A stretch of 64,000 nt of DNA from Thiobacillus sp. 0-1251. GTDB taxonomy: Bacteria; Pseudomonadota; Gammaproteobacteria; Burkholderiales; Thiobacillaceae. The notes beneath the pieces were generated by a model. It made no database searches, was not told the DNA's origin, and worked only from the letters and a program-made list of their open reading frames with translations. The DNA lies in NCBI GenBank assembly GCA_001899305.1, contig MKWL01000018.1, positions 235,555 through 299,554 of the forward strand, read 5' to 3'. The translations under genes were made by a program, and so were the position numbers. How positions within the stretch are numbered: the first letter of the stretch is position 1; each line of letters starts with the position of its first letter. Below are positions 1 to 64,000 of this stretch, one piece after another.

Positions 1-1
1 A

Positions 2-421
2 CTGGGCTACGAGGTGCAGATTTTCTTCACCTTCTATGGCCTGCAGTTGCTGAAAAAAGACCTGTCCGACCTCAAGGTCAGCCCGCTGGGCAACCCCGGC
101 ATGCCGATGAAAATGCCTTTCGGTCCCAAATGGTTCAAGGGACTCAACTGGAATATCCCAAATGCGGTGCAGTCGTTGGTGCCGGGTTATGAAAGCATCG
201 CCACGGGTTTGATGAAGCAGACGATCAAAAACTGCGGCGTGGCAACGATTCCGGATTTGCGCGACCTGTGCATGGAGGCTGAGGTAAAAATGATTGCCTG
301 CCAGATGACGGTGGAGCTGTTCGGCTTTGATCACAGCGAGTTTATCGGCGACATCGAGTACGGCGGCGCGGCGACATTCTTCGAGTTCGCGGGTGAAACG
401 GATATCTGCCTGTTCATCTGA
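2..421 (+). CDS. DsrE/DsrF-like sulfur-relay protein, 5' end outside window
   Basis: The reading frame is open from the first bases of the window, so the N-terminus is cut off; the in-frame GTG at 14 is probably an internal valine. The visible ~139 residues contain GYEVQIFFTFYGLQLLKK, an Ile-Pro-rich middle, and a C-terminal half with a conserved-looking cysteine in MIACQMTVELFGF followed by a Gly-Gly-Ala-Ala-rich segment. This is the pattern of DsrE2-type DsrE/F-like proteins, which carry persulfide sulfur on a cysteine in sulfur-oxidising bacteria. A membrane-anchored thioredoxin lies 540 bp downstream, which fits a thiol or sulfur-relay context. The family call is from motif recognition only; substrate and partner are unknown. 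Confidence 0.7.
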   Translation: MGYEVQIFFTFYGLQLLKKDLSDLKVSPLGNPGMPMKMPFGPKWFKGLNWNIPNAVQSLVPGYESIATGLMKQTIKNCGVATIPDLRDLCMEAEVKMIACQMTVELFGFDHSEFIGDIEYGGAATFFEFAGETDICLFI

Positions 422-577
422 GTGATGCTTGCGAAGAGGCTGGCGCCAGTTTAACGGCCTCCGTTTCATTCAGCGCATCAATGGGTACGAGTTCAGATCA
501 TCGGCTCGATTGACACCGTCAGGACTCGCTGCCTGAATCGACCAATCCGTATATCCATTCAGGAAAGCGAGCCAGCC

Positions 578-967
578 ATGCGCATTGACCTGCATCAAAA
601 GCCTCTCGACATTAGGCTCACTCGCTCCGCCGAAGCAACACTCGCTGCACGAGCAGGAACGTTAATTGCCGAGATGGAACTGATTTTTGGCTGCTTGATC
701 CGCAAGCGGATCATTTTTCGCGAGTTGGGAGCGATAGGTGAGGCTGACGCTACTCCTGCCAGTGACCGGCTGGCTGTTCGTTTCGTGGCGTTAATGAGCC
801 GTGCCGCTTGTACTCTGACGGATAGCGGCCAGGAAAAGGGCGGTTTGATCAAGCCAACCCATGAGCCACTCGAGAACCCTGGTCGATATGTGCCGCGCTG
901 GCTGATGATTGATTTCCGCAAAGGGCAATGGCACGGCGAGTTTGGCTATGCGCAGGCGGCGGCATGA
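578..967 (+). CDS. hypothetical protein upstream of thioredoxin
   Basis: A 129-residue soluble protein that I do not recognise. The N-terminal third (RLTRSAEATLAARAGTLIAE) is helical and alanine-rich, and the C-terminus is Trp-rich (PRWLMIDFRKGQWHGEFGY). There is no signal peptide or membrane segment. Its stop overlaps the start of the thioredoxin gene in an ATGA, so the two are probably translationally coupled. An alternative antisense ORF over the same bases has no start signal and is less likely. A role linked to the thioredoxin is inferred from coupling only. Confidence 0.55.
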   Translation: MRIDLHQKPLDIRLTRSAEATLAARAGTLIAEMELIFGCLIRKRIIFRELGAIGEADATPASDRLAVRFVALMSRAACTLTDSGQEKGGLIKPTHEPLENPGRYVPRWLMIDFRKGQWHGEFGYAQAAA

Positions 968-1389
968 CGACAGTTGTCCTGTTTCTCATCGGAGGAGCTG
1001 CTACATTTCTGGTTCTGTTGCAGGGGTTGATGTGGCTGCAGGCGCGTCGTGCGCAAGGCCGCCCAGCACCGGACACCACTCTTGTCGACGGCAAGGCCGC
1101 CGCCGACCGGGTGCGGGTGTATTACTTTTACGCTACGCACTGTGGCCCCTGTCGATCCATGATGCCGCTGGTCGAGCGCCTGCGCGGCGATCACCGCAAC
1201 CTCATCAAGCTTGATGTCTCCGAGTCACGTGAACTGGCGCGCAGCTTCGGCGTGGCAGCCACCCCAAGCTTCATCCAGGTTATTGACGGTGTTATCCGAC
1301 GAGTCAAACTCGGCGGCCAGAGCGAAGTTCGGTTGCTTGCCATGCTGCATCCAAGTCCCGTGAGGAGAACGCTCCATGAACGATTTTGA
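964..1389 (+). CDS. membrane-anchored thioredoxin-fold protein (CGPC)
   Basis: About 141 residues. An N-terminal membrane anchor (MTTVVLFLIGGAATFLVLLQG, roughly residues 1-22) is followed by a thioredoxin domain with the classical active site CGPC in YFYATHCGPCRSMMP and the cis-proline region VAATPSFIQV. It is expected to reduce or exchange disulfides, facing the cytoplasm or periplasm depending on anchor orientation. I chose the ATG at 964 rather than the upstream GTG at 928 because it makes a 4-bp ATGA overlap with the preceding gene and places the hydrophobic anchor at the N-terminus. The next gene starts 14 bp before this one ends. Proximity to a DsrE-like gene suggests sulfur-compound redox chemistry, which is inference. 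Confidence 0.8.
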   Translation: MTTVVLFLIGGAATFLVLLQGLMWLQARRAQGRPAPDTTLVDGKAAADRVRVYYFYATHCGPCRSMMPLVERLRGDHRNLIKLDVSESRELARSFGVAATPSFIQVIDGVIRRVKLGGQSEVRLLAMLHPSPVRRTLHERF

Positions 1390-1849
1390 AACCAAGTTGA
1401 ACGGCACACTCTATGGGCTGATGCAGTGGTCGGACTGGGATCGCCTGGAATCCGCATTGCGGTCAGAAACCGATGCGCGCTGGTACATAAGCGCCGTCGG
1501 AGCGGAAGCGCCAGCCACCCCACTTGATCCTGCAGCGCTGCATGTGTTGCTCGACGGAATCAGCGTGTTGTTAAGAAATGACCACCAAGAGGATTATCTC
1601 GGCATCGTCTATGTTGATGATCTCGATGTCCCCAGCCTGATTAAAATTTACGACCCCAATAATCTCGGAGCCGCATGCGGCAGCATCGGCTTCAAGGTGC
1701 CGCCTGGCTGGGTGCTGAGCCTGGATCGCCCCACGCCGATTACCACCGTCTTCCCCTTGCCTGGCAACCGGCAGCGCTGGTGGGATGCCGTGCATCGACT
1801 TTTGCTAGGCGAAGCGTCACAGGAACAGTCCTCAATCACAGTCAAATGA
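1376..1849 (+). CDS. hypothetical protein, third gene of the thioredoxin operon
   Basis: A 157-residue soluble protein I do not recognise. Visible features are Trp-rich stretches (LMQWSDWDRLE, RQRWWDAVHRLL) and a central acidic segment DYLGIVYVDDLDVPSLIKIYDP. There is no signal peptide or transmembrane segment. The ATG at 1376 is preceded by a good Shine-Dalgarno (GAGGAG about 10 bp upstream), which lies inside the end of the thioredoxin gene, so the 14-bp overlap looks genuine and the genes are co-transcribed. No function can be assigned. Confidence 0.55.
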   Translation: MNDFETKLNGTLYGLMQWSDWDRLESALRSETDARWYISAVGAEAPATPLDPAALHVLLDGISVLLRNDHQEDYLGIVYVDDLDVPSLIKIYDPNNLGAACGSIGFKVPPGWVLSLDRPTPITTVFPLPGNRQRWWDAVHRLLLGEASQEQSSITVK

Positions 1850-1927
1850 GCCCGAGATAGCGACTGACATATACTTGGTCAGCGTCGATAGGTTTGATAC
1901 CACGCTAAGGGGGTAGTCGCGAGGCCT

Positions 1928-1944
1928 ATATACCCTAGGGGGGC
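1928..1944. promoter_or_regulatory. candidate CsoR/CstR-like operator
   Basis: The sequence ATATACCCTAGGGGGGC contains the palindrome CCCTAGGG flanked by AT-rich bases on the left and a G-run on the right. Operators of the CsoR/RcnR/CstR family are typically AT-C-run-G-run-AT palindromes, so this is a plausible half-perfect match; a second G-run (AAGGGGG) lies about 20 bp upstream. It sits in the otherwise gene-free stretch 1850-2113. No CsoR-type repressor gene is visible in the window, so this is a weak call. Confidence 0.25.
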
Positions 1945-2113
1945 CACGGGCCAAGGCTGGAGTTCGCACGAATTACGCGCCGCGACTGACGTCTGGTCAT
2001 GCTAGGAGTGAGGCCAAATTCGCGTTTGCAAGTGCGGCCATGCAAAGCGAATATTATGTACTGATGCAATACATCTCCATTGCACCTCATGGTGCAGGAA
2101 GGGGGTGTTTGCT

Positions 2114-2176
2114 ATGTATGTAGGTAGCTTGTACGGATTGGCGATCTTCATGATCGCGGTCTGGATCTTTGGGTAA
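2114..2176 (+). CDS. candidate 20-residue membrane micropeptide
   Basis: A short ORF encoding MYVGSLYGLAIFMIAVWIFG, almost entirely one hydrophobic segment with a tyrosine/glycine-rich start, as in known small single-pass membrane proteins. A purine-rich GAAGGGGG lies about 10 bp upstream of the ATG and could serve as ribosome binding site. The gene ends just before a strong hairpin (2187-2211). An alternative overlapping start at 2089 gives only 12 residues. Existence as a translated gene is unproven. Confidence 0.4.
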   Translation: MYVGSLYGLAIFMIAVWIFG

Positions 2177-2186
2177 GCGGTAGTAC

Positions 2187-2211
2187 CCGGGCGGAGGTCA
2201 TCCCCGCCCGG
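2187..2211. terminator. 8-bp GC hairpin after the micropeptide ORF
   Basis: CCGGGCGG (2187-2194) pairs perfectly with CCGCCCGG (2204-2211) across a 9-nt loop. It lacks a following T-run, so it is at best a weak intrinsic terminator or an mRNA end-protecting hairpin. It separates the micropeptide ORF from the recombinase gene. Confidence 0.4.
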
Positions 2212-2237
2212 TTGAGACACTGAGACCATGAGACTTG

Positions 2238-3179
2238 ATGATGTCCGACACGGACAATAAGGAAGCCACGACGCTTTCTCGGCAGCATGTTGCGGCCTAC
2301 CTCCAACACCTCGCGGCCGAGAGGCGGCTTTCTCCGAACACGCTTGAAAGTTACCAGCGGGACCTTCTTTTTTTGCTCCAGGCGACTGAAGAAAGCGGGA
2401 AAGCACTGGCTGACGCAGTGGCCTCCGATGTGCGGGACGCGATCGTCAAGCTCAGGAAGAAAAGCCTGTCGCCGGCGAGCGTGGCCAGACATATATCTAG
2501 CTGGCGGGGATTCTATTCATACGCCATCCAGAGGTTCGGGTACCTGAACAACCCGTGTGTCGGGCAAAAAGGTCCGAAGGTAAAGCGGGCCCTTCCCAAG
2601 ACGCTTTCACCCGATAGTTGCGCCCAGCTCCTCGATGGCAAGAAGGAACAGGATATTGACTCGAATGTCTTGCTGGCGCGTGACCACGCCATGTTCGAGC
2701 TGCTTTATTCCTCAGGCTTGCGAGTGTCCGAGCTGACGGGCATGGATTTCATCGATATTGATCTGAAAGCAGGAGAGGCACGGGTTACCGGCAAGGGCAG
2801 CAAAACGCGCCTGGTGCCGGTAGGTAGGCAAGCGTGCAAAGCGATCAAGACCTGGTTGAGCTGGCGCCAGGCACTTCTTGGCGGTAACGATACTCCCGCA
2901 TTGTTCCTCAGTCGCTGGGGGAGACGCCTTTCGGTGCGCAGCGTACAGAAGCGTCTTGATCAGTGGGTTTCGCTGTCCGGGCTGGGGCAATCGGTACACC
3001 CGCACATGCTTCGCCACGCTTTTGCCAGCCATATGCTTCAATCGTCAGGTGATCTCCGGGCAGTCCAGGAGATGCTTGGCCACGCCAACATCACCACCAC
3101 CCAGATCTATACCCACTTGGACTGGCAACACTTGGCGAAGGTATATGACTCGGCTCACCCCAGGGCGCGCAGGAAATAA
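2238..3179 (+). CDS. xerC: XerC-like tyrosine recombinase
   Basis: About 313 residues, the usual XerC/XerD length. An N-terminal SAM-like core-binding domain (residues ~12-95, with ERRLSPNTLESYQRDL) precedes a catalytic domain. All catalytic residues are visible: Arg in SGLRVSELTG (~residue 161), Lys in TGKGSKTRLVPVG, His-x-x-Arg in HPHMLRHAFASHML (~258), His in LGHANITTTQIYTH, and the nucleophile Tyr within it (~290). It could be the host's dif recombinase or an element-borne recombinase acting on the element. Its isolated position beside a toxin-antitoxin pair, rather than beside dapF, favours neither firmly. Starts at 2238 or 2241 are both possible; a weak GAGA lies upstream. Catalytic integrity is clear; the substrate site is not visible. 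Confidence 0.85.
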   Translation: MMSDTDNKEATTLSRQHVAAYLQHLAAERRLSPNTLESYQRDLLFLLQATEESGKALADAVASDVRDAIVKLRKKSLSPASVARHISSWRGFYSYAIQRFGYLNNPCVGQKGPKVKRALPKTLSPDSCAQLLDGKKEQDIDSNVLLARDHAMFELLYSSGLRVSELTGMDFIDIDLKAGEARVTGKGSKTRLVPVGRQACKAIKTWLSWRQALLGGNDTPALFLSRWGRRLSVRSVQKRLDQWVSLSGLGQSVHPHMLRHAFASHMLQSSGDLRAVQEMLGHANITTTQIYTHLDWQHLAKVYDSAHPRARRK

Positions 3180-3187
3180 AGCGGGAC

Positions 3188-3224
3188 TTGACTCCCCTTG
3201 GAGGGGTGATATATTTAGTATATC
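3188..3224 (+). promoter_or_regulatory. sigma70 promoter with overlapping palindromic operator for the TA module
   Basis: TTGACT (3188-3193), a 16-bp spacer and TATATT (3210-3215) form a good promoter. A perfect inverted repeat GATATA-TTTAG-TATATC (3208-3224) covers the -10 box. A promoter whose -10 lies in a short palindrome is the standard arrangement for autorepression by an antitoxin, which fits the next two genes. The spacer also contains a small CCCCT/AGGGG hairpin. Confidence 0.6.
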
Positions 3225-3243
3225 TTTCTGAAGGATTAAGGCC

Positions 3244-3519
3244 ATGTCAGCCGCAACAGCGAAACCCGATCAATTGCTCTTCCGTTTCCGCGCCAAGGAT
3301 ACGGTCAGTGGCGTCAGCCGGGAAACCTTAATGAAACTATCGGACACCCTTGGCTACACGGAAACCCAGGTTATGCACCTGGCCCTGGCAAAACTGGCCA
3401 AGGAAGTCATTCCTGCCTATGAGGCAGACGAGGGTGATTTGACCGAGAAACAATTGGCCGCGATTCGGAAGGCGGTTCCCCAGGGGAAACCCCGCAGCGT
3501 CAAATCCAGCCTGTTTTGA
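3244..3519 (+). CDS. putative antitoxin of a PemK/MazF-like module
   Basis: 91 residues, soluble. The segment SRETLMKLSDTLGYTETQVMHLALAKLAKE (~residues 25-55) has the spacing of a short DNA-binding helical domain. The C-terminus is basic and ends in KSSLF. The protein is not a confident match to any antitoxin family. The call rests on size, on the palindromic operator over its promoter, and on the downstream gene starting 4 bp after its stop and resembling PemK/MazF toxins. An AAGG Shine-Dalgarno precedes the ATG. If the downstream gene is not a toxin, this would be a small transcriptional regulator. Confidence 0.55.
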   Translation: MSAATAKPDQLLFRFRAKDTVSGVSRETLMKLSDTLGYTETQVMHLALAKLAKEVIPAYEADEGDLTEKQLAAIRKAVPQGKPRSVKSSLF

Positions 3520-3522
3520 GAG

Positions 3523-3948
3523 GTGAAATCAACGTGGTGGCCCGAGCCGCAGGCAGGGGACATAGTGTGGTGTCATTTTCCGGAAAACAAGGGCATTCAT
3601 CCCGGAGCCAAACCGAGGCCGGCACTGGTGACAAAAGTGTTCGACGACGAGGCGCCGCACTATGTCGTGGAGGTGATTTACGGGACGAGTCAGAAAACGG
3701 ATGATCTGCGATCGGGAGAGTTTCTGATTGCGCGAGCCGACCATGAAGCCTATCGGCTGGCTGGGTTGAGCTATCCGACCAAGTTCAATTTCAAGAGCCG
3801 GGTCGAGTTACCGTTCAGCCCGGAGTGGTTCAAGGTGCCGCCCACAGCACCGTTCGGCCAGGTGCCCAAACTGGGTATCCTGCACCCGGCATTGATGCCC
3901 AGGGTCAGGGCGGCGTGGGAAGCGGTTAGTCTGGGGAAAAAAGGCTGA
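3523..3948 (+). CDS. PemK/MazF-like toxin
   Basis: 141 residues. The N-terminal motif AGDIVWCHFPE followed by KPRPALVTKV matches the start of PemK/MazF-fold proteins (Gly-Asp-Ile-Val-Trp ... Arg-Pro-Ala-Leu-Val), and a later strand ends in DHEAYRLAGLSYPTKF. MazF-fold toxins are usually mRNA interferases that cleave single-stranded RNA and are neutralised by the upstream gene product. The start is GTG at 3523, 4 bp after the antitoxin stop, consistent with coupling. It is somewhat longer than classical MazF (~110 aa), with a C-terminal extension of unknown role. RNase activity is inferred from fold similarity only. Confidence 0.6.
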   Translation: MKSTWWPEPQAGDIVWCHFPENKGIHPGAKPRPALVTKVFDDEAPHYVVEVIYGTSQKTDDLRSGEFLIARADHEAYRLAGLSYPTKFNFKSRVELPFSPEWFKVPPTAPFGQVPKLGILHPALMPRVRAAWEAVSLGKKG

Positions 3949-3998
3949 TATCCGGAGAAATCCCCGCCGAGATGTCCCTGGCGGAGAAACAACAATTT

Positions 3999-4021
3999 CT
4001 GCAGCAACACTTACGCTGCAG
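3999..4021 (+). terminator. possible stem-loop after TA module
   Basis: CTGCAGC (3999-4005) pairs with GCTGCAG (4015-4021) around a 9-nt loop, 50 bp after the toxin stop. There is no T-run after it, so termination is uncertain. Confidence 0.25.
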
Positions 4022-4084
4022 ATGGGAGGCGGTGGCACCCCCTCTGCGTGGCATCTCCAGAGAATGGAACACAAGGAGAAAAAT

Positions 4085-4609
4085 ATGAAAACTCAAACCC
4101 GCCGAATTCTGTTCCCGCTTGCAGGCGCGGCGCTGGGCATGCTTGCCGGTGCTGGTTTTGGCATGGACAAAGGCATCGCGGCAAGTGCGGCCTTCTTCGG
4201 CTTTGTAGGCTTCGGCCTGGGCTATGCCCTGCATGACTTCAACTGGAAACGCAACCGCAAAACCGCCTTGGCTCTGCTGATGGCCTTCCTGACGCCAATC
4301 ATCGGATTTGCCTGGTTGATGGCTCCTCAGGTATTTGGCCAAGCAGGCATTACGCCCGCCAGCCTGGCACAAGTTGCTGTGATCGCGCTGACTGTCGGCC
4401 CGGCCGTTGGCGGTCTGCTCGCGCTCGTCGTCTACGCTGCTGCAAATACCTTCGGGCTGATCGATGAGGCGCAGGACTGGCCTGCTGGCGGGGTGAGGGA
4501 GAGCGAATCTTGGGAGATGCCTGAACCGACTGAACGCCTTTTTGATCATCACCACGATCCTGTTTTCAACGATTTCCCGACAAACATACATCACACGACC
4601 AGCAACTAA
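4085..4609 (+). CDS. hypothetical multi-pass membrane protein with His-rich tail
   Basis: 174 residues. Four hydrophobic segments are visible (about residues 8-28, 33-48, 60-80 and 95-122), with glycine-rich packing such as LGMLAGAGFGMDKG. The C-terminal ~45 residues are hydrophilic and contain a short histidine cluster (DHHHDP ... HHTTSN). The start at 4085 is chosen because AAGGAG lies 8 bp upstream and the first transmembrane segment follows directly; upstream in-frame starts have no RBS. The gene converges on traG, only 7 bp apart. I do not recognise the family. Confidence 0.6.
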   Translation: MKTQTRRILFPLAGAALGMLAGAGFGMDKGIAASAAFFGFVGFGLGYALHDFNWKRNRKTALALLMAFLTPIIGFAWLMAPQVFGQAGITPASLAQVAVIALTVGPAVGGLLALVVYAAANTFGLIDEAQDWPAGGVRESESWEMPEPTERLFDHHHDPVFNDFPTNIHHTTSN

Positions 4610-4616
4610 GCTCGAG

Positions 4617-7600
4617 CTAATTCTTTTCGCCTTCATCTTTTCCGTCAGGCCGATATCCAACCTTTTCCTGGAACTGCTCATGGGTAGGTTCGGCTCCTGG
4701 TACTTTAATTCCCGCGACCTCGTTCGGGAGCGATTGTTGCAACGATAAGGTCATGTCGGCGGTGGCGGCGTCCTCCGCCGTATTCATGAGCTTGTTGTGG
4801 GTCGCCACACTATGCGATTGGGGCGCGGCATCTCCTGCCTCTCCCTGGTAGCGCAATTCTCCTGATTCCTGCTTCGCCTCGTGGTGGTCCATCGCCTTTT
4901 GCTGCTTCTCCTTGCCTTGGTCGTGATAGTCCTGGGCATTGCCCGGCAGATCGCTGTTCGAGTTGGCGGCTGCGGATCCGGCACCGACAGGCACGCCTGA
5001 ATTTGGAACATCCTTGAGATGGCCTGAATGCAGGGCACGTATCTGGTTTGCCAAGGACGGATCGTCCATCATGGCTTGTGCCAGCGCCTGGACTTCCTCT
5101 GGGGTGGCACGTACCGCTGTGCCATCCTGGTATGCGGATGGCAATTGGCCGCCCTGATCGTATCCCATGGTCTTCAGGCCATTGAGCGCCACCTGGTCGC
5201 GTTGTCCGGGTGGTGCGGCTTCGACGGCGTCGACCAACGCTAACGCTGCATTCGTTTTTGCTGGATCCTTGAGTGGATCGTAACTGACGTCCACTCCGCG
5301 GGATGAGCCCTGATTGGCCTGTTGGGTGAGGTCTTCAGCCTGGCGGAATTCAGCTTGCGCCTGGTCGAGGTGCGTACGCCGGCTACTAAGTGTCGCCCCT
5401 GTGGTTTGGCTGTCCGCATCCTGGCCAAGCACCGAATGCCGGAAATCGCGGTCTTTCTCCAGCCGATCGAAGAATGCCTGCCTCGCATCGGTATTGCCCA
5501 GCACCGCGCTTTTCTCACCGGTGCGACTTTGCTTTTCAATCCCCGCTGCATATAGCTGGGCAACATCAATGCCAGCACCGAAATTAGCCTTGACCCCTGA
5601 TCTTCCGCTTCTCGATTCCCGCGACTGGATTCCCCCGTCACCCGAAGTCGGATCCTTGCTGGTTGCCGGCGCCACAGTCTGGGATTCTCCGAGGCCAGTG
5701 TCTACGCCTGCGCCTGCCTGAACCTTACCTGTCTGCGATGCCCGATTTGATGTCGTATAAGTCGCGACACTCCCCGACTCCTCACCTGAACTTGCCGACT
5801 TACCAAATGATCCCGTGAAATCTCCTCCCGAGCTTGATCTACCGCCAAAACCACTCTGGTTGGTAGTGGCGAGCGACGACAGGTGGGCACGGGCTTTGGA
5901 CAGAATGGTTTCTTCTGCTTTTCCTGCAGCCATCGTATGGGCTTGCCCGGCCGATGCATGTTTACCGGCTTGCTGGAGCAAACCGGCGTTCTGACCGGCT
6001 GTGACAGAAGTCCCCACCCTCAGGGCATTCATAGGTTGCGCTGCGGTTGATGTTCCATTTCCATAGGACGACATTACCGTACCGTCCGCTCCGACAGACT
6101 GGTCGATCGCGGCACCATGCCGATTCATCGGCGCGGTATTCCATTGATCCGCGCTTCTATTGTTCTCGCTCCAGTTCCCCATGGTGACGTTGCCCCATTG
6201 GGTGTTGCCAGCGCTGATATTCCCGGTACCGACCTGCGCACCGGCGGCCTGAGCTGAGGAATTTGCCGGGCTCATGACGCCTGATATGACGCTGGTGAAA
6301 GACGCCGCGCTGACATTGGTCAGCATATAGGCGATGACCGGTACCGAGAGCGTGAGAATGCCGGCAACACCCTGATCGGAAATCATGGAGTGCATCAACG
6401 CCTGATGGCTTGCGTAGGAGAGGGGATTCATCCCGTCGACGGCAGCCTTGGCACCGAGCGTCGCGTACCAGCTCGTGAAGAAATTCAGCGCTGCGTAAAC
6501 CGGCGCCCAGAGGTTGATCCATAACAAGGCCATGAGATAGGTTTTAAGAACCAGGCCACCCTTTGATCCGGCCACAATGATCAGGAGCATGACGATTGGA
6601 AACAGCGCCAGAATCACGATATGGATGGCGTTTCGGATCAGGGGCATGGACGACTCGGCTATCTTGGCCATGGTCCGATAGCTGCTGTTTGCGCTGGCAG
6701 ATGCCATCGCCGTCGATAGCGCGACCTGCGCCGATGTCGTATCGCCGATCATCTGTGGCACAAAAACCGTGGAATCCGCGATCAGATTGATCATCGCCGC
6801 CTGCTTGATGGATTCCTGTGCGGTTTGACTCACCCCGAAAATAAAGTTGTCTACGGCAGGTAATTGAGCGGCCACCAGTGCGGAGGCAGCTGCAGAGGTA
6901 GGCGAGCTCGGGTTGAGCATCCTACCCAGGCGGGGCAGGATGTCATTTGAAACATGCGGGTTGATCTGGGCATCAATGTAAGACCAGGCCTGATCACAGC
7001 CGACGACCTTGTAGACGCCTGCAGCGTTGTCATAAACCTGAACCAGCAGTCCGGGGTTCATCTGGGGGGCGATGTCTGCCCAGATGTCGCCAGACTTCAT
7101 GATCTGATCGAAAAAAGGTCCGTTGTTGTTCAGTTCCGGGTAAACACAATCCTTGGTCAGGTTGGTCAGGGAGCTGACCAGATTGGGATCGTAGAAGCGC
7201 ACGCTCTGTCTATCCTTGATGGCACGCGATCCGAACATGAAGCCGGTCTTCTCAAAGGAGATATCGCCAGGAAGCGCGAATACCGTTTCACTGACTTTGG
7301 TGAGCCAATAGCCGATGTGGCTTTCCGCACTGGCAAAAACCGCGAGCCCCAGAGGTACGTTGGCCACTGTATACGTACCGGAACCACCCGCCACGTCGAT
7401 CACAACCACGTCTTTCTTGGGCAAGAAGAGGCCCACATACCAGATGGCCAGCATCAGCATATAGATTGCTGCATCCTCGCCGCGTGCCTTCACGAAAGTC
7501 GTGGCGACGGCAACGAACAACCCGAATATCGCGAAGACTTTCATCAAGCCGGTGTAATCGCTCATCGAGGTGAGCATCGCTACAGCGTCGAGCACGTACT

Positions 7601-7640
7601 TGATCTGCTGGGCGTCCCAATAGGCGTAGATCGTATCCAT
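4617..7640 (-). CDS. traG: F-type conjugation protein TraG
   Basis: 1007 residues. The N-terminal half is a polytopic inner-membrane domain of the TraG_N type (segments near residues 30-95, 340-400 and 425-450, including FAIFGLFVAVATTFVKARGE). The C-terminal half is a long, low-complexity, Ser/Gly/Gln-rich periplasmic region with many SxG and QAQA stretches. In F-like systems TraG acts in pilus assembly and mating-pair stabilisation, and in related elements contributes to exclusion. It is the last gene of the tra operon, 6 bp after traH, matching the F order (N-F-H-G). The start ATG at 7640 is the only good in-frame start near the first membrane segment. Confidence 0.92.
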   Translation of the reverse strand: MDTIYAYWDAQQIKYVLDAVAMLTSMSDYTGLMKVFAIFGLFVAVATTFVKARGEDAAIYMLMLAIWYVGLFLPKKDVVVIDVAGGSGTYTVANVPLGLAVFASAESHIGYWLTKVSETVFALPGDISFEKTGFMFGSRAIKDRQSVRFYDPNLVSSLTNLTKDCVYPELNNNGPFFDQIMKSGDIWADIAPQMNPGLLVQVYDNAAGVYKVVGCDQAWSYIDAQINPHVSNDILPRLGRMLNPSSPTSAAASALVAAQLPAVDNFIFGVSQTAQESIKQAAMINLIADSTVFVPQMIGDTTSAQVALSTAMASASANSSYRTMAKIAESSMPLIRNAIHIVILALFPIVMLLIIVAGSKGGLVLKTYLMALLWINLWAPVYAALNFFTSWYATLGAKAAVDGMNPLSYASHQALMHSMISDQGVAGILTLSVPVIAYMLTNVSAASFTSVISGVMSPANSSAQAAGAQVGTGNISAGNTQWGNVTMGNWSENNRSADQWNTAPMNRHGAAIDQSVGADGTVMSSYGNGTSTAAQPMNALRVGTSVTAGQNAGLLQQAGKHASAGQAHTMAAGKAEETILSKARAHLSSLATTNQSGFGGRSSSGGDFTGSFGKSASSGEESGSVATYTTSNRASQTGKVQAGAGVDTGLGESQTVAPATSKDPTSGDGGIQSRESRSGRSGVKANFGAGIDVAQLYAAGIEKQSRTGEKSAVLGNTDARQAFFDRLEKDRDFRHSVLGQDADSQTTGATLSSRRTHLDQAQAEFRQAEDLTQQANQGSSRGVDVSYDPLKDPAKTNAALALVDAVEAAPPGQRDQVALNGLKTMGYDQGGQLPSAYQDGTAVRATPEEVQALAQAMMDDPSLANQIRALHSGHLKDVPNSGVPVGAGSAAANSNSDLPGNAQDYHDQGKEKQQKAMDHHEAKQESGELRYQGEAGDAAPQSHSVATHNKLMNTAEDAATADMTLSLQQSLPNEVAGIKVPGAEPTHEQFQEKVGYRPDGKDEGEKN

Positions 7641-7646
7641 GCCTGA

Positions 7647-9116
7647 TCAGCGGCTGCCGAATTCGATATTGGAGGTCAGGCGCGGGCCAAGGCTGGTGTA
7701 CATCTGACGCTGGAAGTCCATCATCATCGCTACATTGCCCATCTTCTTGGAGATGTCTTCCTGCTTGAGACCGTAGATCTTGATGGCCGTGTTCTTGATT
7801 TCGGCCAGTTTCCCCTGGAAGTCGTCTATCGCCTTGACATCGGCCTTAACCGAAACAGTTTTGGTCTTGTTGAGCGCGTCATCGACCTCGCGGCTGATGT
7901 CCTGCATTTGGCGGAAGGCGATTTCAGTAGCGATCGCTTCCGAGAACCCATCAATGATGCGATCAGCAACAATAGTCGAGCCACGGCCGCTGTGGATTGA
8001 CTGGGCGATCATCTGATAAATCGGCGTGCTGGTCATGGCGATCACCTGTAGCGCTTTCGGGTCCGTCAACGCTGTTCTGGTGACAATGGCGTCCTTCAAC
8101 TTATTCAGCTGCTCATACACGATTGCCGTCATCCCCACGGTTGTACGGGGTGTTCCTTCGTCCGTTGCCGAGGCATAGGGAAGACAATCGGACCCGGACG
8201 GGCACTCACGGACCCTCATGGTGTGCGTGCCGGACAACGGCCCCAGAAAATCCTCCCACGTGATGGTTGGCTTGAAATATTCCGTGGTGAAGCCGCTGGC
8301 GATGTCGCTGCTATTCCTGATAAAGGTGATAGTCCCGAAGAGCGAAATGTACAGTTCGATTTCTTCATTGGAATACCCGCCCGCACGTTCAAGGGCGTCG
8401 TAAACGAGGTTGAAATCCGATTTCAGTACCGGTTTCCCCGCGCTGTCCAGGCAAAGCGCGGCATTCACGGTGCATGCCGCGTCGTAGGCAGCTTTCGTAT
8501 TCGCTGGACTGGTTTGAGTATCTTCCTTGGCATTGAAGAACGATCCATAGGAGCCGGTGAGGGCCGAGCCGAAGACCTGGGCACGCTGCTCCATATCCAT
8601 GTTCCGGGTATCCGGCGTGGTACCGACATACTGTTTGATCGCCTGGCAACTGCCAATCTGGAACTGGTTGAGCTGATTCATCGTCTTTGAGAGATCGGTC
8701 AGCAGTCCATCGATCTCGGGTGCCATGGTTTTGAGAGCAAGTTGGAAGAAGTAGCCCACGGCGTTCTGCCCGATGTTTCGCAGCGCATTAACGAACGCAT
8801 CCATGTTGACGAAGCCATAGGCTCCGAGCCAGGCGTCGATTCCGCCACAGCCCGCTTTGTAGCCTGGTGGGGAGAAACTGAAGAGATTGGTAGCGCGCTG
8901 TGGCGCGCGATAAGTAAATCCTCCCAGCGCCATTGTCGTTTGTCCCTGCGACTCATACACAGCAGAAGGCGTGACATTCATCGCCGCCCCTGCTGAATTG
9001 AAGTAGTCGTTCATCCAGTCCGACCCGGCCGCGATCGAGGTCGTGGCAGGAACGGCCAGTCCCAGGCTCAGGGCCAGCATGAGAGTGACGGGCTTCAGAC
9101 GAATGCTGATTTTCAT
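7647..9116 (-). CDS. traH: F-type conjugal pilus assembly protein TraH
   Basis: 489 residues with a signal peptide (MKISIRLKPVTLMLALSLGLAVPATTSIAA). The mature protein begins DWMNDYFNSAGAAMNVTPSAVYESQGQ, then GGFTYRAPQRATNLFSFSPPGYKAGCGGIDAWLGAYGF, which is highly characteristic of TraH (conserved Cys-Gly-Gly-Ile-Asp). The C-terminal third is coiled-coil-like. TraH is a periplasmic or outer-membrane-associated protein needed for pilus extension, working with TraF, TraW, TraU and TrbC. The start has a GGAGTCC Shine-Dalgarno region and lies 14 bp after traF. Confidence 0.95.
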   Translation of the reverse strand: MKISIRLKPVTLMLALSLGLAVPATTSIAAGSDWMNDYFNSAGAAMNVTPSAVYESQGQTTMALGGFTYRAPQRATNLFSFSPPGYKAGCGGIDAWLGAYGFVNMDAFVNALRNIGQNAVGYFFQLALKTMAPEIDGLLTDLSKTMNQLNQFQIGSCQAIKQYVGTTPDTRNMDMEQRAQVFGSALTGSYGSFFNAKEDTQTSPANTKAAYDAACTVNAALCLDSAGKPVLKSDFNLVYDALERAGGYSNEEIELYISLFGTITFIRNSSDIASGFTTEYFKPTITWEDFLGPLSGTHTMRVRECPSGSDCLPYASATDEGTPRTTVGMTAIVYEQLNKLKDAIVTRTALTDPKALQVIAMTSTPIYQMIAQSIHSGRGSTIVADRIIDGFSEAIATEIAFRQMQDISREVDDALNKTKTVSVKADVKAIDDFQGKLAEIKNTAIKIYGLKQEDISKKMGNVAMMMDFQRQMYTSLGPRLTSNIEFGSR

Positions 9117-9130
9117 GATGGACTCCTTGT

Positions 9131-9940
9131 TCAGAACTCTTGGCCAGGCTGCGTGCGGGTCAACACGCGAATCCGCTCGATAATTTCATCAATCGCCAGC
9201 GCGCCGCTTCCGATCGGCACGGCCTGCCGGGTTTCTCGATGAACCAGAAACAGCGCGGGCACCATCTGGATGCCCTGGCCATTGCTCACGGTCATCGAGA
9301 TGCCGTTATCGCGCCTGGCGTCAGGAAATTGGGGGAGGGTTCCACCGTCCATGCTGACGCCCATCACGGGTAAACCATAATTTCGCTCCAGCAGGCGCAA
9401 CACCGGCGCTTGCTGATGGCAGTAGGGGCAGTCCGATCGGAAGAAAAACATCAGGCCGTAGTCTCGCGACAGCTCGGCCAGGGTCTGCTCCTGCGCTTCA
9501 CGCCGCATATCCTTTTTGTTGAGTTGGGCGAAGGTGGCCGTCGGTGACCGGTTGTTGTAGTCAACCGATGGCGTGGCCCATACCACGCGGCGTGCGGTGT
9601 CGGCGAAGACCGAGCTCTTGTCCATCACATAGGTCTGCGCTTCAAGGTAATTGCGCACGTTCGCTTGGGTGGGCTGCATGATGGCCAGGTCTTTTAGCCT
9701 GGCCAGCTCCTTCCGCAGCTCCTCCATCGTTGTCATTGCCTTGATGGACTTGGGATCAACCTTCCTGTCCTTCTTCACCGGCGGTTCGTCCGGTGGATAC
9801 CAGTTGAACCCGCGTTCCGGGTTCTGCCACGGTGTATCGTCCCACCAGCCTTTATTTGCACGGCTTGAATCGGTGATGGAAAACGCTGCCTGGCTCATCA
9901 ACAAAGCCACTGCAGCAAGAAGGGCAATCAGTCGCTTCAA
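9131..9940 (-). CDS. traF: F-type conjugal pilus assembly protein TraF (thioredoxin fold)
   Basis: 269 residues from a TTG start at 9940. The signal peptide reads LKRLIALLAAVALLMSQAAFS. The mature part begins with the TraF pattern GWWDDTPWQNPERGFNWYP. The C-terminal thioredoxin-like domain carries a CPYC active site in FFFRSDCPYCHQQAPVLR (~residues 170-180) and a cis-Pro region VPALFLVHRE. TraF assists pilus assembly in the periplasm; CPYC suggests real redox activity, unlike F TraF, which lacks the CXXC. I prefer TTG because TTGA overlaps the upstream stop, GGGAGAGG lies just upstream, and the signal peptide then starts properly; the upstream GTG/ATG would add a non-signal leader. Confidence 0.9.
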   Translation of the reverse strand: MKRLIALLAAVALLMSQAAFSITDSSRANKGWWDDTPWQNPERGFNWYPPDEPPVKKDRKVDPKSIKAMTTMEELRKELARLKDLAIMQPTQANVRNYLEAQTYVMDKSSVFADTARRVVWATPSVDYNNRSPTATFAQLNKKDMRREAQEQTLAELSRDYGLMFFFRSDCPYCHQQAPVLRLLERNYGLPVMGVSMDGGTLPQFPDARRDNGISMTVSNGQGIQMVPALFLVHRETRQAVPIGSGALAIDEIIERIRVLTRTQPGQEF

Positions 9941-10341
9941 CGCGCCTCTCCCGTCCCGACAGGCGAGACCTGGGGCGGTTGGCCATCCCTGCATAGATTG
10001 AGTTCGTAGAACATGCTGAACGACTCCATCGTGCCTTTCACCGTCCTCATTTTGTGGTCTGGCATGCCAAGCACCAGCCTCAACCGCTTACAGCCGGCCC
10101 GGATAACCTGCACAGTCGTTACGGATGCCTTTACCCGCGTGTTCGGAGGCGCCTTCGTGTCGTTCTTAAGCTTCTGAGCCATATCATCGATGAGCCAGGC
10201 TTGGGCGGTCCCGTCCCGTGAGTCAATGGCCGAAAGTAACAAGCCTCGCACATTGGCTGTCTCAGGTAGCGTCGGAGCAGCCACGGATTCAAGGCTGGAT
10301 CCAAGAAGAGTTAGAAGCAGCATTACGATTGTCCGATTCAT
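9937..10341 (-). CDS. hypothetical secreted protein between traN and traF
   Basis: 134 residues from the ATG at 10341. A signal peptide (MNRTIVMLLLTLLGSSLESVAA) is followed by a small mature domain with two cysteines (RAGCKRLRLVLGMPD and YELNLCRDG) that could form a disulfide. I do not recognise the family. It is coupled to traF by a 4-bp overlap and follows traN by 58 bp, so it is part of the tra operon and its product is expected in the periplasm. An in-frame GTG lies 24 bp upstream of the chosen ATG but would delay the signal peptide. Confidence 0.65.
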   Translation of the reverse strand: MNRTIVMLLLTLLGSSLESVAAPTLPETANVRGLLLSAIDSRDGTAQAWLIDDMAQKLKNDTKAPPNTRVKASVTTVQVIRAGCKRLRLVLGMPDHKMRTVKGTMESFSMFYELNLCRDGQPPQVSPVGTGEAR

Positions 10342-10399
10342 GTTCTGAATATGGTTAGTGACAAAGATGACTTCATGATCGCCTTTCACTCCAACCAAT

Positions 10400-11695
10400 C
10401 TATGGAGTGGCGTAGTAGCTGTTGATCTTTGTTGTGGCACGGTCGATCGCGTAATCCGGGATTTTTACGCTGGCATTCACATCCGCCACCACGCTGGAAA
10501 AGTCGATCAGGCTAAAGTCGATGCTCTGGAGTTCGGCGGGGGTCAAACCACCACAATCCGGGCTCTTTGGATTTCCCCAGGATTTGCCAAGCTGTGCTCG
10601 CCCGGATGCAGCGATCAATCGTGCGATACGGGAGTTGAAACAGCAGTGCGATTGCTTCTTCTGAACGCAAACACCAAGGACTTTTTGGGAGCAATAGGTA
10701 CCGACATGAACGCAGAGATTCTGCCCGCGCTTCATGCCAAGAATTTGCTCTTCTTGTTCGCATGAAACGAGCTCCATAATGATGTAGATTGCAATGGCTA
10801 TCGCAAACGAAGCGGGATCGAAACCGATAAAGAACGTCCCACTTTCCCCAAGCAGAACGGTCGTTCCGGCTGCAGGGGCGCCGTATCCAACAGTCAGACC
10901 AAAATAGCTGAACGAGGGACTAAAGACCGATGAAGATCCGCTTCCCCCAAGAATTGACTCCATTCCATTTATCAGGAAATTCGGGGCGTCCGATTGGAAC
11001 AGCGAATCGTAGACTGCTGTAGACCCTAAATATTGAATTGATTCGGTTCCGAAACTCTTCACCAGACTCGCGCCCATGCTGGTCATCATGTCGCTGTTGT
11101 TCTGATTGCTCCCCATCGAGTTAGTCTTGCAGCAACTGAAAATCCCGAGCGTCACTCTGCATTTGCTGTTCTTGCCGTTGAACAGCGTCAGGGTGTCCGG
11201 ATCCATGTAGTTGCCGGCCTGCCGCAGCGCCTCCATACCGGTGATCGCCAGCGCAAAATCACCGTCCGGCGTGTAGCCCGCATCAAAACACGTGCCATCC
11301 ACACAGTAGGTCTGTCCGCCACAATCCATGATGGTTTTAGATTCGCCATCCGCCAACTTGCATTGATACGTTTGCTCATAGAGCGAGCACTTGGCTGGAT
11401 CACCGTTCACATACTCCACGCAGCTTGAGCCGATCTGCGCACACCCCTGCGCAGCTAGAGGCGCACAATCGTCCACGTAGTTCTGGGAGATGCAGTCGTA
11501 CTTGCTTTCGTATTTCCAGCAATCGCGAGTCACCGGGTAGCCGCTGATCATGCGCGTTTCCGGCCCCTCGATGCAGACCCTGGAATTTTTTGTGCAGGTG
11601 CCATCCCCTGCCAGCACCGGAGACGAGAGCAAGGGGAACAGGAGTGTGACGATGAGTAGCCGGGCTATCCGCCGCATCAAGGCAAGCGGAATCAT
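10400..11695 (-). CDS. traN: TraN-like mating-pair stabilisation protein, C-terminal half as a separate gene
   Basis: 431 residues beginning with its own signal peptide (IARLLIVTLLFPLLSSPVLAG). The mature part is very Cys-rich: CTKNSRVCIEGPETR, DCWKYESKYDC, DDCAPLAAQGCAQIGSSC, CSLYEQTYQC, then a Gly/Ser-rich stretch and CCFNSRIARLI near the end. This is the pattern of the C-terminal part of TraN, the outer-membrane adhesin that stabilises mating pairs. The N-terminal part is encoded by the preceding gene; the junction is an ATGA overlap at 11692-11695. Both halves having signal peptides argues that they are two exported polypeptides, not a sequencing frameshift. In F, TraN is one ~600-residue chain. 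Confidence 0.8.
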   Translation of the reverse strand: MIPLALMRRIARLLIVTLLFPLLSSPVLAGDGTCTKNSRVCIEGPETRMISGYPVTRDCWKYESKYDCISQNYVDDCAPLAAQGCAQIGSSCVEYVNGDPAKCSLYEQTYQCKLADGESKTIMDCGGQTYCVDGTCFDAGYTPDGDFALAITGMEALRQAGNYMDPDTLTLFNGKNSKCRVTLGIFSCCKTNSMGSNQNNSDMMTSMGASLVKSFGTESIQYLGSTAVYDSLFQSDAPNFLINGMESILGGSGSSSVFSPSFSYFGLTVGYGAPAAGTTVLLGESGTFFIGFDPASFAIAIAIYIIMELVSCEQEEQILGMKRGQNLCVHVGTYCSQKVLGVCVQKKQSHCCFNSRIARLIAASGRAQLGKSWGNPKSPDCGGLTPAELQSIDFSLIDFSSVVADVNASVKIPDYAIDRATTKINSYYATP

Positions 11696-12777
11696 GGAAG
11701 CCGGGCCTCCAGCGCCGTACACTGGTTATCCCAGAAGTCCGTTTCAGTGACGATTGTCTTTGGCGGCGTGAAACCTGCTGTTGCTACTGCCTGATTGCCC
11801 CATCGCCAATCGATAGCGCGGAAGGTATAACTGCAAGTGTCTCCTGAACAACCCTGAATATATCCCGGCTCGTAGCCAATAAAGTTCTTAACAGTACAAG
11901 AACCTTTCCAGTGATTTATGGTTACAACTTCGTAATTGAGATAACCGTACTCATCCCAGCAACCATCGGTGTCGCAGGTGTGGCCGGTAACACCGTATTG
12001 CACCTTGTCTGAAACAGTAAATGGTGCCTTCGGAACATCCAGGTAGCCGACACTACACACCCCATGCAATTCGTATGGCGTGAAACGAAGCCTGATCATC
12101 CCATCCGCACGATTCATGTCACAAAAGATATCTACTTGCTGAATCGGGAATGGCAATCTGAATCCGCCGTACCATGTGCCTGGTACGCACGACTCGGATG
12201 TCGTAACAGTAACTGTCAGGATTTCATTGCAAGACTCCTCACCTGCCGTCAGGTATTGATTACAGGTTTCCGTCTGATACTTGTCCGGGTCCTTGACCGT
12301 CTTCTCTGCGCATCCGGCATAACCCCCGCTCACGATCAGGCTGCCGAGATATGTCTCTGCATCGCCCGACACCATGTTGCGTTTGACAACCAGCGGATCG
12401 GTTGTGGAGTTGAGCGGGAACATCACGTTCTTCTTGCCGGGGTCATTCATCAGCATCCTGACGCCTTCGCACTTCCCGTGGGTATGGGGATCGGGATCTG
12501 CCGTTCCTGCGGTGGATCTACAGCCAGTGACCCCCGAGGTGGCTGGCGCCGTCAGGCTACCTGTGCCGCCCATGTAGTAGCTGGACGCAGGATCGGTGGC
12601 CGTATAGTTCGGCACCCCCGTGTTGGCATCGCTCGCTGTGGTGGTGCTGATCTTGCTCTTGGCTGTTCCAACATTCGCCTTGCCGAAGGTGTTGCCCTCA
12701 TTGAAGGCATCGTTCGCGGTCATGTCGGCACAGGTCACACTTGAGACCAGACACAGTGGAAGCAGTAAAGCCTTCAC
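11692..12777 (-). CDS. TraN-like protein, N-terminal half
   Basis: 361 residues with a signal peptide (MKALLLPLCLVSSVTCA). Early residues are Ser/Thr-rich, followed by CEGVRMLMNDP and then the TraN signature region YQTETCNQYLTAGEESCNEILTVTV. The rest is Cys-rich and ends FWDNQCTALEARLP, the point where single-chain TraN proteins normally continue into the CTK..C..GP.TR segment found in the next gene. It should be a disulfide-rich outer-membrane or periplasmic protein acting with its partner half. Start and stop overlap neighbouring genes by ATGA on both sides. Confidence 0.75.
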   Translation of the reverse strand: MKALLLPLCLVSSVTCADMTANDAFNEGNTFGKANVGTAKSKISTTTASDANTGVPNYTATDPASSYYMGGTGSLTAPATSGVTGCRSTAGTADPDPHTHGKCEGVRMLMNDPGKKNVMFPLNSTTDPLVVKRNMVSGDAETYLGSLIVSGGYAGCAEKTVKDPDKYQTETCNQYLTAGEESCNEILTVTVTTSESCVPGTWYGGFRLPFPIQQVDIFCDMNRADGMIRLRFTPYELHGVCSVGYLDVPKAPFTVSDKVQYGVTGHTCDTDGCWDEYGYLNYEVVTINHWKGSCTVKNFIGYEPGYIQGCSGDTCSYTFRAIDWRWGNQAVATAGFTPPKTIVTETDFWDNQCTALEARLP

Positions 12778-13478
12778 GGCCGGTACTCCAGCATAGCCAG
12801 CCGTGACCGTGCCTCAGCGGCCAGTGGACTGCCGCCTTGTGCCCAGCGCTCAAGCACATAATCCAGGGTGACATCTCCAGTTGCGCGCAGGCTCTGGCTG
12901 CATTCTTTTCTCAGGTTGTTCAGGCAGGCCTCGCCCTGCCGTCCTGTCGTCAGGACAAACGTGGGGGCTTGAACAACCTTGTATGCCCGGAATAAATCGG
13001 GGTGGATGATGATGGAAGCACCCGTTTCGGCAATCGGCCTCAGTGCCTCCATGGCACGCGGCCAATTCCCCTTGGCGAGCCCACCCTCGACCCCACGCAA
13101 GACCAGCACGGCACGCGTGCGCGCGGCTTGTCTGGCCAGATTTATCAGAGCCTTACCCGGCATGCCCAGGGTGACGAAGATCATGAGATTGTCGTCTTCC
13201 GGCTTCTGCGCTGTCTGGTTGTAGCGGGCCGCAATCTGGCCGATGTCCACGCCGAAAGATGGAACCTTGATTTTGGGAAAGGCACGAACCGAGCCATTGC
13301 GCGCCGCCTGACTGGCAGCATCGATCGCCTGACTCGACTTCTGCCGCGCCACTGCGTCATCGCCATAGCCATTTATCTCTGGCAGAGTAGGGGGCTTGTC
13401 AGCCGCATACCCAGCGGATGTGGTGGCAGCGAACAGAACAAGATAAAGAAAAATAATTTTCATCACAGGCTTCTTCAT
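12774..13478 (-). CDS. trbC: F-type pilus assembly protein TrbC
   Basis: 234 residues with a signal peptide (MKIIFLYLVLFAATTSAGYA). The conserved TrbC core is visible at about residues 98-200: DDNLMIFVTLGMPGKALINLARQAARTRAVLVLRG, then ASIIIHPDLFRAYKVVQAPTFVL. TrbC is a periplasmic thioredoxin-like-fold protein that interacts with TraW in F pilus assembly. No CXXC motif is present. The gene stop overlaps the start of the TraN N-half by ATGA, and traU ends 3 bp upstream of its start. Confidence 0.88.
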   Translation of the reverse strand: MKKPVMKIIFLYLVLFAATTSAGYAADKPPTLPEINGYGDDAVARQKSSQAIDAASQAARNGSVRAFPKIKVPSFGVDIGQIAARYNQTAQKPEDDNLMIFVTLGMPGKALINLARQAARTRAVLVLRGVEGGLAKGNWPRAMEALRPIAETGASIIIHPDLFRAYKVVQAPTFVLTTGRQGEACLNNLRKECSQSLRATGDVTLDYVLERWAQGGSPLAAEARSRLAMLEYRP

Positions 13479-13481
13479 CGA

Positions 13482-14492
13482 TCAGAATCCAAAGGCCCCC
13501 TGGCAGCAGTCCCGCTTGCGGAAGAGCATGTAAGCGAAATCCTCGCCCTTGTATGGGAACTCCTTCCCCGCGCCTGAAATGACCGTTGTGCGTCCCATGG
13601 TTGAACAGCATTTGCCATCCTCTTTTTTGGTGTTGGGGATGGGGTAGGTCATCTGGGTCTTGTAGGCGCGCTTGTCCATGAGCGGGATGGGGTAGTAACC
13701 GCACTGCCCCGACGTTCCGTGCGCGCCCCAGACCAGCAATTCGCGGTGCATCTTGTTGGTCATGCGCTGGGCAATGAGTGTCGATGCCTGCACGGCGCCG
13801 ACATGGTTGCCCACCCAGCCATTGAGCGGGTACATGGATCCCTGGCAGCCCGCGCACCAGAAAAGCTCGTTCAGGGGAAAGCCCGCCGTGGCAGCCACGC
13901 AATCCGCGGCGCAGGCGCCCTGAGCCAACGGATTGGCAAACAGCACGGCATCAGGATTGAGGATGAAGGTCAGTTCCGAATCCGCCCACAGCGGATCGAG
14001 CTCGGTGAAATACACCAGGTCGAAAACATTCTGTTCCAGGCACGGGTTATCGACGATGACTTCCAGCCAGAACATCAGGGGGCTGATGTACCAGTGAGCC
14101 TGGTAGAACGATTTACCCCCACGCGTTTGTACATGCGCTGGTGCCGGCACGCCGGGATCGATGGTGATCCCGCCAAGGGAGGGGAAACAGTAGGGTTTGC
14201 GCACGACCTCGACCAGCCGCGCCGGTTCGTAGAAACTGATGCTCAAACCTACCTTGGGCGGGCTTGAACATGCGCACAGCGGGTTGCTCACGCCGCTATC
14301 AAAATCCTCCTGACCAAAATCCATGATCGTGGTACCGCCGACCTTGAGCGGAAACGCACACGACCAGCAAATATCCGTGATCGGATTCATGAACTTGCCG
14401 GTGCAAGTGGTCGTTGCCGCCCATGAGCTGGGCGAAACCGCAAAGGCAAGCACCAGAACAGCACGAATGTTCCGGAGCAGCCGGCCCATCAT
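13482..14492 (-). CDS. traU: F-type conjugal transfer protein TraU
   Basis: 336 residues with an N-terminal signal peptide. The mature start CTGKFMNPITDICWSCAFPLKVGG and the segment CACSSPPKVGLSISFYEPARLVEVVRKPYCFPSLGG are hallmarks of TraU. Further cysteines occur in CAADCVAATAGFPLNELFWCAGCQGSMYPL, and the C-terminus is PYKGEDFAYMLFRKRDCCQGAF. TraU is a periplasmic, disulfide-rich protein needed for pilus assembly and DNA transfer. The many cysteines make it a likely client of the element's DsbC. The start overlaps the preceding small ORF stop (TGATG). Confidence 0.95.
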   Translation of the reverse strand: MMGRLLRNIRAVLVLAFAVSPSSWAATTTCTGKFMNPITDICWSCAFPLKVGGTTIMDFGQEDFDSGVSNPLCACSSPPKVGLSISFYEPARLVEVVRKPYCFPSLGGITIDPGVPAPAHVQTRGGKSFYQAHWYISPLMFWLEVIVDNPCLEQNVFDLVYFTELDPLWADSELTFILNPDAVLFANPLAQGACAADCVAATAGFPLNELFWCAGCQGSMYPLNGWVGNHVGAVQASTLIAQRMTNKMHRELLVWGAHGTSGQCGYYPIPLMDKRAYKTQMTYPIPNTKKEDGKCCSTMGRTTVISGAGKEFPYKGEDFAYMLFRKRDCCQGAFGF

Positions 14493-14668
14493 TTAAACCA
14501 TCCCAGCAATCTCACGGGCTTCTTTGTCAGCTTGATGATCAGGCTTTGCAGCCGGTTGTCGTCCCAGGCCTCGATCCTGGTGCTGCCCCAATGCGGTCTG
14601 TGGATATCTGACCATTCAGCAATTTGCATGGTCAGTCCAGGATTGGTAGTAGAGGGAAAGGTATTCAC
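14489..14668 (-). CDS. small unknown ORF between traW and traU
   Basis: 59 residues if the GTG at 14668 is used (46 from the ATG at 14629). The C-terminal part reads RIEAWDDNRLQSLIIKLTKKPVRLLGWFK: basic, with no signal peptide. The stop overlaps the traU start (TGATG) and the GTG lies 2 bp after the traW stop, so it exactly fills the gap in an operon with almost no spacing, which argues for translation. No clear Shine-Dalgarno is seen at either start. Family unknown. Confidence 0.45.
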   Translation of the reverse strand: MNTFPSTTNPGLTMQIAEWSDIHRPHWGSTRIEAWDDNRLQSLIIKLTKKPVRLLGWFK

Positions 14669-14670
14669 GC

Positions 14671-15294
14671 TTAGTCAGCTTTTATTTCGTCGATGCGCAA
14701 GCGCCTTTGCGCTAGGTCTTGCGACACCAGTGCAGGAACCTGCTTGATCCCGAAGCGCATGACCAGATGCCCGCTCTGGTCGAAGTACACCTGCCGTTTC
14801 CACTGACGGGTCAGCACCAAGGGTTCACCCGCGACCAGAATCGGCTTCACCGCTCCGTTGAATCGCTTGAGAATCTCGGCGGCTTTCTTTACCTGCTTCG
14901 GGTCGCTCTGATCGAAAAAGAACAGGTGATTGGAGAGGGGCACATAGTCGAGCGGGTTGACCATGTCACCCGCACGCGCGATGACTTCGCCTTCTGGCGT
15001 GGTGATGTCACGCGGGACGCGCCAGGAAGGATCAAAGTAGAAGGTACGCGGCTGACGCGTCTTGACGACGCCCTTCACTGGGTCCGGCCGCTCGATGCTT
15101 TGTTTCGATCGCTCGATGGCTTCTTTCTGGAGCTGGCCCAGACGACCGTTTTTTTCCATGGACTTGAGCTTGTCCTGTATCGCTTCAAGCATGTCCGGTT
15201 CGGTGATGGGATAGGACGGCCCCAAAATCTCCTGAGCCCAGGCCGGATACATGATCAACCCACACAGAATCATCGCCAGAACCTTCTTGATCAT
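14671..15294 (-). CDS. traW: F-type conjugal transfer protein TraW
   Basis: 207 residues from the ATG at 15294, with a signal peptide (MIKKVLAMILCGLIMYPAWAQ). The mature protein matches TraW: LGPSYPITEPDMLEAIQDKL, then RTFYFDPSWRVPRDITTPEGEVIARAGDMVNPLDYVPL, LFFFDQSDPKQV, and the end VYFDQSGHLVMRFGIKQVPALV. TraW is a periplasmic pilus assembly protein that partners TrbC. The ATG at 15294 is preferred over an upstream start because it begins the signal peptide and lies 1 bp from the S26 peptidase stop. Confidence 0.94.
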   Translation of the reverse strand: MIKKVLAMILCGLIMYPAWAQEILGPSYPITEPDMLEAIQDKLKSMEKNGRLGQLQKEAIERSKQSIERPDPVKGVVKTRQPRTFYFDPSWRVPRDITTPEGEVIARAGDMVNPLDYVPLSNHLFFFDQSDPKQVKKAAEILKRFNGAVKPILVAGEPLVLTRQWKRQVYFDQSGHLVMRFGIKQVPALVSQDLAQRRLRIDEIKAD

Positions 15295-15295
15295 G

Positions 15296-15841
15296 TCAAA
15301 ACAGCGGGATCGCTCGCCCGGAGACACGCTCAAGCGGAATCCAGCCCGTCAGCGCAAAGCGCGAATCCAGCGAATCCTTGTGGGGTGCGTAAACATAGAA
15401 ATGGTTGGCCGGAATCACGCCGGTCGGACCAAGCGCCAACGGTTCGCCTGTCCGGGTGCGCGGCTTGGCGGTGCTCATGTACTCGCCGTTTACGTAGAAA
15501 TCCCGACCCTCTGAGGTCACGGTGTCACCCGCAATGCCACGCACCTGTTTCACGAACGAAAGCCCGGCTTTGTATGGCCCGCCGCCCGCCCAGCGCCAGG
15601 CGATGTAATCGCCGCGCTTGATATTCAGGTCGCCCTTGATCACCACAAACACCCGGTATGGCAGGCTTTCCGTGACCGTAATCGCCAACGTGAAGAACGC
15701 ATTGAAGAGCAGGATGGCGCCCACCAGCCCGCCCCAAAACAGCCAGTTGCATCGGAGATGGGGAATCATCTCGGTATGCCAGTAAACCAGCCAACGATTC
15801 CATAAGTTGCCCGCGCCTGGGGCGATTGCTGCCTTCGTCAT
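15296..15841 (-). CDS. S26 signal peptidase-like transfer protein (TrhF/plasmid TraF type)
   Basis: 181 residues. One transmembrane segment (LFWGGLVGAILLFNAFFTLAI, ~residues 33-55) precedes the catalytic serine in TESLPYRVF (~59). The general-base lysine lies in FVKQVRGIAGDTV (~98), followed by the SPase box PANHFYVYAPHKDSLDSR. This is the serine/lysine dyad arrangement of S26 peptidases. In MPF_F systems of the SXT/IncHI kind this protein is thought to process pilin or other transfer proteins in the inner membrane. It overlaps trbI by ATGA. Confidence 0.88.
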   Translation of the reverse strand: MTKAAIAPGAGNLWNRWLVYWHTEMIPHLRCNWLFWGGLVGAILLFNAFFTLAITVTESLPYRVFVVIKGDLNIKRGDYIAWRWAGGGPYKAGLSFVKQVRGIAGDTVTSEGRDFYVNGEYMSTAKPRTRTGEPLALGPTGVIPANHFYVYAPHKDSLDSRFALTGWIPLERVSGRAIPLF

Positions 15842-16320
15842 GGCTTCACTCCGAAGCCTTGAGCCTCAGTCCCCGGCGACATGCCGAGCATCGCTTTTAA
15901 ACGCGGCGTCAGATCCTCGGCCGGCCCCGCGATCACCGCCGACTTCACCACGATGGTGCAGCCGCATTCCTTCTGCAGCCTGTCCACTGCGCGTTCGATC
16001 GCAGGGCCGATCCGGCTGACCATCAGGTAAGCAGCCTCCCGGTCCTCGTCGCTGACATTCGGACGGGAGAGCAAAGTGGTGAATTCGGTTTCCTTGATTT
16101 TGACGACACTGGCGAGGTCTACCACCGCGAATCCCGCGGTCGGTTTCGCCAGCCAGAAGTGGTATGCCGCAAGCGTCACTGTTGTGACGAGCAATGCCAT
16201 CAACAGCGAAACCCAGCTCTCCATATGAAAATCACCCCCCATCTCAGGCTGAGCCCCGGCCTGATCTTCCGTAGCCGATACTTCAGAAGAATTACTCCCG
16301 GCCCTTGTTATCTCGGTCAT
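15838..16320 (-). CDS. trbI: F-type transfer protein TrbI
   Basis: 160 residues with one transmembrane segment (SLLMALLVTTVTLAAYHFWLA, ~residues 34-56). The periplasmic part contains FAVVDLASVVKIKETEFTTLL, matching the TrbI_Ftype domain (conserved VVDL...). TrbI is an inner-membrane protein that influences pilus outgrowth and retraction. It lies between traC and the S26 peptidase with ATGA overlaps on both sides. The N-terminal ~30 residues are hydrophilic and cytoplasmic. Confidence 0.85.
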   Translation of the reverse strand: MTEITRAGSNSSEVSATEDQAGAQPEMGGDFHMESWVSLLMALLVTTVTLAAYHFWLAKPTAGFAVVDLASVVKIKETEFTTLLSRPNVSDEDREAAYLMVSRIGPAIERAVDRLQKECGCTIVVKSAVIAGPAEDLTPRLKAMLGMSPGTEAQGFGVKP

Positions 16321-18893
16321 ATCGCCGCCTTCCGTTCCCGCAGCACGGCATCGACCGCATCGGCCATGGACAAGCCAGTTTCAAGCTTCTGCCGTACCGC
16401 TGAGAAATCACGTGCATTGGCCGAACCCATGAGTTGGGAGTAGGGGTCAAGCAGGAGCATCCCGACCCCGTAACCAGCCTGGCCACAGGAGACGAACACT
16501 TCCGAATAGTTGCCCTGTTCGGTACGCAAGCTGCTGACGAGGTGAGCCATGTGCGGCGTGAAGGCCAGCTTCTCTTCGAGCTTGGCAATGGATTCCTGCT
16601 TCTGCCGGAGCATGAACAGCCAGTCAGCGTTTTCCAGTGCGGCCTGCGAGGCTGCGCTACGGTAGTAGTCGTTGATGCCCTGTGTGCCCGTCAGGAAGGC
16701 ACCGCCGTATTTCCGGGCGCGGCGGTAGCCCGCCTCGATGAAGTCACCCGTCTGCCCGCCCGTGAGCAGATCCCAGGCTTCGTCCAGGATCACCACTTTG
16801 GGCTGTTCACGGGGCGCCAGGTACATTTCCTGGGTGATGCGATACATCAGGATGAATAGGGCGACCGCCTGCAGGTCTTTCTTCGATTTCAATTCCTCCA
16901 GCTCCAGGACCACCAGATTGGAATTGAAATTGACCGTGTGCTGACCTTCAAAGTAATGGCCGTAGCTGCCCAGCGAGGTGTAGGAAGTCAGCTGCACCGC
17001 CAGATCGCGGATGCGCGGATCGCAGGCCTCTTCCTCGCCATGCTCAAGCGTGCCGCCATCGTGACAGGCGAGCTTCAGCTTCTCCGCCAGAAGGTCGATA
17101 CTCGATCGCGGCCCGCGCTCTTCCCAAAGGCCACGAATCGCCAGTTCGAGCTGGGACAGCTCGTAATCTGACAGTCGGCGTCCAGGGGAGATCATCTGGG
17201 CGATCAACGGCTTCAACATCTCCATGTCTTCGTCGATGTCGTTCACCATGGTGAACGGATTGAGGACGACATTCGCTTCCTTGGTGAACTCGATGTATTG
17301 ACCCCCGAGCGCGTGGCACAGCTTCTCGTAGGAACGGCCCACGTCGATAATCCAGACCTTCGCCCCCATCGCCAGATAGCGTTCGGCAAGCTCGTTCAGG
17401 AATGCGGATTTGCCAGACCCGGACGTTCCCACCACGCAACCGTTGTAGTTGCCAGACGGGTTGTCGAACAGATTCACGCCTATGGTCTGGCCATTACGCC
17501 CAGTGAAGGTCAGCACCGGAGCCCCGACACCGCGCCATTCACCCAGAACAGGCGACAGATTGGCCGCGTTGGCGGTCGTTTTGGTGGAAAACCGCTGCGC
17601 GATCTTGATGTCGCGTTGCAGGGTGGGCCCGAGTGCCATCGGCAGCGAGGACATCAGCGCCTGGGTCTGCATATAGGTGTCAGGGCTCAATGCGAAGCCC
17701 ATGCTGCGCCAGATGGCTCTGGCCGCTTCATCCGCTTCGGCTACGGCATCCGGACTGGGGAAAAGCAGCACCTGATGGTACAGACGCAATGCACCTCCCC
17801 CCTCGTCGTAGGCGTTCTGCAACAATTTCCAGTCCGCCGCCCGCTTGCTCACGTCCGGCAGCGCTTTACCCATCGGACTTTCCGAAACCTGAATCGCCCG
17901 AGCCGTTTTCATTTGCGTAAGATTCTTGTGCTCGTCGTAATTCAGAATCTGCGCCCCCATGGTGATGAGGAAGGGGCAGGGGTAGCCCATGGATCCCTTA
18001 TTGGCGTCTCCCAGCATGCTGGCGACTTGATGCAGATCGAACTGCTTCGGATAACCTTGCGCCGAATGCGCACGCACACAGACCGCATCCCCGTCTGGCG
18101 AGCGCAGGGTGATGCCGAGCCTGCCCACCGATGCCACGGTGTCACGGGTAATCATCTGGTAGCGCAATGACTGTCCGTCGTCATAGCAGGCCGGATCGGC
18201 TGAATGTTGTGCGGGATTCAACATGGTGCGCACCCAGGACATGAGATCTTCCGCGCCCCAGACCCGCTCGAACTGGTAATACGTCTTGAGTTTGGATACC
18301 TGGGCATCGCGCAGGGCGATGATGCGTTCCAGCGTTCGGTATTCCACATCCTTCACCGGCATCGCGACAGACAGCAGCACCCGGTAGCGACGCATCACGC
18401 TGGGGCGCGAGCTGACGGGCGGAACGAGGGATGCCTTCCTGTAATGGGCGTAACGCTCGGCCGTCATGCGCGCGATCAATGACCGCTGGGCGTCGTCCTG
18501 TAGCAATTCGGGGCGCACCATCTTCTTAAAATTGTTTAGGAAGGCATCAATGTCCGGGCTCCCCCACAACTGAACCTGCACCCCGGCTCCGGCTGGCATG
18601 TCCCGGTAGATTTCCTGAATCAAGCGCGCCATGTCGTCTGTAGCGCCTGTCTGCGGGTTCATTTCGATGGCGTAGCCAATCGCCTCGATGCTGCCTTCTG
18701 CCTCGCCCTCAATGGCGAATAATTTCTCGGTCTCCCAATACCCCGTCCAGGGCAAGAGATCAGAGAAGCGGTTGTAGTCCTGCCGCGTGGTGAAGTGGTT
18801 CTCGTCCGCCACGGGGGATGGCGTCGCAAGTTCGTCCTCGCGCGTCAGCCACGTTTTGAGCGAAACAAATGGTTGCGCCAGCGCGGACATCAT
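16317..18893 (-). CDS. traC: conjugation ATPase TraC (VirB4 family)
   Basis: 858 residues. An N-terminal TraC_F domain (residues ~40-260, with PWTGYWETEKLF) leads into the VirB4 ATPase core. Walker A reads GTSGSGKSAFLNE at about residue 490, and the following strand is AKVWIIDVGRSYEKLCHALGG. Walker B is PKVVILDEAWDLL near residue 700, followed by YRRARKYGGAFLTGTQGIND. TraC powers pilus assembly at the cytoplasmic face of the inner membrane. Start and stop overlap traV and trbI by ATGA. Confidence 0.96.
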   Translation of the reverse strand: MMSALAQPFVSLKTWLTREDELATPSPVADENHFTTRQDYNRFSDLLPWTGYWETEKLFAIEGEAEGSIEAIGYAIEMNPQTGATDDMARLIQEIYRDMPAGAGVQVQLWGSPDIDAFLNNFKKMVRPELLQDDAQRSLIARMTAERYAHYRKASLVPPVSSRPSVMRRYRVLLSVAMPVKDVEYRTLERIIALRDAQVSKLKTYYQFERVWGAEDLMSWVRTMLNPAQHSADPACYDDGQSLRYQMITRDTVASVGRLGITLRSPDGDAVCVRAHSAQGYPKQFDLHQVASMLGDANKGSMGYPCPFLITMGAQILNYDEHKNLTQMKTARAIQVSESPMGKALPDVSKRAADWKLLQNAYDEGGGALRLYHQVLLFPSPDAVAEADEAARAIWRSMGFALSPDTYMQTQALMSSLPMALGPTLQRDIKIAQRFSTKTTANAANLSPVLGEWRGVGAPVLTFTGRNGQTIGVNLFDNPSGNYNGCVVGTSGSGKSAFLNELAERYLAMGAKVWIIDVGRSYEKLCHALGGQYIEFTKEANVVLNPFTMVNDIDEDMEMLKPLIAQMISPGRRLSDYELSQLELAIRGLWEERGPRSSIDLLAEKLKLACHDGGTLEHGEEEACDPRIRDLAVQLTSYTSLGSYGHYFEGQHTVNFNSNLVVLELEELKSKKDLQAVALFILMYRITQEMYLAPREQPKVVILDEAWDLLTGGQTGDFIEAGYRRARKYGGAFLTGTQGINDYYRSAASQAALENADWLFMLRQKQESIAKLEEKLAFTPHMAHLVSSLRTEQGNYSEVFVSCGQAGYGVGMLLLDPYSQLMGSANARDFSAVRQKLETGLSMADAVDAVLRERKAAI

Positions 18894-19450
18894 GGATTGC
18901 CGCCCCTCTGACCCGATACGCCGGGTATCGCGTCATCTGCAACCGGACGTTCCTCCTCGGGCTTATCCTTACCCCTGAGCGGGAATACCGGCTTGTACGC
19001 GTCACGAATCTGCTGCTGGTTGGTTTCGATCAGCCACTTGCCCTGGTGGACCACGGTGTAGAGATAGTGCTGATCGTGCAGATCGCCGTCCGTATCCTCC
19101 CAAGGTGCGATCCATACACGCAGCACCAAAGGCGCCATGCGAATCGGATCGCCGCTGTTCGGCGTCGCCAGGTCGCGTGGGGAGAAATAGCCAAGAGGCG
19201 GCATCGTCTCCCCATCCTTTGAATCCTTGCTGCCAGCATCCTGCGAAGGTTTATCCTGGGGTTTCGGTTGTTGCTGCCCCGGCAAGGCCTCGGCCAGGGA
19301 GTTCGCGTAAATGCCGGAAACCGACGTGCAGATCACCCCATCGGGGGCCTTGCAAGCCAGTTCCGATTTCGAGCCAGAGAGTCCGGAGAATGAAGAACAA
19401 CCCGCGCTCATCAATGTCACGGCGGCGAGCGACAGATACCCGACCTTCAT
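18890..19450 (-). CDS. traV: TraV outer-membrane lipoprotein
   Basis: 186 residues from the ATG at 19450, which overlaps the dsbC stop (ATGA). The lipobox is visible (LMSAGCSSF, lipidated Cys near residue 17). TraV's paired cysteines follow: LACKAPDGVICTSVSGIYANS. The C-terminal part has RMAPLVLRVWIAPWEDTDGDLHDQHYLYTVV and is typical of TraV. TraV anchors TraK in the outer membrane and forms the secretion channel with TraK and TraB. Confidence 0.92.
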   Translation of the reverse strand: MKVGYLSLAAVTLMSAGCSSFSGLSGSKSELACKAPDGVICTSVSGIYANSLAEALPGQQQPKPQDKPSQDAGSKDSKDGETMPPLGYFSPRDLATPNSGDPIRMAPLVLRVWIAPWEDTDGDLHDQHYLYTVVHQGKWLIETNQQQIRDAYKPVFPLRGKDKPEEERPVADDAIPGVSGQRGGNP

Positions 19451-20316
19451 GGTGTGCCTCCCTGAACATTGGCTGCGACAGGCTTCTTCACGGCACCTAG
19501 CCAAGCGGAAATCCGCGCGGCAGCCGCAGCTCCCGGCATGGTTCGGCCATCACTCGCCACCAAGAAAGGTGTGCCGCTAACCCCCAACTTCTCAGCCAGA
19601 GGCAGAACCGCTTGATGCGGCGCTTCACAGCCCTTGGTCTTTTTGGGAACCGTGCCATCAAGCATCAGGGCGGACCAGGCGGCCGAGCGATCCTTGCTGC
19701 ACCAGACCGCATCGGCCTTCGCGCGCGAATCAGGATGAAGCTGCTCCAGTGGCATGAGGAAGGTGTAGACCGTCACGTCATCCACTTTCGCCAGCTCCTG
19801 CTCCAGCTTCTTGCAGTAAGGACAGTCCGGATCCGAGAACACGGCGAGCGTCCGCCGACCCTGGCCATGCACGCTCTTGATCGCGTGTTGCAGCGGGAGT
19901 GAGGCGAAATCGACAGCCGGTGACGCCGGCTGCGCAGCCTCGGCTCCGGAGGTGATGTCCTCCTGCTTCTCCATGTCAAACATGCGCCCGAAAATGAAAT
20001 ACCGCCCCGACTCTTCCACGAAAGCGACATTGCGGCCCATCACGACTTCGTAGATACCCGGCAGCGGGGTGGGGGAAATTGTTCCGAAGCGTGTCTTCGG
20101 GTACATCAACCGCAGATTGCGCTGGACTGCGATCTGATCGTTTGCACGTGCAGCACCACCGGCATCCATCACGGCCGTAGCTGCAGCTTCAGTAATCACG
20201 TATTGAGGAGGCAGAACGGGGGGGGCTTTCACATCCTGAGCCAGCGTAAATCCTGGCATGCAGGACAGAATCAACAGTTGGGACAGCAGGGTTTTCATTC
20301 TGGTTTGGGTTCTCAT
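19447..20316 (-). CDS. dsbC: DsbC-like disulfide isomerase
   Basis: 289 residues with a signal peptide. A DsbC-like N-terminal dimerisation region contains LRLMYPKTRFGTISPTPLPGIYEVVMG. The thioredoxin domain has CPYC in AVFSDPDCPYCKKLEQELAK, then VYTFLMPLEQLHPDSRAKADAVWCSKDRS and the cis-Pro GVSGTPFLVASDGRTMPG. It should isomerise disulfides of Cys-rich transfer proteins (TraN halves, TraU, TraV, TraH). Elements of the SXT/IncA-C type also carry dsbC between traB and traV, as here. The ATG at 20316 lies 5 bp from the traB stop; an ATG at 20298 would also retain the signal peptide. Confidence 0.93.
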   Translation of the reverse strand: MRTQTRMKTLLSQLLILSCMPGFTLAQDVKAPPVLPPQYVITEAAATAVMDAGGAARANDQIAVQRNLRLMYPKTRFGTISPTPLPGIYEVVMGRNVAFVEESGRYFIFGRMFDMEKQEDITSGAEAAQPASPAVDFASLPLQHAIKSVHGQGRRTLAVFSDPDCPYCKKLEQELAKVDDVTVYTFLMPLEQLHPDSRAKADAVWCSKDRSAAWSALMLDGTVPKKTKGCEAPHQAVLPLAEKLGVSGTPFLVASDGRTMPGAAAAARISAWLGAVKKPVAANVQGGTP

Positions 20317-20321
20317 GTTCT

Positions 20322-21581
20322 TTACCGCCTCTCGATACTCTGGCCGCGCGTCAGCACCACGTCGACCACGCGGCCGCCGTCCACTTCAATCACCGGAAAA
20401 ACCTGCTCGGCCAGCTTGATGTAATACTTCGATAGCTGTGACATCGCGCTGCCAACGCCGGATGCCAGTCCAGCCTGCAACTCCTTGCCGTCCGTCACCG
20501 TGCTGGTGGAACCCAGCGGTGAGGTCGATACAGTGCTCGAAGATTCCTTGAACGCTTGCCCGATGCCTGAGCCAATCCCCGCGAGGAAGGCATTCGCCAG
20601 CGCCTGCCCCTGCTTGGAAACCAGCCTTCCGCGCATCCCGGCCTTGCCATCCTCACCGGCTACATACCCTTTAAGCGATACGTCGACCGCCCCGCCTTTC
20701 TGGTCGATGCACGACAGGCGATCCGTCCTGATATATGCACGCTCAGAAGATATGTCGCCGTAACCATTGGCCGTGACCACGCAATCCTTCATGTCGGCCA
20801 TGTAGCGATTGGGCAACTGGGCTGGATCGAGCACCCGCATCAGAATCGGATGCGGATTGTTTTGTGCCTGTCCACCCGTCGGCGCATCCAGACCCGCCAG
20901 TAACACCACGCGCATGAACGTCCCGGCAGGAAGATAGTTCTCAGCCGATGTCTTCTCTTCCCTGGCTGGGGCGGACGACATGCCGGCGGCTTGTGGCTGC
21001 GCCTGCGGTGCGGCAGGCGCAGCCACCGTCGAATCGGAAACTTCGAGCGTGAACGTGCGCTTCACCACGGGCTGCATCGGCGCATTCGGATCCATGCCTG
21101 GCTGTGCGAACTGCCCAAGCCTTCCAGGAGGCGGTGGGGGAGGGGGCGGCAATGCCGCCGAACCCATGGGTTGCAGCGGGCGTAAATTGCCGCCGGGCTG
21201 AATTACCGCTGCCGGGGGAGGCATCGGCACTTCGTTGATTCCCGCTCCGGCGGTGCCTTGCATGGCTCCGCCACTACTTTGTGGGCTATTCACCATGTTC
21301 TGCTTGATCGCGGCGATTTCCTTGTTTAGCGCCTCGATCTTTGATGCTTCGTTCGCCCGCCAGACATCCTTGTCGTTCAATTGCTGCCCCGGAACAGCCA
21401 GGTTGAGGCTGACCTGTTCCGGCTTGTCCACAGGAGCCTGATCGGATTTATTGCTCCCGGAGTCGGCGAACCATGCCGCAGCCAAGGCCACCCCGACAAT
21501 CATGGCGCCGACGCCGCCCGCCATCATGAGCTGTTTCTTGCGGGCGGGCGAAGCCTTGAGGGTGGGTACGATTCTCGCCAT
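20322..21581 (-). CDS. traB: TraB channel scaffold (VirB10 family)
   Basis: 419 residues. Cytoplasmic N-terminus, one transmembrane segment (GGVGAMIVGVALAAAWFA, ~residues 23-40), a coiled-coil-like region, then a Pro-rich stretch with a run of about eight prolines near residue 148. The C-terminal TrbI/VirB10 domain includes AGTFMRVVLLAGLDAPTGGQAQNNPHPILMRV and TDRLSCIDQKGGAVDVSLKGYV. TraB spans the envelope and links the inner-membrane machinery to the TraK/TraV ring. It abuts traK with a 1-bp overlap (TAATG). Confidence 0.95.
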   Translation of the reverse strand: MARIVPTLKASPARKKQLMMAGGVGAMIVGVALAAAWFADSGSNKSDQAPVDKPEQVSLNLAVPGQQLNDKDVWRANEASKIEALNKEIAAIKQNMVNSPQSSGGAMQGTAGAGINEVPMPPPAAVIQPGGNLRPLQPMGSAALPPPPPPPPGRLGQFAQPGMDPNAPMQPVVKRTFTLEVSDSTVAAPAAPQAQPQAAGMSSAPAREEKTSAENYLPAGTFMRVVLLAGLDAPTGGQAQNNPHPILMRVLDPAQLPNRYMADMKDCVVTANGYGDISSERAYIRTDRLSCIDQKGGAVDVSLKGYVAGEDGKAGMRGRLVSKQGQALANAFLAGIGSGIGQAFKESSSTVSTSPLGSTSTVTDGKELQAGLASGVGSAMSQLSKYYIKLAEQVFPVIEVDGGRVVDVVLTRGQSIERR

Positions 21582-22306
21582 TACCTCACCCCTTCGTTCC
21601 GTTTCACCACAAAGACCTGGGTGCTGCGACCCGGCTCAACGGTCAAGTCGCGCACCGACACAGCCAGCACGCCTTTTTTGTAGAACTCCTGTTCGGCGAC
21701 CCGAACCGGGGCGTCGCTGACGTTGAACAGGCGATACTGTTCACCCACCAGTGAATGTCCGGTTAGAACATGCTCCAGCGCAAAACGGGAGCCTTTCCAG
21801 AGGCGGATTTCCTCCCAGGTCTTCTTCAACTCCAGACCCTCCGGCAAACCTTCGCCTGCCAATGCCTGAATCATTTTCTTGATCGCCTGCTGGTAACTGG
21901 AGGCACGTTCAATCTCGCCAGGCTTGGCTGCAACAGAAGCAGGGACAGCCGTTTCCTTGATCACGATGGTTTCACCCGGAATATCCAGGGGCTGCAACAC
22001 CAGCGTGTAGGTTTTCCCGCTTTGACTGAACACAAACACTCCGAACGGATCCTTGGCCAATGGCTGAATCAGAGCCTGCCCGGTGGTGGCGTCCGCGCTG
22101 CCAGTGAGCAGTCCGTCGTCGGCGGACTTGACCAGGCGAACCCGGCCTCCCTCGATCGAGATGCGGTTCAAGTCTCTCAGACTCACCTTGACGAACAGGG
22201 TCTTGCCCTCGACGCCTTCCACTACCTGCAGAGCGTGAGAGGATGGGACGGAAAATAAGCAACAAAGGCTAAGGAGCAGTGGTTTCTTCAAACGGTCGGG
22301 CAGCAT
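21581..22306 (-). CDS. traK: TraK secretin-like protein (VirB9 class)
   Basis: 241 residues with a signal peptide (LKKPLLLSLCCLFSVPSSHA). The TraK motif region LQVVEGVEGKTLFVKVSLRDLNRISIEGGRV is followed by GVFVFSQSGKTYTLVLQPLDIPGETIVI. TraK forms the outer-membrane ring with TraV and contacts TraB. The gene overlaps the end of traE by about 38 bp from the ATG at 22306, or 23 bp from the in-frame TTG at 22291; the TTG would start directly at the signal peptide. Confidence 0.92.
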   Translation of the reverse strand: MLPDRLKKPLLLSLCCLFSVPSSHALQVVEGVEGKTLFVKVSLRDLNRISIEGGRVRLVKSADDGLLTGSADATTGQALIQPLAKDPFGVFVFSQSGKTYTLVLQPLDIPGETIVIKETAVPASVAAKPGEIERASSYQQAIKKMIQALAGEGLPEGLELKKTWEEIRLWKGSRFALEHVLTGHSLVGEQYRLFNVSDAPVRVAEQEFYKKGVLAVSVRDLTVEPGRSTQVFVVKRNEGVR

Positions 22307-22859
22307 TCTTACCTTCTCTCATACCGGTCAGCAGCACACGGCCGCCGCGTTGGCCAAACTCAAATACGTAGGTTTTGTTCACCTGTGATGTTCTGCTGTC
22401 CCCCAGATAGGTGTTGAGCACACCCTGAACAGCGATGCGTTGTTTTGCCTCGTCCGGCATGACCATAGCGATCGCCATAAAAGTGCTGGCGTTATCCGCC
22501 TTGATCTTTTGGGCATAAGCGCCGGCGTCGATTTCCAGCTTCCCGTAGAAGCGGGGGTCGATATAGGACTTGAGTGTGCGGTGATTAAAGTCCACGTTCT
22601 GTGGCGTCACATCGAAGTAGAGTTGGGCCAGAAACACGCCCATCTCGATCAGATATTCTTTGGAAACCTTGTCATCTTCGACCCAAAATGTTGTGTGGAT
22701 CGTCGGTGGAACCAGTGTTTCGCGATGTGTGTCGCCTCGCGTCAGGAAGGCGATCAACATCAGGAGCAATGCGCTCTGCGACAGGGCGAACATCATCACA
22801 GCCCATCTGCGCACACCGAGAGTTACGGCCACTTGGCCGCTCAGTTTGTTTATTCTCAT
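22269..22859 (-). CDS. traE: TraE channel component (VirB5/VirB8-like class)
   Basis: 196 residues with one N-terminal transmembrane segment (WAVMMFALSQSALLLMLIAF, ~residues 19-39). The periplasmic part matches TraE: TLVPPTIHTTFWVEDDKVSKEYLIEMGVFLAQLYFDVTP, then GVLNTYLGDSRTSQVNKTYVFEF. TraE is an inner-membrane anchored scaffold protein of the secretion channel. It abuts traL by a TAATG overlap. Confidence 0.94.
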   Translation of the reverse strand: MRINKLSGQVAVTLGVRRWAVMMFALSQSALLLMLIAFLTRGDTHRETLVPPTIHTTFWVEDDKVSKEYLIEMGVFLAQLYFDVTPQNVDFNHRTLKSYIDPRFYGKLEIDAGAYAQKIKADNASTFMAIAMVMPDEAKQRIAVQGVLNTYLGDSRTSQVNKTYVFEFGQRGGRVLLTGMREGKNAARPFEETTAP

Positions 22860-23149
22860 TAACCAATGAACTCTCGTATGCTAGAAGGGGGTGTTGCCTT
22901 CATTCCCAGATTGACGGGTAGATGCCAATACAGCAGGTGCATGCCATAAGCTCTGTGCTGGCCGAATTTAGCTTTGCGGTAAAGCCAGGCCATCACCAAC
23001 CCGAACACCGTGAGGCTCACGAGCCAGCCTGTAATGAGGCCAAATACAAAGAAGGACATGAACAGCATGGCCACGTCGAAATCCCACCACATGAACTTGG
23101 GAGGGTCGTCCAGGCGGGTCGGGATCGTTGGCGAATCTTGATTGGCCAT
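22859..23149 (-). CDS. traL: TraL transfer protein
   Basis: 96 residues. TraL signature: IPTRLDDPPKFMWWDFDVAMLFM followed by a membrane hairpin (FFVFGLITGWLVSLTVFGLVMAWLY) and the tail HLLYWHLPVNLGMK. It is an inner-membrane component corresponding to VirB3. It lies 25 bp after the pilin gene and leads into traE. Confidence 0.95.
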   Translation of the reverse strand: MANQDSPTIPTRLDDPPKFMWWDFDVAMLFMSFFVFGLITGWLVSLTVFGLVMAWLYRKAKFGQHRAYGMHLLYWHLPVNLGMKATPPSSIREFIG

Positions 23150-23174
23150 GCTGTTCAGTCCGGTGATGCTTCGC

Positions 23175-23492
23175 TTAAATCACAGCGGCGAACATGCCGT
23201 TGATGATCGTCGGGCCAAGGCCGAACACGATGGCGAAGACGATGCCAACCAGCGCCGGCATGGCGGTAGACTTGGCAAAGCCAATGAGCGCACCGACCAC
23301 GAACGCGGCGATCGCCAGCGCTTTGCCCAGATAGCCTTCGGCCCAACCCACCAGCATGTCGAACAGGGCTTGGAATTCTGTACCGGTCACACCGCCGCCG
23401 GCGGTGGTGGCCCATGCCGAGCTGATCATCAGAGCGGAGAGAAGCCCGCCGACAACGACCTGTTTTTTGCTGAACATTTTCATGAAATTCAT
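23175..23492 (-). CDS. traA: TraA-type conjugative pilin
   Basis: 105 residues from the ATG at 23492, which has AAGGAG 7 bp upstream. A long leader (MNFMKMFSKKQVVVGGLLSALMISSAWA) precedes the mature pilin of about 75 residues with two hydrophobic helices (GKALAIAAFVVGALIGFAKS and MPALVGIVFAIVFGLGPTIING) split by a short turn containing Lys. This fits VirB2/TraA pilins, which are cleaved and inserted in the inner membrane before assembly. The S26-type peptidase in the same operon is a candidate processing enzyme. Confidence 0.9.
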   Translation of the reverse strand: MNFMKMFSKKQVVVGGLLSALMISSAWATTAGGGVTGTEFQALFDMLVGWAEGYLGKALAIAAFVVGALIGFAKSTAMPALVGIVFAIVFGLGPTIINGMFAAVI

Positions 23493-23529
23493 TTGATTCT
23501 CCTTGAGCGTGTGTATTGAAAGATGGGTT

Positions 23530-23769
23530 TCATGGTCCCGGTGTCTCAGCAGTCTCAAGGTCTCGCATCACGATGTGGCGCACCAAATCCAGCATGGCTT
23601 GCCTCGCTGTCCCATCGTTCAGACAGTATTCAATGGCGGCTGTGGCCAGCCGCCTTTCCAAGAACAGGTTCCTGTTGGGAAGGACTCTCCCAAGCGCCTG
23701 CAGCTTGAGTTTTGTTTCCTCGCGCACGAGGACTGCCTTGTATCCCGGTTCAGTAGTGTTTTTTGTCAT
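23530..23769 (-). CDS. hypothetical small soluble protein upstream of traA
   Basis: 79 residues, basic, with KAVLVREETKLKLQALGRVLPNRNLFLERRLATAAIEYCL. The first part resembles a strand followed by helices, as in small DNA-binding proteins, but I cannot assign it to a family. It lies between the OmpA-like gene and the pilin gene in the same direction, with 9 bp to the former and 37 bp to traA. It could be an operon-internal regulator; that is a guess. Confidence 0.5.
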   Translation of the reverse strand: MTKNTTEPGYKAVLVREETKLKLQALGRVLPNRNLFLERRLATAAIEYCLNDGTARQAMLDLVRHIVMRDLETAETPGP

Positions 23770-23778
23770 TCCCCATCC

Positions 23779-24300
23779 CTATTCGTTAATGCTGATCACC
23801 GCGCGTCTTACGCCAGGGTTCGTGCTGGGCGGATGCTCTATGCAGCATCGCGAATCGACTTTGATATTCCGTTTCGGAACTCCGTTGGCGCGCATAAAAA
23901 CCGCGACCGCTATCCCGCGCTTGTACGCCAGGGTTTCGTTAAATCGTTTCTTGCCTACCTGATCTGTGCTGCCAAGAATCAGAAAACGTCTCGCGGCACG
24001 ATGCCGTTCGAGAAATGCCTTGAGCTTGGCTTTCTCGGCCTGACTGAGCCGAGCCGATGCCAACGCAAATCGAACTGAAGTAGAAGAGCTCACAGCGACC
24101 GGCTTAGCAGCGCTATCCGATTTCCTCGCGGGCATGGGGACGGGTACAGGAAGGTCAAACACCTTCGCCGTCCTTACGGGGCAATCGCCTTCATGACACA
24201 TGACATAAGCGCTAATGGAATTGGATTGCGTCACCTGCCAGTCGGCACCCATCGACGAACCTGCCCAGACCAGGGCAAGCAATGTGAACATGCATTTCAT
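23779..24300 (-). CDS. OmpA-family protein of the tra operon
   Basis: 173 residues from the ATG at 24300, overlapping the transglycosylase stop by ATGA. A signal peptide (MKCMFTLLALVWAGSSMG) is followed by a short linker and an OmpA-like peptidoglycan-binding domain: VRFALASARLSQAEKAKLKAFLERH ... ILGSTDQVGKKRFNETLAYKRGIAVAVFMRANGVP. It probably binds peptidoglycan in the periplasm and helps anchor the transfer machinery. A Cys pair (DSRCCIEHPP) near the C-terminus is unusual for the domain. Confidence 0.82.
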   Translation of the reverse strand: MKCMFTLLALVWAGSSMGADWQVTQSNSISAYVMCHEGDCPVRTAKVFDLPVPVPMPARKSDSAAKPVAVSSSTSVRFALASARLSQAEKAKLKAFLERHRAARRFLILGSTDQVGKKRFNETLAYKRGIAVAVFMRANGVPKRNIKVDSRCCIEHPPSTNPGVRRAVISINE

Positions 24301-24761
24301 GAGGATTTCCTCATTGCCCGGTAGACTTTCCAGGCATAGCCATTTCGTGCGCGGCGGCACGCATCGCCTTTTAGTCGCGTGCATGCAGCGTTGTATGCAC
24401 CGACCGCTTCCCACGAAGAACCATATCGAGTGAAGTTGTTCGCCAGCACCCAGGCACCCAGCTTGACGCTGGTACAGGCATCGTAGAGGTGGGCCTCGGT
24501 GTATCCGAGCGACTTGATTGGGTTCCTCCGCAGCCACCGGGTATTGATCTGCATCAGTCCAATGTCCTGAGATTGCGTATTCGCTGTGTGAGTGCTGTTA
24601 ACCGCATGGGGTCTCATATTCGACTCAACTTGGGCCACTGCCTTCAGCAATAGTGGTGAGACCCCATACATCGCCCCCGCCTCATCAAAACAGAAGGCGT
24701 GGGCTTGGGTATAAAAAAGGGTCGTCAGGAGAACAACCCAAGGGGAGGAGAGGGAATCCAT
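24297..24761 (-). CDS. lytic transglycosylase (VirB1/Orf169-like), first tra gene
   Basis: 154 residues with a signal peptide ending ...YTQAHA. The SLT core reads FCFDEAGAMYGVSPLLLKAVAQVESNMRPHAVN (catalytic Glu in QVESN), then SQDIGLMQINTRWL and VGAYNAAC. These enzymes open the peptidoglycan layer for the transfer apparatus. As the first gene of the minus-strand tra operon, it lies 54 bp downstream of the conserved element at 24815-24836, which fits a promoter region there. A gene of this kind (F orf169) also sits near the start of F-like tra regions. Confidence 0.9.
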   Translation of the reverse strand: MDSLSSPWVVLLTTLFYTQAHAFCFDEAGAMYGVSPLLLKAVAQVESNMRPHAVNSTHTANTQSQDIGLMQINTRWLRRNPIKSLGYTEAHLYDACTSVKLGAWVLANNFTRYGSSWEAVGAYNAACTRLKGDACRRARNGYAWKVYRAMRKSS

Positions 24762-24814
24762 GGGACGAATGCTAGGGATGCGCTCATCCCGCTTCCAGCG
24801 GAAATCAAAAGAAT

Positions 24815-24836
24815 GTTTTTTTGATTGATTGCTGAA
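24815..24836 (-). promoter_or_regulatory. 22-bp element upstream of tra operon, identical to one upstream of mob operon
   Basis: Read on the minus strand this is TTCAGCAATCAATC followed by seven A and a C. The identical 22 bases occur at 51396-51417 on the plus strand, in the same orientation relative to the downstream operon, while the flanking bases differ. Distances to the next start codons are 54 bp here and about 76 bp there. This points to a common regulator-binding site coordinating the two transfer operons. Confidence 0.6.
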
Positions 24837-25175
24837 AACAAAATCAGAAATGGATAAAATAATCGGTTGCCCAAAAAAGAAAACCCAATAAGGGTCAAGG
24901 GACTTACCCGAAAGGGCTTGTTCGCTTGAATAGACGCGAACACAAAGGAATACGGGGGATTTAAGGGAAACGGCTTACTGGTTAAGGGCTAAAAATGGCT
25001 GAACAAAGAGCGCCCACCAGCTTGCGTCCTAGCGGAAATCACCAATAAAGTTTTTGAGAGTAAAGGCTCAGACTTGACCTGACAAACAGTGAAAGTACGG
25101 GTCACCCCTACGTTACTGGGCGGGCGGCGAAGGACAGCAAGCGGTCGGTTGTGAAATCAGCGCGTACTTCTGCTG
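24837..25175. other. gene-free leader region upstream of tra operon
   Basis: No convincing gene. It contains an inverted repeat GTTCGC (24920-24925)/GCGAAC (24936-24941) and at least five AAGGG motifs between about 24890 and 24990. The base composition is more AT-rich than its surroundings. It could hold the operon promoter, a regulator site or an origin of transfer, but nothing decides between these. A 17-residue ORF at 24995 has no good ribosome binding site. Confidence 0.35.
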
Positions 25176-25209
25176 ATCGGCCTTATGTGAAGCTTCACAT
25201 AAGGCCGAT
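25176..25209. repeat. 34-bp perfect palindrome, candidate recombinase site
   Basis: The arm ATCGGCCTTATGTGAAG is followed directly by its exact reverse complement, giving an uninterrupted 34-bp palindrome. It shares the half-site TTATGTGAAG with the 33-bp inverted repeats that begin inside it. Such paired half-sites are typical of tyrosine-recombinase or transposase binding arrays. Confidence 0.7.
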
Positions 25210-25235
25210 TATGCACAGTTGTTGATTATGTGAAG
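25203..25235 (+). repeat. left copy of a 33-bp inverted repeat
   Basis: Begins GGCCGATTATGCACAG and ends GATTATGTGAAG. The right copy at 25622-25654 is its reverse complement with one mismatch (32 of 33). The unit itself contains two similar half-sites, GATTATGCACAG and GATTATGTGAAG. The two copies bracket about 386 bp. Confidence 0.75.
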
Positions 25236-25621
25236 GAACATGCCGTAACGCCTGTCAGTCCTCGCTGCCAAGCCACGGGTCGAAAAGGACGCTTTGCATA
25301 ATCGCTGCGTGTTTACAAAACCCGCGAGATGGCAAGGTGGACATAGGAGTGGGCTCGCCAGGGGAGATCTCATCTTTGGATGTCACCGTAGTCCGACGTC
25401 GGGAATTGTGCTGATGTCCCTCATATAGGCGTTTATCGGGCAGTCCGCGATCCGAATTGCCCATTGCCCTGCGCTTAGCTCGGCTTGGTGGGTCTTCAAC
25501 AAAGGGCTTGTAGAGTGAGCCGACCACTTCGGACAAACGTGGAAATTATGTACACCTTACGACGGCATCAACCGCTGCCGGGCCGCTTGCCGCTTATCCT
25601 TCGAGCCAGTCGGCCCCACAA
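25236..25621. other. 386-bp interval between the 33-bp inverted repeats
   Basis: No gene can be supported. The only long frame (minus strand, 25255-25536) has arginine- and serine-rich translation without recognisable motifs, no good ribosome binding site, and looks random. The interval may be a remnant of a mobile segment whose recombinase has been lost. Confidence 0.4.
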
Positions 25622-25654
25622 CTTCACATAATCAACGACTGTGCATAATCGGCC
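25622..25654 (-). repeat. right copy of the 33-bp inverted repeat
   Basis: Reverse complement of the left copy with a single T/C difference. It faces the left copy and lies 146 bp from the tail of a tyrosine-recombinase gene (25800-25898). This suggests the repeats were that enzyme's sites, though the link is inference. Confidence 0.75.
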
Positions 25655-25756
25655 TTTGCCGCCGTTGGCGTACCGCGCCACTTAGGTCAGCCAGATGCCG
25701 CAACCGGACATAGACCAGAAATTCCGATGAAGCCATAAGGCGGCCGCACGAATACC

Positions 25757-25805
25757 ATCTAGCATCAAGGCGCCTTGCGTGAAGCCGCTGCTCCCGATGC
25801 TAGAT
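25757..25805. repeat. 10-bp inverted repeat with internal 12-bp palindrome
   Basis: ATCTAGCATC (25757-25766) pairs with GATGCTAGAT (25796-25805). Immediately inside the left arm is the perfect palindrome CAAGGCGCCTTG (25766-25777). The right arm overlaps the stop codon of the recombinase remnant. It could be a terminator-like structure or part of a recombination site. No T-run follows on either strand. Confidence 0.4.
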
Positions 25806-25898
25806 TTCGGTCTGCTCCGAAATCTCCGGAGCGTCATCAACCCCGATCCCAAGATATCGAACAGTGCTCTCTATTTTGATATGACCGAGCAAGAGTCC
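25800..25898 (-). pseudogene. C-terminal remnant of a tyrosine recombinase
   Basis: On the minus strand this frame reads LLLGHIKIESTVRYLGIGVD, then DAPEISEQTEI and a stop. That is the typical end of a family of short phage-type integrases (Leu-Leu-Gly-His, then the nucleophile Tyr in STVRYLG). Everything upstream is missing: the frame runs directly into the end of the tonB gene, whose stop is 12 bp away. Only the last catalytic His and Tyr survive, so the gene is dead. It marks an old insertion or deletion boundary between the scar and the chromate/tonB cargo. Confidence 0.7.
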
Positions 25899-25909
25899 AC
25901 CGAGTCCAT

Positions 25910-26725
25910 TCAACGCGCCCACCGCCATTGATCCATCTGGCGTTTGAATGATCTTTCTTCTTCTTCGATCGTGTCCTCGGTGGAATCAGGCGGGCACCCA
26001 TCGGGCGGAGGGGGGCGATGCTCCTGTGTCGCCACGTTGGGAGGGGGTGAACCGTTCCACGCGAACGGGTTATTGAAAGGCAGGGGCTCCGGCAAGCAGT
26101 CAAGCTTATAGCTGGGTGGCCAGCCCGTCTCGTAGGGCTGGAAGGAGATGGTCTGCTCGAAGATGAGCGGTTTTCCTGTAGGGATTGGCGGCAGTGGCGG
26201 CAGATTCTGGATCGCCTCCCGAGCGAGCTTTGAGACCACCTCCGAGGTTGACCAAAGCTCTTCCACCTTGGCAATCCTTCCGTCAGGCGCGATCTCGATA
26301 CGGAACCGAACTGCGCCCTGGCCAGGGCCCTCAACGGCTGTTCCCATCATGCTGCGAACCTGCTGTCCCCAGGTGTAGCGATAACGCTTGCTGTTCCTGG
26401 GCGTATAGGTTGAAGCCAATTGCCATTCCTCAGCCGTAGGTGCGGGCGGCGCAGACATGGATGCCAGCACCTTCTCCTGAACGGGACTCGGCGGAGTTTC
26501 AGGCACGATCTGTGGCCTTGCGAGTTTGGCCAGCTTGGCTTTCTGTGGTTTGGGCGACGGCGGTTTCACCTCGGGCTCAATCCTCAGGTGCAACTGCAAG
26601 GGCTCTTCGGGAGGGTGCGGCTTCGGCTTGCCCCACCATGATGGCAACAGACTGGCGTGCAAGGCCAGCGATATGGCAAGCGCAATGAGAAAACCACGCC
26701 GAGATCGGCGCAACGTGCCCATCAT
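25910..26725 (-). CDS. TonB-family energy transducer
   Basis: About 271 residues. An N-terminal signal-anchor (GFLIALAISLALHASLLPSWW) is followed by a Pro/Lys-rich periplasmic linker (PEEPLQLHLRIEPEVKPPSP). The TonB C-terminal domain is at ~125-195 (GAVRFRIEIAPDGRIAKVEELWSTSEVVSKLAREAIQNLPPLPP). The remaining C-terminal ~75 residues are Pro- and Glu-rich and not part of the usual domain. TonB proteins couple the proton-motive force to outer-membrane transporters; no ExbBD or receptor is nearby, so the partner is unknown. The ATG at 26725 is preferred because it overlaps the stop of the preceding mini-ORF (ATGA); a GTG at 26731 is in frame. The stop lies beside the recombinase remnant. Confidence 0.8.
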   Translation of the reverse strand: MMGTLRRSRRGFLIALAISLALHASLLPSWWGKPKPHPPEEPLQLHLRIEPEVKPPSPKPQKAKLAKLARPQIVPETPPSPVQEKVLASMSAPPAPTAEEWQLASTYTPRNSKRYRYTWGQQVRSMMGTAVEGPGQGAVRFRIEIAPDGRIAKVEELWSTSEVVSKLAREAIQNLPPLPPIPTGKPLIFEQTISFQPYETGWPPSYKLDCLPEPLPFNNPFAWNGSPPPNVATQEHRPPPPDGCPPDSTEDTIEEEERSFKRQMDQWRWAR

Positions 26726-26820
26726 TCCCACATCAACGGAAAACCGAATAGTAGGGCGAGCAATACTGCGGCGATGGCAGCGTCACAGAGCGCCGAAAAC
26801 GGGGCAAACCATGCAGGCAC
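26722..26820 (-). CDS. candidate 32-residue membrane ORF upstream of tonB
   Basis: From a GTG at 26820 this encodes a short peptide with one hydrophobic helix (CDAAIAAVLLALLFGFPLMW). The stop overlaps the tonB ATG by 4 bp. It begins 2 bp beyond the ChrB-domain gene's stop. No obvious ribosome binding site. It may be a real small membrane protein or the decayed end of a larger one. Confidence 0.35.
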   Translation of the reverse strand: MPAWFAPFSALCDAAIAAVLLALLFGFPLMWE

Positions 26821-26821
26821 T

Positions 26822-27247
26822 TTAGCTGGATGAACGGGTGCACCAAGCATAGAGTGCGTCGTACATCACCATGCCCTGGGCAAGCAACTCATGGTCATCC
26901 TGATAGTTTTGGTGGAGTCCCCATGACAGCGCGACCAGGCCTGTGACCTCTGGCGCCAGGTCGGGCGCATCGGTGTCGGCGCCGCGAACGATGAGGGCCA
27001 GCCGCTCCAGTGCAGGATCGTTGAGCGCATATTTTTTGATGAAGGCGTCGAAGCTGCACAATGGGCCGTCATGGCCAAGCTCAACACCGGGAACGTCGAA
27101 GGGCGTGGCACCCAGGCGTTCGGCCTCCGACATCACCCTGTCCTTTGGTACATAAATGAACTCGGCGTCGCGGTCGATGAATCGGGCGACTAGCCACGGA
27201 CAGGCGATGCGGTCGATCTTGGGGCGTTCGCGGGTGATCCATTTCAT
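26822..27247 (-). CDS. ChrB-domain chromate resistance protein (short form)
   Basis: 141 residues from the ATG at 27247, overlapping the rhodanese stop by ATGA. The sequence KIDRIACPWLVARFIDRDAEFIYVP and later VELGHDGPLCSFDAFIKKYAL match the C-terminal ChrB domain (conserved DR.A.PWL..RFID...). Compared with full-length ChrB at 29521 it lacks the N-terminal DNA-binding half, so it is a paralogue carrying the C-terminal domain only. Its role in chromate resistance is not defined; it may be a sensor or enzymatic partner. Confidence 0.82.
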   Translation of the reverse strand: MKWITRERPKIDRIACPWLVARFIDRDAEFIYVPKDRVMSEAERLGATPFDVPGVELGHDGPLCSFDAFIKKYALNDPALERLALIVRGADTDAPDLAPEVTGLVALSWGLHQNYQDDHELLAQGMVMYDALYAWCTRSSS

Positions 27248-27558
27248 GGTCCGACGACCTCGCCGCCGGCCGCCTTCCAGCCCTCGATGCCGCCTTCGAT
27301 GAAGCGGGCCTTCAGGCCCTTGGCCCGCAGGGCATCCACCACGCTGTTGGACACCGAACCGCCGCGCGCGCAATACAGCACAATGTCCTGCTCTTGCGGC
27401 AGGCTGTCGACCCACTCGGCCAGTTGCTCCGGATTCCTCCACTGCGCGCCCGGCAGATGCGCGGGCGCGGCCTCGCGGTCGGCGACACGGCGCACGTCGA
27501 GAATCAGCTTGCCGGCCAGTTCGTTTTTCAGGGTGTCGGGTTTGATGGTGCGTTCCAT
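27244..27558 (-). CDS. chrE: rhodanese-like protein (ChrE type)
   Basis: 104 residues from the ATG at 27558. A single rhodanese domain: LAGKLILDVRRVADREAAPAHLPGAQW, active-site cysteine in DIVLYCARGGSVSNSVV, and GIEGWKAAGGEV at the end. Rhodaneses transfer sulfane sulfur; in the pMOL28 chrBACEF cluster the chrE product is a rhodanese proposed to act on chromium-glutathione species. The position between the SOD (ChrC) and the ChrB-domain gene supports this name. ATGA overlap with the next gene. Confidence 0.8.
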   Translation of the reverse strand: MERTIKPDTLKNELAGKLILDVRRVADREAAPAHLPGAQWRNPEQLAEWVDSLPQEQDIVLYCARGGSVSNSVVDALRAKGLKARFIEGGIEGWKAAGGEVVGP

Positions 27559-27562
27559 GGTG

Positions 27563-28156
27563 TCAGGCTCCCAGTTTGGCGAAGGAGGCCTCGGCGGCCG
27601 TCCAGGACAGGTTTTGCATGAAGGCGTCGACATAGACGCCGGCCTTGGCGCCGAAGTCCATGTGGTAGCTGTGCTCGTACATGTCGAGCGCGATCAGCGG
27701 CGTGGCGCCGGCCAGGTTGTGGGCGTGGTCGGCCGCCCAGGCGTTGACCAAGCGTGCGCGGCGTGGGCTCCAGACCAGCAGGGTCCAGCCGGAGCCGCCG
27801 CCCTGGGCCTTGCCCATGGCGCTGAACTCGGCGCGCCAGGCGTCGAGCGAGCCGAAATCGCGTTCGATGGCTGCCTTGAGTTCGCTTCCCGGGTCGCCGC
27901 CGGCGCCGCCCAGGGAGTCGAAGTAGACCTCGTGCAAGATCATGGAGCCGCTGGCGATCATCTCTTCCCGCTTCAGGCCGTTGATCTCGAACACCGGGGC
28001 GCTGGCCCACTGGAGTTCGGCCAGCTTTTGCTCGATGGCGTTGAGTCGCTTCACTGCGCCGCCGTAATTGTTTTCCCAATGGCTGACGATGAGTTTCTCG
28101 GACAGCCCGTTCAGGGCTGACGGATTGCAGGACAGGGGTTTCAGTTCATAGGGCAT
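27563..28156 (-). CDS. chrC: Fe/Mn superoxide dismutase, ChrC type
   Basis: 197 residues from the ATG at 28156, preceded by GAGGAG. SOD motifs are visible: MPYELKPLSCNPSALNGLSE at the start, metal-ligand His in SGSMILHEVYFDSLGG, and IALDMYEHSYHMDFGAKAG near the end, which supplies the Asp and His ligands. It detoxifies superoxide, a by-product of chromate reduction. In chromate operons of TnOtChr/pMOL28 type, chrC encodes such a SOD directly after chrA, as here. The sequence departs from canonical SodB in its N-terminal helical hairpin (HWENNYGGAVKRLNAIE). Only 5 bp separate it from the rhodanese. Confidence 0.9.
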   Translation of the reverse strand: MPYELKPLSCNPSALNGLSEKLIVSHWENNYGGAVKRLNAIEQKLAELQWASAPVFEINGLKREEMIASGSMILHEVYFDSLGGAGGDPGSELKAAIERDFGSLDAWRAEFSAMGKAQGGGSGWTLLVWSPRRARLVNAWAADHAHNLAGATPLIALDMYEHSYHMDFGAKAGVYVDAFMQNLSWTAAEASFAKLGA

Positions 28157-28166
28157 TTCACACTCC

Positions 28167-29504
28167 TCAAATGATGTAGGTGTAAACCAGACCGACCGCC
28201 GCACAGGCGCCGATCACTTTCATGATGTCCATTTTGTATTTCCACAGCGCGAGGAAGGCCGCCACGGAGATCAGGGCGTAGAACCACTCGAAAGTGCCGG
28301 AGAACGGCGCCGCCTCGGTGGCTTGCGGCCACAGCACATGCCAGCCGAAGAACAGCGCGAGGTTGAGGATCACGCCCACCACGGCGGCGGTGATGCCGGT
28401 GAGCGGTGCGGTGAACTTGAGATCGCCGTGAGTAGCCTCCACCAGCGGCGCGCCAGCCAGGATGAACAGGAACGATGGCAGGAAGGTGAAGAAGGTCGCC
28501 ACGCTGGCGCCGACGAAGCCGGCCAGGAACAGGGCATCCGGGCCGAAGATTTCCTTGGTCCAGGCGCCGACGAAGCCGACGAAGGACACCACCATGATCA
28601 ACGGTCCCGGAGTGGTTTCGCCCAGCGCCAGGCCATCGATCATCTGGGTGCCGGTCAGCCACTGGTAGTGCTCCACACCGCCTTGGTAGACGTAGGGCAG
28701 CACCGCATACGCGCCGCCGAAGGTGACCAGCGCAGCCTTGGTGAAGAACACGCCCATGTCATGCAGGGTGCCGGCGGGCAACAGGAGCATGGCTGCGCCC
28801 CACAATGCTACGAACAATCCCGTCAGGATCACCAGCCGACCGAGCCGGAACTTCGTATGGGCGGGCGACGGGGTATCGTCGTCGATCAAGGCCGGGCCGT
28901 AGGTCTTGTTACTGGCGCCATGGCCGCCGCCGACCTTGAATTTGTCAGGCCAGACCTTGCCGCCGATGAAGCCCAGAATGCCAGCCGCCAGCACGATGTA
29001 GGGGAAAGGCACATGGAAAGCGAAGATTGCAATGAAGGACGCGGCGGCCATGGCCCATAACAACTTGTTCTTTAGCGCCCGCGAGCCGATGCGCCAGGCA
29101 GCGAAGACGACAATGGCCACCACCGCCGGCTTGATGCCGTTGAAGATGCCCTGCACAAAGGTCAGGTGGCCGAAGGCGAGGTACACATAGGTGAGCCCCG
29201 CCAGGATGAACAGCGACGGCAGTACGAACAGCGTGCCTGCAACGATGCCGCCCCAGGTGCGATGCAGCATCCAGCCGATATAGATGGCGAGCTGCTGCGC
29301 CTCGGGGCCGGGCAGCACCATGCAGTAATTCAGCGCATGAAGGAAGCGGCGTTCGCCGATCCAGCGGCGTTTTTCCACCAGTTCCTGATGCATGATGGAA
29401 ATCTGCCCGGCGGGGCCGCCAAAACTGATGAAACCGAGTATCAACCAGTATTTGAAGGCCTCCCAGAAGCTGGGGTGGGCGGGACGTTCGGTCGGGGTGG
29501 TCAA
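28167..29504 (-). CDS. chrA: chromate efflux transporter ChrA
   Basis: 445 residues from a TTG at 29504 with AAGGA 7 bp upstream. Two homologous halves: the first begins FWEAFKYWLILGFISFGGPAGQISIMH with LPGPEAQQLAIYIGW; the second has FFTKAALVTFGGAYAVLPYVYQGGVEHY and ALGETTPGPLIMVVSFVGFVGA. This duplicated CHR domain with about 10 membrane segments is diagnostic of long-chain ChrA, the inner-membrane proton-driven chromate exporter. It follows chrB by 16 bp and precedes chrC by 10 bp. An upstream start would add 29 residues without similarity. Confidence 0.95.
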   Translation of the reverse strand: MTTPTERPAHPSFWEAFKYWLILGFISFGGPAGQISIMHQELVEKRRWIGERRFLHALNYCMVLPGPEAQQLAIYIGWMLHRTWGGIVAGTLFVLPSLFILAGLTYVYLAFGHLTFVQGIFNGIKPAVVAIVVFAAWRIGSRALKNKLLWAMAAASFIAIFAFHVPFPYIVLAAGILGFIGGKVWPDKFKVGGGHGASNKTYGPALIDDDTPSPAHTKFRLGRLVILTGLFVALWGAAMLLLPAGTLHDMGVFFTKAALVTFGGAYAVLPYVYQGGVEHYQWLTGTQMIDGLALGETTPGPLIMVVSFVGFVGAWTKEIFGPDALFLAGFVGASVATFFTFLPSFLFILAGAPLVEATHGDLKFTAPLTGITAAVVGVILNLALFFGWHVLWPQATEAAPFSGTFEWFYALISVAAFLALWKYKMDIMKVIGACAAVGLVYTYII

Positions 29505-29520
29505 AATGGCATCCTTGGAT

Positions 29521-30462
29521 CTAGGGGTTGGTGAAAACTGCGTATAAATCGTCCAGCATCTGCCCGCCCTGCTTGAGCAAGGCGTCGTCATCCTGAATGC
29601 GCGCCTTCAGGCCTTTCAGCAGCATCTCGACACCCGCTGCCTCGGGCGCCTCGCCGCCTACATCCAGCGCGTGGACGATGGCGCCAATACGCATCAAGGC
29701 AGCGTCGTTTTCCAGTCCAAAACTCGCCAGCAGGGTTTCAAAGGTGACGCGATGCCCGATGTGAGTGAATCGCGCGCCGTCAAAGTCAAATCCCAACGCA
29801 TTCGCCGGACAGTCCTGGACATGCTGCAGCCAGACAAAGCGCGCCCGGCGGTCGATGAAACGGCGAATCAGCCAGGCGGATGCCAGCCGATCCACCCACA
29901 AATCTTGTCGGGTGGCCCAAGTCTGCTTCTGAAAATCGGCGAGGGCGAAACGCTCGGGCTGGCCGTCCTGGAAATGCGGTTCATTGGGAGAGAGCCGGGA
30001 CGCCAGCGTGGCTTCCAGGGTCAGCAGCCGCGCTTCCGCCTCCAGTTTGCCAGCGCCTGGAAAATAGTCCTGTTCGACCAGGGTTTCGTAACGGCGCCGC
30101 AAGGCCTTCAGGGTTTTATTGGCGGTCGTGACATTCTCGGCTAGCGGATCGACGTGCGTCAGGTCTGCCAGCAATTCGGTGTATTCCGCAATACGGTCAA
30201 ACATCCCCCTGAATGCGGCTGACTGATCGTCCTCAGCGTCCAGCCGGAGCAGCCATGCGGTGCCGCCTGACGCGCGGGTTTCATCTGCCAGTGCCTCAAG
30301 CGCCTGCCGCGTCGATACGGTTTCCGGCAACAGCCAAGCACCATCGCGCAGCGCCGCACACCCTAAACCTTTCAGGCCGCGCCAGATGCGCATGCGCGTA
30401 GTGGCGTTCTGCGTGGGCAGGGTGAGAATGATCAATATCCATGTAACAGTTCCTACAATCAT
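29521..30462 (-). CDS. chrB: chromate-sensing regulator ChrB
   Basis: About 313 residues. The N-terminal PaaX-like/DNA-binding part begins WILIILTLPTQNATTRMRIWRGLKGLGCAALRDGAWLLP. The C-terminal ChrB domain has WVDRLASAWLIRRFIDRRARFVW and FTHIGHRVTFETLLASFGL. ChrB regulates chr genes and is also needed for high-level resistance. The start is uncertain: the ATG at 30462 coincides with the predicted transcription start and lies inside the operator, so it would be leaderless. A downstream TTG (in WILIIL) with GGAAC upstream is the alternative. Confidence 0.9.
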   Translation of the reverse strand: MIVGTVTWILIILTLPTQNATTRMRIWRGLKGLGCAALRDGAWLLPETVSTRQALEALADETRASGGTAWLLRLDAEDDQSAAFRGMFDRIAEYTELLADLTHVDPLAENVTTANKTLKALRRRYETLVEQDYFPGAGKLEAEARLLTLEATLASRLSPNEPHFQDGQPERFALADFQKQTWATRQDLWVDRLASAWLIRRFIDRRARFVWLQHVQDCPANALGFDFDGARFTHIGHRVTFETLLASFGLENDAALMRIGAIVHALDVGGEAPEAAGVEMLLKGLKARIQDDDALLKQGGQMLDDLYAVFTNP

Positions 30463-30498
30463 GTAATAATAGTTACACAGTTGTTGTGCGTTGGTCAA
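30462..30498 (-). promoter_or_regulatory. chr operon promoter and operator
   Basis: On the minus strand TTGACC (30493-30498), a 17-bp spacer and TAACTA (30470-30475) form a promoter. The inverted repeat TGTAA-n6-TTACA (30462-30477) covers the -10 region. A single short palindrome over the -10 box of a regulator-first operon suggests autoregulation, most simply by ChrB. Predicted transcript start is near 30463. Confidence 0.55.
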
Positions 30499-30552
30499 CG
30501 CCAACTACAAAACAAAAATACACGGTGTGTTTGTTCGATTAGGGGGCTAAGA

Positions 30553-30630
30553 ATGAAAAGTATTTTTCTGGATGCCACCAGAGATGAGCCTTATGCTGGG
30601 CATGTTGTCACTCTCAAATTGAAAAGATGA
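30553..30630 (+). CDS. 25-residue ORF coupled to EamA transporter
   Basis: Encodes MKSIFLDATRDEPYAGHVVT plus five residues rich in Leu and Lys. AGGGGG lies about 7 bp upstream of the ATG and the stop overlaps the transporter ATG (ATGA). The transporter start itself has no Shine-Dalgarno of its own, so this mini-ORF may deliver ribosomes to it or act as a regulatory leader. Confidence 0.4.
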   Translation: MKSIFLDATRDEPYAGHVVTLKLKR

Positions 30631-31676
30631 ATTGGATGGAAGGGATCCGCCAGTCTGGCGTGGCAGCAGCACTCGGGGCTGCCTTATTGTTTGGAGCGGG
30701 AACACCGTTCGCAAAGTTGATGCTTGATGCGGTCAATCCGTGGATGCTTGCAGGATTGCTCTACTTGGGTTCCGGGGTCGGACTGACCCTTTATCGTTTG
30801 TTGAGCCATGCCCCTGCCGTTCGGCTTCCCCGGAATGAAGTGCCGTGGTTTGCCGGGGCGATTTTGTCAGGCGGGATCATCGGCCCAGTACTGTTGATGT
30901 TTGGGCTGACGGGTATGCCTGCATCTGGAGCGTCTCTCCTGCTGAATGCCGAAAGTGTGTTCACCGCGTTGCTGGCGTGGTTTGTATTCAGGGAGAACTT
31001 CGACCGGCGCATCGCACTGGGCATGCTGGCCATCGTGGCCGGTGCGGTTGTCCTGAGCGTTCCCTCAGGTGTGAGTATTTCCGGACTGTGGCCGACACTG
31101 GCCATCATTGGCGCGTGTTTCGCTTGGGGTGTCGACAATAACTTGACCCGCAAGGTGTCGCTTACCGATGCCACCTGGATCGCTTCGGTGAAAGGCTGGG
31201 TATCCGGTATCGTCAATCTGTGCCTGGCCTTCTCGCTGGGCGCGTCGATGCCGGCATGGCCAAACCTGGCAGGTGCGATGACGGTGGGCTTGCTTTCTTA
31301 CGGGGTGAGTTTGGCGCTATTCGTAGTGGGCCTGCGGCACCTGGGTACTGCACGCACGGGCGCTTATTTCTCGGTCGCCCCGTTCTTCGGCTCCTTGCTC
31401 GCTGTCCTGATGGGGGAGCCGATCACCCTACCGCTACTCATGGCCGGTGCATTGATGGCGCTGGGCACGTGGTTGCATCTAACCGAGCGCCATGAGCATG
31501 GACACCAGCACGAAGAAATGGAACACAGTCACGAACATTTCCACGACGAACACCACCTGCACGCGCATGATTATCCGGTGTCTCCCGGCACCAAACATAG
31601 CCATCTGCACCGGCACGATCCGCTGATCCACACGCACCCGCACTTCCCGGATGTTCACCACAGGCATAGCCATTGA
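30627..31676 (+). CDS. EamA/DMT-family transporter with long His-rich tail
   Basis: 349 residues. Ten predicted membrane segments in two EamA repeats (first repeat ~residues 10-135, with LLFGAGTPFAKLMLDAVNP; second ~150-285, with HLGTARTGAYFSVAPFFGSLLAVLMGEP). The C-terminal ~65 residues are extraordinarily histidine-rich (ERHEHGHQHEEMEHSHEHFH onward), ending HHRHSH, and should bind divalent metals. The substrate is not known; His tails on DMT transporters suggest metal-linked export. It is the only plus-strand gene in the metal region and diverges from chrB. A truncated, frameshifted paralogue lies just downstream on the opposite strand. Confidence 0.8.
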   Translation: MNWMEGIRQSGVAAALGAALLFGAGTPFAKLMLDAVNPWMLAGLLYLGSGVGLTLYRLLSHAPAVRLPRNEVPWFAGAILSGGIIGPVLLMFGLTGMPASGASLLLNAESVFTALLAWFVFRENFDRRIALGMLAIVAGAVVLSVPSGVSISGLWPTLAIIGACFAWGVDNNLTRKVSLTDATWIASVKGWVSGIVNLCLAFSLGASMPAWPNLAGAMTVGLLSYGVSLALFVVGLRHLGTARTGAYFSVAPFFGSLLAVLMGEPITLPLLMAGALMALGTWLHLTERHEHGHQHEEMEHSHEHFHDEHHLHAHDYPVSPGTKHSHLHRHDPLIHTHPHFPDVHHRHSH

Positions 31677-31950
31677 AGATGGGCAGAACTATTTGGTTTC
31701 AGCGACATCTGACGGTCTGCTCAGGCCGTGCGCAGTCACAGGTCAGAAGTACACGCCGAACGGCTGCTTTCCAATACGGCGACGCACACTACCGGCCAGA
31801 CTCAGCCAGTCGGCGTAATCCGCACGACGGACCGATCATTGATCCAACGAAGACATCTAAGGATTTCGTAGACCGGCGGTTCAATGCCCATGGCAGTGAT
31901 GGATGTCCGGAAAGTGGGGGGGGGGTTGTGGGTTAAGACCGCATGCCTGT
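31677..31950. other. gap between EamA gene and its decayed paralogue
   Basis: About 270 bp without a supportable gene. The frames that are open have no ribosome binding site or recognisable protein. It contains a nine-G run near 31918. The convergent arrangement of an intact and a broken paralogue suggests an old duplication with inversion. Confidence 0.4.
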
Positions 31951-32384
31951 GCTAATGACTGTGCGGCTCGGTGCCATCCCAGTTGAAATCTTGTTCATGT
32001 TGATGATGCGCGTTGTGAACGTGTGGATGGGTGTGTTCGAGTGGCTCATGCGTGTGCTCATGCTCGTGACGCTCGGTCAGATTGTAGCCACACCCCAATC
32101 CCCATCAGGGAGGCGGCGACCCAGAACGGCGCCGGTGTCGGTTCGCCCAATAGCAGGATGGTGATGGCGGCACCGATGAAGGGTGCCGTGGAGAAATAAG
32201 CGCCGCTGCGGGCCGTGCCCAAATTCCGCAGTGCCCGCACAAAGAGAACCAGGCTCAGGCCATAGCCCAGCAGGCCCACTGCCATGGCTGCGCCCGCGGT
32301 AAACCAGGCGGGCAAGGATGCCCCCCAAAGCCTGCTGTCCGACTCTGCTGCTCCCTGTAGAGCCAATTGACCTTTTGTTTGCAC
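31951..32384 (-). pseudogene. EamA-family transporter remnant, truncated and frameshifted
   Basis: The minus strand encodes about the last third of an EamA transporter: GLLGYGLSLVLFVRALRNLG, then TARSGAYFSTAPFIGAAITI, closely parallel to the intact gene at 30627. Near 32081 the frame breaks: one extra base turns the expected TrpLeu-x-LeuThrGluArgHis into a stop. The shifted frame continues as LTERHEHEHTHEPLEHTHPH and ends at 31951. The N-terminal two thirds are absent, with the remnant starting just after the ATPase stop. It is non-functional and shows that the His-tail design existed in at least two copies. Confidence 0.8.
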
Positions 32385-32393
32385 ATAAGGGAT

Positions 32394-34292
32394 TCAGGCT
32401 CCATCAATCCGAACACGCAGCAATTTGGCAGAGTTCAAAAACACCAGAATATCCGGTCCCAGATGTAGAAAAGCGGCTTCGATAGGACCAATCCAGCCCA
32501 TTAGCGCCGCCGTGATGCCCAACACATGGACTACGCCAACGCCGACAAACAAGTTCTCCTGAATCGTGCGATACGCGCGGCGGGAAATGGCACGGGCACT
32601 GACGATTTTGGATAAATCATCCGTCATCAGCACGATATCGGCGGCTTCCAGCGCGGCCTGGGTGCCGCCGCCGCCCATCGCAATCCCCACATCCGCTCGC
32701 GCCAGGGCAGGTGCGTCGTTGATGCCGTCACCTATCATGGCCACGCGATGCCCCTGCTTTTTTAATTCTTCAATCGCTGTGACTTTATCCTCCGGCATCA
32801 AGTTGGCGCGTACCTCGTCCACGCCTAATTCCGCGGCCACCGCGCGTGCGGTGGCCTCATTGTCGCCGGTCAACATCACGATGCGCTTGACGCCTGTCGC
32901 TTTCAGCTTCGACAGCGCTTCGCGCGCCCCCGGTCGCAAGGTGTCGGCAATGAAAATGACCCCGGCAGACTGTCCATCGATGGCCACATGAACCGGCGTT
33001 TGTCCGCTGTCTTCTATTGCCGCAATAAGTTGCACGCCGTTTTCACGCAGCAGTGCAGCATTGCCGACCAGTACGGCGCTCCCCGACACGGTGGCGATCA
33101 CCCCTCGACCTTGTACTTGCTCATACTGCTCCGGCTCCGGCACGACGATCTGTTTAAGCGTGGCGTAATCCACCACGGCCTTGGCCAGCGGATGCGCTGA
33201 ACGACGGTCGGCTGCAGCGGCCAGACTCAACAGTTCAAATTCAGAAAACCGGGCGTCGCGTACCACGCGAACCACTTCAGGCTTGTTCGCGGTCAACGTG
33301 CCGGTTTTATCGAAGACCATCACATCCACTTTAGCCAGCGACTCCAGATACAGTCCGCCCTTGACCAAAATGCCGCTTCGGGCAGCACGCGCAATGGCGG
33401 CGATCATCACCAATGGCGTCGCCAGTCCCAGTTCGGCAGGCGAGGTAAAAATCAGCAGCGTGACGATGGTGCGCACGTCGCCGGTGATCAGGTAAACCGC
33501 GATGAGAAATACAAAAACGACCGGAATCAGCCACGAAGCCACTTTGTCGGCGAGTTTTTGCACGGGCGCTTGCGCCGCTTCGGCGCTTTCCACCAGCCCG
33601 ATGATGCGTGCAAAGGTGGTGTCGCTGCCGACTTTTTCTGTCTGAATATCGAGTGCGCCCGATGCGACGATGGTGCCGGCAAAAACGCTCGCGCCGATAC
33701 TCTTGTCCTTGGGCAAGCTTTCGCCGGTGATGGGCGCCTCGTTGATCGATGCCGCGCCGCCTACGATGCTGCCGTCCACCGGGATTTTTTCGCCGGCGCG
33801 TACCAGAACGACATCGCCGGTTCGCAGTTGCTCGATCGGAACCACGCGTTCACCGTCTGCGCCGCGTCTCAGCGCGACTTGCGGCACCGATCCGATCAGG
33901 GTCTTGATGGAAGCGCGGGCGCGATCCATATTCAAGTCGGCGATGAACTCGGCAATCAGAATAATCACCATCAGCACGGCGCCGGCGACCGTCTCGCCTC
34001 CAAACACAGCGACCAGTGTGGCAACGGTAACAAAAATCTCGGTGCCGACTTTGCGTTCGCGTATCAGGTCGATCAAGCCGGTTTTTACCAGCGGATATAA
34101 ACCAATCGCGACGGCGAGCCACAGGATTTGTATCGGTACCCATTGCCGCCAAAACAGCAACGCCACCAAGCCGGTAAGCAAAATACGCCCGGCTTCTATC
34201 CAGCGCGAGCGCGTCATCAGCATCCGCAGGCTTGATGCGCTCGCTTGTTCGGCTGCCGCTTCACTGTTCACATTCATTGTTTGAACCTTCAT
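32394..34292 (-). CDS. P1B-type heavy-metal ATPase with non-canonical TM6 motif
   Basis: About 632 residues. All P-type motifs are present: actuator TGESLPKDKS, phosphorylation site DKTGTLTANKPEV, the P1B-specific HP in RRSAHPLAKAV, and the hinge GDGINDAPALARADVGIAMG. The metal-site motif on TM6, normally CPC, SPC or TPC, reads FTSPAELGLATPL here, so the usual cysteine is missing. There is no N-terminal CXXC domain; the N-terminus is short and hydrophilic. It exports a metal across the inner membrane, but specificity cannot be read from known classes. Start: ATGs at 34292 and 34277 lie in a 15-bp tandem duplication, each with its own AAGG. It is the last gene of the minus-strand metal cluster. 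Confidence 0.88.
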   Translation of the reverse strand: MKVQTMNVNSEAAAEQASASSLRMLMTRSRWIEAGRILLTGLVALLFWRQWVPIQILWLAVAIGLYPLVKTGLIDLIRERKVGTEIFVTVATLVAVFGGETVAGAVLMVIILIAEFIADLNMDRARASIKTLIGSVPQVALRRGADGERVVPIEQLRTGDVVLVRAGEKIPVDGSIVGGAASINEAPITGESLPKDKSIGASVFAGTIVASGALDIQTEKVGSDTTFARIIGLVESAEAAQAPVQKLADKVASWLIPVVFVFLIAVYLITGDVRTIVTLLIFTSPAELGLATPLVMIAAIARAARSGILVKGGLYLESLAKVDVMVFDKTGTLTANKPEVVRVVRDARFSEFELLSLAAAADRRSAHPLAKAVVDYATLKQIVVPEPEQYEQVQGRGVIATVSGSAVLVGNAALLRENGVQLIAAIEDSGQTPVHVAIDGQSAGVIFIADTLRPGAREALSKLKATGVKRIVMLTGDNEATARAVAAELGVDEVRANLMPEDKVTAIEELKKQGHRVAMIGDGINDAPALARADVGIAMGGGGTQAALEAADIVLMTDDLSKIVSARAISRRAYRTIQENLFVGVGVVHVLGITAALMGWIGPIEAAFLHLGPDILVFLNSAKLLRVRIDGA

Positions 34293-34302
34293 TGTTTGAA
34301 CC
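34273..34302. repeat. 15-bp tandem duplication over the ATPase start
   Basis: TTCATTGTTTGAACC occurs twice in direct tandem (34273-34287 and 34288-34302). On the coding (minus) strand each unit supplies an ATG with AAGG about 8 bp upstream. As 15 is a multiple of three, both starts are in frame, adding five residues (MKVQT). Confidence 0.85.
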
Positions 34303-34359
34303 TTGCCTATCCGGTTTGTTGCCAAAACCCACCCATCATCTGGGTGGGCGACTTGTCGG

Positions 34360-34820
34360 CTAGCGCTGCACCTTGCGTTTCCACTGCGCATGGCAGGACA
34401 CGCAGGACGTTTGCAGCCGAGCCGATGCGGCTGTGGCTTCGAACCAGTCGCCTTTCTCCGCTGCCGCCGCCGCTTCGTTGGCATAGATATCCATCGCCGG
34501 GTCATAGGCAAGCAGTGCCTGTTTGAACCCTTCCTGGTCAGCCTTGCCCATGATGGTCCAGGGCTTGTGGTTGGGCGCGGGGTGATGGATGACATGGTTA
34601 ACGCCTTCCCGCACCAATTGCTTGTTTTCCAGAACGATGCCGTTTTGTATCCAGGTCAGGCTGCGGCCGAGTATCTGCATCAACTCCCGATAGGCATGTC
34701 GGCGGCTCGCTTGCTCGCCACCAGCGATTCGGCCGATTTTGTGTCCGCTTCAGCATGGGCGGCGAGGGGGGAAATGGCGAACCAGGCGAGGGTCGCCAAG
34801 GCGAAAGGACGTGTGTTCAT
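34360..34820 (-). pseudogene. c-type cytochrome (c'/c556-like) with frameshift
   Basis: A good start at 34820 (AAAGGAG upstream) gives a signal peptide, MNTRPFALATLAWFAISPLA, then AHAEADTKSAESLVASK, but this frame stops after MPIGS near 34682. The adjacent frame continues as HAYRELMQILGRSLTWIQNG and ends with the haem site SCVSCHAQWK. Joined, they make a ~150-residue periplasmic cytochrome c of the c'/c556 type with one CXXCH near the C-terminus. The break lies at about 34730-34780. It is either a recent inactivating frameshift or a sequencing error. The family fits a metal cluster where redox partners occur. Confidence 0.65.
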
Positions 34821-34982
34821 GACAGCTCCTTTGTGTTTACGTTGATCAGCTCGCGCAAGGGCGCATTAGCCGCATGCGCAATGCGCTTCGCTTATTGACG
34901 CCCGACCCAGTGCGCCTTACGCACGTTGGTTTTTTGAGCGCGCCGGGTATCACTCGCTACAACTCGAAGCGAGAATGGGCGG
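34821..34982. other. intergenic region with two inverted repeats
   Basis: About 160 bp. GCGCATT and AATGCGC form a 7-bp inverted repeat around 34860-34885, and CTCGCT/AGCGAG another near 34951-34971. The latter lies just after the stop of the upstream gene and could be a weak terminator on the minus strand. Confidence 0.3.
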
Positions 34983-35357
34983 TTACTTGACCGAGAAATT
35001 TACCGTCACGGTTTTATTATCCGCAAACGTAATTGCTGCAATCGCCTTCGCGCCCGGAGCCAGTTTTGCATCGCCATTGGTTTCCATCGCGTTGTCGCCA
35101 CTGGGTTGCAGCGGCACTTCGGTTTTTACTGTGCCGTTCATAACCGTCAGCGTTCCCCTGGCCCCGACCGTCGAAAATTTCTTGCCGTGGTTCTGGACAA
35201 AGATGATGGCCGCACTGTTTTTCTTGACCAATTCGAATTGCAGATTGCCAACAGACTGCACGATGCCGTCAAATTCTGCGCGGTCGCCATGCGCCAAGGC
35301 AGTCCCCGCTATCGAGGCCGTCATGATGAGCGCCGCAAGGGTAGTCAATTTTTTCAT
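34983..35357 (-). CDS. small periplasmic protein of the metal cluster
   Basis: 124 residues from the ATG at 35357. A signal peptide (MKKLTTLAALIMTASIAGTALA) is followed by HGDRAEFDGIVQSVGNLQFELVKKNSAAIIFVQNHGKKF, a beta-rich domain without cysteines. I do not recognise a named family, though proteins of this form accompany metal-efflux genes. It begins 108 bp after the anchor-protein gene and may share its transcript. GGAGA precedes the start. Confidence 0.6.
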   Translation of the reverse strand: MKKLTTLAALIMTASIAGTALAHGDRAEFDGIVQSVGNLQFELVKKNSAAIIFVQNHGKKFSTVGARGTLTVMNGTVKTEVPLQPSGDNAMETNGDAKLAPGAKAIAAITFADNKTVTVNFSVK

Positions 35358-35464
35358 TACATTCTCCATTCATGCAACGACTTTGATGTGGGCGTCGCCG
35401 CAATAACCCATTTTTTCGAGGTCAATGCCAATGCCGGTGATGAATATCCGCGTCCGGCGAGCAC

Positions 35465-36070
35465 TTAGTTCTTGAAGATGTCCGTGTAAAAGCCGCTGGC
35501 GTTTAACATCACCGTAACCGGCGTGGTGTTTTTATTGCGCCAGTACCATCCATGGGTGCCCGTAAAGGGCGCGATCAACGTGCCGCCTGATTCGCTGACC
35601 TGCTTCTCCAAAATATAGCTTTCATACACATCAGCTTTGGCGTTGAGCGGTTCCCCGTGGAACTCATGATTGATTTTTTCGCCTTGCTGCGTTTTCCATG
35701 AATAGATCAGCGCTGCGCCCTTCTCCAAGCGTGTCTTGAATTCCAGGCCTTGCCCTGGCTGCAGGGTGATTTGCCGCGTATCTGCCCGATAAGGTGTGGC
35801 TTGTTTGGAGGTAATGGTAACGGGGGCGGAGATGACTGGGGCTGCCACCGCTGCGGCCACGACTTCGTTTCCGTTGCTTTTGGTCACGGCTCCCTGGCTG
35901 TTGTTCAGGGCAGTCAATCCGAGTGTTTTACCGATACCGGTTGGGTCGATACCGTGCTCGGCCGGGAGCACAGTCGTGATCAGGATTGCCGCAGCGACGA
36001 TCAAGGCCACGCCTGTGGCCTTGATCAGCTGGGGCAGGGTTGGAAGCGGGTGCGTGTTGTGTGTGTTCAT
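35465..36070 (-). CDS. membrane-anchored periplasmic protein
   Basis: 201 residues. One N-terminal transmembrane segment (KATGVALIVAAAILITTVLPA, ~residues 17-38) is followed by a linker rich in Ala/Val and a periplasmic beta domain (RQITLQPGQGLEFKTRLEKG, then GTHGWYWRNKNTTPVTVMLNASGFY). Proteins of this kind are often annotated simply as transmembrane anchor proteins and co-occur with HupE/UreJ-like and RND genes. Function unknown; a metal chaperone or stabiliser role is conjecture. It lies 15 bp after the HupE-like gene. Confidence 0.6.
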   Translation of the reverse strand: MNTHNTHPLPTLPQLIKATGVALIVAAAILITTVLPAEHGIDPTGIGKTLGLTALNNSQGAVTKSNGNEVVAAAVAAPVISAPVTITSKQATPYRADTRQITLQPGQGLEFKTRLEKGAALIYSWKTQQGEKINHEFHGEPLNAKADVYESYILEKQVSESGGTLIAPFTGTHGWYWRNKNTTPVTVMLNASGFYTDIFKN

Positions 36071-36085
36071 GTATGAGTCCTCTAA

Positions 36086-36823
36086 TCAAATAGTGAAATA
36101 ACTGGTTATCTGATGACCCATCAGGACGAATCCTGCGGCCATCAACACAGTATTGGCCGCGAACGCCTGATGCCAGAAAGCACCGGACCGCCGCCAGAAA
36201 CCCATGACAATCAGAATTGCAGCGAGCGCGAGCAACTGCCCAAGCTCGACCCCGACATTGAATGCGAGGATGTTGGGTACCAAACCCTCCTGCGATAGCG
36301 TGAATTCCTGCAGCTTGGTGGCGAGGCCGAATCCATGGAAGAAACCGAAGATCAGTACTGCGGCCTTGGTGTTGGGCTGAAAACCCAACACCCGCTTGAA
36401 TGCGCCAAGATTGTCGAGCGCCTTGTACACCACCGAGAGGCCGATGATGGCGTCGACAATGTAGGGGTTGACGTGGGTGCCGCTAAGCACGCCATACAGC
36501 AGCGTGACGCTGTGGCCGATGGCGAATAGCGTGACGTAGGTTCCGATCTCGCGCATCCGGTACAGGAAGAAGATCACCCCGAACAGGAACAATAGATGGT
36601 CATACCCCGTGACCATGTGCTTGGCTCCCAGGTAAATGAACGGGATCAGCTGCATACCGCTGGCTTGCTCGATAAACAGCTTGTCATCCGCTGCGACGCC
36701 ATGGGCGAAGGCACTCGTCGCCATCAAACTGAGCAACAAGATGCCGATGAAAGCCAGCCAGCGAGAGCTCAACGCGGCCCCGATCCATTGCTGCGAAAAA
36801 GTCATTGCAAATGTTTTAGTCAT
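36086..36823 (-). CDS. HupE/UreJ-family membrane protein
   Basis: 245 residues. A signal-like first segment (WLAFIGILLLSLMATSAFAHG) ending in a His, then six or so membrane helices with GAKHMVTGYDHLLFLFGVIFFLYRM, FAIGHSVTLLYGVL and GFFHGFGLATKLQE. The conserved His/Asp pattern (HxxxGYDHLLFL, FFHGFGLA) marks the HupE/UreJ_2 family, members of which transport nickel or cobalt. In this cluster it may handle Ni/Co import or export with the RND pump; direction is not shown. It overlaps the outer-membrane factor gene by 8 bp. Confidence 0.82.
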   Translation of the reverse strand: MTKTFAMTFSQQWIGAALSSRWLAFIGILLLSLMATSAFAHGVAADDKLFIEQASGMQLIPFIYLGAKHMVTGYDHLLFLFGVIFFLYRMREIGTYVTLFAIGHSVTLLYGVLSGTHVNPYIVDAIIGLSVVYKALDNLGAFKRVLGFQPNTKAAVLIFGFFHGFGLATKLQEFTLSQEGLVPNILAFNVGVELGQLLALAAILIVMGFWRRSGAFWHQAFAANTVLMAAGFVLMGHQITSYFTI

Positions 36824-38054
36824 GATCCAATTCCCAAATCAGGTGCGCGTCGACGAGCAAGCCGTAATAAGCCCGCAGGGCGGAAACCTGCGCCTGCAGC
36901 GCGCTGTTTGCCGCCGCAGTCGCCTGGCGACGCGCCAGCAGCAGGGCCTGCAAGTCCGCTTCACCTAATGCATAGGCGCGCTGCATGAGGCTTGCGTTCT
37001 CCTGCATGTAAGCCGCCCCTTCGTTGGCAATTTGCAGACTGGCATAGGCGCCATGGGCGGTCGCGACAGCACTCGCGATCGCCGTTTCAAGCTCGCGCTG
37101 CTTGAGCTCGACTTCCCTGCGCGAAACGTCCACTGCAGCAATCGCCCTGGCATTGCGTGCGTCGCGCACGCCCCCGGGAATCGGGACGCTGAGCATGACG
37201 CCGAAAATGCGTTCGCGGCCTCCTATCTCAGAAGCCGTATACCCTCCCAGCGTCGGGTCGGGCATTTTATCGGCGCGGGCGCGATCGGCATGTGCCTCGG
37301 TCTTCCGCATTTGCGTTTGGACGACCTTGAGCTCATCGCTTTGCTCCAGGATGCGCTCACGCCAGGACGCTGCGTCCCCCCCGATCTCCAGCGGCATGGG
37401 CAAGACCATGGTCTGACGGCTCACCCCCGGGAACCGGGTGGATAGACGCGCCCAGGCGGCAGCAGCCTGGGTCTTGGCATCGTTGTCCATACGCCTTTGC
37501 TCGGCCAGTTCGGCGCGGGCGATGCTCACGTCCAGCTTCGAGGCGTCGCCTGCGCGGGCGCGCTTTTCCACCGCCGTCAGGCTGGCCTGTGTCGACTGAA
37601 GGCTGTTCTGGGCCAGCTCGCGGGCACGTTCCGTCGCCAGCCAGTCCACCCACAAGGCCACCAGTTCACGCGCCGATTCGTGCAATGCCTCGCCATAGCG
37701 CGCCTGGGATTCTTCAATGCTTGCCTGGCCCAGCTTGCGATCGGCCGCGGCTTTGCCGGAAAGCCGGATCGTCCGCTCGATGCCCACGTTCCATTCGGTG
37801 TAGCGAGGGCCGTTTTCCAGTCTGCGCTGCTGTCCCGAAGTGCGGGCAATCCATTCATAAGCTGATTTATCGAGAATGCCGGCATCTTGCAGTGCCACGT
37901 CCAGGCCAGCGCGCGCGGCGGCAACGGCAGGGTCCTGTTCGAGCAGCGGGCGGGCAATTTCGGTTGGCAAAAGCCCCGGCGGATTCACCGGTTCCATCGC
38001 CTGTGCGGTGCCAAAGATCATCAGCAGGCCGGCCAATAGGAGTCGAATCTTCAT
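36816..38054 (-). CDS. czcC: outer-membrane efflux factor (CzcC/TolC family)
   Basis: 412 residues from the ATG at 38054, with a signal peptide (MKIRLLLAGLLMIFGTAQA). Two OEP repeats of long amphipathic helices are visible (AGLDVALQDAGILDKSAYEW near the start; a later SVPIPGGVRDARNARAIAAV is the typical central motif of CzcC-like proteins). It forms the outer-membrane duct of the CzcCBA-type pump. Unusually it follows the pump and a DUF3240 gene instead of preceding czcB. ATGA overlap with DUF3240. Confidence 0.87.
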   Translation of the reverse strand: MKIRLLLAGLLMIFGTAQAMEPVNPPGLLPTEIARPLLEQDPAVAAARAGLDVALQDAGILDKSAYEWIARTSGQQRRLENGPRYTEWNVGIERTIRLSGKAAADRKLGQASIEESQARYGEALHESARELVALWVDWLATERARELAQNSLQSTQASLTAVEKRARAGDASKLDVSIARAELAEQRRMDNDAKTQAAAAWARLSTRFPGVSRQTMVLPMPLEIGGDAASWRERILEQSDELKVVQTQMRKTEAHADRARADKMPDPTLGGYTASEIGGRERIFGVMLSVPIPGGVRDARNARAIAAVDVSRREVELKQRELETAIASAVATAHGAYASLQIANEGAAYMQENASLMQRAYALGEADLQALLLARRQATAAANSALQAQVSALRAYYGLLVDAHLIWELDHD

Positions 38055-38353
38055 GCGATTTCCCCCGTTTCGGCGACCGTCGTCACCCAATAGCGCAAAC
38101 CTGCGCCGGAGAATTGCTGGCGAATGGCGTCAAGCAGCGCCGCTTGGTTGGCTGCAGCAAAAATCACCTGAATCTTGGTGGCGCGTGCGCGACCCAGCAC
38201 CTGCTCCGTTTGATCCAGATCTTCGTGAGCCATGCCGTGCGCGGCAGTAGCCGTGCTGGTGAAAAACGTTACGTTAGGTGACAGGAGCAGCAGATCGAGC
38301 ATTTTTTCCTCGACCGCTGGCGGGCAAATCAGTGTTAAGCAAAGTTCAGACAT
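38051..38353 (-). CDS. DUF3240 (PII-like fold) protein
   Basis: 100 residues. MSELCLTLICPPAVEEKMLDLLL followed by TSTATAAHGMAHEDLDQTEQVLGRARATKIQVIFAA matches DUF3240, a small PII-like family found in heavy-metal RND clusters, often just after the pump gene. Likely cytosolic or membrane-associated; it probably senses or modulates the efflux complex. It overlaps czcA by 8 bp and czcC by 4 bp, so all three are translationally linked. Confidence 0.82.
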   Translation of the reverse strand: MSELCLTLICPPAVEEKMLDLLLLSPNVTFFTSTATAAHGMAHEDLDQTEQVLGRARATKIQVIFAAANQAALLDAIRQQFSGAGLRYWVTTVAETGEIA

Positions 38354-41300
38354 GGGGAACCTCTCGTTTTGGGAAAGCGAAACGTAAATACAGGATGGGG
38401 AGCAGCATCAGCGTCAGCACCGTGGCGGTGATCAGGCCACCAATGACAACGATGGCCAGTGGACGCTGGATTTCAGAGCCCGGCCCAGTCGCGAACAGCA
38501 AAGGGATCAGGCCGAATGCCGTGATGGAGGCAGTCATCAGCACCGGGCGCAAGCGTCGCTTGGCACCCTGAACGACGACTTCGGCCAGTTTCATCCCTTC
38601 GCTTTGCAGCTGATTGAAATAGCTGACCAGCACCACCCCGTTGAGGACCGCGATGCCGAGCAGCGCGATGAAGCCGACCGAAGCCGGCACCGACAGGTAT
38701 TCGCCGGTCACCCACAAGGCGACGATGCCGCCGACCAGCGCGAAGGGGACATTGCTCAGAATCAGCAAGGCCTGACGCACCGAGCGGAAGGTCGAGAACA
38801 GCAGGACGAAGACCAGTCCGAGTGCGACCGGCACCACCACCGTCAAACGCGCGGCCGCGCGCTGCTGGTTCTCGAACTGTCCGCCCCAGGCAATGCGGTA
38901 GCCGGTCGGCAGCGGCACTTTCTGGGCGACGAGCGCACGAGCCTCTTCGACGAAGCCCACCAGATCGCGGCCGCCGACGTTGGCGATGACCACGCTGTAG
39001 CGGCTACCCATTTCGCGATCGATCTTGACCGGCCCCGCCGCACGTTCCAATTTTGCGACGCTGGCCAAGGGCACCGTGCTGCCGTCCTGGGTCGTGATCC
39101 GCATGGCGCCGAACTCGGCCGGCGACATGCGAACCGCCTCGGTACCGCGCAATACGATGGGTGTGCGGCGGTTGCCTTCGATCACGATTCCGGCCCGCTG
39201 CCCCTCGATCTGGGTACGCAGCGCATCCTGGATCTCTTCGACGCTCAAGCCGAGCCGACCGGCCTGCAAGCGGTCCACCGCGACCCGCAAATACTGCACG
39301 CCGTCGTTCTGGACGGTGTAGACGTCCTCATTGCCCGGAACTGTCTTGAGCAGCGCTTCGACCTGGCTCGCGTACTGATTGAGCTTGTCGAGATCGGGAC
39401 CGAATATCTTCACCGCCAGATCGCCGCGCACGCCGATGATCATTTCCGACACGCGCATTTCAATCGGTTGGGTGAAGCTGTACGAGATGCCGGGCATCGG
39501 GTCGAGCACTTTGCGTATCTCGTCCAACAGCGCTTCCTTGCTCTTCATCCGCCATTCATCTCGCGGCTTCAGCTGCAAATAGGTGTCAGTCTGGTTCAGT
39601 CCCATCGGGTCGAGGCCGATTTCGTCGGAACCCGCGCGCGCCACGATGCCGGTCACTTCCGGAATGGCTTTCATGAGGGCCTGATGAATCTTCATATCGA
39701 GCGCGGCGCTTTGCTCCAGACTGACCGAAGGCAATTTCTCGATGCCGACGATCAGATCGCCTTCGTCCATCGTCGGCATGAAGGTCTTGCCGACCTGGGT
39801 GTAGACCACACCCGCGCCCACCAACATCGCCACCGCCACGCCGACGACGATGCCCTGCCGGCGCATGCCCCAGGCAAGCGCCGGCTCATAGAGCGCCAGC
39901 AGCTTGCGCGGCAGCCACGGGTCTTCATGTTTGACCTCGCGCAGCAGATAGGACGCCAGCACCGGGATGACGGTCAGCGACAACAGCAGGGAGCCGGCCA
40001 GGGCGAACACGATGGTGAGCGCCACCGGCACAAAGAATTTCCCTTCGAGGTCCTGTAACGTCAGCAGCGGTAGAAACACGGTAATGATGATCAATATCCC
40101 GGACGTCACCGGCACCGCGACCTCGCGCACCGCGCGATAGACCGTATGCAGCCGCGGCAGCTTGCCGGCCGTGGGATCGGTCGCCAGGCGCTGCACGATG
40201 TTTTCGACCACCACCACGGCGGCATCGAGCAGCATGCCGATGGCGATGGCCAGGCCGCCCAGACTCATCAGGTTGGCCGACATGCCGAAGCCGCGCATCA
40301 GGATGAAGGTAATCAATGCCGCCAGGGGCAGCACCAGCGCCACGGTCACGGCCGCCCGAACATTGCCCAGGAACAGCCCGAGCAAAATGATGACCAGCAC
40401 CGTCGCTTCGAGCAGCGCGTTGGATACCGCACCGACCGCCTTGTCGACGAGGGAGGCGCGATCGTAGAAAACGTCGAGCTTCACGCCTTTCGGCAACGTC
40501 GGTTGCAGTTCATCCAGTTTCTTCTGCACGCCTTCAACGACTTGTTGCGCATTGGCACCCGCCAGTCCGAGCACCAGACCCTGAACGGCTTCCCCCTTGC
40601 CGTCTTGTGTCACCACCCCATAGCGCGTAACGGTGCCGATCTTGACCTCGGCCAGATTACCGACGCGGACCGGAGCACCCTCCTTCATCGTCACCACGAT
40701 CGCACGCAGGTCGTCCAGATTCGTAATGCTGCCCTCGCTGCGCACCAGCAACACTTCGTCGCCTTCGCCGAGCCGGCCGGCGCCGTCGTTGCGGTTGTTG
40801 GCGTCAATCGCCTCCCTGAGCTGCGTCATGGTCACGCCGCTGGCGGCCATTTTGAGCTGATCGGGCACCACCTCGAAGGCGCGTACCACCCCGCCCAGCG
40901 CATTGACGTCGGCCACGCCGGGCACCGTGCGCAGTGCCGGTCGGATCACCCAATCGAGCAGGCTGCGCCGTTCGGCCAAAGACATTCCCTCGGCTTCGAC
41001 GGTGAACATGAACATTTCTCCCAGCGGGGTGGTGACCGGCGCCATGCCGCCAGATATGCCGGCCGGCAAACTCTCCGTCAGACCGCCCAGGCGTTCGCTC
41101 ACCTGCTGGCGCGCCCAATAGCGGTCGGTGCCATCCTCGAAATCAATGGTGACGTCGACCAGGCCGTACTTGGTGATCGAGCGCAGGATCTTGGTTTTCG
41201 GGATGCCGAGCATTTCCACTTCGATCGGCACCGCGATGCGGCTTTCGACTTCCTCCGGCGTCATGCCGGGAGCCTTCATGATGATTTTGACCTGGGTGCT

Positions 41301-41429
41301 CGACACATCGGGGAATGCGTCAATCGGCAACCCGAGATAAGCCATCCATCCCGCGCCGGCAACAATCAGCGTCGCCAGCAGGACGAACAGGCGTTGAGAT
41401 AATGAAAACTGAACGAGGCGGGCAAGCAT
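38346..41429 (-). CDS. czcA: heavy-metal RND efflux pump CzcA/CusA family
   Basis: 1027 residues, the normal length. Two RND repeats, each with one then five transmembrane helices; porter-domain landmarks FPDVSSTQVKIIMKAPGMTPEEVE, ALGGVVRAFEVVPDQLK and the TM4 segment LGGLAIAIGMLLDAAVVVVEN. TM4 lacks the DFG...DGA...EN pattern of CzcA itself and is nearer to the AIAIG...DAA...EN form seen in CusA-like and other HME groups, so the metal cannot be safely named. The pump takes metal from periplasm and cytoplasm to CzcC. A TAATG overlap joins it to czcB. Confidence 0.95.
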   Translation of the reverse strand: MLARLVQFSLSQRLFVLLATLIVAGAGWMAYLGLPIDAFPDVSSTQVKIIMKAPGMTPEEVESRIAVPIEVEMLGIPKTKILRSITKYGLVDVTIDFEDGTDRYWARQQVSERLGGLTESLPAGISGGMAPVTTPLGEMFMFTVEAEGMSLAERRSLLDWVIRPALRTVPGVADVNALGGVVRAFEVVPDQLKMAASGVTMTQLREAIDANNRNDGAGRLGEGDEVLLVRSEGSITNLDDLRAIVVTMKEGAPVRVGNLAEVKIGTVTRYGVVTQDGKGEAVQGLVLGLAGANAQQVVEGVQKKLDELQPTLPKGVKLDVFYDRASLVDKAVGAVSNALLEATVLVIILLGLFLGNVRAAVTVALVLPLAALITFILMRGFGMSANLMSLGGLAIAIGMLLDAAVVVVENIVQRLATDPTAGKLPRLHTVYRAVREVAVPVTSGILIIITVFLPLLTLQDLEGKFFVPVALTIVFALAGSLLLSLTVIPVLASYLLREVKHEDPWLPRKLLALYEPALAWGMRRQGIVVGVAVAMLVGAGVVYTQVGKTFMPTMDEGDLIVGIEKLPSVSLEQSAALDMKIHQALMKAIPEVTGIVARAGSDEIGLDPMGLNQTDTYLQLKPRDEWRMKSKEALLDEIRKVLDPMPGISYSFTQPIEMRVSEMIIGVRGDLAVKIFGPDLDKLNQYASQVEALLKTVPGNEDVYTVQNDGVQYLRVAVDRLQAGRLGLSVEEIQDALRTQIEGQRAGIVIEGNRRTPIVLRGTEAVRMSPAEFGAMRITTQDGSTVPLASVAKLERAAGPVKIDREMGSRYSVVIANVGGRDLVGFVEEARALVAQKVPLPTGYRIAWGGQFENQQRAAARLTVVVPVALGLVFVLLFSTFRSVRQALLILSNVPFALVGGIVALWVTGEYLSVPASVGFIALLGIAVLNGVVLVSYFNQLQSEGMKLAEVVVQGAKRRLRPVLMTASITAFGLIPLLFATGPGSEIQRPLAIVVIGGLITATVLTLMLLPILYLRFAFPKREVPHV

Positions 41430-42565
41430 TACTTGCTCTCCTTCGCATCGAGCCAGGCGCCCTTGAGCGCGACCACGCCAGAAACGGCGATCAGTTCGCC
41501 GGCCTTGACCGGGCCTTGCACGCGCACGCGCTGCCCGGCGCTGGCGGTGACCTTCACCGGTCTGGCTTCAAAGCCGGCGGGAGTGCGGACGAACACATAC
41601 GCCTGCTTGCCGTCGTGGGCCACGGCGGACAGCGGCACATCCCAGCTGTCCTGGGTGGCCGCCTGAGTGGTTACGATAGGTAGCTCGACCGTCACGAACT
41701 CGCCAGGCCGAACCAGGCCGGTCTTGCCCTCGACCGCCGCCCGCAGCACCACCGTCTGACTGCCGGACGACACGGTCGGGCTGGTGCTCAAGATGCGCGC
41801 CCTGACGTCCCGGCCTTGCACCTTGACCATCGCTCCGGCCTGCCAGTTCGTACTTTCCGACACCGGAAGCTGAATATCCAGCCACAGGGAATCGATTTGG
41901 GCCACATGCAGCAAAGCGGTCGCGGCTTCGACCCGCTGACCAGGCTTGACCGCAATCTCGGTCACGATCCCGGCCTGCGTCGCGGCCAGCGTGATGCTGT
42001 CCTGCGGCTTGCCGGAAGCCGCAATGCGCGCGATCGTCGCGGCCGACATGCCGCTCAGACGCAACCCCGCCTTGGCCTGGTTGAGCGTCGCCTCGGCTTC
42101 ACTCAAGCCAGCCTGCGCCTCTTGCACCCGCCGTTGCGGGATGATGCCCTCCTTGAATAAGGCTTCCTCGCGCCGCGCCGCTTGCCGTGCAAGCGTGGCA
42201 CGGGCGCTGGCTTGCAGCAACTGCAATTGCAACTGGCCGAGTTCCGGGCTGGCAATGCGTACCAGCGGCGTGCCTGAACGCACGGCCTGGTTCTGCTGAA
42301 CCAGCAATTGCGCTACCAGGCCGGCCACCGGCGAGCTGATCACCTGTTCCGCTGTGGGCGGCACGACGACCTGCGCAGGGAAACTTACCTTGACCGCGCC
42401 TGCCTGGCTCTGTAATGGCATGGTTTGAATGCCCAGCGCCTGAATCTGACTGTTGGGAACGGCAAACCGGACTGACTGATCAGCTGCCTGAGCGGTGGAC
42501 GCGAGAAGACACAGCGTCGCCACTGTCCATGCACTGAGCGGGATGCGGGGGGGTGTTTTTTTCAT
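41429..42565 (-). CDS. czcB: RND periplasmic adaptor CzcB
   Basis: 378 residues from the ATG at 42565, with a signal peptide ending ...STAQA. The membrane-fusion architecture is visible: SFPAQVVVPPTAEQVISSPVAGLVAQLLVQQNQAV (lipoyl half), an alpha-hairpin rich in Ala/Gln/Arg (QLLQASARATLARQAARREEA), then ITLAATQAGIVTEIAVKPGQRV and a beta-barrel. No His-rich N-terminal extension, unlike classical CzcB. It bridges CzcA and CzcC. An in-frame upstream extension lacks a start signal. Confidence 0.92.
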   Translation of the reverse strand: MKKTPPRIPLSAWTVATLCLLASTAQAADQSVRFAVPNSQIQALGIQTMPLQSQAGAVKVSFPAQVVVPPTAEQVISSPVAGLVAQLLVQQNQAVRSGTPLVRIASPELGQLQLQLLQASARATLARQAARREEALFKEGIIPQRRVQEAQAGLSEAEATLNQAKAGLRLSGMSAATIARIAASGKPQDSITLAATQAGIVTEIAVKPGQRVEAATALLHVAQIDSLWLDIQLPVSESTNWQAGAMVKVQGRDVRARILSTSPTVSSGSQTVVLRAAVEGKTGLVRPGEFVTVELPIVTTQAATQDSWDVPLSAVAHDGKQAYVFVRTPAGFEARPVKVTASAGQRVRVQGPVKAGELIAVSGVVALKGAWLDAKESK

Positions 42566-42847
42566 AGTGAACCTCGACTGGCGCCTGACGGCGCAATAAA
42601 CGTGAGTACATCGCTCAAGACGACGCGGAAAAATTTTGCTGAACGACCGTGCGCCATGTGGGGTTGCCCCCAGGCAGACGGCATTGGTCTTGGTCAAAGC
42701 GGTTTGGGTGCATGCGCCCTCACTGCCAGGGGCAGCGCAAACAAGAACGCGGATAGCGTGATCGCCTGGTTTTCCCCGTAACGAAGAACACCAGCGTGCG
42801 ACAGGAGAACACGGCCTAAAGCCGCGTTAGAGCAAGCGCTCGCCGGT
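42566..42847. other. gene-free gap between czcI and czcB
   Basis: 282 bp without a gene. A GCGCC-TGAC-GGCGC hairpin lies near 42583-42596, upstream of czcB on the minus strand, and could attenuate or protect the czcBA transcript. No convincing promoter was found. Confidence 0.3.
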
Positions 42848-43222
42848 TCAGGCGCGCGCTAGAGGGGGACGGTCGAGAAGCGGGGGGGTGTGGGACAAAA
42901 AGGCCGTAGGCGGATACAGAATCGGCCCACCAGACAACAAGACGATATCCAGCGTGAGGCTGGACTCCATCAGGATGGCGGAAAAGACGGGATGATAGTG
43001 GCCATGATGTCCATCCTCGTTGTGGTCCTTGTTATTGGTGTCGCCAGCGGCGTCGGGAACAGAATGACTGCTTTCATGATGGTCATGACCGTGAGTATGA
43101 AAACCCGAGGTGGTCACGTCTTCCGCCACGCGCCCATGCAGCCCGGCCGCCGCTGACCAGGCGAACTGGAGCGGAACGATGAGCATGATGATCAGGGCGA
43201 TGAGGCGACGCATGGCGGACAT
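42848..43222 (-). CDS. czcI: CzcI-like His-rich periplasmic protein
   Basis: 124 residues. The N-terminus MRRLIALIIMLIVPLQFAWSAAAG is the typical signal and first residues of CzcI. A histidine cluster follows (GFHTHGHDHHESSHSV and HNEDGHHGHYHP), and the C-terminus is Pro/Leu-rich (PPLLDRPPLARA). CzcI proteins sit at the head of czc operons and are thought to modulate induction or bind metal in the periplasm. Starts at 43222 and 43213 are both possible. It heads the minus-strand metal cluster. Confidence 0.7.
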   Translation of the reverse strand: MSAMRRLIALIIMLIVPLQFAWSAAAGLHGRVAEDVTTSGFHTHGHDHHESSHSVPDAAGDTNNKDHNEDGHHGHYHPVFSAILMESSLTLDIVLLSGGPILYPPTAFLSHTPPLLDRPPLARA

Positions 43223-43650
43223 TCTACATAAATTACCGTATCTACCAAGGGTTCGTTCATACCGTCGACACTCTTATGAGCTGACACACGGCTTGCGAGA
43301 TGTACTGGTGACTGCTGGGCAGACGGAAGTAAATGACTGCTGCTCCCTCCTGTGGAACGGACGTTTGGTGAACAAGACATGAAAGGCAGTTTCAGGTCAG
43401 GATACACATTCGCCGAAGCTTACAGCGGCCATTCAACGGCATTTCTAGCCATGGCCGGTGTGCGATTCATAGCCGACCTCTGTAACGCAGTACGCCAACG
43501 GCGGCTATGGCCGACGACCCGCCTGTCTGATAGAGACTCCCACCGTCGCTTCTTCGGGCCAAAGCGGTCACACGAAGTGGGCCCACGGAACGCAGCTGGG
43601 CAACTCACTGGTTACAGGGTTGGCTGGCTAGGGGTTTTTTGCTGCAAGGT
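43223..43650. other. intergenic boundary between metal cluster and Wadjet cluster
   Basis: About 430 bp separating divergent operons. The long plus-strand frame beginning at 43352 has no ribosome binding site, a repetitive low-complexity translation, and overlaps the WYL regulator in another frame, so I do not annotate it. Composition changes here from the metal cargo to the defence island; no insertion sequence ends were found. Confidence 0.4.
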
Positions 43651-43668
43651 CCATGTTATAAGAATTTA

Positions 43669-43692
43669 TATGTTATATTTTTCTATAACATA
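43669..43692. promoter_or_regulatory. 9-bp inverted repeat operator at WYL regulator start
   Basis: TATGTTATA (43669-43677) and TATAACATA (43684-43692) form a perfect inverted repeat with a 6-bp spacer TTTTTC. A further half-site ATGTTATA lies at 43653-43660. The repeat runs up to the first ATG of the WYL gene. WYL regulators of defence islands (BrxR/CapW type) are known to bind such palindromes at their own promoters and repress the downstream defence genes. Confidence 0.6.
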
Positions 43693-44564
43693 TGGAAAAG
43701 CACATGGACCAACGGAACGACAGCCCGCAACAACGGCTCACCCTTCTGGAGCTATTGCTGGTTTGGGAAGGGCGCATCTACCGTTCGCGGGTATGCGAGT
43801 TGTTTGGCATTGGTTTGCCACGGGCCAGCCAATGGATCAAGGAAATCCGCGACTTGAACCCCACCTGGATGCAATGGGACAGCAAGTCCAGGAGCTACTT
43901 CGCCACGGCTGATTTCTACAAGCGGTACACCAAGGCCTCTCAGGCAGTCATTTCTGAATCGCTTTCTCGTTACCTGTCCATGGTTGGGCTACCCTATGCG
44001 TCGGCCATCGAAGATGGCGGTTCAGTGGCCTGGTCGGCAACGCCAAGCATTACCGCCCCGGCACCCAAATCATTTGCCAGCCTCGGGAATGCGATCAGAC
44101 AGGCAAAGGCCGTCGAAATCGAATACATGTCGATGAGCGAACCGGCTCCTCATCGCCGCACGATCTATCCGCACAGCCTGGTTCTCGCCGGCCGCAGGTG
44201 GCATGTGCGCGCCTACAGCGAAGCGCATCAGGAATTCCGGGATTACGCACTGGGGCGGATCCTCGAAGTGGAGCCTTTAGCGCGTCTCGCGGATCGCACC
44301 CGATTCGATGACCCCGACTGGAACACCAAGGTCAAGGTTCGACTGGTCGCCCACCCTGAACTTTCTCCAGCACAGGCCAGAGTGATCCAGGCCGAATACT
44401 TCAACGGGACAGCGAGCCGCGTGGAAACCTGCCGCGCGGCGCTGGTACCCTATTTCATTCAGGACATACACGCTGCAATGGACACGAAGATCCAGCATGC
44501 GCCCGAGTATCTGATCGCCGTTGAAAACGCACGGGAGGTGTCCAAGTGGCTTTTCAACCGCTAG
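43692..44564 (+). CDS. WYL-domain transcriptional regulator of the Wadjet operon
   Basis: 290 residues. N-terminal winged HTH (RLTLLELLLVWEGRIYRSRVCELFGIGLPRASQWIKEIRDLNP, ~residues 15-58), a central WYL domain (RRTIYPHSLVLAGRRWHVRAYSEAHQEFRDYALGRI, ~150-190) and a C-terminal WCX-like extension. This architecture and length match BrxR/CapW repressors found upstream of BREX, CBASS and other defence systems. It overlaps jetA by 19 bp, so repressor and defence genes share a transcript. The operator at 43669-43692 touches its ATG; an internal ATG at 43704 is an alternative start. Confidence 0.88.
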   Translation: MEKHMDQRNDSPQQRLTLLELLLVWEGRIYRSRVCELFGIGLPRASQWIKEIRDLNPTWMQWDSKSRSYFATADFYKRYTKASQAVISESLSRYLSMVGLPYASAIEDGGSVAWSATPSITAPAPKSFASLGNAIRQAKAVEIEYMSMSEPAPHRRTIYPHSLVLAGRRWHVRAYSEAHQEFRDYALGRILEVEPLARLADRTRFDDPDWNTKVKVRLVAHPELSPAQARVIQAEYFNGTASRVETCRAALVPYFIQDIHAAMDTKIQHAPEYLIAVENAREVSKWLFNR

Positions 44565-46021
44565 GCGCGGGCGGCGCTGCTGCCTCCCTTCTGTTCACGC
44601 GGCTGCCCGAGCGGCTATTTGCCCCGCTGGCCTCGCCCAACAAGCAGATCTACTGGGGAATCCTGTGCGCGCTTCACGACAGGCGCTTCGGCCCGGATGC
44701 CCCCTTGCCCCCCAGCCACGGATTCACGACGCGAGACATCACTCAGGACATCGAGGCCGAACTCGTCATCCACGATTCCTGGATAGACGAGGATGGCGCC
44801 ACGCCCGAAACGCCCCTCAACATCCGTGCCATCACCATCTTCAACCGGCTGCATGATTGCGGGTGGCTGCGGCTGGACCGCCATGGCGTCGACAAGCGGG
44901 TCTCCATGACCCCCACGGTCAACCAGTTTCTGGGCCAGCTCATCAATTTCGCGGAAACCGGGCCGATCTACGTGGCGGGCAAGGTTCGCTCCATCGAGGT
45001 CAACCTGAAGCTGGTGATCGAAGGCGCCGACGGCGACTCGCTTTCCGAGGCGGCCGACCAGGCGAGAAACCTACTCGAACACATCCGTAATACCGGTACG
45101 AACGTCCGCGACCTGATGAGCGCACTCGGGACGGAAGAAACCACCACCCAGTACGTCCGCCGGTTTTTCAGCGATTTCATCGAGCAGGTGTTCATCGGCG
45201 ACTACAAGGAACTCCGGACCCGTGAGCACCCCCTGTCGCGGCGTCCGCAGATCCTGCACTGGGCCGAGGAGCTGCATGGCTCCGAGCAGAGCCGCGAGCG
45301 CCTGATCACTTGGTACGAAACCAAACGCTTTCAGGGCGACCGGGCCCGCGCGGAGCGCATGTTCGAGCGCAACGTGCAGAAATTGCGCGATATCCAGCGG
45401 ATCGATGACTACTTGGAGCGGCTCGACGACGAGATCCGCCGGGCAAACCGCCGGGCCCTGGCCTATCTCGATTACCGGCTGCGCTCCCTGCGTCCCATCG
45501 ACCAGGTCGTCGACGCGGCGATCGTCCGTGTCATGGACAGCGATGAGGACGTTCACGACACCCCGTTTGCTCCCGGCGACATGGTCAGCCCGGCCAATCT
45601 TGCCGAACCGCGCCGCCAAGAGGCGCGTGAGAAAGCGTCGCAGCTGAGGGAAACCATCCCGACCGATGAAGACATCGCTCGAGCAAAGCTCAGGGCGCTT
45701 GCACGCAATGTTCGCATGGTGAACGCCCCCAAGCTGGTCGAGTTCGTATCCCGGCAGCTTTCCGGACGGCCTGCCGTCACCAGCGAAGAGCTTCAGATCA
45801 GTAGCATTGCGGACGTGCGGGCGTATCAGACCCTGCTGGTTCTCGGCGCGGCAATGGAAAGCGGCTCACCTTATTTGCAGCAGCAGGCTTCGGCCATGAT
45901 GCGCGGCTTCCGGGTCCGCCGCACCGGCGACAAGGAAGTGGAAAACGAGTGGATTACCGGCATTCCGTTCCGGATCGAGAGCGCGAGAAAACCGGCAGCC
46001 GCCAAAGGAGGCACGACATGA
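44546..46021 (+). CDS. jetA: Wadjet system protein JetA
   Basis: 491 residues from a GTG at 44546. The N-terminal part has LFTRLPERLFAPLASPNKQIYWGILCALHDRRFGP, winged-helix-like regions, and a long helical middle (RLITWYETKRFQGDRARAERMFERNVQKLRDIQ). This matches JetA-family proteins (MukF/MksF kleisin-like). The exact Wadjet subtype cannot be fixed by eye. JetA bridges the SMC heads of JetC and, with JetB, forms the loop-extruding complex that recognises small circular DNA. ATGA overlap to jetB. Confidence 0.88.
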   Translation: MAFQPLGAGGAAASLLFTRLPERLFAPLASPNKQIYWGILCALHDRRFGPDAPLPPSHGFTTRDITQDIEAELVIHDSWIDEDGATPETPLNIRAITIFNRLHDCGWLRLDRHGVDKRVSMTPTVNQFLGQLINFAETGPIYVAGKVRSIEVNLKLVIEGADGDSLSEAADQARNLLEHIRNTGTNVRDLMSALGTEETTTQYVRRFFSDFIEQVFIGDYKELRTREHPLSRRPQILHWAEELHGSEQSRERLITWYETKRFQGDRARAERMFERNVQKLRDIQRIDDYLERLDDEIRRANRRALAYLDYRLRSLRPIDQVVDAAIVRVMDSDEDVHDTPFAPGDMVSPANLAEPRRQEAREKASQLRETIPTDEDIARAKLRALARNVRMVNAPKLVEFVSRQLSGRPAVTSEELQISSIADVRAYQTLLVLGAAMESGSPYLQQQASAMMRGFRVRRTGDKEVENEWITGIPFRIESARKPAAAKGGTT

Positions 46022-46698
46022 CCCAGTATTGGGAAAACATCGCAGCAAAGACCGACAAGCAATACGTGGCTGAAGAGTTTGAGTCCACCGCCAGCCGGTT
46101 GCTCGCGGAGCAGGTGCTGTATTACGCGGACCGGCACAACCGCATGGCCTACGGCATGATCGAGCGGTTCGAGCGCGAATTCAAACACGTCCTCTCCCAG
46201 GTTGGCGTCGGTCTGACCGTGAACCGGCAGCTCCGCTATGCGTGCGCGATTCCGGACAACGGCAGGGCGGGCACGGCCAATACCGCACAAACGCTGCTCG
46301 CCCTTGTGCTCCGGAAGATTTACGACGAACAGGCCCGGACCGGGCAGCTGAACGATGACGGCGAAGTGATCTGCGATGCGGTCGAGCTTGAGGAGAAGTA
46401 TCGCCTCTCCACGGCGGGCAAGCGCGAGCTGCCCGGCCGTGGAGAACTGGACGGCCTGGTGCGAACGCTCCGGCGCTGGGGCATCGTGCGCAAGGTCGAG
46501 GAACATGAGTTTCCCGAGACGGTTGCCAGCGACATTCAGCCCTACGTACTGGCCATACGCCCGGCCATCGTGGATCTGTTGGGTGAGACAGCGATCACCC
46601 GGCTGGCCCAGTTCACACAGTCCTACGAACCCGCAGGGGACTCTATCGCGGAAGGCGACGGTCAAGGACCAGAGCAGCCGGAGGAAGAAGAAGCATGA
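46018..46698 (+). CDS. jetB: Wadjet system protein JetB (DUF4194-like)
   Basis: 226 residues. EEFESTASRLLAEQVLYYADRHNRMAYGMIERFEREFKHVLSQVGVGLTVNRQLRYACAIPD and later LLALVLRKIYDEQARTGQ with a winged-helix-like end (ELDGLVRTLRRWGIVRKVEE) fit JetB/MksE, the KITE-type subunit. The C-terminal tail is acidic (GPEQPEEEEA). It should bind JetA in the cytosolic complex. ATGA overlaps on both sides keep the stoichiometry coupled. Confidence 0.88.
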   Translation: MTQYWENIAAKTDKQYVAEEFESTASRLLAEQVLYYADRHNRMAYGMIERFEREFKHVLSQVGVGLTVNRQLRYACAIPDNGRAGTANTAQTLLALVLRKIYDEQARTGQLNDDGEVICDAVELEEKYRLSTAGKRELPGRGELDGLVRTLRRWGIVRKVEEHEFPETVASDIQPYVLAIRPAIVDLLGETAITRLAQFTQSYEPAGDSIAEGDGQGPEQPEEEEA

Positions 46699-49600
46699 AA
46701 TATCTGGAAAGCATCAACCTGGTGCAGTTCTTCCTGTACGAGAGAGAGCACATCCGCGTTTCCGAGGTCACCGGCCTGTTCGGCCCCAACGGCAGCGGCA
46801 AGAGCTCGTTCCTCGATGCCGTCCAGATCGCCATGTTCGGCGCAAACAGCCGTCTCATGGCGCTGAATGCCCAGGCCGACGACAAAAACAAGACAACGCG
46901 GTCGATTCGCACCTATTGCCTTGGCCAATACGGCGAGACGCCCGAAGACCGGGTCCGGCCGCATTCGAATACCTATATCACCCTGGTCTGGCGCGACTCG
47001 GAAACCAACAAGCCGGTCTCGATGGGCGTGTGCATCTATGCCTCCAAGGATCGCGAGCAGCATGACGTGCTGGGACGCTATCTGCTGCCGGACGTCGAGT
47101 TGACGCTGGGAGATCACCTCGAAACGGTCGACGGCAAGGAAAAGCCGCGGGAGTGGTCCGCCTTCAAGCAGCAGCTTCTGCAGCGGTCCAAAGTTTCCGG
47201 CGAGGAATGCGTGTTTCAGGAGGCCGAACGCTACATTCGCGCCTGTCTGCTCGAATTGCGCGGATCGGGCGGTGCGCCGTCATACGACGCATTTATACGC
47301 GCGTTCCGCTTCGCGCTACGGATGAGCTTCGACAAGACCGTGGACGAAATCGTCCGCAACGACGTGCTCGAGTCCCGGCCGACAAACATCAAGAAGTTCA
47401 AGGAGGTCACCGAGTCCTTCCGGCGCCTGGCCGAGATGGTGGCCAACGTCGAGCAGAAGATCGTCGACGGCACCGCGGTCCACGACACTTTCGACAATGC
47501 GGCCAGGGCCTACAGAAAAGCCGTCACCTGGAAGGCGCTTGGCCTGGACGCGGCGCGCGAGCACGCCAACCATGTGCACGGGCAATGCGAGTGCGACCAG
47601 CAGGAAGCCGAGGCGGCGTTTGAGGCTGCTGACAAGGAATTCCGTGGCTTGAAGGACGATCAGGAAACTGCAGCCAAGAAAGCGGCGCAATACCGCAAGC
47701 TTCGCGAACAGCATGGCGCCCATGCCGATTACGCCGGCCTGGAAGGCCAGATCAGGGGGCATCATGATCGGGCCGAACGCAATACAAGAGGCATGTTTGA
47801 CCAGCTTTCCCAGTTCCGCGGGTTCCTGAAGAAGGCCGCGGACGCCGGTGTACTGGATGAGGAGGTCACGCGCTCATTGAGCGCCGAATCGCAGAAACTG
47901 GCGGCCTTGCTGGAACGCTTCGAACAGGCTGAATGGACTGAAATCGAAGCGCACCTGGGTACTGCCGTTCAGGCAGCTCAAAAAGCCATGCAGGTACTGA
48001 ACGGCCTCGATGGCACGCTGTACCAGCAGTTGGAGACCGCCAAAGCCGATCTCAAGCTCGCCACAGAATCACTCGAACGAGTCAGGCAGGGGAAGATGCC
48101 GCTCAGCCCTAACGTCGAAACCCTGATGCGCGAGCTGCGGGATGAAGGCATCAACCCGGTGGCGGTGTGCGATGTCGTCCGAATCACGAAGAAAGAATGG
48201 CAGCCGGCTATCGAGGCCTACCTGGCAAGCAACCTGCAGGCGCTGCTTGTGCCAGAACATGAGGAGCGGCGGGCATTCGAGGTCTATCGTGGCCTGCCGG
48301 AAAAACGCGCCGTCTACGGCGCCAAGATCGTCATGGAGAGCCGGCAGCAGGTCGGCCGGCACCCTGAAGACGGCTCCGTCGCCGAACTGATCGAAGGCAC
48401 CGACCCGGCGGCCGTTGCCTACCTACGGGGGCTCTTCGGGGACATGGTGTGCGCCACGACCACCGCACAGGCCATGGAGCGCGGCAAGCGCACCCTGACG
48501 CAGGACGGCATGCTGGTCGGCAAAGGCACCATCGAACGCCTGAAGCTCGTAGTGGAAGGCTATCTTCGCATCGGGCGCGACGGCAGCGGCCAGCACCTTG
48601 AAGCGGCCAAAGCGCGGCTTGCTGCCTGCACGAAGGCGGTGTCGGATCTCACAGCTCAGAAACAGAAGATCAAGGCGCTGACCACGGTGCTGCGAGGCAT
48701 TCCGCAGGAAGACCAGGTCCGGATGTACCTGAAGAGCCTCTGGGACGATGCGGAATCTGCCAAAGTCGACGCAACCACGCTCCAGAGCAAGCTGCAGGGT
48801 GCCGCCGACAAGGAATATGTGGAACTCGGCGAGCAGGAAAAGGCGTGGTCAGAAGAGGCCAGAAGACTGAGTGAGGCCGTCACTGACGCGAGCGGCAGGC
48901 GAGGCGTTGCCGAAAACGCATTGGACGAGCGCCAAAAAGACGTTGAGGCAGCCGCTGAAAAGTTAAAGAATGCCCGCGAGGCCGCTGAGGAAGCCCGCAA
49001 GGATCCGGAGTACGACGCCGATTACGCGTCGCCCCACTGGGACGTCGTTCTGGATAAGTACGGCGAGAACTACGAGGACATGGCGGCCTACTGCGAAACG
49101 AAAGAAGCTGAAGCTCTCCGCGAGGTGACACGCGAAGTCACCAAGGGCAGCAGTCTGCTGGGCGACTTCCTGTCGACATACCGGGAACAGGCCGGCGAAG
49201 CAGTGCTGGAAGACTGGCGCAAGGGGCAGGCCTGGATAGCCGATATTCTCAAGCGTCTGCGAGACACCGAACTGCTCGACTACAAGGAGCAGATGGAGAA
49301 CGCCTACAAAGTTTCGCAGGAGACGTTCAGGAATGACGTTGCCCTGGCGCTGAGCCAGAACATTGAGGCGCTGGACGTGACGATGGACCAGCTGAACCGA
49401 GTGTTGAAGGAGTGCCCGGCCTTCACCAACGGCGAGCGCTATCAGTTCAAGCGCGTCGTCCGTCCCCACTTCAAGCAACTGCTCGAGTTCGTGAAGAACA
49501 TCGCATCATTCGGACCGCAGGATGGACTGTTCGGCGGTGCCGGGGAGATCCCGCCACAGTTCAAGGAATTGCTGGAAGACAAGATTGCGCCGGGGGCCGG

Positions 49601-50144
49601 AAGCGTCAAAAGCCCGCTGGATGACTACCGCGAGTTCTACGAATTCGACGTCGAGATAATTCGGGATGACCCGTTGACGGCAAAACCCAAGGTCGTTGGC
49701 CAACTGAGCAAGCGCATCGGGCCGGGATCCGGCGGCGAGCACCGTGCGCCGCTGTATGTGATCGCTGGCGCCGCGCTGGCATCGGCCTATCGCCTCGACC
49801 GCGGCAACCGCGATGGCATCAGGCTGATCCTGCTGGACGAAGCGTTCAACAAGATGGACCCGACCAACATCACCGCCACCATGCGCTATCTGCAGGATCT
49901 GGGGCTGCAGGTGTTCATGGCCAGCCCTGGCGAGAACCTGGGCGTGCTCAATGCCTTCCTGCACCGCTACTACGACATCTCGAAGGACTCCCTGCGCAAC
50001 GTGATCTTCATCGATGGGCACGATGTCACCGACGAAACCCGGGAAATGTTCATGTCGGACGATCTGGATACCCACCCCGAACTCATCGAGAATGAGGTCA
50101 ATCGCATGCGTGGGGCGGGGACGGCTACCGCCCAGGCGGTGTAG
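46695..50144 (+). CDS. jetC: Wadjet system SMC-like ATPase JetC
   Basis: 1149 residues. Walker A GPNGSGKSSFLDAV at residues 30-43, then a long coiled coil interrupted by a hinge-like region (~residues 480-600, with GINPVAVCDVVRITKKEW and VYGAKIVMESRQQVG). Near the C-terminus are the ABC signature (GPGSGGEHRAPLY, ~1015) and Walker B DGIRLILLDEAFNKMDPTN (~1040). This is a complete MukB/MksB-like SMC ATPase. In Wadjet it extrudes DNA loops, and when the DNA is a small circle JetD is triggered to cut it. All catalytic motifs look intact. It is followed by jetD after 7 bp. Confidence 0.95.
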   Translation: MKYLESINLVQFFLYEREHIRVSEVTGLFGPNGSGKSSFLDAVQIAMFGANSRLMALNAQADDKNKTTRSIRTYCLGQYGETPEDRVRPHSNTYITLVWRDSETNKPVSMGVCIYASKDREQHDVLGRYLLPDVELTLGDHLETVDGKEKPREWSAFKQQLLQRSKVSGEECVFQEAERYIRACLLELRGSGGAPSYDAFIRAFRFALRMSFDKTVDEIVRNDVLESRPTNIKKFKEVTESFRRLAEMVANVEQKIVDGTAVHDTFDNAARAYRKAVTWKALGLDAAREHANHVHGQCECDQQEAEAAFEAADKEFRGLKDDQETAAKKAAQYRKLREQHGAHADYAGLEGQIRGHHDRAERNTRGMFDQLSQFRGFLKKAADAGVLDEEVTRSLSAESQKLAALLERFEQAEWTEIEAHLGTAVQAAQKAMQVLNGLDGTLYQQLETAKADLKLATESLERVRQGKMPLSPNVETLMRELRDEGINPVAVCDVVRITKKEWQPAIEAYLASNLQALLVPEHEERRAFEVYRGLPEKRAVYGAKIVMESRQQVGRHPEDGSVAELIEGTDPAAVAYLRGLFGDMVCATTTAQAMERGKRTLTQDGMLVGKGTIERLKLVVEGYLRIGRDGSGQHLEAAKARLAACTKAVSDLTAQKQKIKALTTVLRGIPQEDQVRMYLKSLWDDAESAKVDATTLQSKLQGAADKEYVELGEQEKAWSEEARRLSEAVTDASGRRGVAENALDERQKDVEAAAEKLKNAREAAEEARKDPEYDADYASPHWDVVLDKYGENYEDMAAYCETKEAEALREVTREVTKGSSLLGDFLSTYREQAGEAVLEDWRKGQAWIADILKRLRDTELLDYKEQMENAYKVSQETFRNDVALALSQNIEALDVTMDQLNRVLKECPAFTNGERYQFKRVVRPHFKQLLEFVKNIASFGPQDGLFGGAGEIPPQFKELLEDKIAPGAGSVKSPLDDYREFYEFDVEIIRDDPLTAKPKVVGQLSKRIGPGSGGEHRAPLYVIAGAALASAYRLDRGNRDGIRLILLDEAFNKMDPTNITATMRYLQDLGLQVFMASPGENLGVLNAFLHRYYDISKDSLRNVIFIDGHDVTDETREMFMSDDLDTHPELIENEVNRMRGAGTATAQAV

Positions 50145-50151
50145 TCGTCAC

Positions 50152-51348
50152 ATGGACACGAAGGCCCGCAACGCCCTCACGAAACTGCTGGAGGCCGGTA
50201 ATCGGGCGACAGCGGGTGTCCGCTCGACGCGGCCGGCGCTGACCCGGTCGCAACTGGCCGACTACCAGGCTACGCGCTCGCTGGCCGACAAGGAGGCATT
50301 CGAGGCGGCGATGAAGGCGGCGAGAGCCGAAGGCGCCGTGGTCCTCACTTGGGAAAAAGGCTTTGGCGAGGAAGGGTTCATCCAGCGCGTCGAATTGGTT
50401 GACCTCGACGCGCTGGCGAAGCTGCTTGGCATGGAGACCGCCGCGATCCGCCTTGAGAAGGCGGCCTCACAGTTCGCCCCTTTGCTACCGGAGTTTCCGG
50501 TTCTGAAAGACGTGTTGGCTCGCTGGGCCAGCCTGAAGAAGGTCCGCACCTTTGGCCCGGATGACTCCCAGGACTGGATCGATGCCGCCCGCATCATCCG
50601 TTTCATGACCGCCGCCCTTGAAAACAGTACGGTTGACGAGCCGATCCGCGAAGTCAGCGCGCGATTGTTCAAGGACAGCAAGCGCATCGAAAAGCTGGCG
50701 GCTCCTGTTGATGTTCTGCTGACGGGTGATGTGGATGCCGAGATCCGCGAGCCTGCCGATGTATGGCAGGAAATCGGGTTATTCCGTGAAGAGCAGCCGG
50801 TCCGAATGGCTGGGAAAATCGTGGTGGCACGTACACGAGTAACGGAGTGCTTGGATGCGCCATACAGCGCATTTTCCGCATCATCCGTAACCGGGCTGGC
50901 CGGCATCCCGAAAATGGTGATGACCATAGAAAACCAGACCACTTTCCATAGCGAGGCAAAACGCCGCCATGATGAGGAAGTCTTGCTCATTTATACCGCC
51001 GGAATGCCCACCCCAGCATGGCGAGCCATGTATGTTCGACTGCTTGGTGGCTTGCCGCCAGGTGTGCCCGTCTATCACTGGGGCGATATTGACGAAGGCG
51101 GGTTCAGGATCGCCTCCATATTGGCTCAGGATGCTAGATCAGCTGGGCATACCCTTCAACCGTGGATGATGCATCCAGACGACGTTCCAGAGGATCGACG
51201 CGTTAAAGCCAGACCGCACACACTAGAACGAATTCGGCGTTTTGCGAGTGCCGCAGGCTGGGGAACGCTGGGTGAGGAAATTGCAACAGCAGGCTTTACT
51301 GTCGAACAGGAAGGACTACCAATTGTTGGGTTAGGGCAGCCCCAATAG
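50152..51348 (+). CDS. jetD: Wadjet system nuclease JetD (TOPRIM)
   Basis: 398 residues from the ATG at 50152; an upstream frame would only overlap jetC. The N-terminal helical part (KARNALTKLLEAGNRATAGV) precedes a TOPRIM domain: the glutamate in PKMVMTIENQTTFHSEAKRR (~residue 259) and the DxD in VYHWGDIDEGGFRIASIL (~310) are both present, so cleavage is expected. JetD is the effector that cuts plasmid DNA held by JetABC. With jetABC it completes a Wadjet system, here carried on a conjugative element. Confidence 0.93.
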   Translation: MDTKARNALTKLLEAGNRATAGVRSTRPALTRSQLADYQATRSLADKEAFEAAMKAARAEGAVVLTWEKGFGEEGFIQRVELVDLDALAKLLGMETAAIRLEKAASQFAPLLPEFPVLKDVLARWASLKKVRTFGPDDSQDWIDAARIIRFMTAALENSTVDEPIREVSARLFKDSKRIEKLAAPVDVLLTGDVDAEIREPADVWQEIGLFREEQPVRMAGKIVVARTRVTECLDAPYSAFSASSVTGLAGIPKMVMTIENQTTFHSEAKRRHDEEVLLIYTAGMPTPAWRAMYVRLLGGLPPGVPVYHWGDIDEGGFRIASILAQDARSAGHTLQPWMMHPDDVPEDRRVKARPHTLERIRRFASAAGWGTLGEEIATAGFTVEQEGLPIVGLGQPQ

Positions 51349-51395
51349 CTGATAATCCGGGCCAAAAAAAACGCGTACCACAAAACAAAATACAC

Positions 51396-51417
51396 TTCAG
51401 CAATCAATCAAAAAAAC
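51396..51417 (+). promoter_or_regulatory. 22-bp element upstream of mob operon, identical to tra copy
   Basis: Starts TTCAGCAATCAATC, followed by seven A and a C, exactly as on the minus strand at 24815-24836. It lies between jetD (48 bp away) and the first gene of the mobilisation operon, in an AT-rich 144-bp gap. Same orientation relative to transcription in both places. Confidence 0.6.
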
Positions 51418-51492
51418 TTTGTTTGAATTATCTGCTGCAAAGCCAAGGCCGAGTCCATAGCATCACGGGCATTTCCACTTCTCGCGCAAAGA

Positions 51493-51933
51493 GTGCCCGT
51501 GGCTTCCATAGAAGAACCCAACAATCAGGATCATCCTGTCACGCTCTTCGCACACATTGCGGCACGATTCGAACAAATCGAACTGTCCCACTGGACGGCC
51601 GTTGTGTTTGCATGGCTTGCCGATTATGACGGGATCGATCGATGCTATTTTGAAGACGAAGAGGAATCCCCAGCCTATGAGGTGCTTCATTGCATCTCCG
51701 AACTGGAGCATGGGACTACAGACGACGAAGTAGCCCACGCGCTATCTCATCTTGAGTTCCTTACTTGGCGTGTCCGCCACCCCGAAACCGCGGAGCGCTG
51801 GGATCCGCTCTCACTTTCCCTCAGTGATTTCATAGGCGGGGACTTATCGCCCAATTGCTGGAAATGGGAAGGGACTTTCCCGTCTTCACCCGTAATTGCC
51901 TCATGGCTCATCGAACAGCTCCCACACCGCTGA
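51493..51933 (+). CDS. hypothetical protein, first gene of mob operon
   Basis: 146 residues, acidic, soluble. Trp-rich: LSHWTAVVFAWLADYDGIDRCYFEDEEESP and FLTWRVRHPETAERWDPLSLSLSDFIGGDLSPNCWKWEG. I do not recognise it. The GTG at 51493 (or GTG 51499) follows an AAAGAG. The stop touches the mobH start (TGATG), so they are coupled. Position beside the relaxase and under the shared element suggests a transfer-related role, perhaps regulatory or anti-defence, but nothing in the sequence shows this. Confidence 0.55.
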   Translation: MPVASIEEPNNQDHPVTLFAHIAARFEQIELSHWTAVVFAWLADYDGIDRCYFEDEEESPAYEVLHCISELEHGTTDDEVAHALSHLEFLTWRVRHPETAERWDPLSLSLSDFIGGDLSPNCWKWEGTFPSSPVIASWLIEQLPHR

Positions 51934-53993
51934 TGTCTGGTGATTGGCTGCTCATTGCCGCTGGAGCCTTGGGAGTAGGCGGCGTATGGGTCGTTTGGCG
52001 TATTGCCCGCCACACCGACCACGCGGTGTCCGACCATTCAACGCCATCCGGTAGCGATTCAAGGGCAGCCAACCATATTAAGGTTCTACCCGGCAAAGCC
52101 GTCCTGGATCAACTCAACCTTCAAGCCATGGTCGACGGATGTCGTGACCGCATGGGCTTCGACTACACCCTGTTCCACCAAGACTGCATGCCCGTCATCG
52201 AGCGGGCTGCGGAATGGACTCAACTGCTACCAGCCTCGGAATCGCACCATCACGCGCAGCCCGGTGGCCTCATGACCCATATGATGGAGTCGGCAGCACA
52301 CGCGCTACGCTTCCGGCAAGGCTATCTGCTTCCGGTCGGAGCAGCCCCCGAGGAAATCCCGGCTCGCAAGCACCGCTGGACTTACGCGGTGTTCCTTGCC
52401 GCGCTACTGCATGACATTGGAAGGCCTATGGCCGATATCAACGTCCAAGTTCTCCGATCGAGAAAACCTTGTGGCAAGTGGCAGCCTCTTGCTGGATCGA
52501 TGCTGGATCAGGGGTTGACGCATTACACGTTGAATTTCGAGATCACGCGGGATTACGACCTGCACAAGAAACTGCCTATCGTGCTGTTCCAGCGGCTTGT
52601 CCCTTCCCATGTGCTCGCTTGGCTTGCCGATGACGTACAGCTCATGGGCGATTTGACGAGCTACCTTTCGGGGGATGATCAAGACAAGGGAGTGCTGCGA
52701 GAAATCGTCACACGCGCCGACTCCGAGTCAGTCAAGAACAACCTGATGCAGGGACCGCGCACCCGCTTTGCTTCCGCCCGGTCGGTGCCACTAATCGAAC
52801 GCCTGATGCAAGCCTTGCGCCTGATGCTGGAAGAAGGGCGACTGAGCTTGAATAGGGCGGGGTCCCATGGGTGGGTTTACGATGGAAAAATCTGGTTTGT
52901 GTCCAAGCGGCTGGCCGACGAGGTACGCCAGTTCCTGACTGAACGCGAAAGCGGGGAGGGCATACCTGGCAAGGATAAGAACGATCGCCTTTTCGATACC
53001 TGGCAAGAGTACGGTGCCTTGATCCCCACCAGTGAGAACCGTGCTGTGTGGCAGGTCATGGTCAGTCTCGATGAAGGGTGGGAACAAAAGCTGACCGTGC
53101 TGTGCTTCTCACTCGACAAACTGTTCCAGTCCCCGGTTCTTTACCCGGAAATCATGAGAGGCAAGATCATTGCCGGAAAACAGGATGCCTCATACATCCA
53201 GCCGTTCGATTTGGAATCCGAGCCGTATATTGGTTCCATGAGTGATTCTGGCGTTGAACCGGCCACCAACCCATTGGAGGATCCGGCCAACCAGCTGTCG
53301 CTCGTCATACCGCAGCCCGATCCAACCTCCTCGCCGAACATCGAAGAGCAGCCGAGGCGGGCCACCTCGGCTCTCCCTCCCATTCGCCCGCCGGCACAGC
53401 CCAGAGCGGCCGCTCTATCTGAACCTGGGGACGCAGGCTTTCTCGATGAAGACGACGCCGCGATCAAACATTCACCAAGACCCAAGCCCCCTACTGCAGC
53501 AGCATTGAAGCCGGTTGCACCTGCAGGGCAAGCAGCGGCCAGGCCCAAGCCTGGCTCGAAAAAGAAGGAACCCTCTGGTGCAGCCATGCGGTTCATGCGC
53601 TGGATTCAGGAGGGCCTCTCGGAAGGCAGCATGCCGTACAACCGCGCGGACGCCATGATTCACTTCGTTGACGAAGGAATGATGCTGGTTTCCCCAGTGA
53701 TCTTTCGCAAGTTCGCCGAACTGTTCGGGGAGGAGGGCGATGGCACGCCATCGGATCGAGCGGGGAGCAAGCTGGGGACCGGCATCCAGCGCCAGGTTAC
53801 CAATGCTGGCTGGAATCTGGTCTCCGGAGAGAAGAAAAGCAACATCCAGCGTTACATGGTGATCGGCGCCGATGGCGAGGGCAAAAAGCTGATCTCTGGC
53901 GTGGTCTTACTGGATCCTGTTCGATTCGTGAACCCACTACCACCGAATAATCCCTGCATTGTCAGGTTCGACAAACCCATCGAACACGTCTGA
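51933..53993 (+). CDS. traI: MOB_H relaxase TraI/MobH
   Basis: 686 residues from the ATG at 51933 (TGATG overlap); an earlier in-frame start at 51855 lies inside the previous gene. An N-terminal transmembrane segment (WLLIAAGALGVGGVWVVWRI) precedes the MobH domain: PVIERAAEWTQLLPASESHHHAQPGGLMTHMMESAAHALRFR with the HD pair completed by FLAALLHDIGRPMADI. The C-terminal part (~residues 480-590) is Pro/Ala-rich linker, then a small domain (AMRFMRWIQEGLSEGSMPYN). MOB_H relaxases nick oriT and pilot the strand. They define the SXT/R391, IncHI and PFGI-like families. traD follows directly. Confidence 0.92.
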   Translation: MSGDWLLIAAGALGVGGVWVVWRIARHTDHAVSDHSTPSGSDSRAANHIKVLPGKAVLDQLNLQAMVDGCRDRMGFDYTLFHQDCMPVIERAAEWTQLLPASESHHHAQPGGLMTHMMESAAHALRFRQGYLLPVGAAPEEIPARKHRWTYAVFLAALLHDIGRPMADINVQVLRSRKPCGKWQPLAGSMLDQGLTHYTLNFEITRDYDLHKKLPIVLFQRLVPSHVLAWLADDVQLMGDLTSYLSGDDQDKGVLREIVTRADSESVKNNLMQGPRTRFASARSVPLIERLMQALRLMLEEGRLSLNRAGSHGWVYDGKIWFVSKRLADEVRQFLTERESGEGIPGKDKNDRLFDTWQEYGALIPTSENRAVWQVMVSLDEGWEQKLTVLCFSLDKLFQSPVLYPEIMRGKIIAGKQDASYIQPFDLESEPYIGSMSDSGVEPATNPLEDPANQLSLVIPQPDPTSSPNIEEQPRRATSALPPIRPPAQPRAAALSEPGDAGFLDEDDAAIKHSPRPKPPTAAALKPVAPAGQAAARPKPGSKKKEPSGAAMRFMRWIQEGLSEGSMPYNRADAMIHFVDEGMMLVSPVIFRKFAELFGEEGDGTPSDRAGSKLGTGIQRQVTNAGWNLVSGEKKSNIQRYMVIGADGEGKKLISGVVLLDPVRFVNPLPPNNPCIVRFDKPIEHV

Positions 53994-53994
53994 C

Positions 53995-56055
53995 ATGAGC
54001 TATCCCATCGAAAACCTGTTCCGGCCCGCGGTCGAATACGTACCGGCCTTTGCCTCGTTGTCCGGCGCCATTCTCCTGATGAGCGCTCACGAGTGGTTTT
54101 TTCTGCCAAAGGAGCTGATCGTGACAGCCGCTGCCGGCATGGTCCTGCATGCCGGCGTGCGACTGAGACAGGGTATTCGGGTTTCCCGATTTCAGCGCAA
54201 CCTTACCCGGCTGCCTAAGTACGTCATTCCTACCAGCGCAATTCCCGTCTCAAAAAGCCGACTTTTCCTCGGTCTTGGGTTCAAGTGGGATCAGCGCCAT
54301 ACCCAGCGCCTGGCACTGGCGCGCGATCCCAAGAATCGTCGTTACATCACCCAATCCGGCCTGTATACCTGGGCGCGTCGCTTCGAATTCCGCCACGAAG
54401 GGCGCGGCGGCGCCCCGGGCTGGCTGGCGCGGCAGACCAGGAAGGAGCTCTGGTGGAATCCGGTTACGCCATTGCCGCCTGTCGGCGGCGATCCGATCAT
54501 TCACGGACTGGAACCGGACGAAACGGAAATCAGCATGGATCTGGTCGAGCGGCCCGGCCACATGGTCGTGCTGGGCACCACACGGGTCGGCAAATCACGC
54601 CTCGCCGAGGTTCTCATCACACAGGACATTCGGCGAGGCGACGTGGTGATCGTATTCGACCCCAAGGGCGATGCCAGCCTGATGACCCGCTGCTACATCG
54701 AGGCGGCCATGGCCCGGCGCGAGTTCTTCATGTTTCACCTGGGCTACCCCGACCAGTCCGCACGTTACAACCCGATCGGAAATTTTGCCCGAACCACCGA
54801 GGTCAGCACCCGTATCGCTGGCCAGCTCCCAGGCGAAGGACAGTCCGCCGCGTTCAAGGAATTTGTCTGGCGCTTCGTGAACGTCATCGCGCGCGCGCGA
54901 ACCACCCTCGGCTACCGTCCGGATTACCGCATGATTTATGAGGATGCGGTCAATATCGACGCCTTGGCGCTGGAATACTTGCGCTTCTGGCTTGACCGGG
55001 AACAGCCCGGCTGGAATGAGGCGGTTGATGCCATTGAGATGGATAAAACCCAGATTCAGCAGGCAATGAAATCTGGACGGACGATGGATGCTATGAAAAT
55101 CCTGCTGTTCGTCCGCGAGAATAATCTGCATGACCCGATAGCGGACGGCCTGGCATCCATCCTGTCGAACGACCGCAGCTATTTCGAGAAACTGGTGTCC
55201 AGTCTCTATCCCTTGCTGGAAAAACTTACCACCGGCAAAACCGCGCAGATACTGTCTCCACAGTACGACGACCCGACTGATCCAAGGCCGATCTTCGACT
55301 GGATGAGCGTCATCGAACGCGGCGCGGTGGTCTACGTCGGGCTCGATTCGCTCTCTGATTACGAAGTGGCTGGCGCAGTGGGCAACGCCATGTTCGCCGA
55401 CCTGACCTCGATCGCCGGCCAGACCTACAAGTTCGAGCAGGGCTACGGGCTGTCCACGGCCATCCCCAAGCGCAAACTGTCCATCCATGCGGACGAGTTC
55501 AACGAGCTGATCGGCGACGAATTCATCCCGCTGCTGAACAAGGCTGGTGGTGCGGGATTCCAAGTGGCGGTCTATACCCAGACCTGGGCCGACGTGGAAG
55601 CCCGCATTGGCAACAAAGCGAAGGCCTCACAGATTGGCGGCAACCTCAATACCCTGATCATGCTAAGGGTCAAGAACAAGGAAACCGCCGAAATTCTCAC
55701 CGACCAGCTCCCGGATGTGCAACTGGTCACCTCGATTCAAGCCAGCGCGGCCACGGACAGTTCAGATGATCGTGAGGTATTGTCTTTCACCACACGGAAC
55801 GAAGACCGGATCAGCACCCAGGAAGCCCCCATGTTGTCGCCGGCAGATCTGGTGCAGTTGCCCAAGGGGCAGGCCTTTGCGCTTATCGAAGGCGGCCAGC
55901 TCTACAAAATCAGGCTCCCTCTGTTCGACCCCGACGAAGCTCCCCCCATTCCTGCGTCGTTGGAAGACATTGCCGCGAGCATGCGGCAGAAATACGACAC
56001 GCACGGCACCGAGACGGAAAATCTGGTCGTTGAAGGGAAGGGCAGTGGCTTTTAG
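53995..56055 (+). CDS. traD: conjugative coupling protein TraD (SXT type)
   Basis: 686 residues from the ATG at 53995. N-terminal membrane hairpin (~residues 18-55), then the T4CP ATPase: Walker A VVLGTTRVGKSRLAEVL (~residue 197), VVIVFDPKGDASLM, and Walker B-like KLSIHADEFNELIGDEF (~500), followed by FQVAVYTQTWADVEARIG. T4CPs bring the relaxase-DNA complex to the secretion channel. Walker A reads GTTRVGKS, as in SXT TraD relatives. It lies 1 bp after traI and overlaps the DUF4400 gene by 11 bp, the usual gene order. Confidence 0.94.
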   Translation: MSYPIENLFRPAVEYVPAFASLSGAILLMSAHEWFFLPKELIVTAAAGMVLHAGVRLRQGIRVSRFQRNLTRLPKYVIPTSAIPVSKSRLFLGLGFKWDQRHTQRLALARDPKNRRYITQSGLYTWARRFEFRHEGRGGAPGWLARQTRKELWWNPVTPLPPVGGDPIIHGLEPDETEISMDLVERPGHMVVLGTTRVGKSRLAEVLITQDIRRGDVVIVFDPKGDASLMTRCYIEAAMARREFFMFHLGYPDQSARYNPIGNFARTTEVSTRIAGQLPGEGQSAAFKEFVWRFVNVIARARTTLGYRPDYRMIYEDAVNIDALALEYLRFWLDREQPGWNEAVDAIEMDKTQIQQAMKSGRTMDAMKILLFVRENNLHDPIADGLASILSNDRSYFEKLVSSLYPLLEKLTTGKTAQILSPQYDDPTDPRPIFDWMSVIERGAVVYVGLDSLSDYEVAGAVGNAMFADLTSIAGQTYKFEQGYGLSTAIPKRKLSIHADEFNELIGDEFIPLLNKAGGAGFQVAVYTQTWADVEARIGNKAKASQIGGNLNTLIMLRVKNKETAEILTDQLPDVQLVTSIQASAATDSSDDREVLSFTTRNEDRISTQEAPMLSPADLVQLPKGQAFALIEGGQLYKIRLPLFDPDEAPPIPASLEDIAASMRQKYDTHGTETENLVVEGKGSGF

Positions 56056-56770
56056 GAATTCCGGTCTCTATGACAGCAATGTGGCAGTCGCCTTTCTGTG
56101 GCCATTGAAATGGCTTTTTGGGACGCTCTTGCTATATGTCATGCTTGGCCTGATCGCCCTCACCGCGGCTTTCCTGTTTGCCAAATATCAATGGCCGGAT
56201 CCAGTGCAAGCTGCCGACGCTTTGTTCCAGTCGGAAACCGCACGCGTCAAAGAGCTTGTACGGCGAGGAAGCCACGCCGCCGGCCTTTCCACGTTGACCG
56301 AGCTGGCCCAGCAGTGGACTTACTGGCTTTTTTTCAAGGCGACATCACTCCATGAAGCCACCTATGCCTATTTCTCCGGGTATCAGGTCAACGAGGTCGA
56401 CCGGATGTATCTGAGCCAGTTCGTTGCGCGTAATGCACGGGAAATCTACCTGGCTATGAATGTGATTCAGGTCTACGGGATCAGGATTGGCTTCGTACTG
56501 GCTGCGACCCCTTTGTTTTTCCTGTTGTATGTCTTGGCTGGCGTAGACGGCCTGACCGAGCGTTATATCCGCCGCGCGTGCGCAGGACGCGAATCGGCGG
56601 ATCTGCACAAAATTGGACGCCTCACGAAGCTGATGTTCTTCGCATCCGGGGTCACGCTGTATCTTTGCCTGCCGGTTGCAATGAGCCCGTTCTGGGTCAT
56701 TGCACCGTTAACGCTAGTTTTTGCGGTGTCCACACGGGTTCAGTGGCAGTTTTACAAGAAGTATTTTTAA
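56045..56770 (+). CDS. DUF4400 conjugative-element membrane protein
   Basis: 241 residues from a GTG at 56045. Four transmembrane segments: WLFGTLLLYVMLGLIALTAAFLFAKYQWP near the N-terminus, then a periplasmic helical loop (ARVKELVRRGSHAAGLSTLTEL), then IGFVLAATPLFFLLYVLAGVDG, and LYLCLPVAMSPFWVIAPLTLVF. The motif GLTERYIRRACAGRESADLHKIGRL is typical of DUF4400 (ICE membrane protein, traJ-like position after traD). Function unknown; required for transfer in related elements. It starts inside traD and ends the operon. Confidence 0.85.
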   Translation: MAFRNSGLYDSNVAVAFLWPLKWLFGTLLLYVMLGLIALTAAFLFAKYQWPDPVQAADALFQSETARVKELVRRGSHAAGLSTLTELAQQWTYWLFFKATSLHEATYAYFSGYQVNEVDRMYLSQFVARNAREIYLAMNVIQVYGIRIGFVLAATPLFFLLYVLAGVDGLTERYIRRACAGRESADLHKIGRLTKLMFFASGVTLYLCLPVAMSPFWVIAPLTLVFAVSTRVQWQFYKKYF

Positions 56771-56846
56771 GTGAAAACCAGCTCCCAAACCCGCCACCTG
56801 TGCGAGATGGGTTTGGGTGGCGCCAGATGGGCGCTTCCTTTTATTC

Positions 56847-56862
56847 CATTACAGGTATAATG
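56847..56862 (+). promoter_or_regulatory. promoter/operator of the HigBA-like module
   Basis: TATAAT (56856-56861) lies within the inverted repeat CATTA-CAGGTA-TAATG (56847-56862). The ATG of the toxin gene follows after 5 bp, so the transcript would be nearly leaderless. A palindrome over the -10 box fits autorepression by the HTH antitoxin. Confidence 0.5.
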
Positions 56863-56867
56863 CATTC

Positions 56868-57245
56868 ATGGCGCCACAAGACAAATCGCTCATCTGGGTC
56901 GGAGGGTGCAAAAAAGACTTGATGGCCCTTCCTGCCGATGTGCGGAAGTTCTTCGGTCACGCTCTTGACTTCGCGCAGCGCGGTGACCAGCACGACGCGG
57001 CGAAGGTGATGAAGGGATTCGGCGGGGCCGGCGTCCTGGAAGTGGTCGAAAACGACATCGGCGGCACGTACCGCGCCGTCTATACCGTCAAGTTCGAGGA
57101 GGCCGTGTTCGTCCTACATTGCTTTCAGAAGAAGAGCAAGAGCGGGATCGCCACACCGAAAGAGGACATGGACATCATCCGCACCAGGCTGAAGGTTGCC
57201 GAGGTGCTTGCAAAGGAGCTACGAAATGGCAAAACGAATCATTGA
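56868..57245 (+). CDS. HigB/RelE-like toxin (Gp49-like)
   Basis: 125 residues from the ATG at 56868. The core LIWVGGCKKDLMALPADVRKFFGHALDFAQ, AKVMKGFGGAGVLEVVENDIGGTYRAVYTVKFEEAVFVLHCFQKKSKSGIATPKEDMDIIRTRL is the phage-derived Gp49-like/HigB pattern (conserved GTYRAVYT..., LHCFQKKS). Such toxins cleave mRNA at the ribosome and are neutralised by the next gene product. The toxin-first order is characteristic of higBA. Overlaps the antitoxin gene by 20 bp. Confidence 0.88.
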   Translation: MAPQDKSLIWVGGCKKDLMALPADVRKFFGHALDFAQRGDQHDAAKVMKGFGGAGVLEVVENDIGGTYRAVYTVKFEEAVFVLHCFQKKSKSGIATPKEDMDIIRTRLKVAEVLAKELRNGKTNH

Positions 57246-57561
57246 TGGCATTGAGGTCGAAATGGGCTCGGGGAATGTCTTTGCCGATCTCGGTCTGCCC
57301 GACGCCGAAAAACTCAAAATCAAATCCGGTTTGGTGATTGAGATAACCAAAGCCGTGCGCAAACTCGGGCTCACCCAGGATGAGGCGGCTCGTCGCATGG
57401 GCATCACACAGCCGAAGGTGTCCGGCATGCTGCGCGGCGACTTCTCCAACCTGTCCGAACGCAAGTTGATGGACTGCTTGAATCGGTTGGGCTACGACAT
57501 CGAAATCAAGGTGAAGCCCGCAGCCGAACCCCTTGGTCATTTGGTGCTTGCTGTCGCTTGA
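57226..57561 (+). CDS. HigA-like XRE antitoxin
   Basis: 111 residues from the ATG at 57226, with AAGGAG 8 bp upstream. The HTH is clear: KSGLVIEITKAVRKLGLTQDEAARRMGITQPKVSGMLRGDFSNLSERKLMDCLNRLGYDIEI (~residues 35-95), as in antitoxins paired with Gp49-like toxins. It should bind the toxin and repress the module through the palindrome at 56847-56862. Confidence 0.88.
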   Translation: MAKRIIDGIEVEMGSGNVFADLGLPDAEKLKIKSGLVIEITKAVRKLGLTQDEAARRMGITQPKVSGMLRGDFSNLSERKLMDCLNRLGYDIEIKVKPAAEPLGHLVLAVA

Positions 57562-57640
57562 CCGCTGTACTGCGATCTCCAGTAAAGCCTGTGGTGCTTG
57601 CCGAACGATTTGATTTCGAGTTCGTATGTACGCGGAGATA

Positions 57641-57669
57641 TTGACAAATTGAAATAATTTAGGTTTGAT
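57641..57669 (+). promoter_or_regulatory. candidate par operon promoter
   Basis: TTGACA (57641-57646), 17 bp, TTTGAT (57664-57669). The -35 is perfect, the -10 weak. It lies 230 bp upstream of parA, leaving a long structured leader with two hairpins. Confidence 0.45.
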
Positions 57670-57725
57670 GGAGGCCTAGTAGGGTCAGGGATGTGGCCAG
57701 ACGAGTCTACTTGAGCAGCGCGAAC

Positions 57726-57738
57726 GCCCCTTTGGGGC
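57726..57738 (+). terminator. short GC hairpin in par leader
   Basis: GCCCC-TTT-GGGGC followed by TTTAT resembles an intrinsic terminator or attenuator in the leader between the candidate promoter and parA. Confidence 0.4.
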
Positions 57739-57837
57739 TTTATCAAGACCCGATAATATGCACATAATGTATATTCCACGAAGTTGGCCGGCTGCTCCTT
57801 GGGTGAATACCCCGAGGAGTAGCGCAAGTTTGTCTTT

Positions 57838-57857
57838 GCTGCGGAATGCTCCGCAGC
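57838..57857. repeat. 8-bp stem palindrome upstream of parA
   Basis: GCTGCGGA-ATGC-TCCGCAGC is a perfect 8-bp inverted repeat 43 bp before the parA start. It could be a ParB-binding centromere-like site, a ParA operator, or an mRNA hairpin. Only one copy is visible. Confidence 0.4.
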
Positions 57858-57899
57858 AATTGATCGTGTTCGCTTCCCATTTCAAACCTGGGGAGGGAT

Positions 57900-58772
57900 A
57901 TGATCAAGTTCACCGTACTGAGTACCAAGGGCGGAGTAGGTAAGACCACTCTAGCTGCCAATCTTGGCGCGCTGATGGCCGATATGGGCCTGCGCGTCCT
58001 GCTGGTTGACGCGGATGTACAGCCCGCGCTTTCAAAGTATTTCAGGATTCGGCGCGAAGCACCATTCGGACTGACCAAGGTCATCACGACCGGTTACGTC
58101 ACCGAAGACTGCATTTCGCAAACTGAAATCGATGGTCTGGATGTTATCCGATCAGATGATCCGGATGGAAGCCTTCAAACATGGCTGCTCCATCGCATTG
58201 ACCGTGGTGAACGTCTCGGTAATGCACTCAATTCACCTGCTGTATCAGATGATTACTACGACTGCGTACTGATCGACACGCAGGGTACGGTTGGACCGCT
58301 GCAAGACACAGCAGCACTCGCTGCCACCCAGATCATTTCGCCAATCAAGCCGGAAATTCTGTCCGCTCGGGAATTCAAGACCGGAACGATGGAGCTGTTG
58401 GCGCGCCTTGAGCCGAGCCCAAATTCTCAGTATCGGGTAGGCCCTGTCAAAGCAGTCATTTCAATGCAGGACAGAACCGCTGACGCCCGGATCATTGCCG
58501 AATCGATTCGGCAGGACTTTCTGAAACTGGGAGGTCGAGTCACGGTTCTGGACACTGTAGTTCCGGATGCCAAGTCCTACAAGGAATCCGCAACGATGTG
58601 TGTGCCTGCGCATCGTCACGAACCATCACGTAAAGGCACCATGCCTTCAGCCTACGAGACCATGCACGCCCTTTTGTGGGAGCTTGTGCCAAGCCTTGCG
58701 GGTCATTACGCAGGGTCCGGACACTCCTCGGCCAGCTCTTCAGCTGCAGACAACGGCGGAGCGGACGAATGA
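57900..58772 (+). CDS. parA: ParA partition ATPase
   Basis: 290 residues. Deviant Walker A STKGGVGKTTLAANLGALMAD (residues ~8-28), LLVDADVQPALSKYF and DCVLIDTQGTVGPLQDTAALAAT mark the ParA/MinD fold. Unlike larger plasmid ParA there is no N-terminal HTH. It partitions the element, or its circular form, together with the ParB encoded next. GGGGAGG precedes the ATG. The C-terminal ~25 residues are Ser/Ala/Gly-rich. ATGA overlap with parB. Confidence 0.92.
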   Translation: MIKFTVLSTKGGVGKTTLAANLGALMADMGLRVLLVDADVQPALSKYFRIRREAPFGLTKVITTGYVTEDCISQTEIDGLDVIRSDDPDGSLQTWLLHRIDRGERLGNALNSPAVSDDYYDCVLIDTQGTVGPLQDTAALAATQIISPIKPEILSAREFKTGTMELLARLEPSPNSQYRVGPVKAVISMQDRTADARIIAESIRQDFLKLGGRVTVLDTVVPDAKSYKESATMCVPAHRHEPSRKGTMPSAYETMHALLWELVPSLAGHYAGSGHSSASSSAADNGGADE

Positions 58773-60445
58773 TGGTGAACCGCAAGAAACCACCGCTGCT
58801 CGGAATCCCGCCGTCCGTCAAAATCACTGATCTGGCTGCCCGCCATGGTTTTCAGCCGAAGCCTGAGGAAGAAAAGCGGGCAATGCGCGACAAGTTCAAA
58901 CTCGAACTGGCCAGGGAAAGCCTGAACGTCCCTGCGCCGAACAGCCGATCCAGCCTCCGGTACGACACTGAAGTCGATGATGCATGGGCATCCCTGCCTG
59001 TGACCAGCGTCCATTTCTACGAGCGCAACCCACGCAAGGCCAATAACGAGGCCTACGCCGAGCTCAAGGAAAGCATCCGTGTGAACGGCATCCTGCAGCC
59101 GCTATCCGTCACCAAGCGGCCGGGGGAGAACCATTACATCCTCTTTGCCGGCGGCAATACCCGACTGCAGGCGATCCGAGAGCTCTGGGAAGAGACGGGT
59201 GACGAGAAGTTTCGCGAAACGCGCGTCATCGTCAAAAAATGGCGGGGCGAATCCGCCGTTCTTCTTGCCCACATGGCCGAGAACACCCAGCGCAACGACA
59301 TGACGTTCTGGGATAAGGCGAATGGAACGTTGGAGCTTAAGAAACAGCTAGAGGATGAAAATGGTCAATCTCTTTCATTTAGGGATTTTGAGTCCGCCCT
59401 CAAAAAAGCAGGGGTCCAAGTAAACCTTCAATCCATAAGCGCATACCGGTTCGCAGTTGAACGAGTCCCAGACATCGGCCCATGGCTCTCAGGGCTGTCC
59501 GTCCGGAACATCCAGCCCCGCCTGAACCTCCTGCTCAAGTTGGCCAATCACCACGATCTGGAAGAGGACACGTTCTATAGCCAGATTGTCACCCCAGCGG
59601 CCAAAGGCATCGCCCAGGATGTCTTGGCCGGAGAAGCATTCAGCGCAGATCAATTCCAGGCTGCAGTAGAGCGCGCCTTGTGTTCTCGCCTCGATATTGA
59701 AGCGCGGGATATGAGCCGGATGCTGACCGCGATTGAGCGATTCCCCAACATGACGCTGGAGGAACTTCGAAAGCTCTGCAAACCCACACCGCCGGCATCG
59801 TCTGCAGCCTCAGCACAGGCCCCCAGTGCCATTCTGAGGGCCGGGCGAGGCGAGACCGGGCCTGAGACTACAGCGCACGCAAAAGCCGCTCCCCAGTCGG
59901 ATATATCCAAGACCAGAACGCCAACCGTATCGGTCAATGTTACTGGTAACAATCCCTCCGCTGCACAGCAAGATCCATCCCCAGTGGAAGCGGGTGCATC
60001 TGAATCGGGATCCCCATTACCCGCGCCAGAGAATCGGGTTGTCGAACTGGTGCAGGAAATCGTCGTTCAGGCAGGTCTGGGCAGCTGTTACGAAGCCGCG
60101 CCAGACATGCCATTGGGCTATGTGATGGGTTTCCCGAAGGATGGCCCACTCGATCTCAAGGAGCAAGCCCAAAGCCGTCAGGCAGCCTGGTGGGTGCTCT
60201 CAATGGCCAGCAGCCAGTTTGACCCTGACATATGCCGCGCAGGCCTGGATGAGGCGAATGTCTGGCGCGGGCTGATTCTTGAAGAAAGTGACGCGCAGAC
60301 CCTCGGTGGGCTTGAGCTTGAAATCCAGCACAACATCGGTGGCCAGGGTGAGTTTCTCGCGATTCCATGGCTGATGAATACCGAGAATCCGATCGCTGGT
60401 GCCTGTCTCTCCTTGCTCTCGTTGATTCGGGAGGTGCGGCCATGA
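58769..60445 (+). CDS. parB: ParB-family partition protein of ICE type
   Basis: 558 residues from the ATG at 58769, which overlaps the parA stop. ParB/sulfiredoxin domain: SVHFYERNPRKANNEAYAELKESIRVNGILQPLSVTKRPGENHYILFAGGNTRLQAIREL (~residues 85-145), then AENTQRNDMTFWDKANGTLELKKQL. The middle is helical with an HTH-like region. The C-terminal third is a Pro/Ala/Ser-rich linker and a separate small domain (QAAWWVLSMASSQFDPDICRAGLDEANVWRGLIL). This long form is typical of PFGI-1-like ICE ParB proteins and much longer than ~300-residue chromosomal ParB. It overlaps the next gene by ATGA. Confidence 0.88.
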   Translation: MMVNRKKPPLLGIPPSVKITDLAARHGFQPKPEEEKRAMRDKFKLELARESLNVPAPNSRSSLRYDTEVDDAWASLPVTSVHFYERNPRKANNEAYAELKESIRVNGILQPLSVTKRPGENHYILFAGGNTRLQAIRELWEETGDEKFRETRVIVKKWRGESAVLLAHMAENTQRNDMTFWDKANGTLELKKQLEDENGQSLSFRDFESALKKAGVQVNLQSISAYRFAVERVPDIGPWLSGLSVRNIQPRLNLLLKLANHHDLEEDTFYSQIVTPAAKGIAQDVLAGEAFSADQFQAAVERALCSRLDIEARDMSRMLTAIERFPNMTLEELRKLCKPTPPASSAASAQAPSAILRAGRGETGPETTAHAKAAPQSDISKTRTPTVSVNVTGNNPSAAQQDPSPVEAGASESGSPLPAPENRVVELVQEIVVQAGLGSCYEAAPDMPLGYVMGFPKDGPLDLKEQAQSRQAAWWVLSMASSQFDPDICRAGLDEANVWRGLILEESDAQTLGGLELEIQHNIGGQGEFLAIPWLMNTENPIAGACLSLLSLIREVRP

Positions 60446-61029
60446 TGGTTCGGGTAATCGACAACACGCTCAGGGCATCTTTGCTGATGCATCTGATTGA
60501 ACAACTGGAACGCGGTGATCTCGCCGTACTGCTTGAGAAGGGGGCATGTCCGAAGTCGATGGACCGGCTGCGGAACATGAGCATCAGCGAGCTTCTGCAA
60601 CTCGCATCCTCCGGCCACCCTGATATCCACTTCAGCATCGACGAGTCCGGATTCGATCTGGGCGTAGCAACGATCGACCGCCGCAAGGAAGAAACCGAGC
60701 ACCTGATTTACTTCATCCAGAACGGTGCCAGTCAGTCGATGGTTCATGAGTTCTTCCCTCAGGTCGACCACAGGCTGATCCAGACCTATCGCAAGCTCAT
60801 GAAGACCGACCGGCGTATCGGAAGGGTGTCACTGCCTGACGAGAAGGTAAGGGATCTGGTTCACAAATGCTGGCATGGCATGCCCGAGGAATACCCAAGA
60901 GTTCACACAGACCGGGAGCGGTTGATCGTGCTTCATGGCTTCTTCCAGGACTACTCCCTCGACATCCTCTACGCGGCCGTCAACGAATTCAGGAAGCCTG
61001 ATGAAAGGAAGTCCAATGGCAAAAAGTAA
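60442..61029 (+). CDS. DUF2857-like protein
   Basis: 195 residues. SISELLQLASSGHPDIHFSIDESGFDLGVATIDRRKEETEHLIYFIQNGASQSMVHEFFPQVDHRLIQTYRKLM suggests a helical, possibly DNA-binding protein. DUF2857 genes follow parB in PFGI-1-like elements, which is the basis for the name. I cannot verify the family by search. ATGA overlap upstream, 14-bp overlap downstream. Confidence 0.6.
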   Translation: MMVRVIDNTLRASLLMHLIEQLERGDLAVLLEKGACPKSMDRLRNMSISELLQLASSGHPDIHFSIDESGFDLGVATIDRRKEETEHLIYFIQNGASQSMVHEFFPQVDHRLIQTYRKLMKTDRRIGRVSLPDEKVRDLVHKCWHGMPEEYPRVHTDRERLIVLHGFFQDYSLDILYAAVNEFRKPDERKSNGKK

Positions 61030-61450
61030 GCGACTTGTTCCCCGTGCCAATGAAGGCCGCGTGACTCATGACGAAGCTGTCAACAGCACGATTACGCCGG
61101 CGCTGCTTCTGGATATCTTCGATGAGCCCATCGTGTTCCAGCGCGCCTATGTCGGACTGACTGGAAGCGCCGTGGCTGCCTTGTTCCTGTCCTATGCCGT
61201 ATACACAACAGAACGCCTGTCAGCAGAAGCCGAGGGCTGGTTCAAGAAGTCGGGTGAGGAATGGAAGACCGAGACAGGTCTGACACGATTCGAGCAACAA
61301 ACTGCCCGCCGCATCTTGCGAGAGCTGGATATCCTCATCGAGCGCAAGTACGGCTTGCCTGCTGAGCTTTATTTCAAGATCCGGATCGATCGGGTTCTTG
61401 AACTGCTGTCGGCACAAGCAGATGCCCGATGGGGCCAGATTCAGTTCTGA
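61016..61450 (+). CDS. hypothetical replication-module protein, short
   Basis: 144 residues from the ATG at 61016 with AAAGGAAG upstream. The segment FQRAYVGLTGSAVAALFLSYAVYTTERLSAEAEGWFKKSGEEWKTETGLTRFEQQTARRILRELDIL (~residues 36-103) looks like a winged-helix/primase-N-like domain. It is paralogous in layout to the next protein: KSGEEWKTETGL here versus KTSTEWKQVSGL there. Probably a duplicated DNA-binding module of the replication region. Function unassigned. Confidence 0.6.
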   Translation: MAKSKRLVPRANEGRVTHDEAVNSTITPALLLDIFDEPIVFQRAYVGLTGSAVAALFLSYAVYTTERLSAEAEGWFKKSGEEWKTETGLTRFEQQTARRILRELDILIERKYGLPAELYFKIRIDRVLELLSAQADARWGQIQF

Positions 61451-62880
61451 CCCAGCTGATCATGCGAGCACATCCCATTCACAAGGCAGATACAGGGGTA
61501 GACGAGGCCCTGTTGCAGGAGGTCAAGGATCTCCTTTCTGCTCTTGGGAACCGGTTTGTCGCTTACTACCCCAGTCTGGCAGCCCTGACGGGGTCTCCCA
61601 AAGCCGCCTTGATGCTTGGGCATGCCATGTACATGACGCGTGTGGTCATGGAAAAGCAGCCATCCCGCCAAGGCTGGTTCTGGAAGACTTCGACTGAATG
61701 GAAGCAGGTCTCAGGATTGTCTGTTCGAGAACTCGAAACAGCACGCCGGACACTGCTGCACTCTGGAATTCTGAGCGAAGAGCGTCGCGGCATGCCAGCG
61801 AAGCTCTGGTACAGGGTCGATCTGGACAACCTGTCGCGCAGGCTCTGTGAGTATGCAAATACCGCCTACCGTCCATGGTCATGGGAAGACCGGGTTCTGA
61901 AAACCCTGTTGGGTAAGCCGGTGATGTTCTATGCCCCGTTCGCCTGGATTGCAGACAGCGCCCTGGCAGGCCTTTATGCCTCTTCACTGTTTGGCAAGCT
62001 GCGGCAGGCCGTAGGCCAGCATGAAGTGGCCGATGGTGGCTGGTTCAGCAGTCCTGTCGTCGATGGCATGACGCGACTTCAATTCGGCCGGCGGATGCTC
62101 ATGAACGCCCGGGCTCGTCTGGTCGATTCCGGAATGATGGAGGAAGCACGGGAAAACCGGATGCAATCCGTCATTCTGACCCGCCTGAAACTGACGAGCC
62201 TGATCGGGAAAATCGGCCTGCAAGCCAATGAATTCCACAGTTTGCAGGATCCTGCAAACAAGGATGCAGGATCCTGCAAACAAGAGTTGCTCAAAACGCG
62301 TAACAAGAGTTGCCCGAACCGCGAATCAAGAGTTGCCGGTTCCGCGAATCAAGAGTTGCCCGAACCGCAGATCAACAGTTGCCCGAACCGCGAATCAAGT
62401 TCTGCGGTTTCAGCACCTTTCTCTAATAAGGAAATAAATACTTCATACCAACCCCTCCATAAACAGGGGGTGGGGGTGGAAAGGAATTTTGCAGACCGGC
62501 AACCCCCGGTGAACGAGCACAACCCGGACGACCTGTTCTTTCCGGACAAACTGCTACCGGAGGAAAAGCGGGCAGCGCTAGGGATTCTGGCGGGTAGCCG
62601 GAATCCTCAAACACTTCTCGACGAGCTCAGCGGCCAGATGGCCAATGGGCATGTTGCCAGTCCCCTGGCCTATCTCAGGGGTCTCAGGAAGAAACAACTG
62701 GCTGGCGAATTCCAGCCGGAGCTCGCGTACCGGATTGCCGCAGAGCGGCACAACAGGCAGGAAATCCTGAAGCAGCGAGAGTCCCTGATCCGCAGTCCAG
62801 TCCCAGCTGACCGAATCTCATCAGAGCAGGCCAGACACAGCCTGGCTGAGTTGCGCCAACGTCTGTGGGGAAAGTCATGA
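61429..62880 (+). CDS. STY4528-like pathogenicity-island replication protein
   Basis: 483 residues. The N-terminal half has two winged-helix-like repeats (AALMLGHAMYMTRVVMEKQPSRQGWFWKTSTEWKQVSGLSVRELETARRTLLHSGIL, and SALAGLYASSLFGKLRQAVGQHEVADGGWFSSPVVDGMTRLQFGRRML). The central ~270-325 region is a repetitive low-complexity linker encoded by the iteron-like DNA. The C-terminal part is charged and helical. The arrangement after parB and DUF2857 is that of STY4528-type replication proteins of PFGI-1-like ICEs. The start at 61429 overlaps the previous gene; an ATG at 61462 is equally possible, and neither has a strong ribosome binding site. Confidence 0.6.
   Translation: MGPDSVLTQLIMRAHPIHKADTGVDEALLQEVKDLLSALGNRFVAYYPSLAALTGSPKAALMLGHAMYMTRVVMEKQPSRQGWFWKTSTEWKQVSGLSVRELETARRTLLHSGILSEERRGMPAKLWYRVDLDNLSRRLCEYANTAYRPWSWEDRVLKTLLGKPVMFYAPFAWIADSALAGLYASSLFGKLRQAVGQHEVADGGWFSSPVVDGMTRLQFGRRMLMNARARLVDSGMMEEARENRMQSVILTRLKLTSLIGKIGLQANEFHSLQDPANKDAGSCKQELLKTRNKSCPNRESRVAGSANQELPEPQINSCPNRESSSAVSAPFSNKEINTSYQPLHKQGVGVERNFADRQPPVNEHNPDDLFFPDKLLPEEKRAALGILAGSRNPQTLLDELSGQMANGHVASPLAYLRGLRKKQLAGEFQPELAYRIAAERHNRQEILKQRESLIRSPVPADRISSEQARHSLAELRQRLWGKS
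62241..62284. repeat. two 20-bp direct repeats each with an 18-bp palindrome core
   Basis: TGCAGGATCCTGCAAACAAG occurs at 62243-62262 and 62265-62284, a period of 22 bp. The first copy sits in a perfect 18-bp palindrome, TTTGCAGGATCCTGCAAA (62241-62258). They adjoin the 23-bp array. Confidence 0.85.
62281..62395. repeat. five tandem 23-bp iteron-like repeats
   Basis: Units at 62281, 62304, 62327, 62350 and 62373, each 23 bp, all starting CAA(G/C)AGTTGC. Consensus CAAGAGTTGCCCGAACCG then CGAAT. The first unit is divergent in its second half, and a sixth degenerate start follows at 62396. Because 23 is not a multiple of three, the translation shifts frame at each unit, so the repeat is conserved as DNA, as in replication iterons. 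Confidence 0.85.
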
Positions 62881-63089
62881 GCCAGGAGACCACCATCGTT
62901 TCTCGGAGATCGCCTCTCGAAGGCGCACGTCGAAAGGGGGCTGAAGCGGCCAATGCCGGTTTGCCAGCCTCTGCTTGCCCCTACCGGGACAAGCGAACCC
63001 TGTCTGGAAGGCTCTCCTGGGCAAGAGCATTCAGGAATGCCTGGCTACAGGGGCATCGGGATGTGATGCAGGGAGATTTGTTCAGGTGA
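62877..63089 (+). CDS. Rmf/CrpP-like small basic protein
   Basis: 70 residues from the ATG at 62877, overlapping the replication-gene stop by ATGA. The arrangement GARRKGAEAANAGLPASACPYRDKRTLSGRLSWARAFRNAWLQGHRD has the Rmf/CrpP pattern: an Ala/Gly/Arg helix, a Cys-Pro-Tyr, then a Trp-x-Gly-like helix (AWLQGHRD). Rmf dimerises ribosomes in stationary phase, while CrpP-like relatives occur on mobile elements. I infer only fold similarity. The repeat array begins 7 bp after its stop. Confidence 0.5.
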   Translation: MSQETTIVSRRSPLEGARRKGAEAANAGLPASACPYRDKRTLSGRLSWARAFRNAWLQGHRDVMQGDLFR

Positions 63090-63095
63090 GCGTGC

Positions 63096-63417
63096 AAGGT
63101 GGCGCAGCAGGAAGTGGGTGTGTTTGCAGTGCAAACACTTTCCAGCCGTCCGGAAGGTGGCGCAGCAGGAAGTGGGTGTGTTTGCAGTGCAAACACTTTC
63201 CAGCCGTCCGGAAGGTGGCGCAGCAGGAAGTGGGTGGCTTGTTGGCACTGCCAACAAGATTCAGCCGTCCGGAAGGTGGCGCAGCAGGAAGTGGGTGACT
63301 TGATGGTAGTGCCATCAAACCCAGCCGTCCGGAAGGTGGCGCAGCAGGAAGTGGGTGACTTGATGGTAGTGCCATCAAACCCAGCCGTCCGGAAGGTGGC
63401 GCAGCAGGAAGTGGGTG
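63096..63417 (+). repeat. array of six conserved cores separated by five variable hairpins
   Basis: A 25-nt core beginning AAGGTGGCGCAGCAGGAAG occurs at 63096, 63154, 63212, 63273, 63333 and 63393. From the second copy on it is preceded by the constant CAGCCGTCCGG, giving a 36-nt core. The spacings are 58, 58, 61, 60 and 60. Between cores lie 22-25-nt segments that each form a stem-loop: TGTTTGC-AGT-GCAAACA (twice), CTTGTTGGC-ACT-GCCAACAAG (once), TTGATGGT-AGT-GCCATCAA (twice). Inside the core, GCCGTCC-GGAA-GGTGGC can fold with a GNRA loop. Not CRISPR: the spacers are palindromic and repeated. The open frames across it are by-products. Confidence 0.85.
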
Positions 63418-63419
63418 TG

Positions 63420-63651
63420 AAGTGATATTCGGTGGGCTGCCGACAGTAGTGCAATGCCGTCCGTTGAAACTCAACGGCAAGCCTGCTTGTAAGAGCAGGA
63501 GGCGTCTCGAACCAGGCGATCGAGACAGAGGCCTTGTCTGGCTGCAGACCGGACTTGGCAAATGGCGGCTACCGCAGCGGCATTGCGATGACCTGGTGTT
63601 GGTAACCGTGCAGGTCATCCTGTGAACCCGGCAGCCCACCGAATATCACTT
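63420..63651 (+). ncRNA. large predicted structured RNA closing the repeat array
   Basis: The bases 63420-63442 pair perfectly over 23 bp with 63629-63651 (starting AAGTGATATTCGG). Inside: a 9-bp helix 63451-63459/63578-63586 enclosing hairpins at 63461-63477 (7 bp, AAC loop), 63482-63499 (6 bp), 63504-63526 (7 bp) and 63536-63549 (5 bp); then a 9-bp hairpin arm 63587-63595/63611-63619. So this is a closing stem with a branched arm of four small hairpins and a second arm. No ORF explains it. Whether it acts as RNA or as folded single-stranded DNA is not shown. It sits immediately after the sixth core of the array. A MITE is an alternative reading of the terminal repeat. Confidence 0.6.
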
Positions 63652-63689
63652 GGGAGATTCTATCAAATGAAAACTGTGGAGCTTGATTG

Positions 63690-64000
63690 ATGGCAGATGC
63701 AAGGAACAAAGTGGGATTTCCCTTGGCAGCGGACTCTCCCTTTGAGGACGGGTACGACATTGCCGGGGAGCGTGACGCCCTGAAGGATCTGATCGAGGCA
63801 CCGGAACCTGATGAGAGGGATCTGCGGTGGCCTCGGTTCATGGAGCTTCTGGAACGCGAGGAACGACTGAAGCGGGATCAGTCGAATCGGCAGCAGCGCC
63901 AATATGCCGATCCGATTGTTCCTGACCACGAAGCGAGGGCACTGAAGCAGATCGGCAGTCTTGTTACTGACGAAACCGACGTGATGGAGATCCACACGAA
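63690..64000 (+). CDS. hypothetical protein, 3' end outside window
   Basis: The frame is open from the ATG at 63690 (GGAG 11 bp upstream) to the end of the window, over 103 residues. It begins MADARNKVGFPLAADSPFED and continues with ERDALKDLIEAPEPDERDLRWPRFMELLEREERLKRDQSNRQQRQY, strongly charged and helical. I do not recognise it. A 7-residue ORF at 63667 ends TGATGG just before it and may be a leader. It lies 39 bp after the structured element. Confidence 0.6.
   Translation, partial: MADARNKVGFPLAADSPFEDGYDIAGERDALKDLIEAPEPDERDLRWPRFMELLEREERLKRDQSNRQQRQYADPIVPDHEARALKQIGSLVTDETDVMEIHT

Follow-up and report, generated by a model that had tools for sequence, protein, structure and literature searches.

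A hairpin array of fixed geometry and covarying stems at the putative replication origin of a Thiobacillus integrative conjugative element

What is the role of a block of direct repeats whose hairpin stems change in sequence while their pairing is kept? Such a block lies near the end of a 64,000-nucleotide stretch of Thiobacillus DNA (the window), where an earlier note, made from the letters alone, had described six near-identical cores, each followed by a stem-loop. That note held that pairing rather than sequence is selected, read the wobble pairs as a sign of a plus-strand RNA, guessed at a CsrA/RsmA-binding sponge, and left DNA-binding or centromere roles possible. The comparisons described here favor a reading to which, as a whole, we give a probability of about 70%: the block is the array of a putative oriV, acting as a cis element of the DNA through hairpins or dyads of fixed geometry.

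The array occupies positions 63096..63417 of the plus strand (TRF score 436), where integrative conjugative elements (ICEs) of the PFGI-1/pKLC102 type have their putative oriV repeats. The repeat itself is real, and its location, its three stems, the AGT and ACT loops and the T-G pair were as the earlier note had reported. Its six cores define units of 58, 58, 61, 60 and 60 nt; reading frames break and unit lengths vary, which rules out a coding role, as had been concluded from lengths of 58, 60 and 61. The claim that every core is followed by a stem-loop holds for five of the six. The sixth core is followed by no hairpin with a 3-nt loop and continues into a structured element with 23-bp inverted arms. 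The five hairpins or dyads, to which no strand is assigned, lie at 63121..63137 (TGTTTGC-AGT-GCAAACA), 63179..63195 (the same sequence, with a stem identical to that of the first), 63240..63256 (TGTTGGC-ACT-GCCAACA), 63301..63317 (TGATGGT-AGT-GCCATCA, with a T-G pair at the loop) and 63361..63377 (identical to the fourth). In the third, complementarity extends to 10 positions from the central base. The core itself contains a plus-strand hairpin, GCCGTCCGGAAGGTGGC, with a GGAA loop at 63145..63161 and further copies at 63203-63219, 63264-63280, 63324-63340 and 63384-63400. A unit of the array thus consists of a conserved core and a 17-nt hairpin or dyad with a 7-bp stem, a TG/CA base and a 3-nt loop; the stem has G-C, C-G or T-G at the loop and four free pairs that are nearly always complementary.

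The array sits in an ICE of the PFGI-1/pKLC102 family, in the gene order parA, parB, DUF2857, STY4528-type, array, PFL_4669. All of these genes lie on the plus strand. A ParA-family ATPase gene (57900..58772; PF13614, E 1.1e-22) is followed by an ICE-type ParB gene whose start codon is uncertain (58676..60445; TIGR03764 ICE_PFGI_1_parB, 160.9 bits, above the cut-off of 143.75), a DUF2857 gene (60367..61029; PF11198, E 2.7e-18), a gene for a 171-aa protein without a family match, and the gene of an STY4528-type replication protein (61429..62880), whose match to NCBIfam NF040582 is weak (E 1.1e-4, 22.4 bits against a cut-off of 130). Beyond the array, the PFL_4669/AcaB-family gene (63690..64000) is cut by the end of the window, which is also the end of the contig. 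Its fragment is 79% identical over 104 aa to a homologue in a second ICE of the same genome (L018:10357-11403), which matches TIGR03761 (E 2.8e-42) and PF08900 (E 3.2e-46); in that homologous ICE the order continues to ssb and topB. The array lies between an STY4528-type gene, weakly matched (22.4 bits vs 130) and at the PFL_4668 position, and PFL_4669, in a gap that also holds the second structured element and an Rmf/CrpP-type ORF. A PDB sequence search with PFL_4669 returned no match, and the AlphaFold models of PFL_4669 (pLDDT 43.5) and of the STY4528-type protein (49.9) were unusably poor.

Within the STY4528-type gene, 22/23-nt direct repeats (62243..62399, plus strand; TRF) form a candidate iteron half of the origin, and 23-nt repeats also occur upstream of PFL_4669 in several other ICEs. 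The repeats at 62243-62399 are followed by an A+T-rich stretch, an arrangement that resembles iterons inside an initiator gene. The 70-aa Rmf/CrpP-family ORF (62877..63089, plus strand), which adjoins the array upstream, scores 33.9 bits with NCBIfam NF041886 (cut-off 28) and 24.9 with Pfam RMF, below the cut-off of 27.9. By eye, the arrays of L019-L022 begin soon after the STY4528 stop, and this ORF seems absent or degraded there.

Related elements place the array among known structures. For PFGI-1 (P. fluorescens Pf-5), the putative oriV has been placed directly upstream of PFL_4669; its G+C-rich half holds four direct repeats of 46 bp, and within each is an imperfect inverted repeat, given in print as AGTGTTGTGGGCCACACCACT (PMC2647930). 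Compared by eye, this printed repeat fits TGTTGTG-GGC-CACACCA with one mismatch; PFGI-1 and the window are thus alike in having repeats upstream of PFL_4669 that carry an inverted repeat of matching geometry, and differ in unit length and number, with four 46-bp units in PFGI-1 and six cores at 58-61 nt in the window. The other half of the origin holds a 23-bp palindrome in four copies in PFGI-1 (PMC2647930), whereas the candidate for it in the window is the set of 22/23-nt repeats inside the STY4528-type gene.

Among the closest known systems is pKLC102 of P. aeruginosa (NC_019202.1, L195), in which sixteen units of exactly 57 bp, defined by their period and not by pairing, lie between STY4528 and PFL_4669. 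As in the window, each unit holds one covarying hairpin with a 7-bp stem and a 3-nt loop; it is present in 16/16 units (14 perfect, two with one mismatch), with eight different stems. Pairs were formed in 97.4% of cells compared to 78.8% in shuffles, and the covariation score was 0.431 compared to 0.101, neither value being reached by any of 500 shuffles, and structures slid out of register paired in at most 48.1% of cells. Stricter measures lay within the shuffle range for the 11 distinct units (pairs changed on both sides, reached by 247/500; further pair types, by 254/500). pKLC102 differs from the window in its number of units (16 vs 6), its core sequence, its loops (ACT, AGT and GCC) and one annotated small ORF between its array and PFL_4669. 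ICEHin1056 of H. influenzae (NC_011409.1, L196) likewise has hairpin repeats between STY4528 and PFL_4669, with three perfect hairpins (TGTAAAG-ggg-CTTTACA), and differs in its short, A+T-rich 36-bp units and GGG loop.

Because direct repeats occupy the oriV place of PFGI-1 and pKLC102 and share their anatomy with the array, each repeat carrying an inverted repeat, the array belongs to a known kind. It is highly probable, from position, gene order and repeat anatomy, that it is the repeat block of the putative oriV of a PFGI-1/pKLC102-family ICE in Thiobacillus. It is important to note that the origins of pKLC102 and PFGI-1 are themselves called postulated or putative in the accounts consulted (PMC7685784, PMC2647930). 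Those accounts give pKLC102 up to 30 circular copies (PMC7685784), suggest strand displacement for it, and leave the replication mode of PFGI-1 open between theta and strand displacement (PMC2647930). The replication module of ICEHin1056 is described as having an oriV recognized from iterons and inverted repeats (PMC2258188) and genes that, in most cases tested, impair transfer when mutated (PMC3739013), and for PPHGI-1 both an oriV and a capacity for self-replication are stated (PMC6220960).

Within the genus, the array was found in 10 of 56 genomes, its own included. A blastn search detected it in 7 of 60 relatives, all of the same genus, and in none of 24 genomes from other families of the order; a plasmid blastn search with 62880-63720 gave no matches. 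Among viral contigs, one (L102) matched the core pattern, and a dyad scan of that contig found none. Thiobacillus ICEs keep both core and hairpin, with two to seven cores per array not cut by a contig end (the array of L019 contains an internal run of N). A mobile repeat spread genome-wide was considered and rejected for the core, which in its own genome was found only in two ICE loci.

Ten ICE loci of Thiobacillus yielded 20 distinct units, in which covariation was compared with shuffles, a test that does not correct for relatedness. Helix 1, the variable stem, was paired in 100% of cells, and its percentage paired, its cells changed on both sides and its covariation score exceeded all 500 shuffles. 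Changes on both arms were seen at two pairs; of the 500 shuffles, 15 reached the stricter measures, namely the number of pairs altered on both sides and the number of further pair types. Helix 2, the core hairpin, was paired in 91.7% of cells, and no pair was changed on both sides.

Beyond the genus, a covariance-model search pointed to two distant genomes, G690 and G571; what these have in common with Thiobacillus is the hairpin, at the same place in the ICE. The results of this model (R1) rest mainly on helix 1 and sequence; 14 loci with weak matches outside the genus were examined, of which three were real (L065, L076 and L086, in G690 and G571) and the others looked unrelated. In G571 the STY4528-type reading frame contains the elements at its 3' end, and the fifth of them spans the stop. 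The earlier note had proposed a search for the core in other genomes: core and hairpin occur together in Thiobacillus, and outside the genus the hairpin alone is shared. A reading centered on a conserved core was rejected on these grounds, the core not being shared outside Thiobacillus save for an 11-nt stretch in G690.

The hairpin follows a rule that is frequent in ICEs of this kind: TG-N4-S, a 3-nt loop and S-N4-CA, with arms that differ. PFL_4669 loci came from 25 genomes out of 399 in the order, 28 out of 340 in the class and 7 out of 299 in the phylum; each count includes the source genome. In 27 ICE regions, six of them from Thiobacillus, 52 perfect elements with a loop of 3 were found in 16 regions, compared to 1.2 expected from shuffling in 50-base blocks and to 1-9 perfect elements at each of the other loop lengths (0-2 and 4-11) in the same regions; three of the 52 are distant from the array position and could be chance matches. 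A further 18 regions (all four plasmid matches, all six new PFL_4669 loci and eight of 40 listed matches) gave 32 perfect elements at loop 3 in nine regions, 14 of them from pKLC102, and 0-3 at other lengths. Of the eight listed matches, pKLC102 and ICEHin1056 were picked for their printed link to an oriV and six for host diversity, none after the hairpins had been seen. By comparison, 44 unrelated loci (133 kb), which were the weak-match loci of the R1 search, contained two elements at loop 3, two at loop 1 and one at loop 5, and positions 1-57000 of the window, scanned as a control, held no perfect loop-3 element.

The exact form is absent from 20 of the 45 PFL_4669 ICE regions (11/27 and 9/18). 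Four of the 11 are Thiobacillus ICEs, in which the T-G pair keeps the hairpin from counting as perfect. Inspection by eye revealed 17-nt palindromes with other ends in other ICEs, with CT/AG in several loci and, in Marinobacter, TT/AA ends in 34-bp units. Where the rule is followed, the hairpins lie upstream of PFL_4669 and, in some cases, before ssb or within the STY4528-type gene. A table of 67 non-redundant elements was assembled by requiring six of seven pairs and TG, CG or TT ends (78 of 96 kept, 67 after removal of duplicates); a few of its elements are likely due to chance, and its entries are not phylogenetically independent. In this table, pairs 3-6 are Watson-Crick in 65-66 of 67 elements and show three or four pair types apiece; pairs 9 and 10, which lie outside the selection, are complementary in 47 and 38 of the 67. 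Pairing thus persists as the arms change in sequence, as first claimed for the window, and it does so far beyond it, in the ICE regions, in pKLC102 and in the 20 Thiobacillus units. In the literature searched on the topic, which did not include the primary pKLC102 paper (Klockgether 2004), covarying arms were not described.

Do the elements act as RNA or as DNA? An improbable possibility is a structured intergenic RNA in the mRNA of the replication module, setting the stability or translation of PFL_4669. The flanking genes share one orientation, the predicted fold of the array is better than that of its shuffles (z -3.7), core loops are of the GNRA type (GGAA, GCAA or GAAA) in 19 of 20 Thiobacillus units, and a T-G pair next to the loop occurs in 15 of 67 elements and is never replaced by A-C. 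All 15 of these elements, however, belong to Thiobacillus ICEs or G571, and the GNRA-type core was noticed in Thiobacillus ICEs only. At pairs 4-8 of the table, G-T and A-C kinds are balanced (4 vs 3). Twelve distinct hairpins with one mismatch, each with a neighbor within 200 nt and read in gene direction, comprise four T-G, three C-A or A-C and five others; three of the four T-G cases fall at the loop-adjacent position shared by Thiobacillus and G571, and both single mismatches of pKLC102 are of the A-C kind. Since the kinds are balanced apart from that one T-G position, the wobble argument for a plus-strand RNA fails across the family; the part of it that stands is the loop-adjacent pair itself, and a plus-strand RNA is not favored. 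The position of the G571 elements inside coding sequence also argues against it, as does the absence of a family match: an Rfam search of the window gave 0 matches at gathering score, and 62880-63720 gave a single mir-30 match at chance level (E 1.1). The proposed CsrA/RsmA sponge is the least probable reading by far. AGGA and GGA motifs are present in the window cores as described; the core loop varies among GGAA, GCAA, GAAA and TGAA in the 20 Thiobacillus units, so that conservation of the GGA loop does not extend to other ICEs of the genus. A search for PF02599 (CsrA), which was positive in 3 of 14 control genomes, had 0 matches in the source genome, which excludes a sponge for a host-encoded CsrA. 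In 41 of 50 distinct elements (29 regions) the outer loop bases, which are unable to pair with each other in a hairpin, complement one another, and this points to a dyad in DNA. The evidence thus moves toward the DNA-level role that the earlier note had left possible.

Complementarity that runs into the loop also suits a double-stranded site bound by a dimer better than a pure hairpin, as this 41/50 count suggests. A possible, though rather unlikely, alternative would be a set of double-stranded dyad sites for a dimeric ICE protein, either ParB (as parS or KorB-type operators) or a PFL_4669/AcaB-type regulator, making the array a centromere or a group of operators. Operators of the KorB/ParB type resemble the window elements in having an odd palindrome, a central G or C, multiple sites and a nearby ParB gene; the window elements differ in their free, covarying arms and their site length of 17. 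The central base is indeed G or C in most loops, genes for ParA and ParB are found 2.6-5.2 kb upstream of the array, the ParB-family match in the same element being above its cut-off, and within some ICEs the elements have one stem in common and are scattered across the module, as in G727 with seven perfect TGGCCAC elements across 4.2 kb. Arms nevertheless vary within one array (eight stems in pKLC102, three in the window) and are almost never mixed between halves. The conserved site that tracks its binding protein, expected of a ParB/KorB system, was not found, there being three stems in one array, and across 15 regions, compared by similarity without tree correction, the stem showed no sign of co-evolving with ParB, STY4528 or PFL_4669. 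The Thiobacillus STY4528-type and PFL_4669 proteins are nearest to those of G252, and ParB to those of G346 and G252, whose stems differ, whereas G690 and G571 share the Thiobacillus stem despite more distant ParB, STY4528 and PFL_4669. On the side of the dyad reading, one of the eight proteins compared, TopB, is closest to that of G690, which has the same stem. Little mixing between halves, several arms per array and complementarity past 17 bases together amount to more than a plain dimer operator needs. Palindromes kept by mutation alone through template switching and amplified by slippage, with no function, are also improbable, if slightly less so than the mRNA element. Variation from two to seven cores between uncut loci and complementary arms that extend past the conserved part are what such a process might leave; fixed TG/CA ends, a loop of 3 and a fixed ICE place over distant hosts are unexpected from it, and the T-G pair is kept in 16 of 20 Thiobacillus units.

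Returning to the putative oriV array, a simple model is that it probably acts at the DNA level when the excised circular ICE replicates or is maintained. Its units would be recognized by their shape and fixed ends, as extruded or single-strand hairpins. Recognized hairpins may then load or prime the replication machinery, the weakest step of the model and a tentative one; this single-strand initiation step is modeled on the single-strand initiation sites of strand-displacement plasmids. Elements inside coding sequence or upstream of ssb in some ICEs argue against a single origin block. More generally, and doubtfully, the 17-nt elements could form a family-wide code, recognized by shape and not by arm sequence, that starts or primes DNA synthesis; its site, equally doubtful, would be single-stranded or extruded DNA in the replication module of PFGI-1/pKLC102 superfamily ICEs. 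If this were true, free drift of the arms would explain why stems differ between ICEs and why up to eight occur in one array. Replication after excision in this large family is unsettled in the accounts cited here (PMC2647930, PMC7685784), and the rule of fixed geometry with free arms allows a candidate origin to be found in many family members.

Between the array and PFL_4669 lies the second structured element (63420..63651, plus strand), which has 23-bp perfect inverted arms at 63420-63442 and 63629-63651 and is predicted to fold very stably (z -9.2). Of 56 genomes in the genus, two carry it, its own included; the other copy is at the same place in G062 (L025 9554-9788, reverse strand). Between the two copies, which as two sequences are too few to decide the nature of the element, 68 predicted pairs are unchanged, four changed on both sides, six on one side and eight broken, with one gap. 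Searches with it gave no Rfam match, no plasmid blastn match and no match in viral contigs.

The source genome carries two ICEs of the PFGI-1/pKLC102 family on one contig, at 132.5 kb (L018) and 298.7 kb (the window), and their hairpin stems differ. By eye, a short ORF follows the last core of L018 (~10335-10359), its stop overlapping the PFL_4669 start (TGATGG); the arrangement is similar in L019 and L020 and not in L023. G346 has its hairpin cluster twice, upstream of PFL_4669 and, inverted, upstream of ssb (L165 8884-8975 and 10919-11081), so that the two inverted arrays flank the two genes between them. G571 has a lone TGATGGC-ACT-GCCATCA about 410 kb from its ICE cluster (L105 9463), where it adjoins about four A+T-rich repeats of the type TAATCGTAACTTT.
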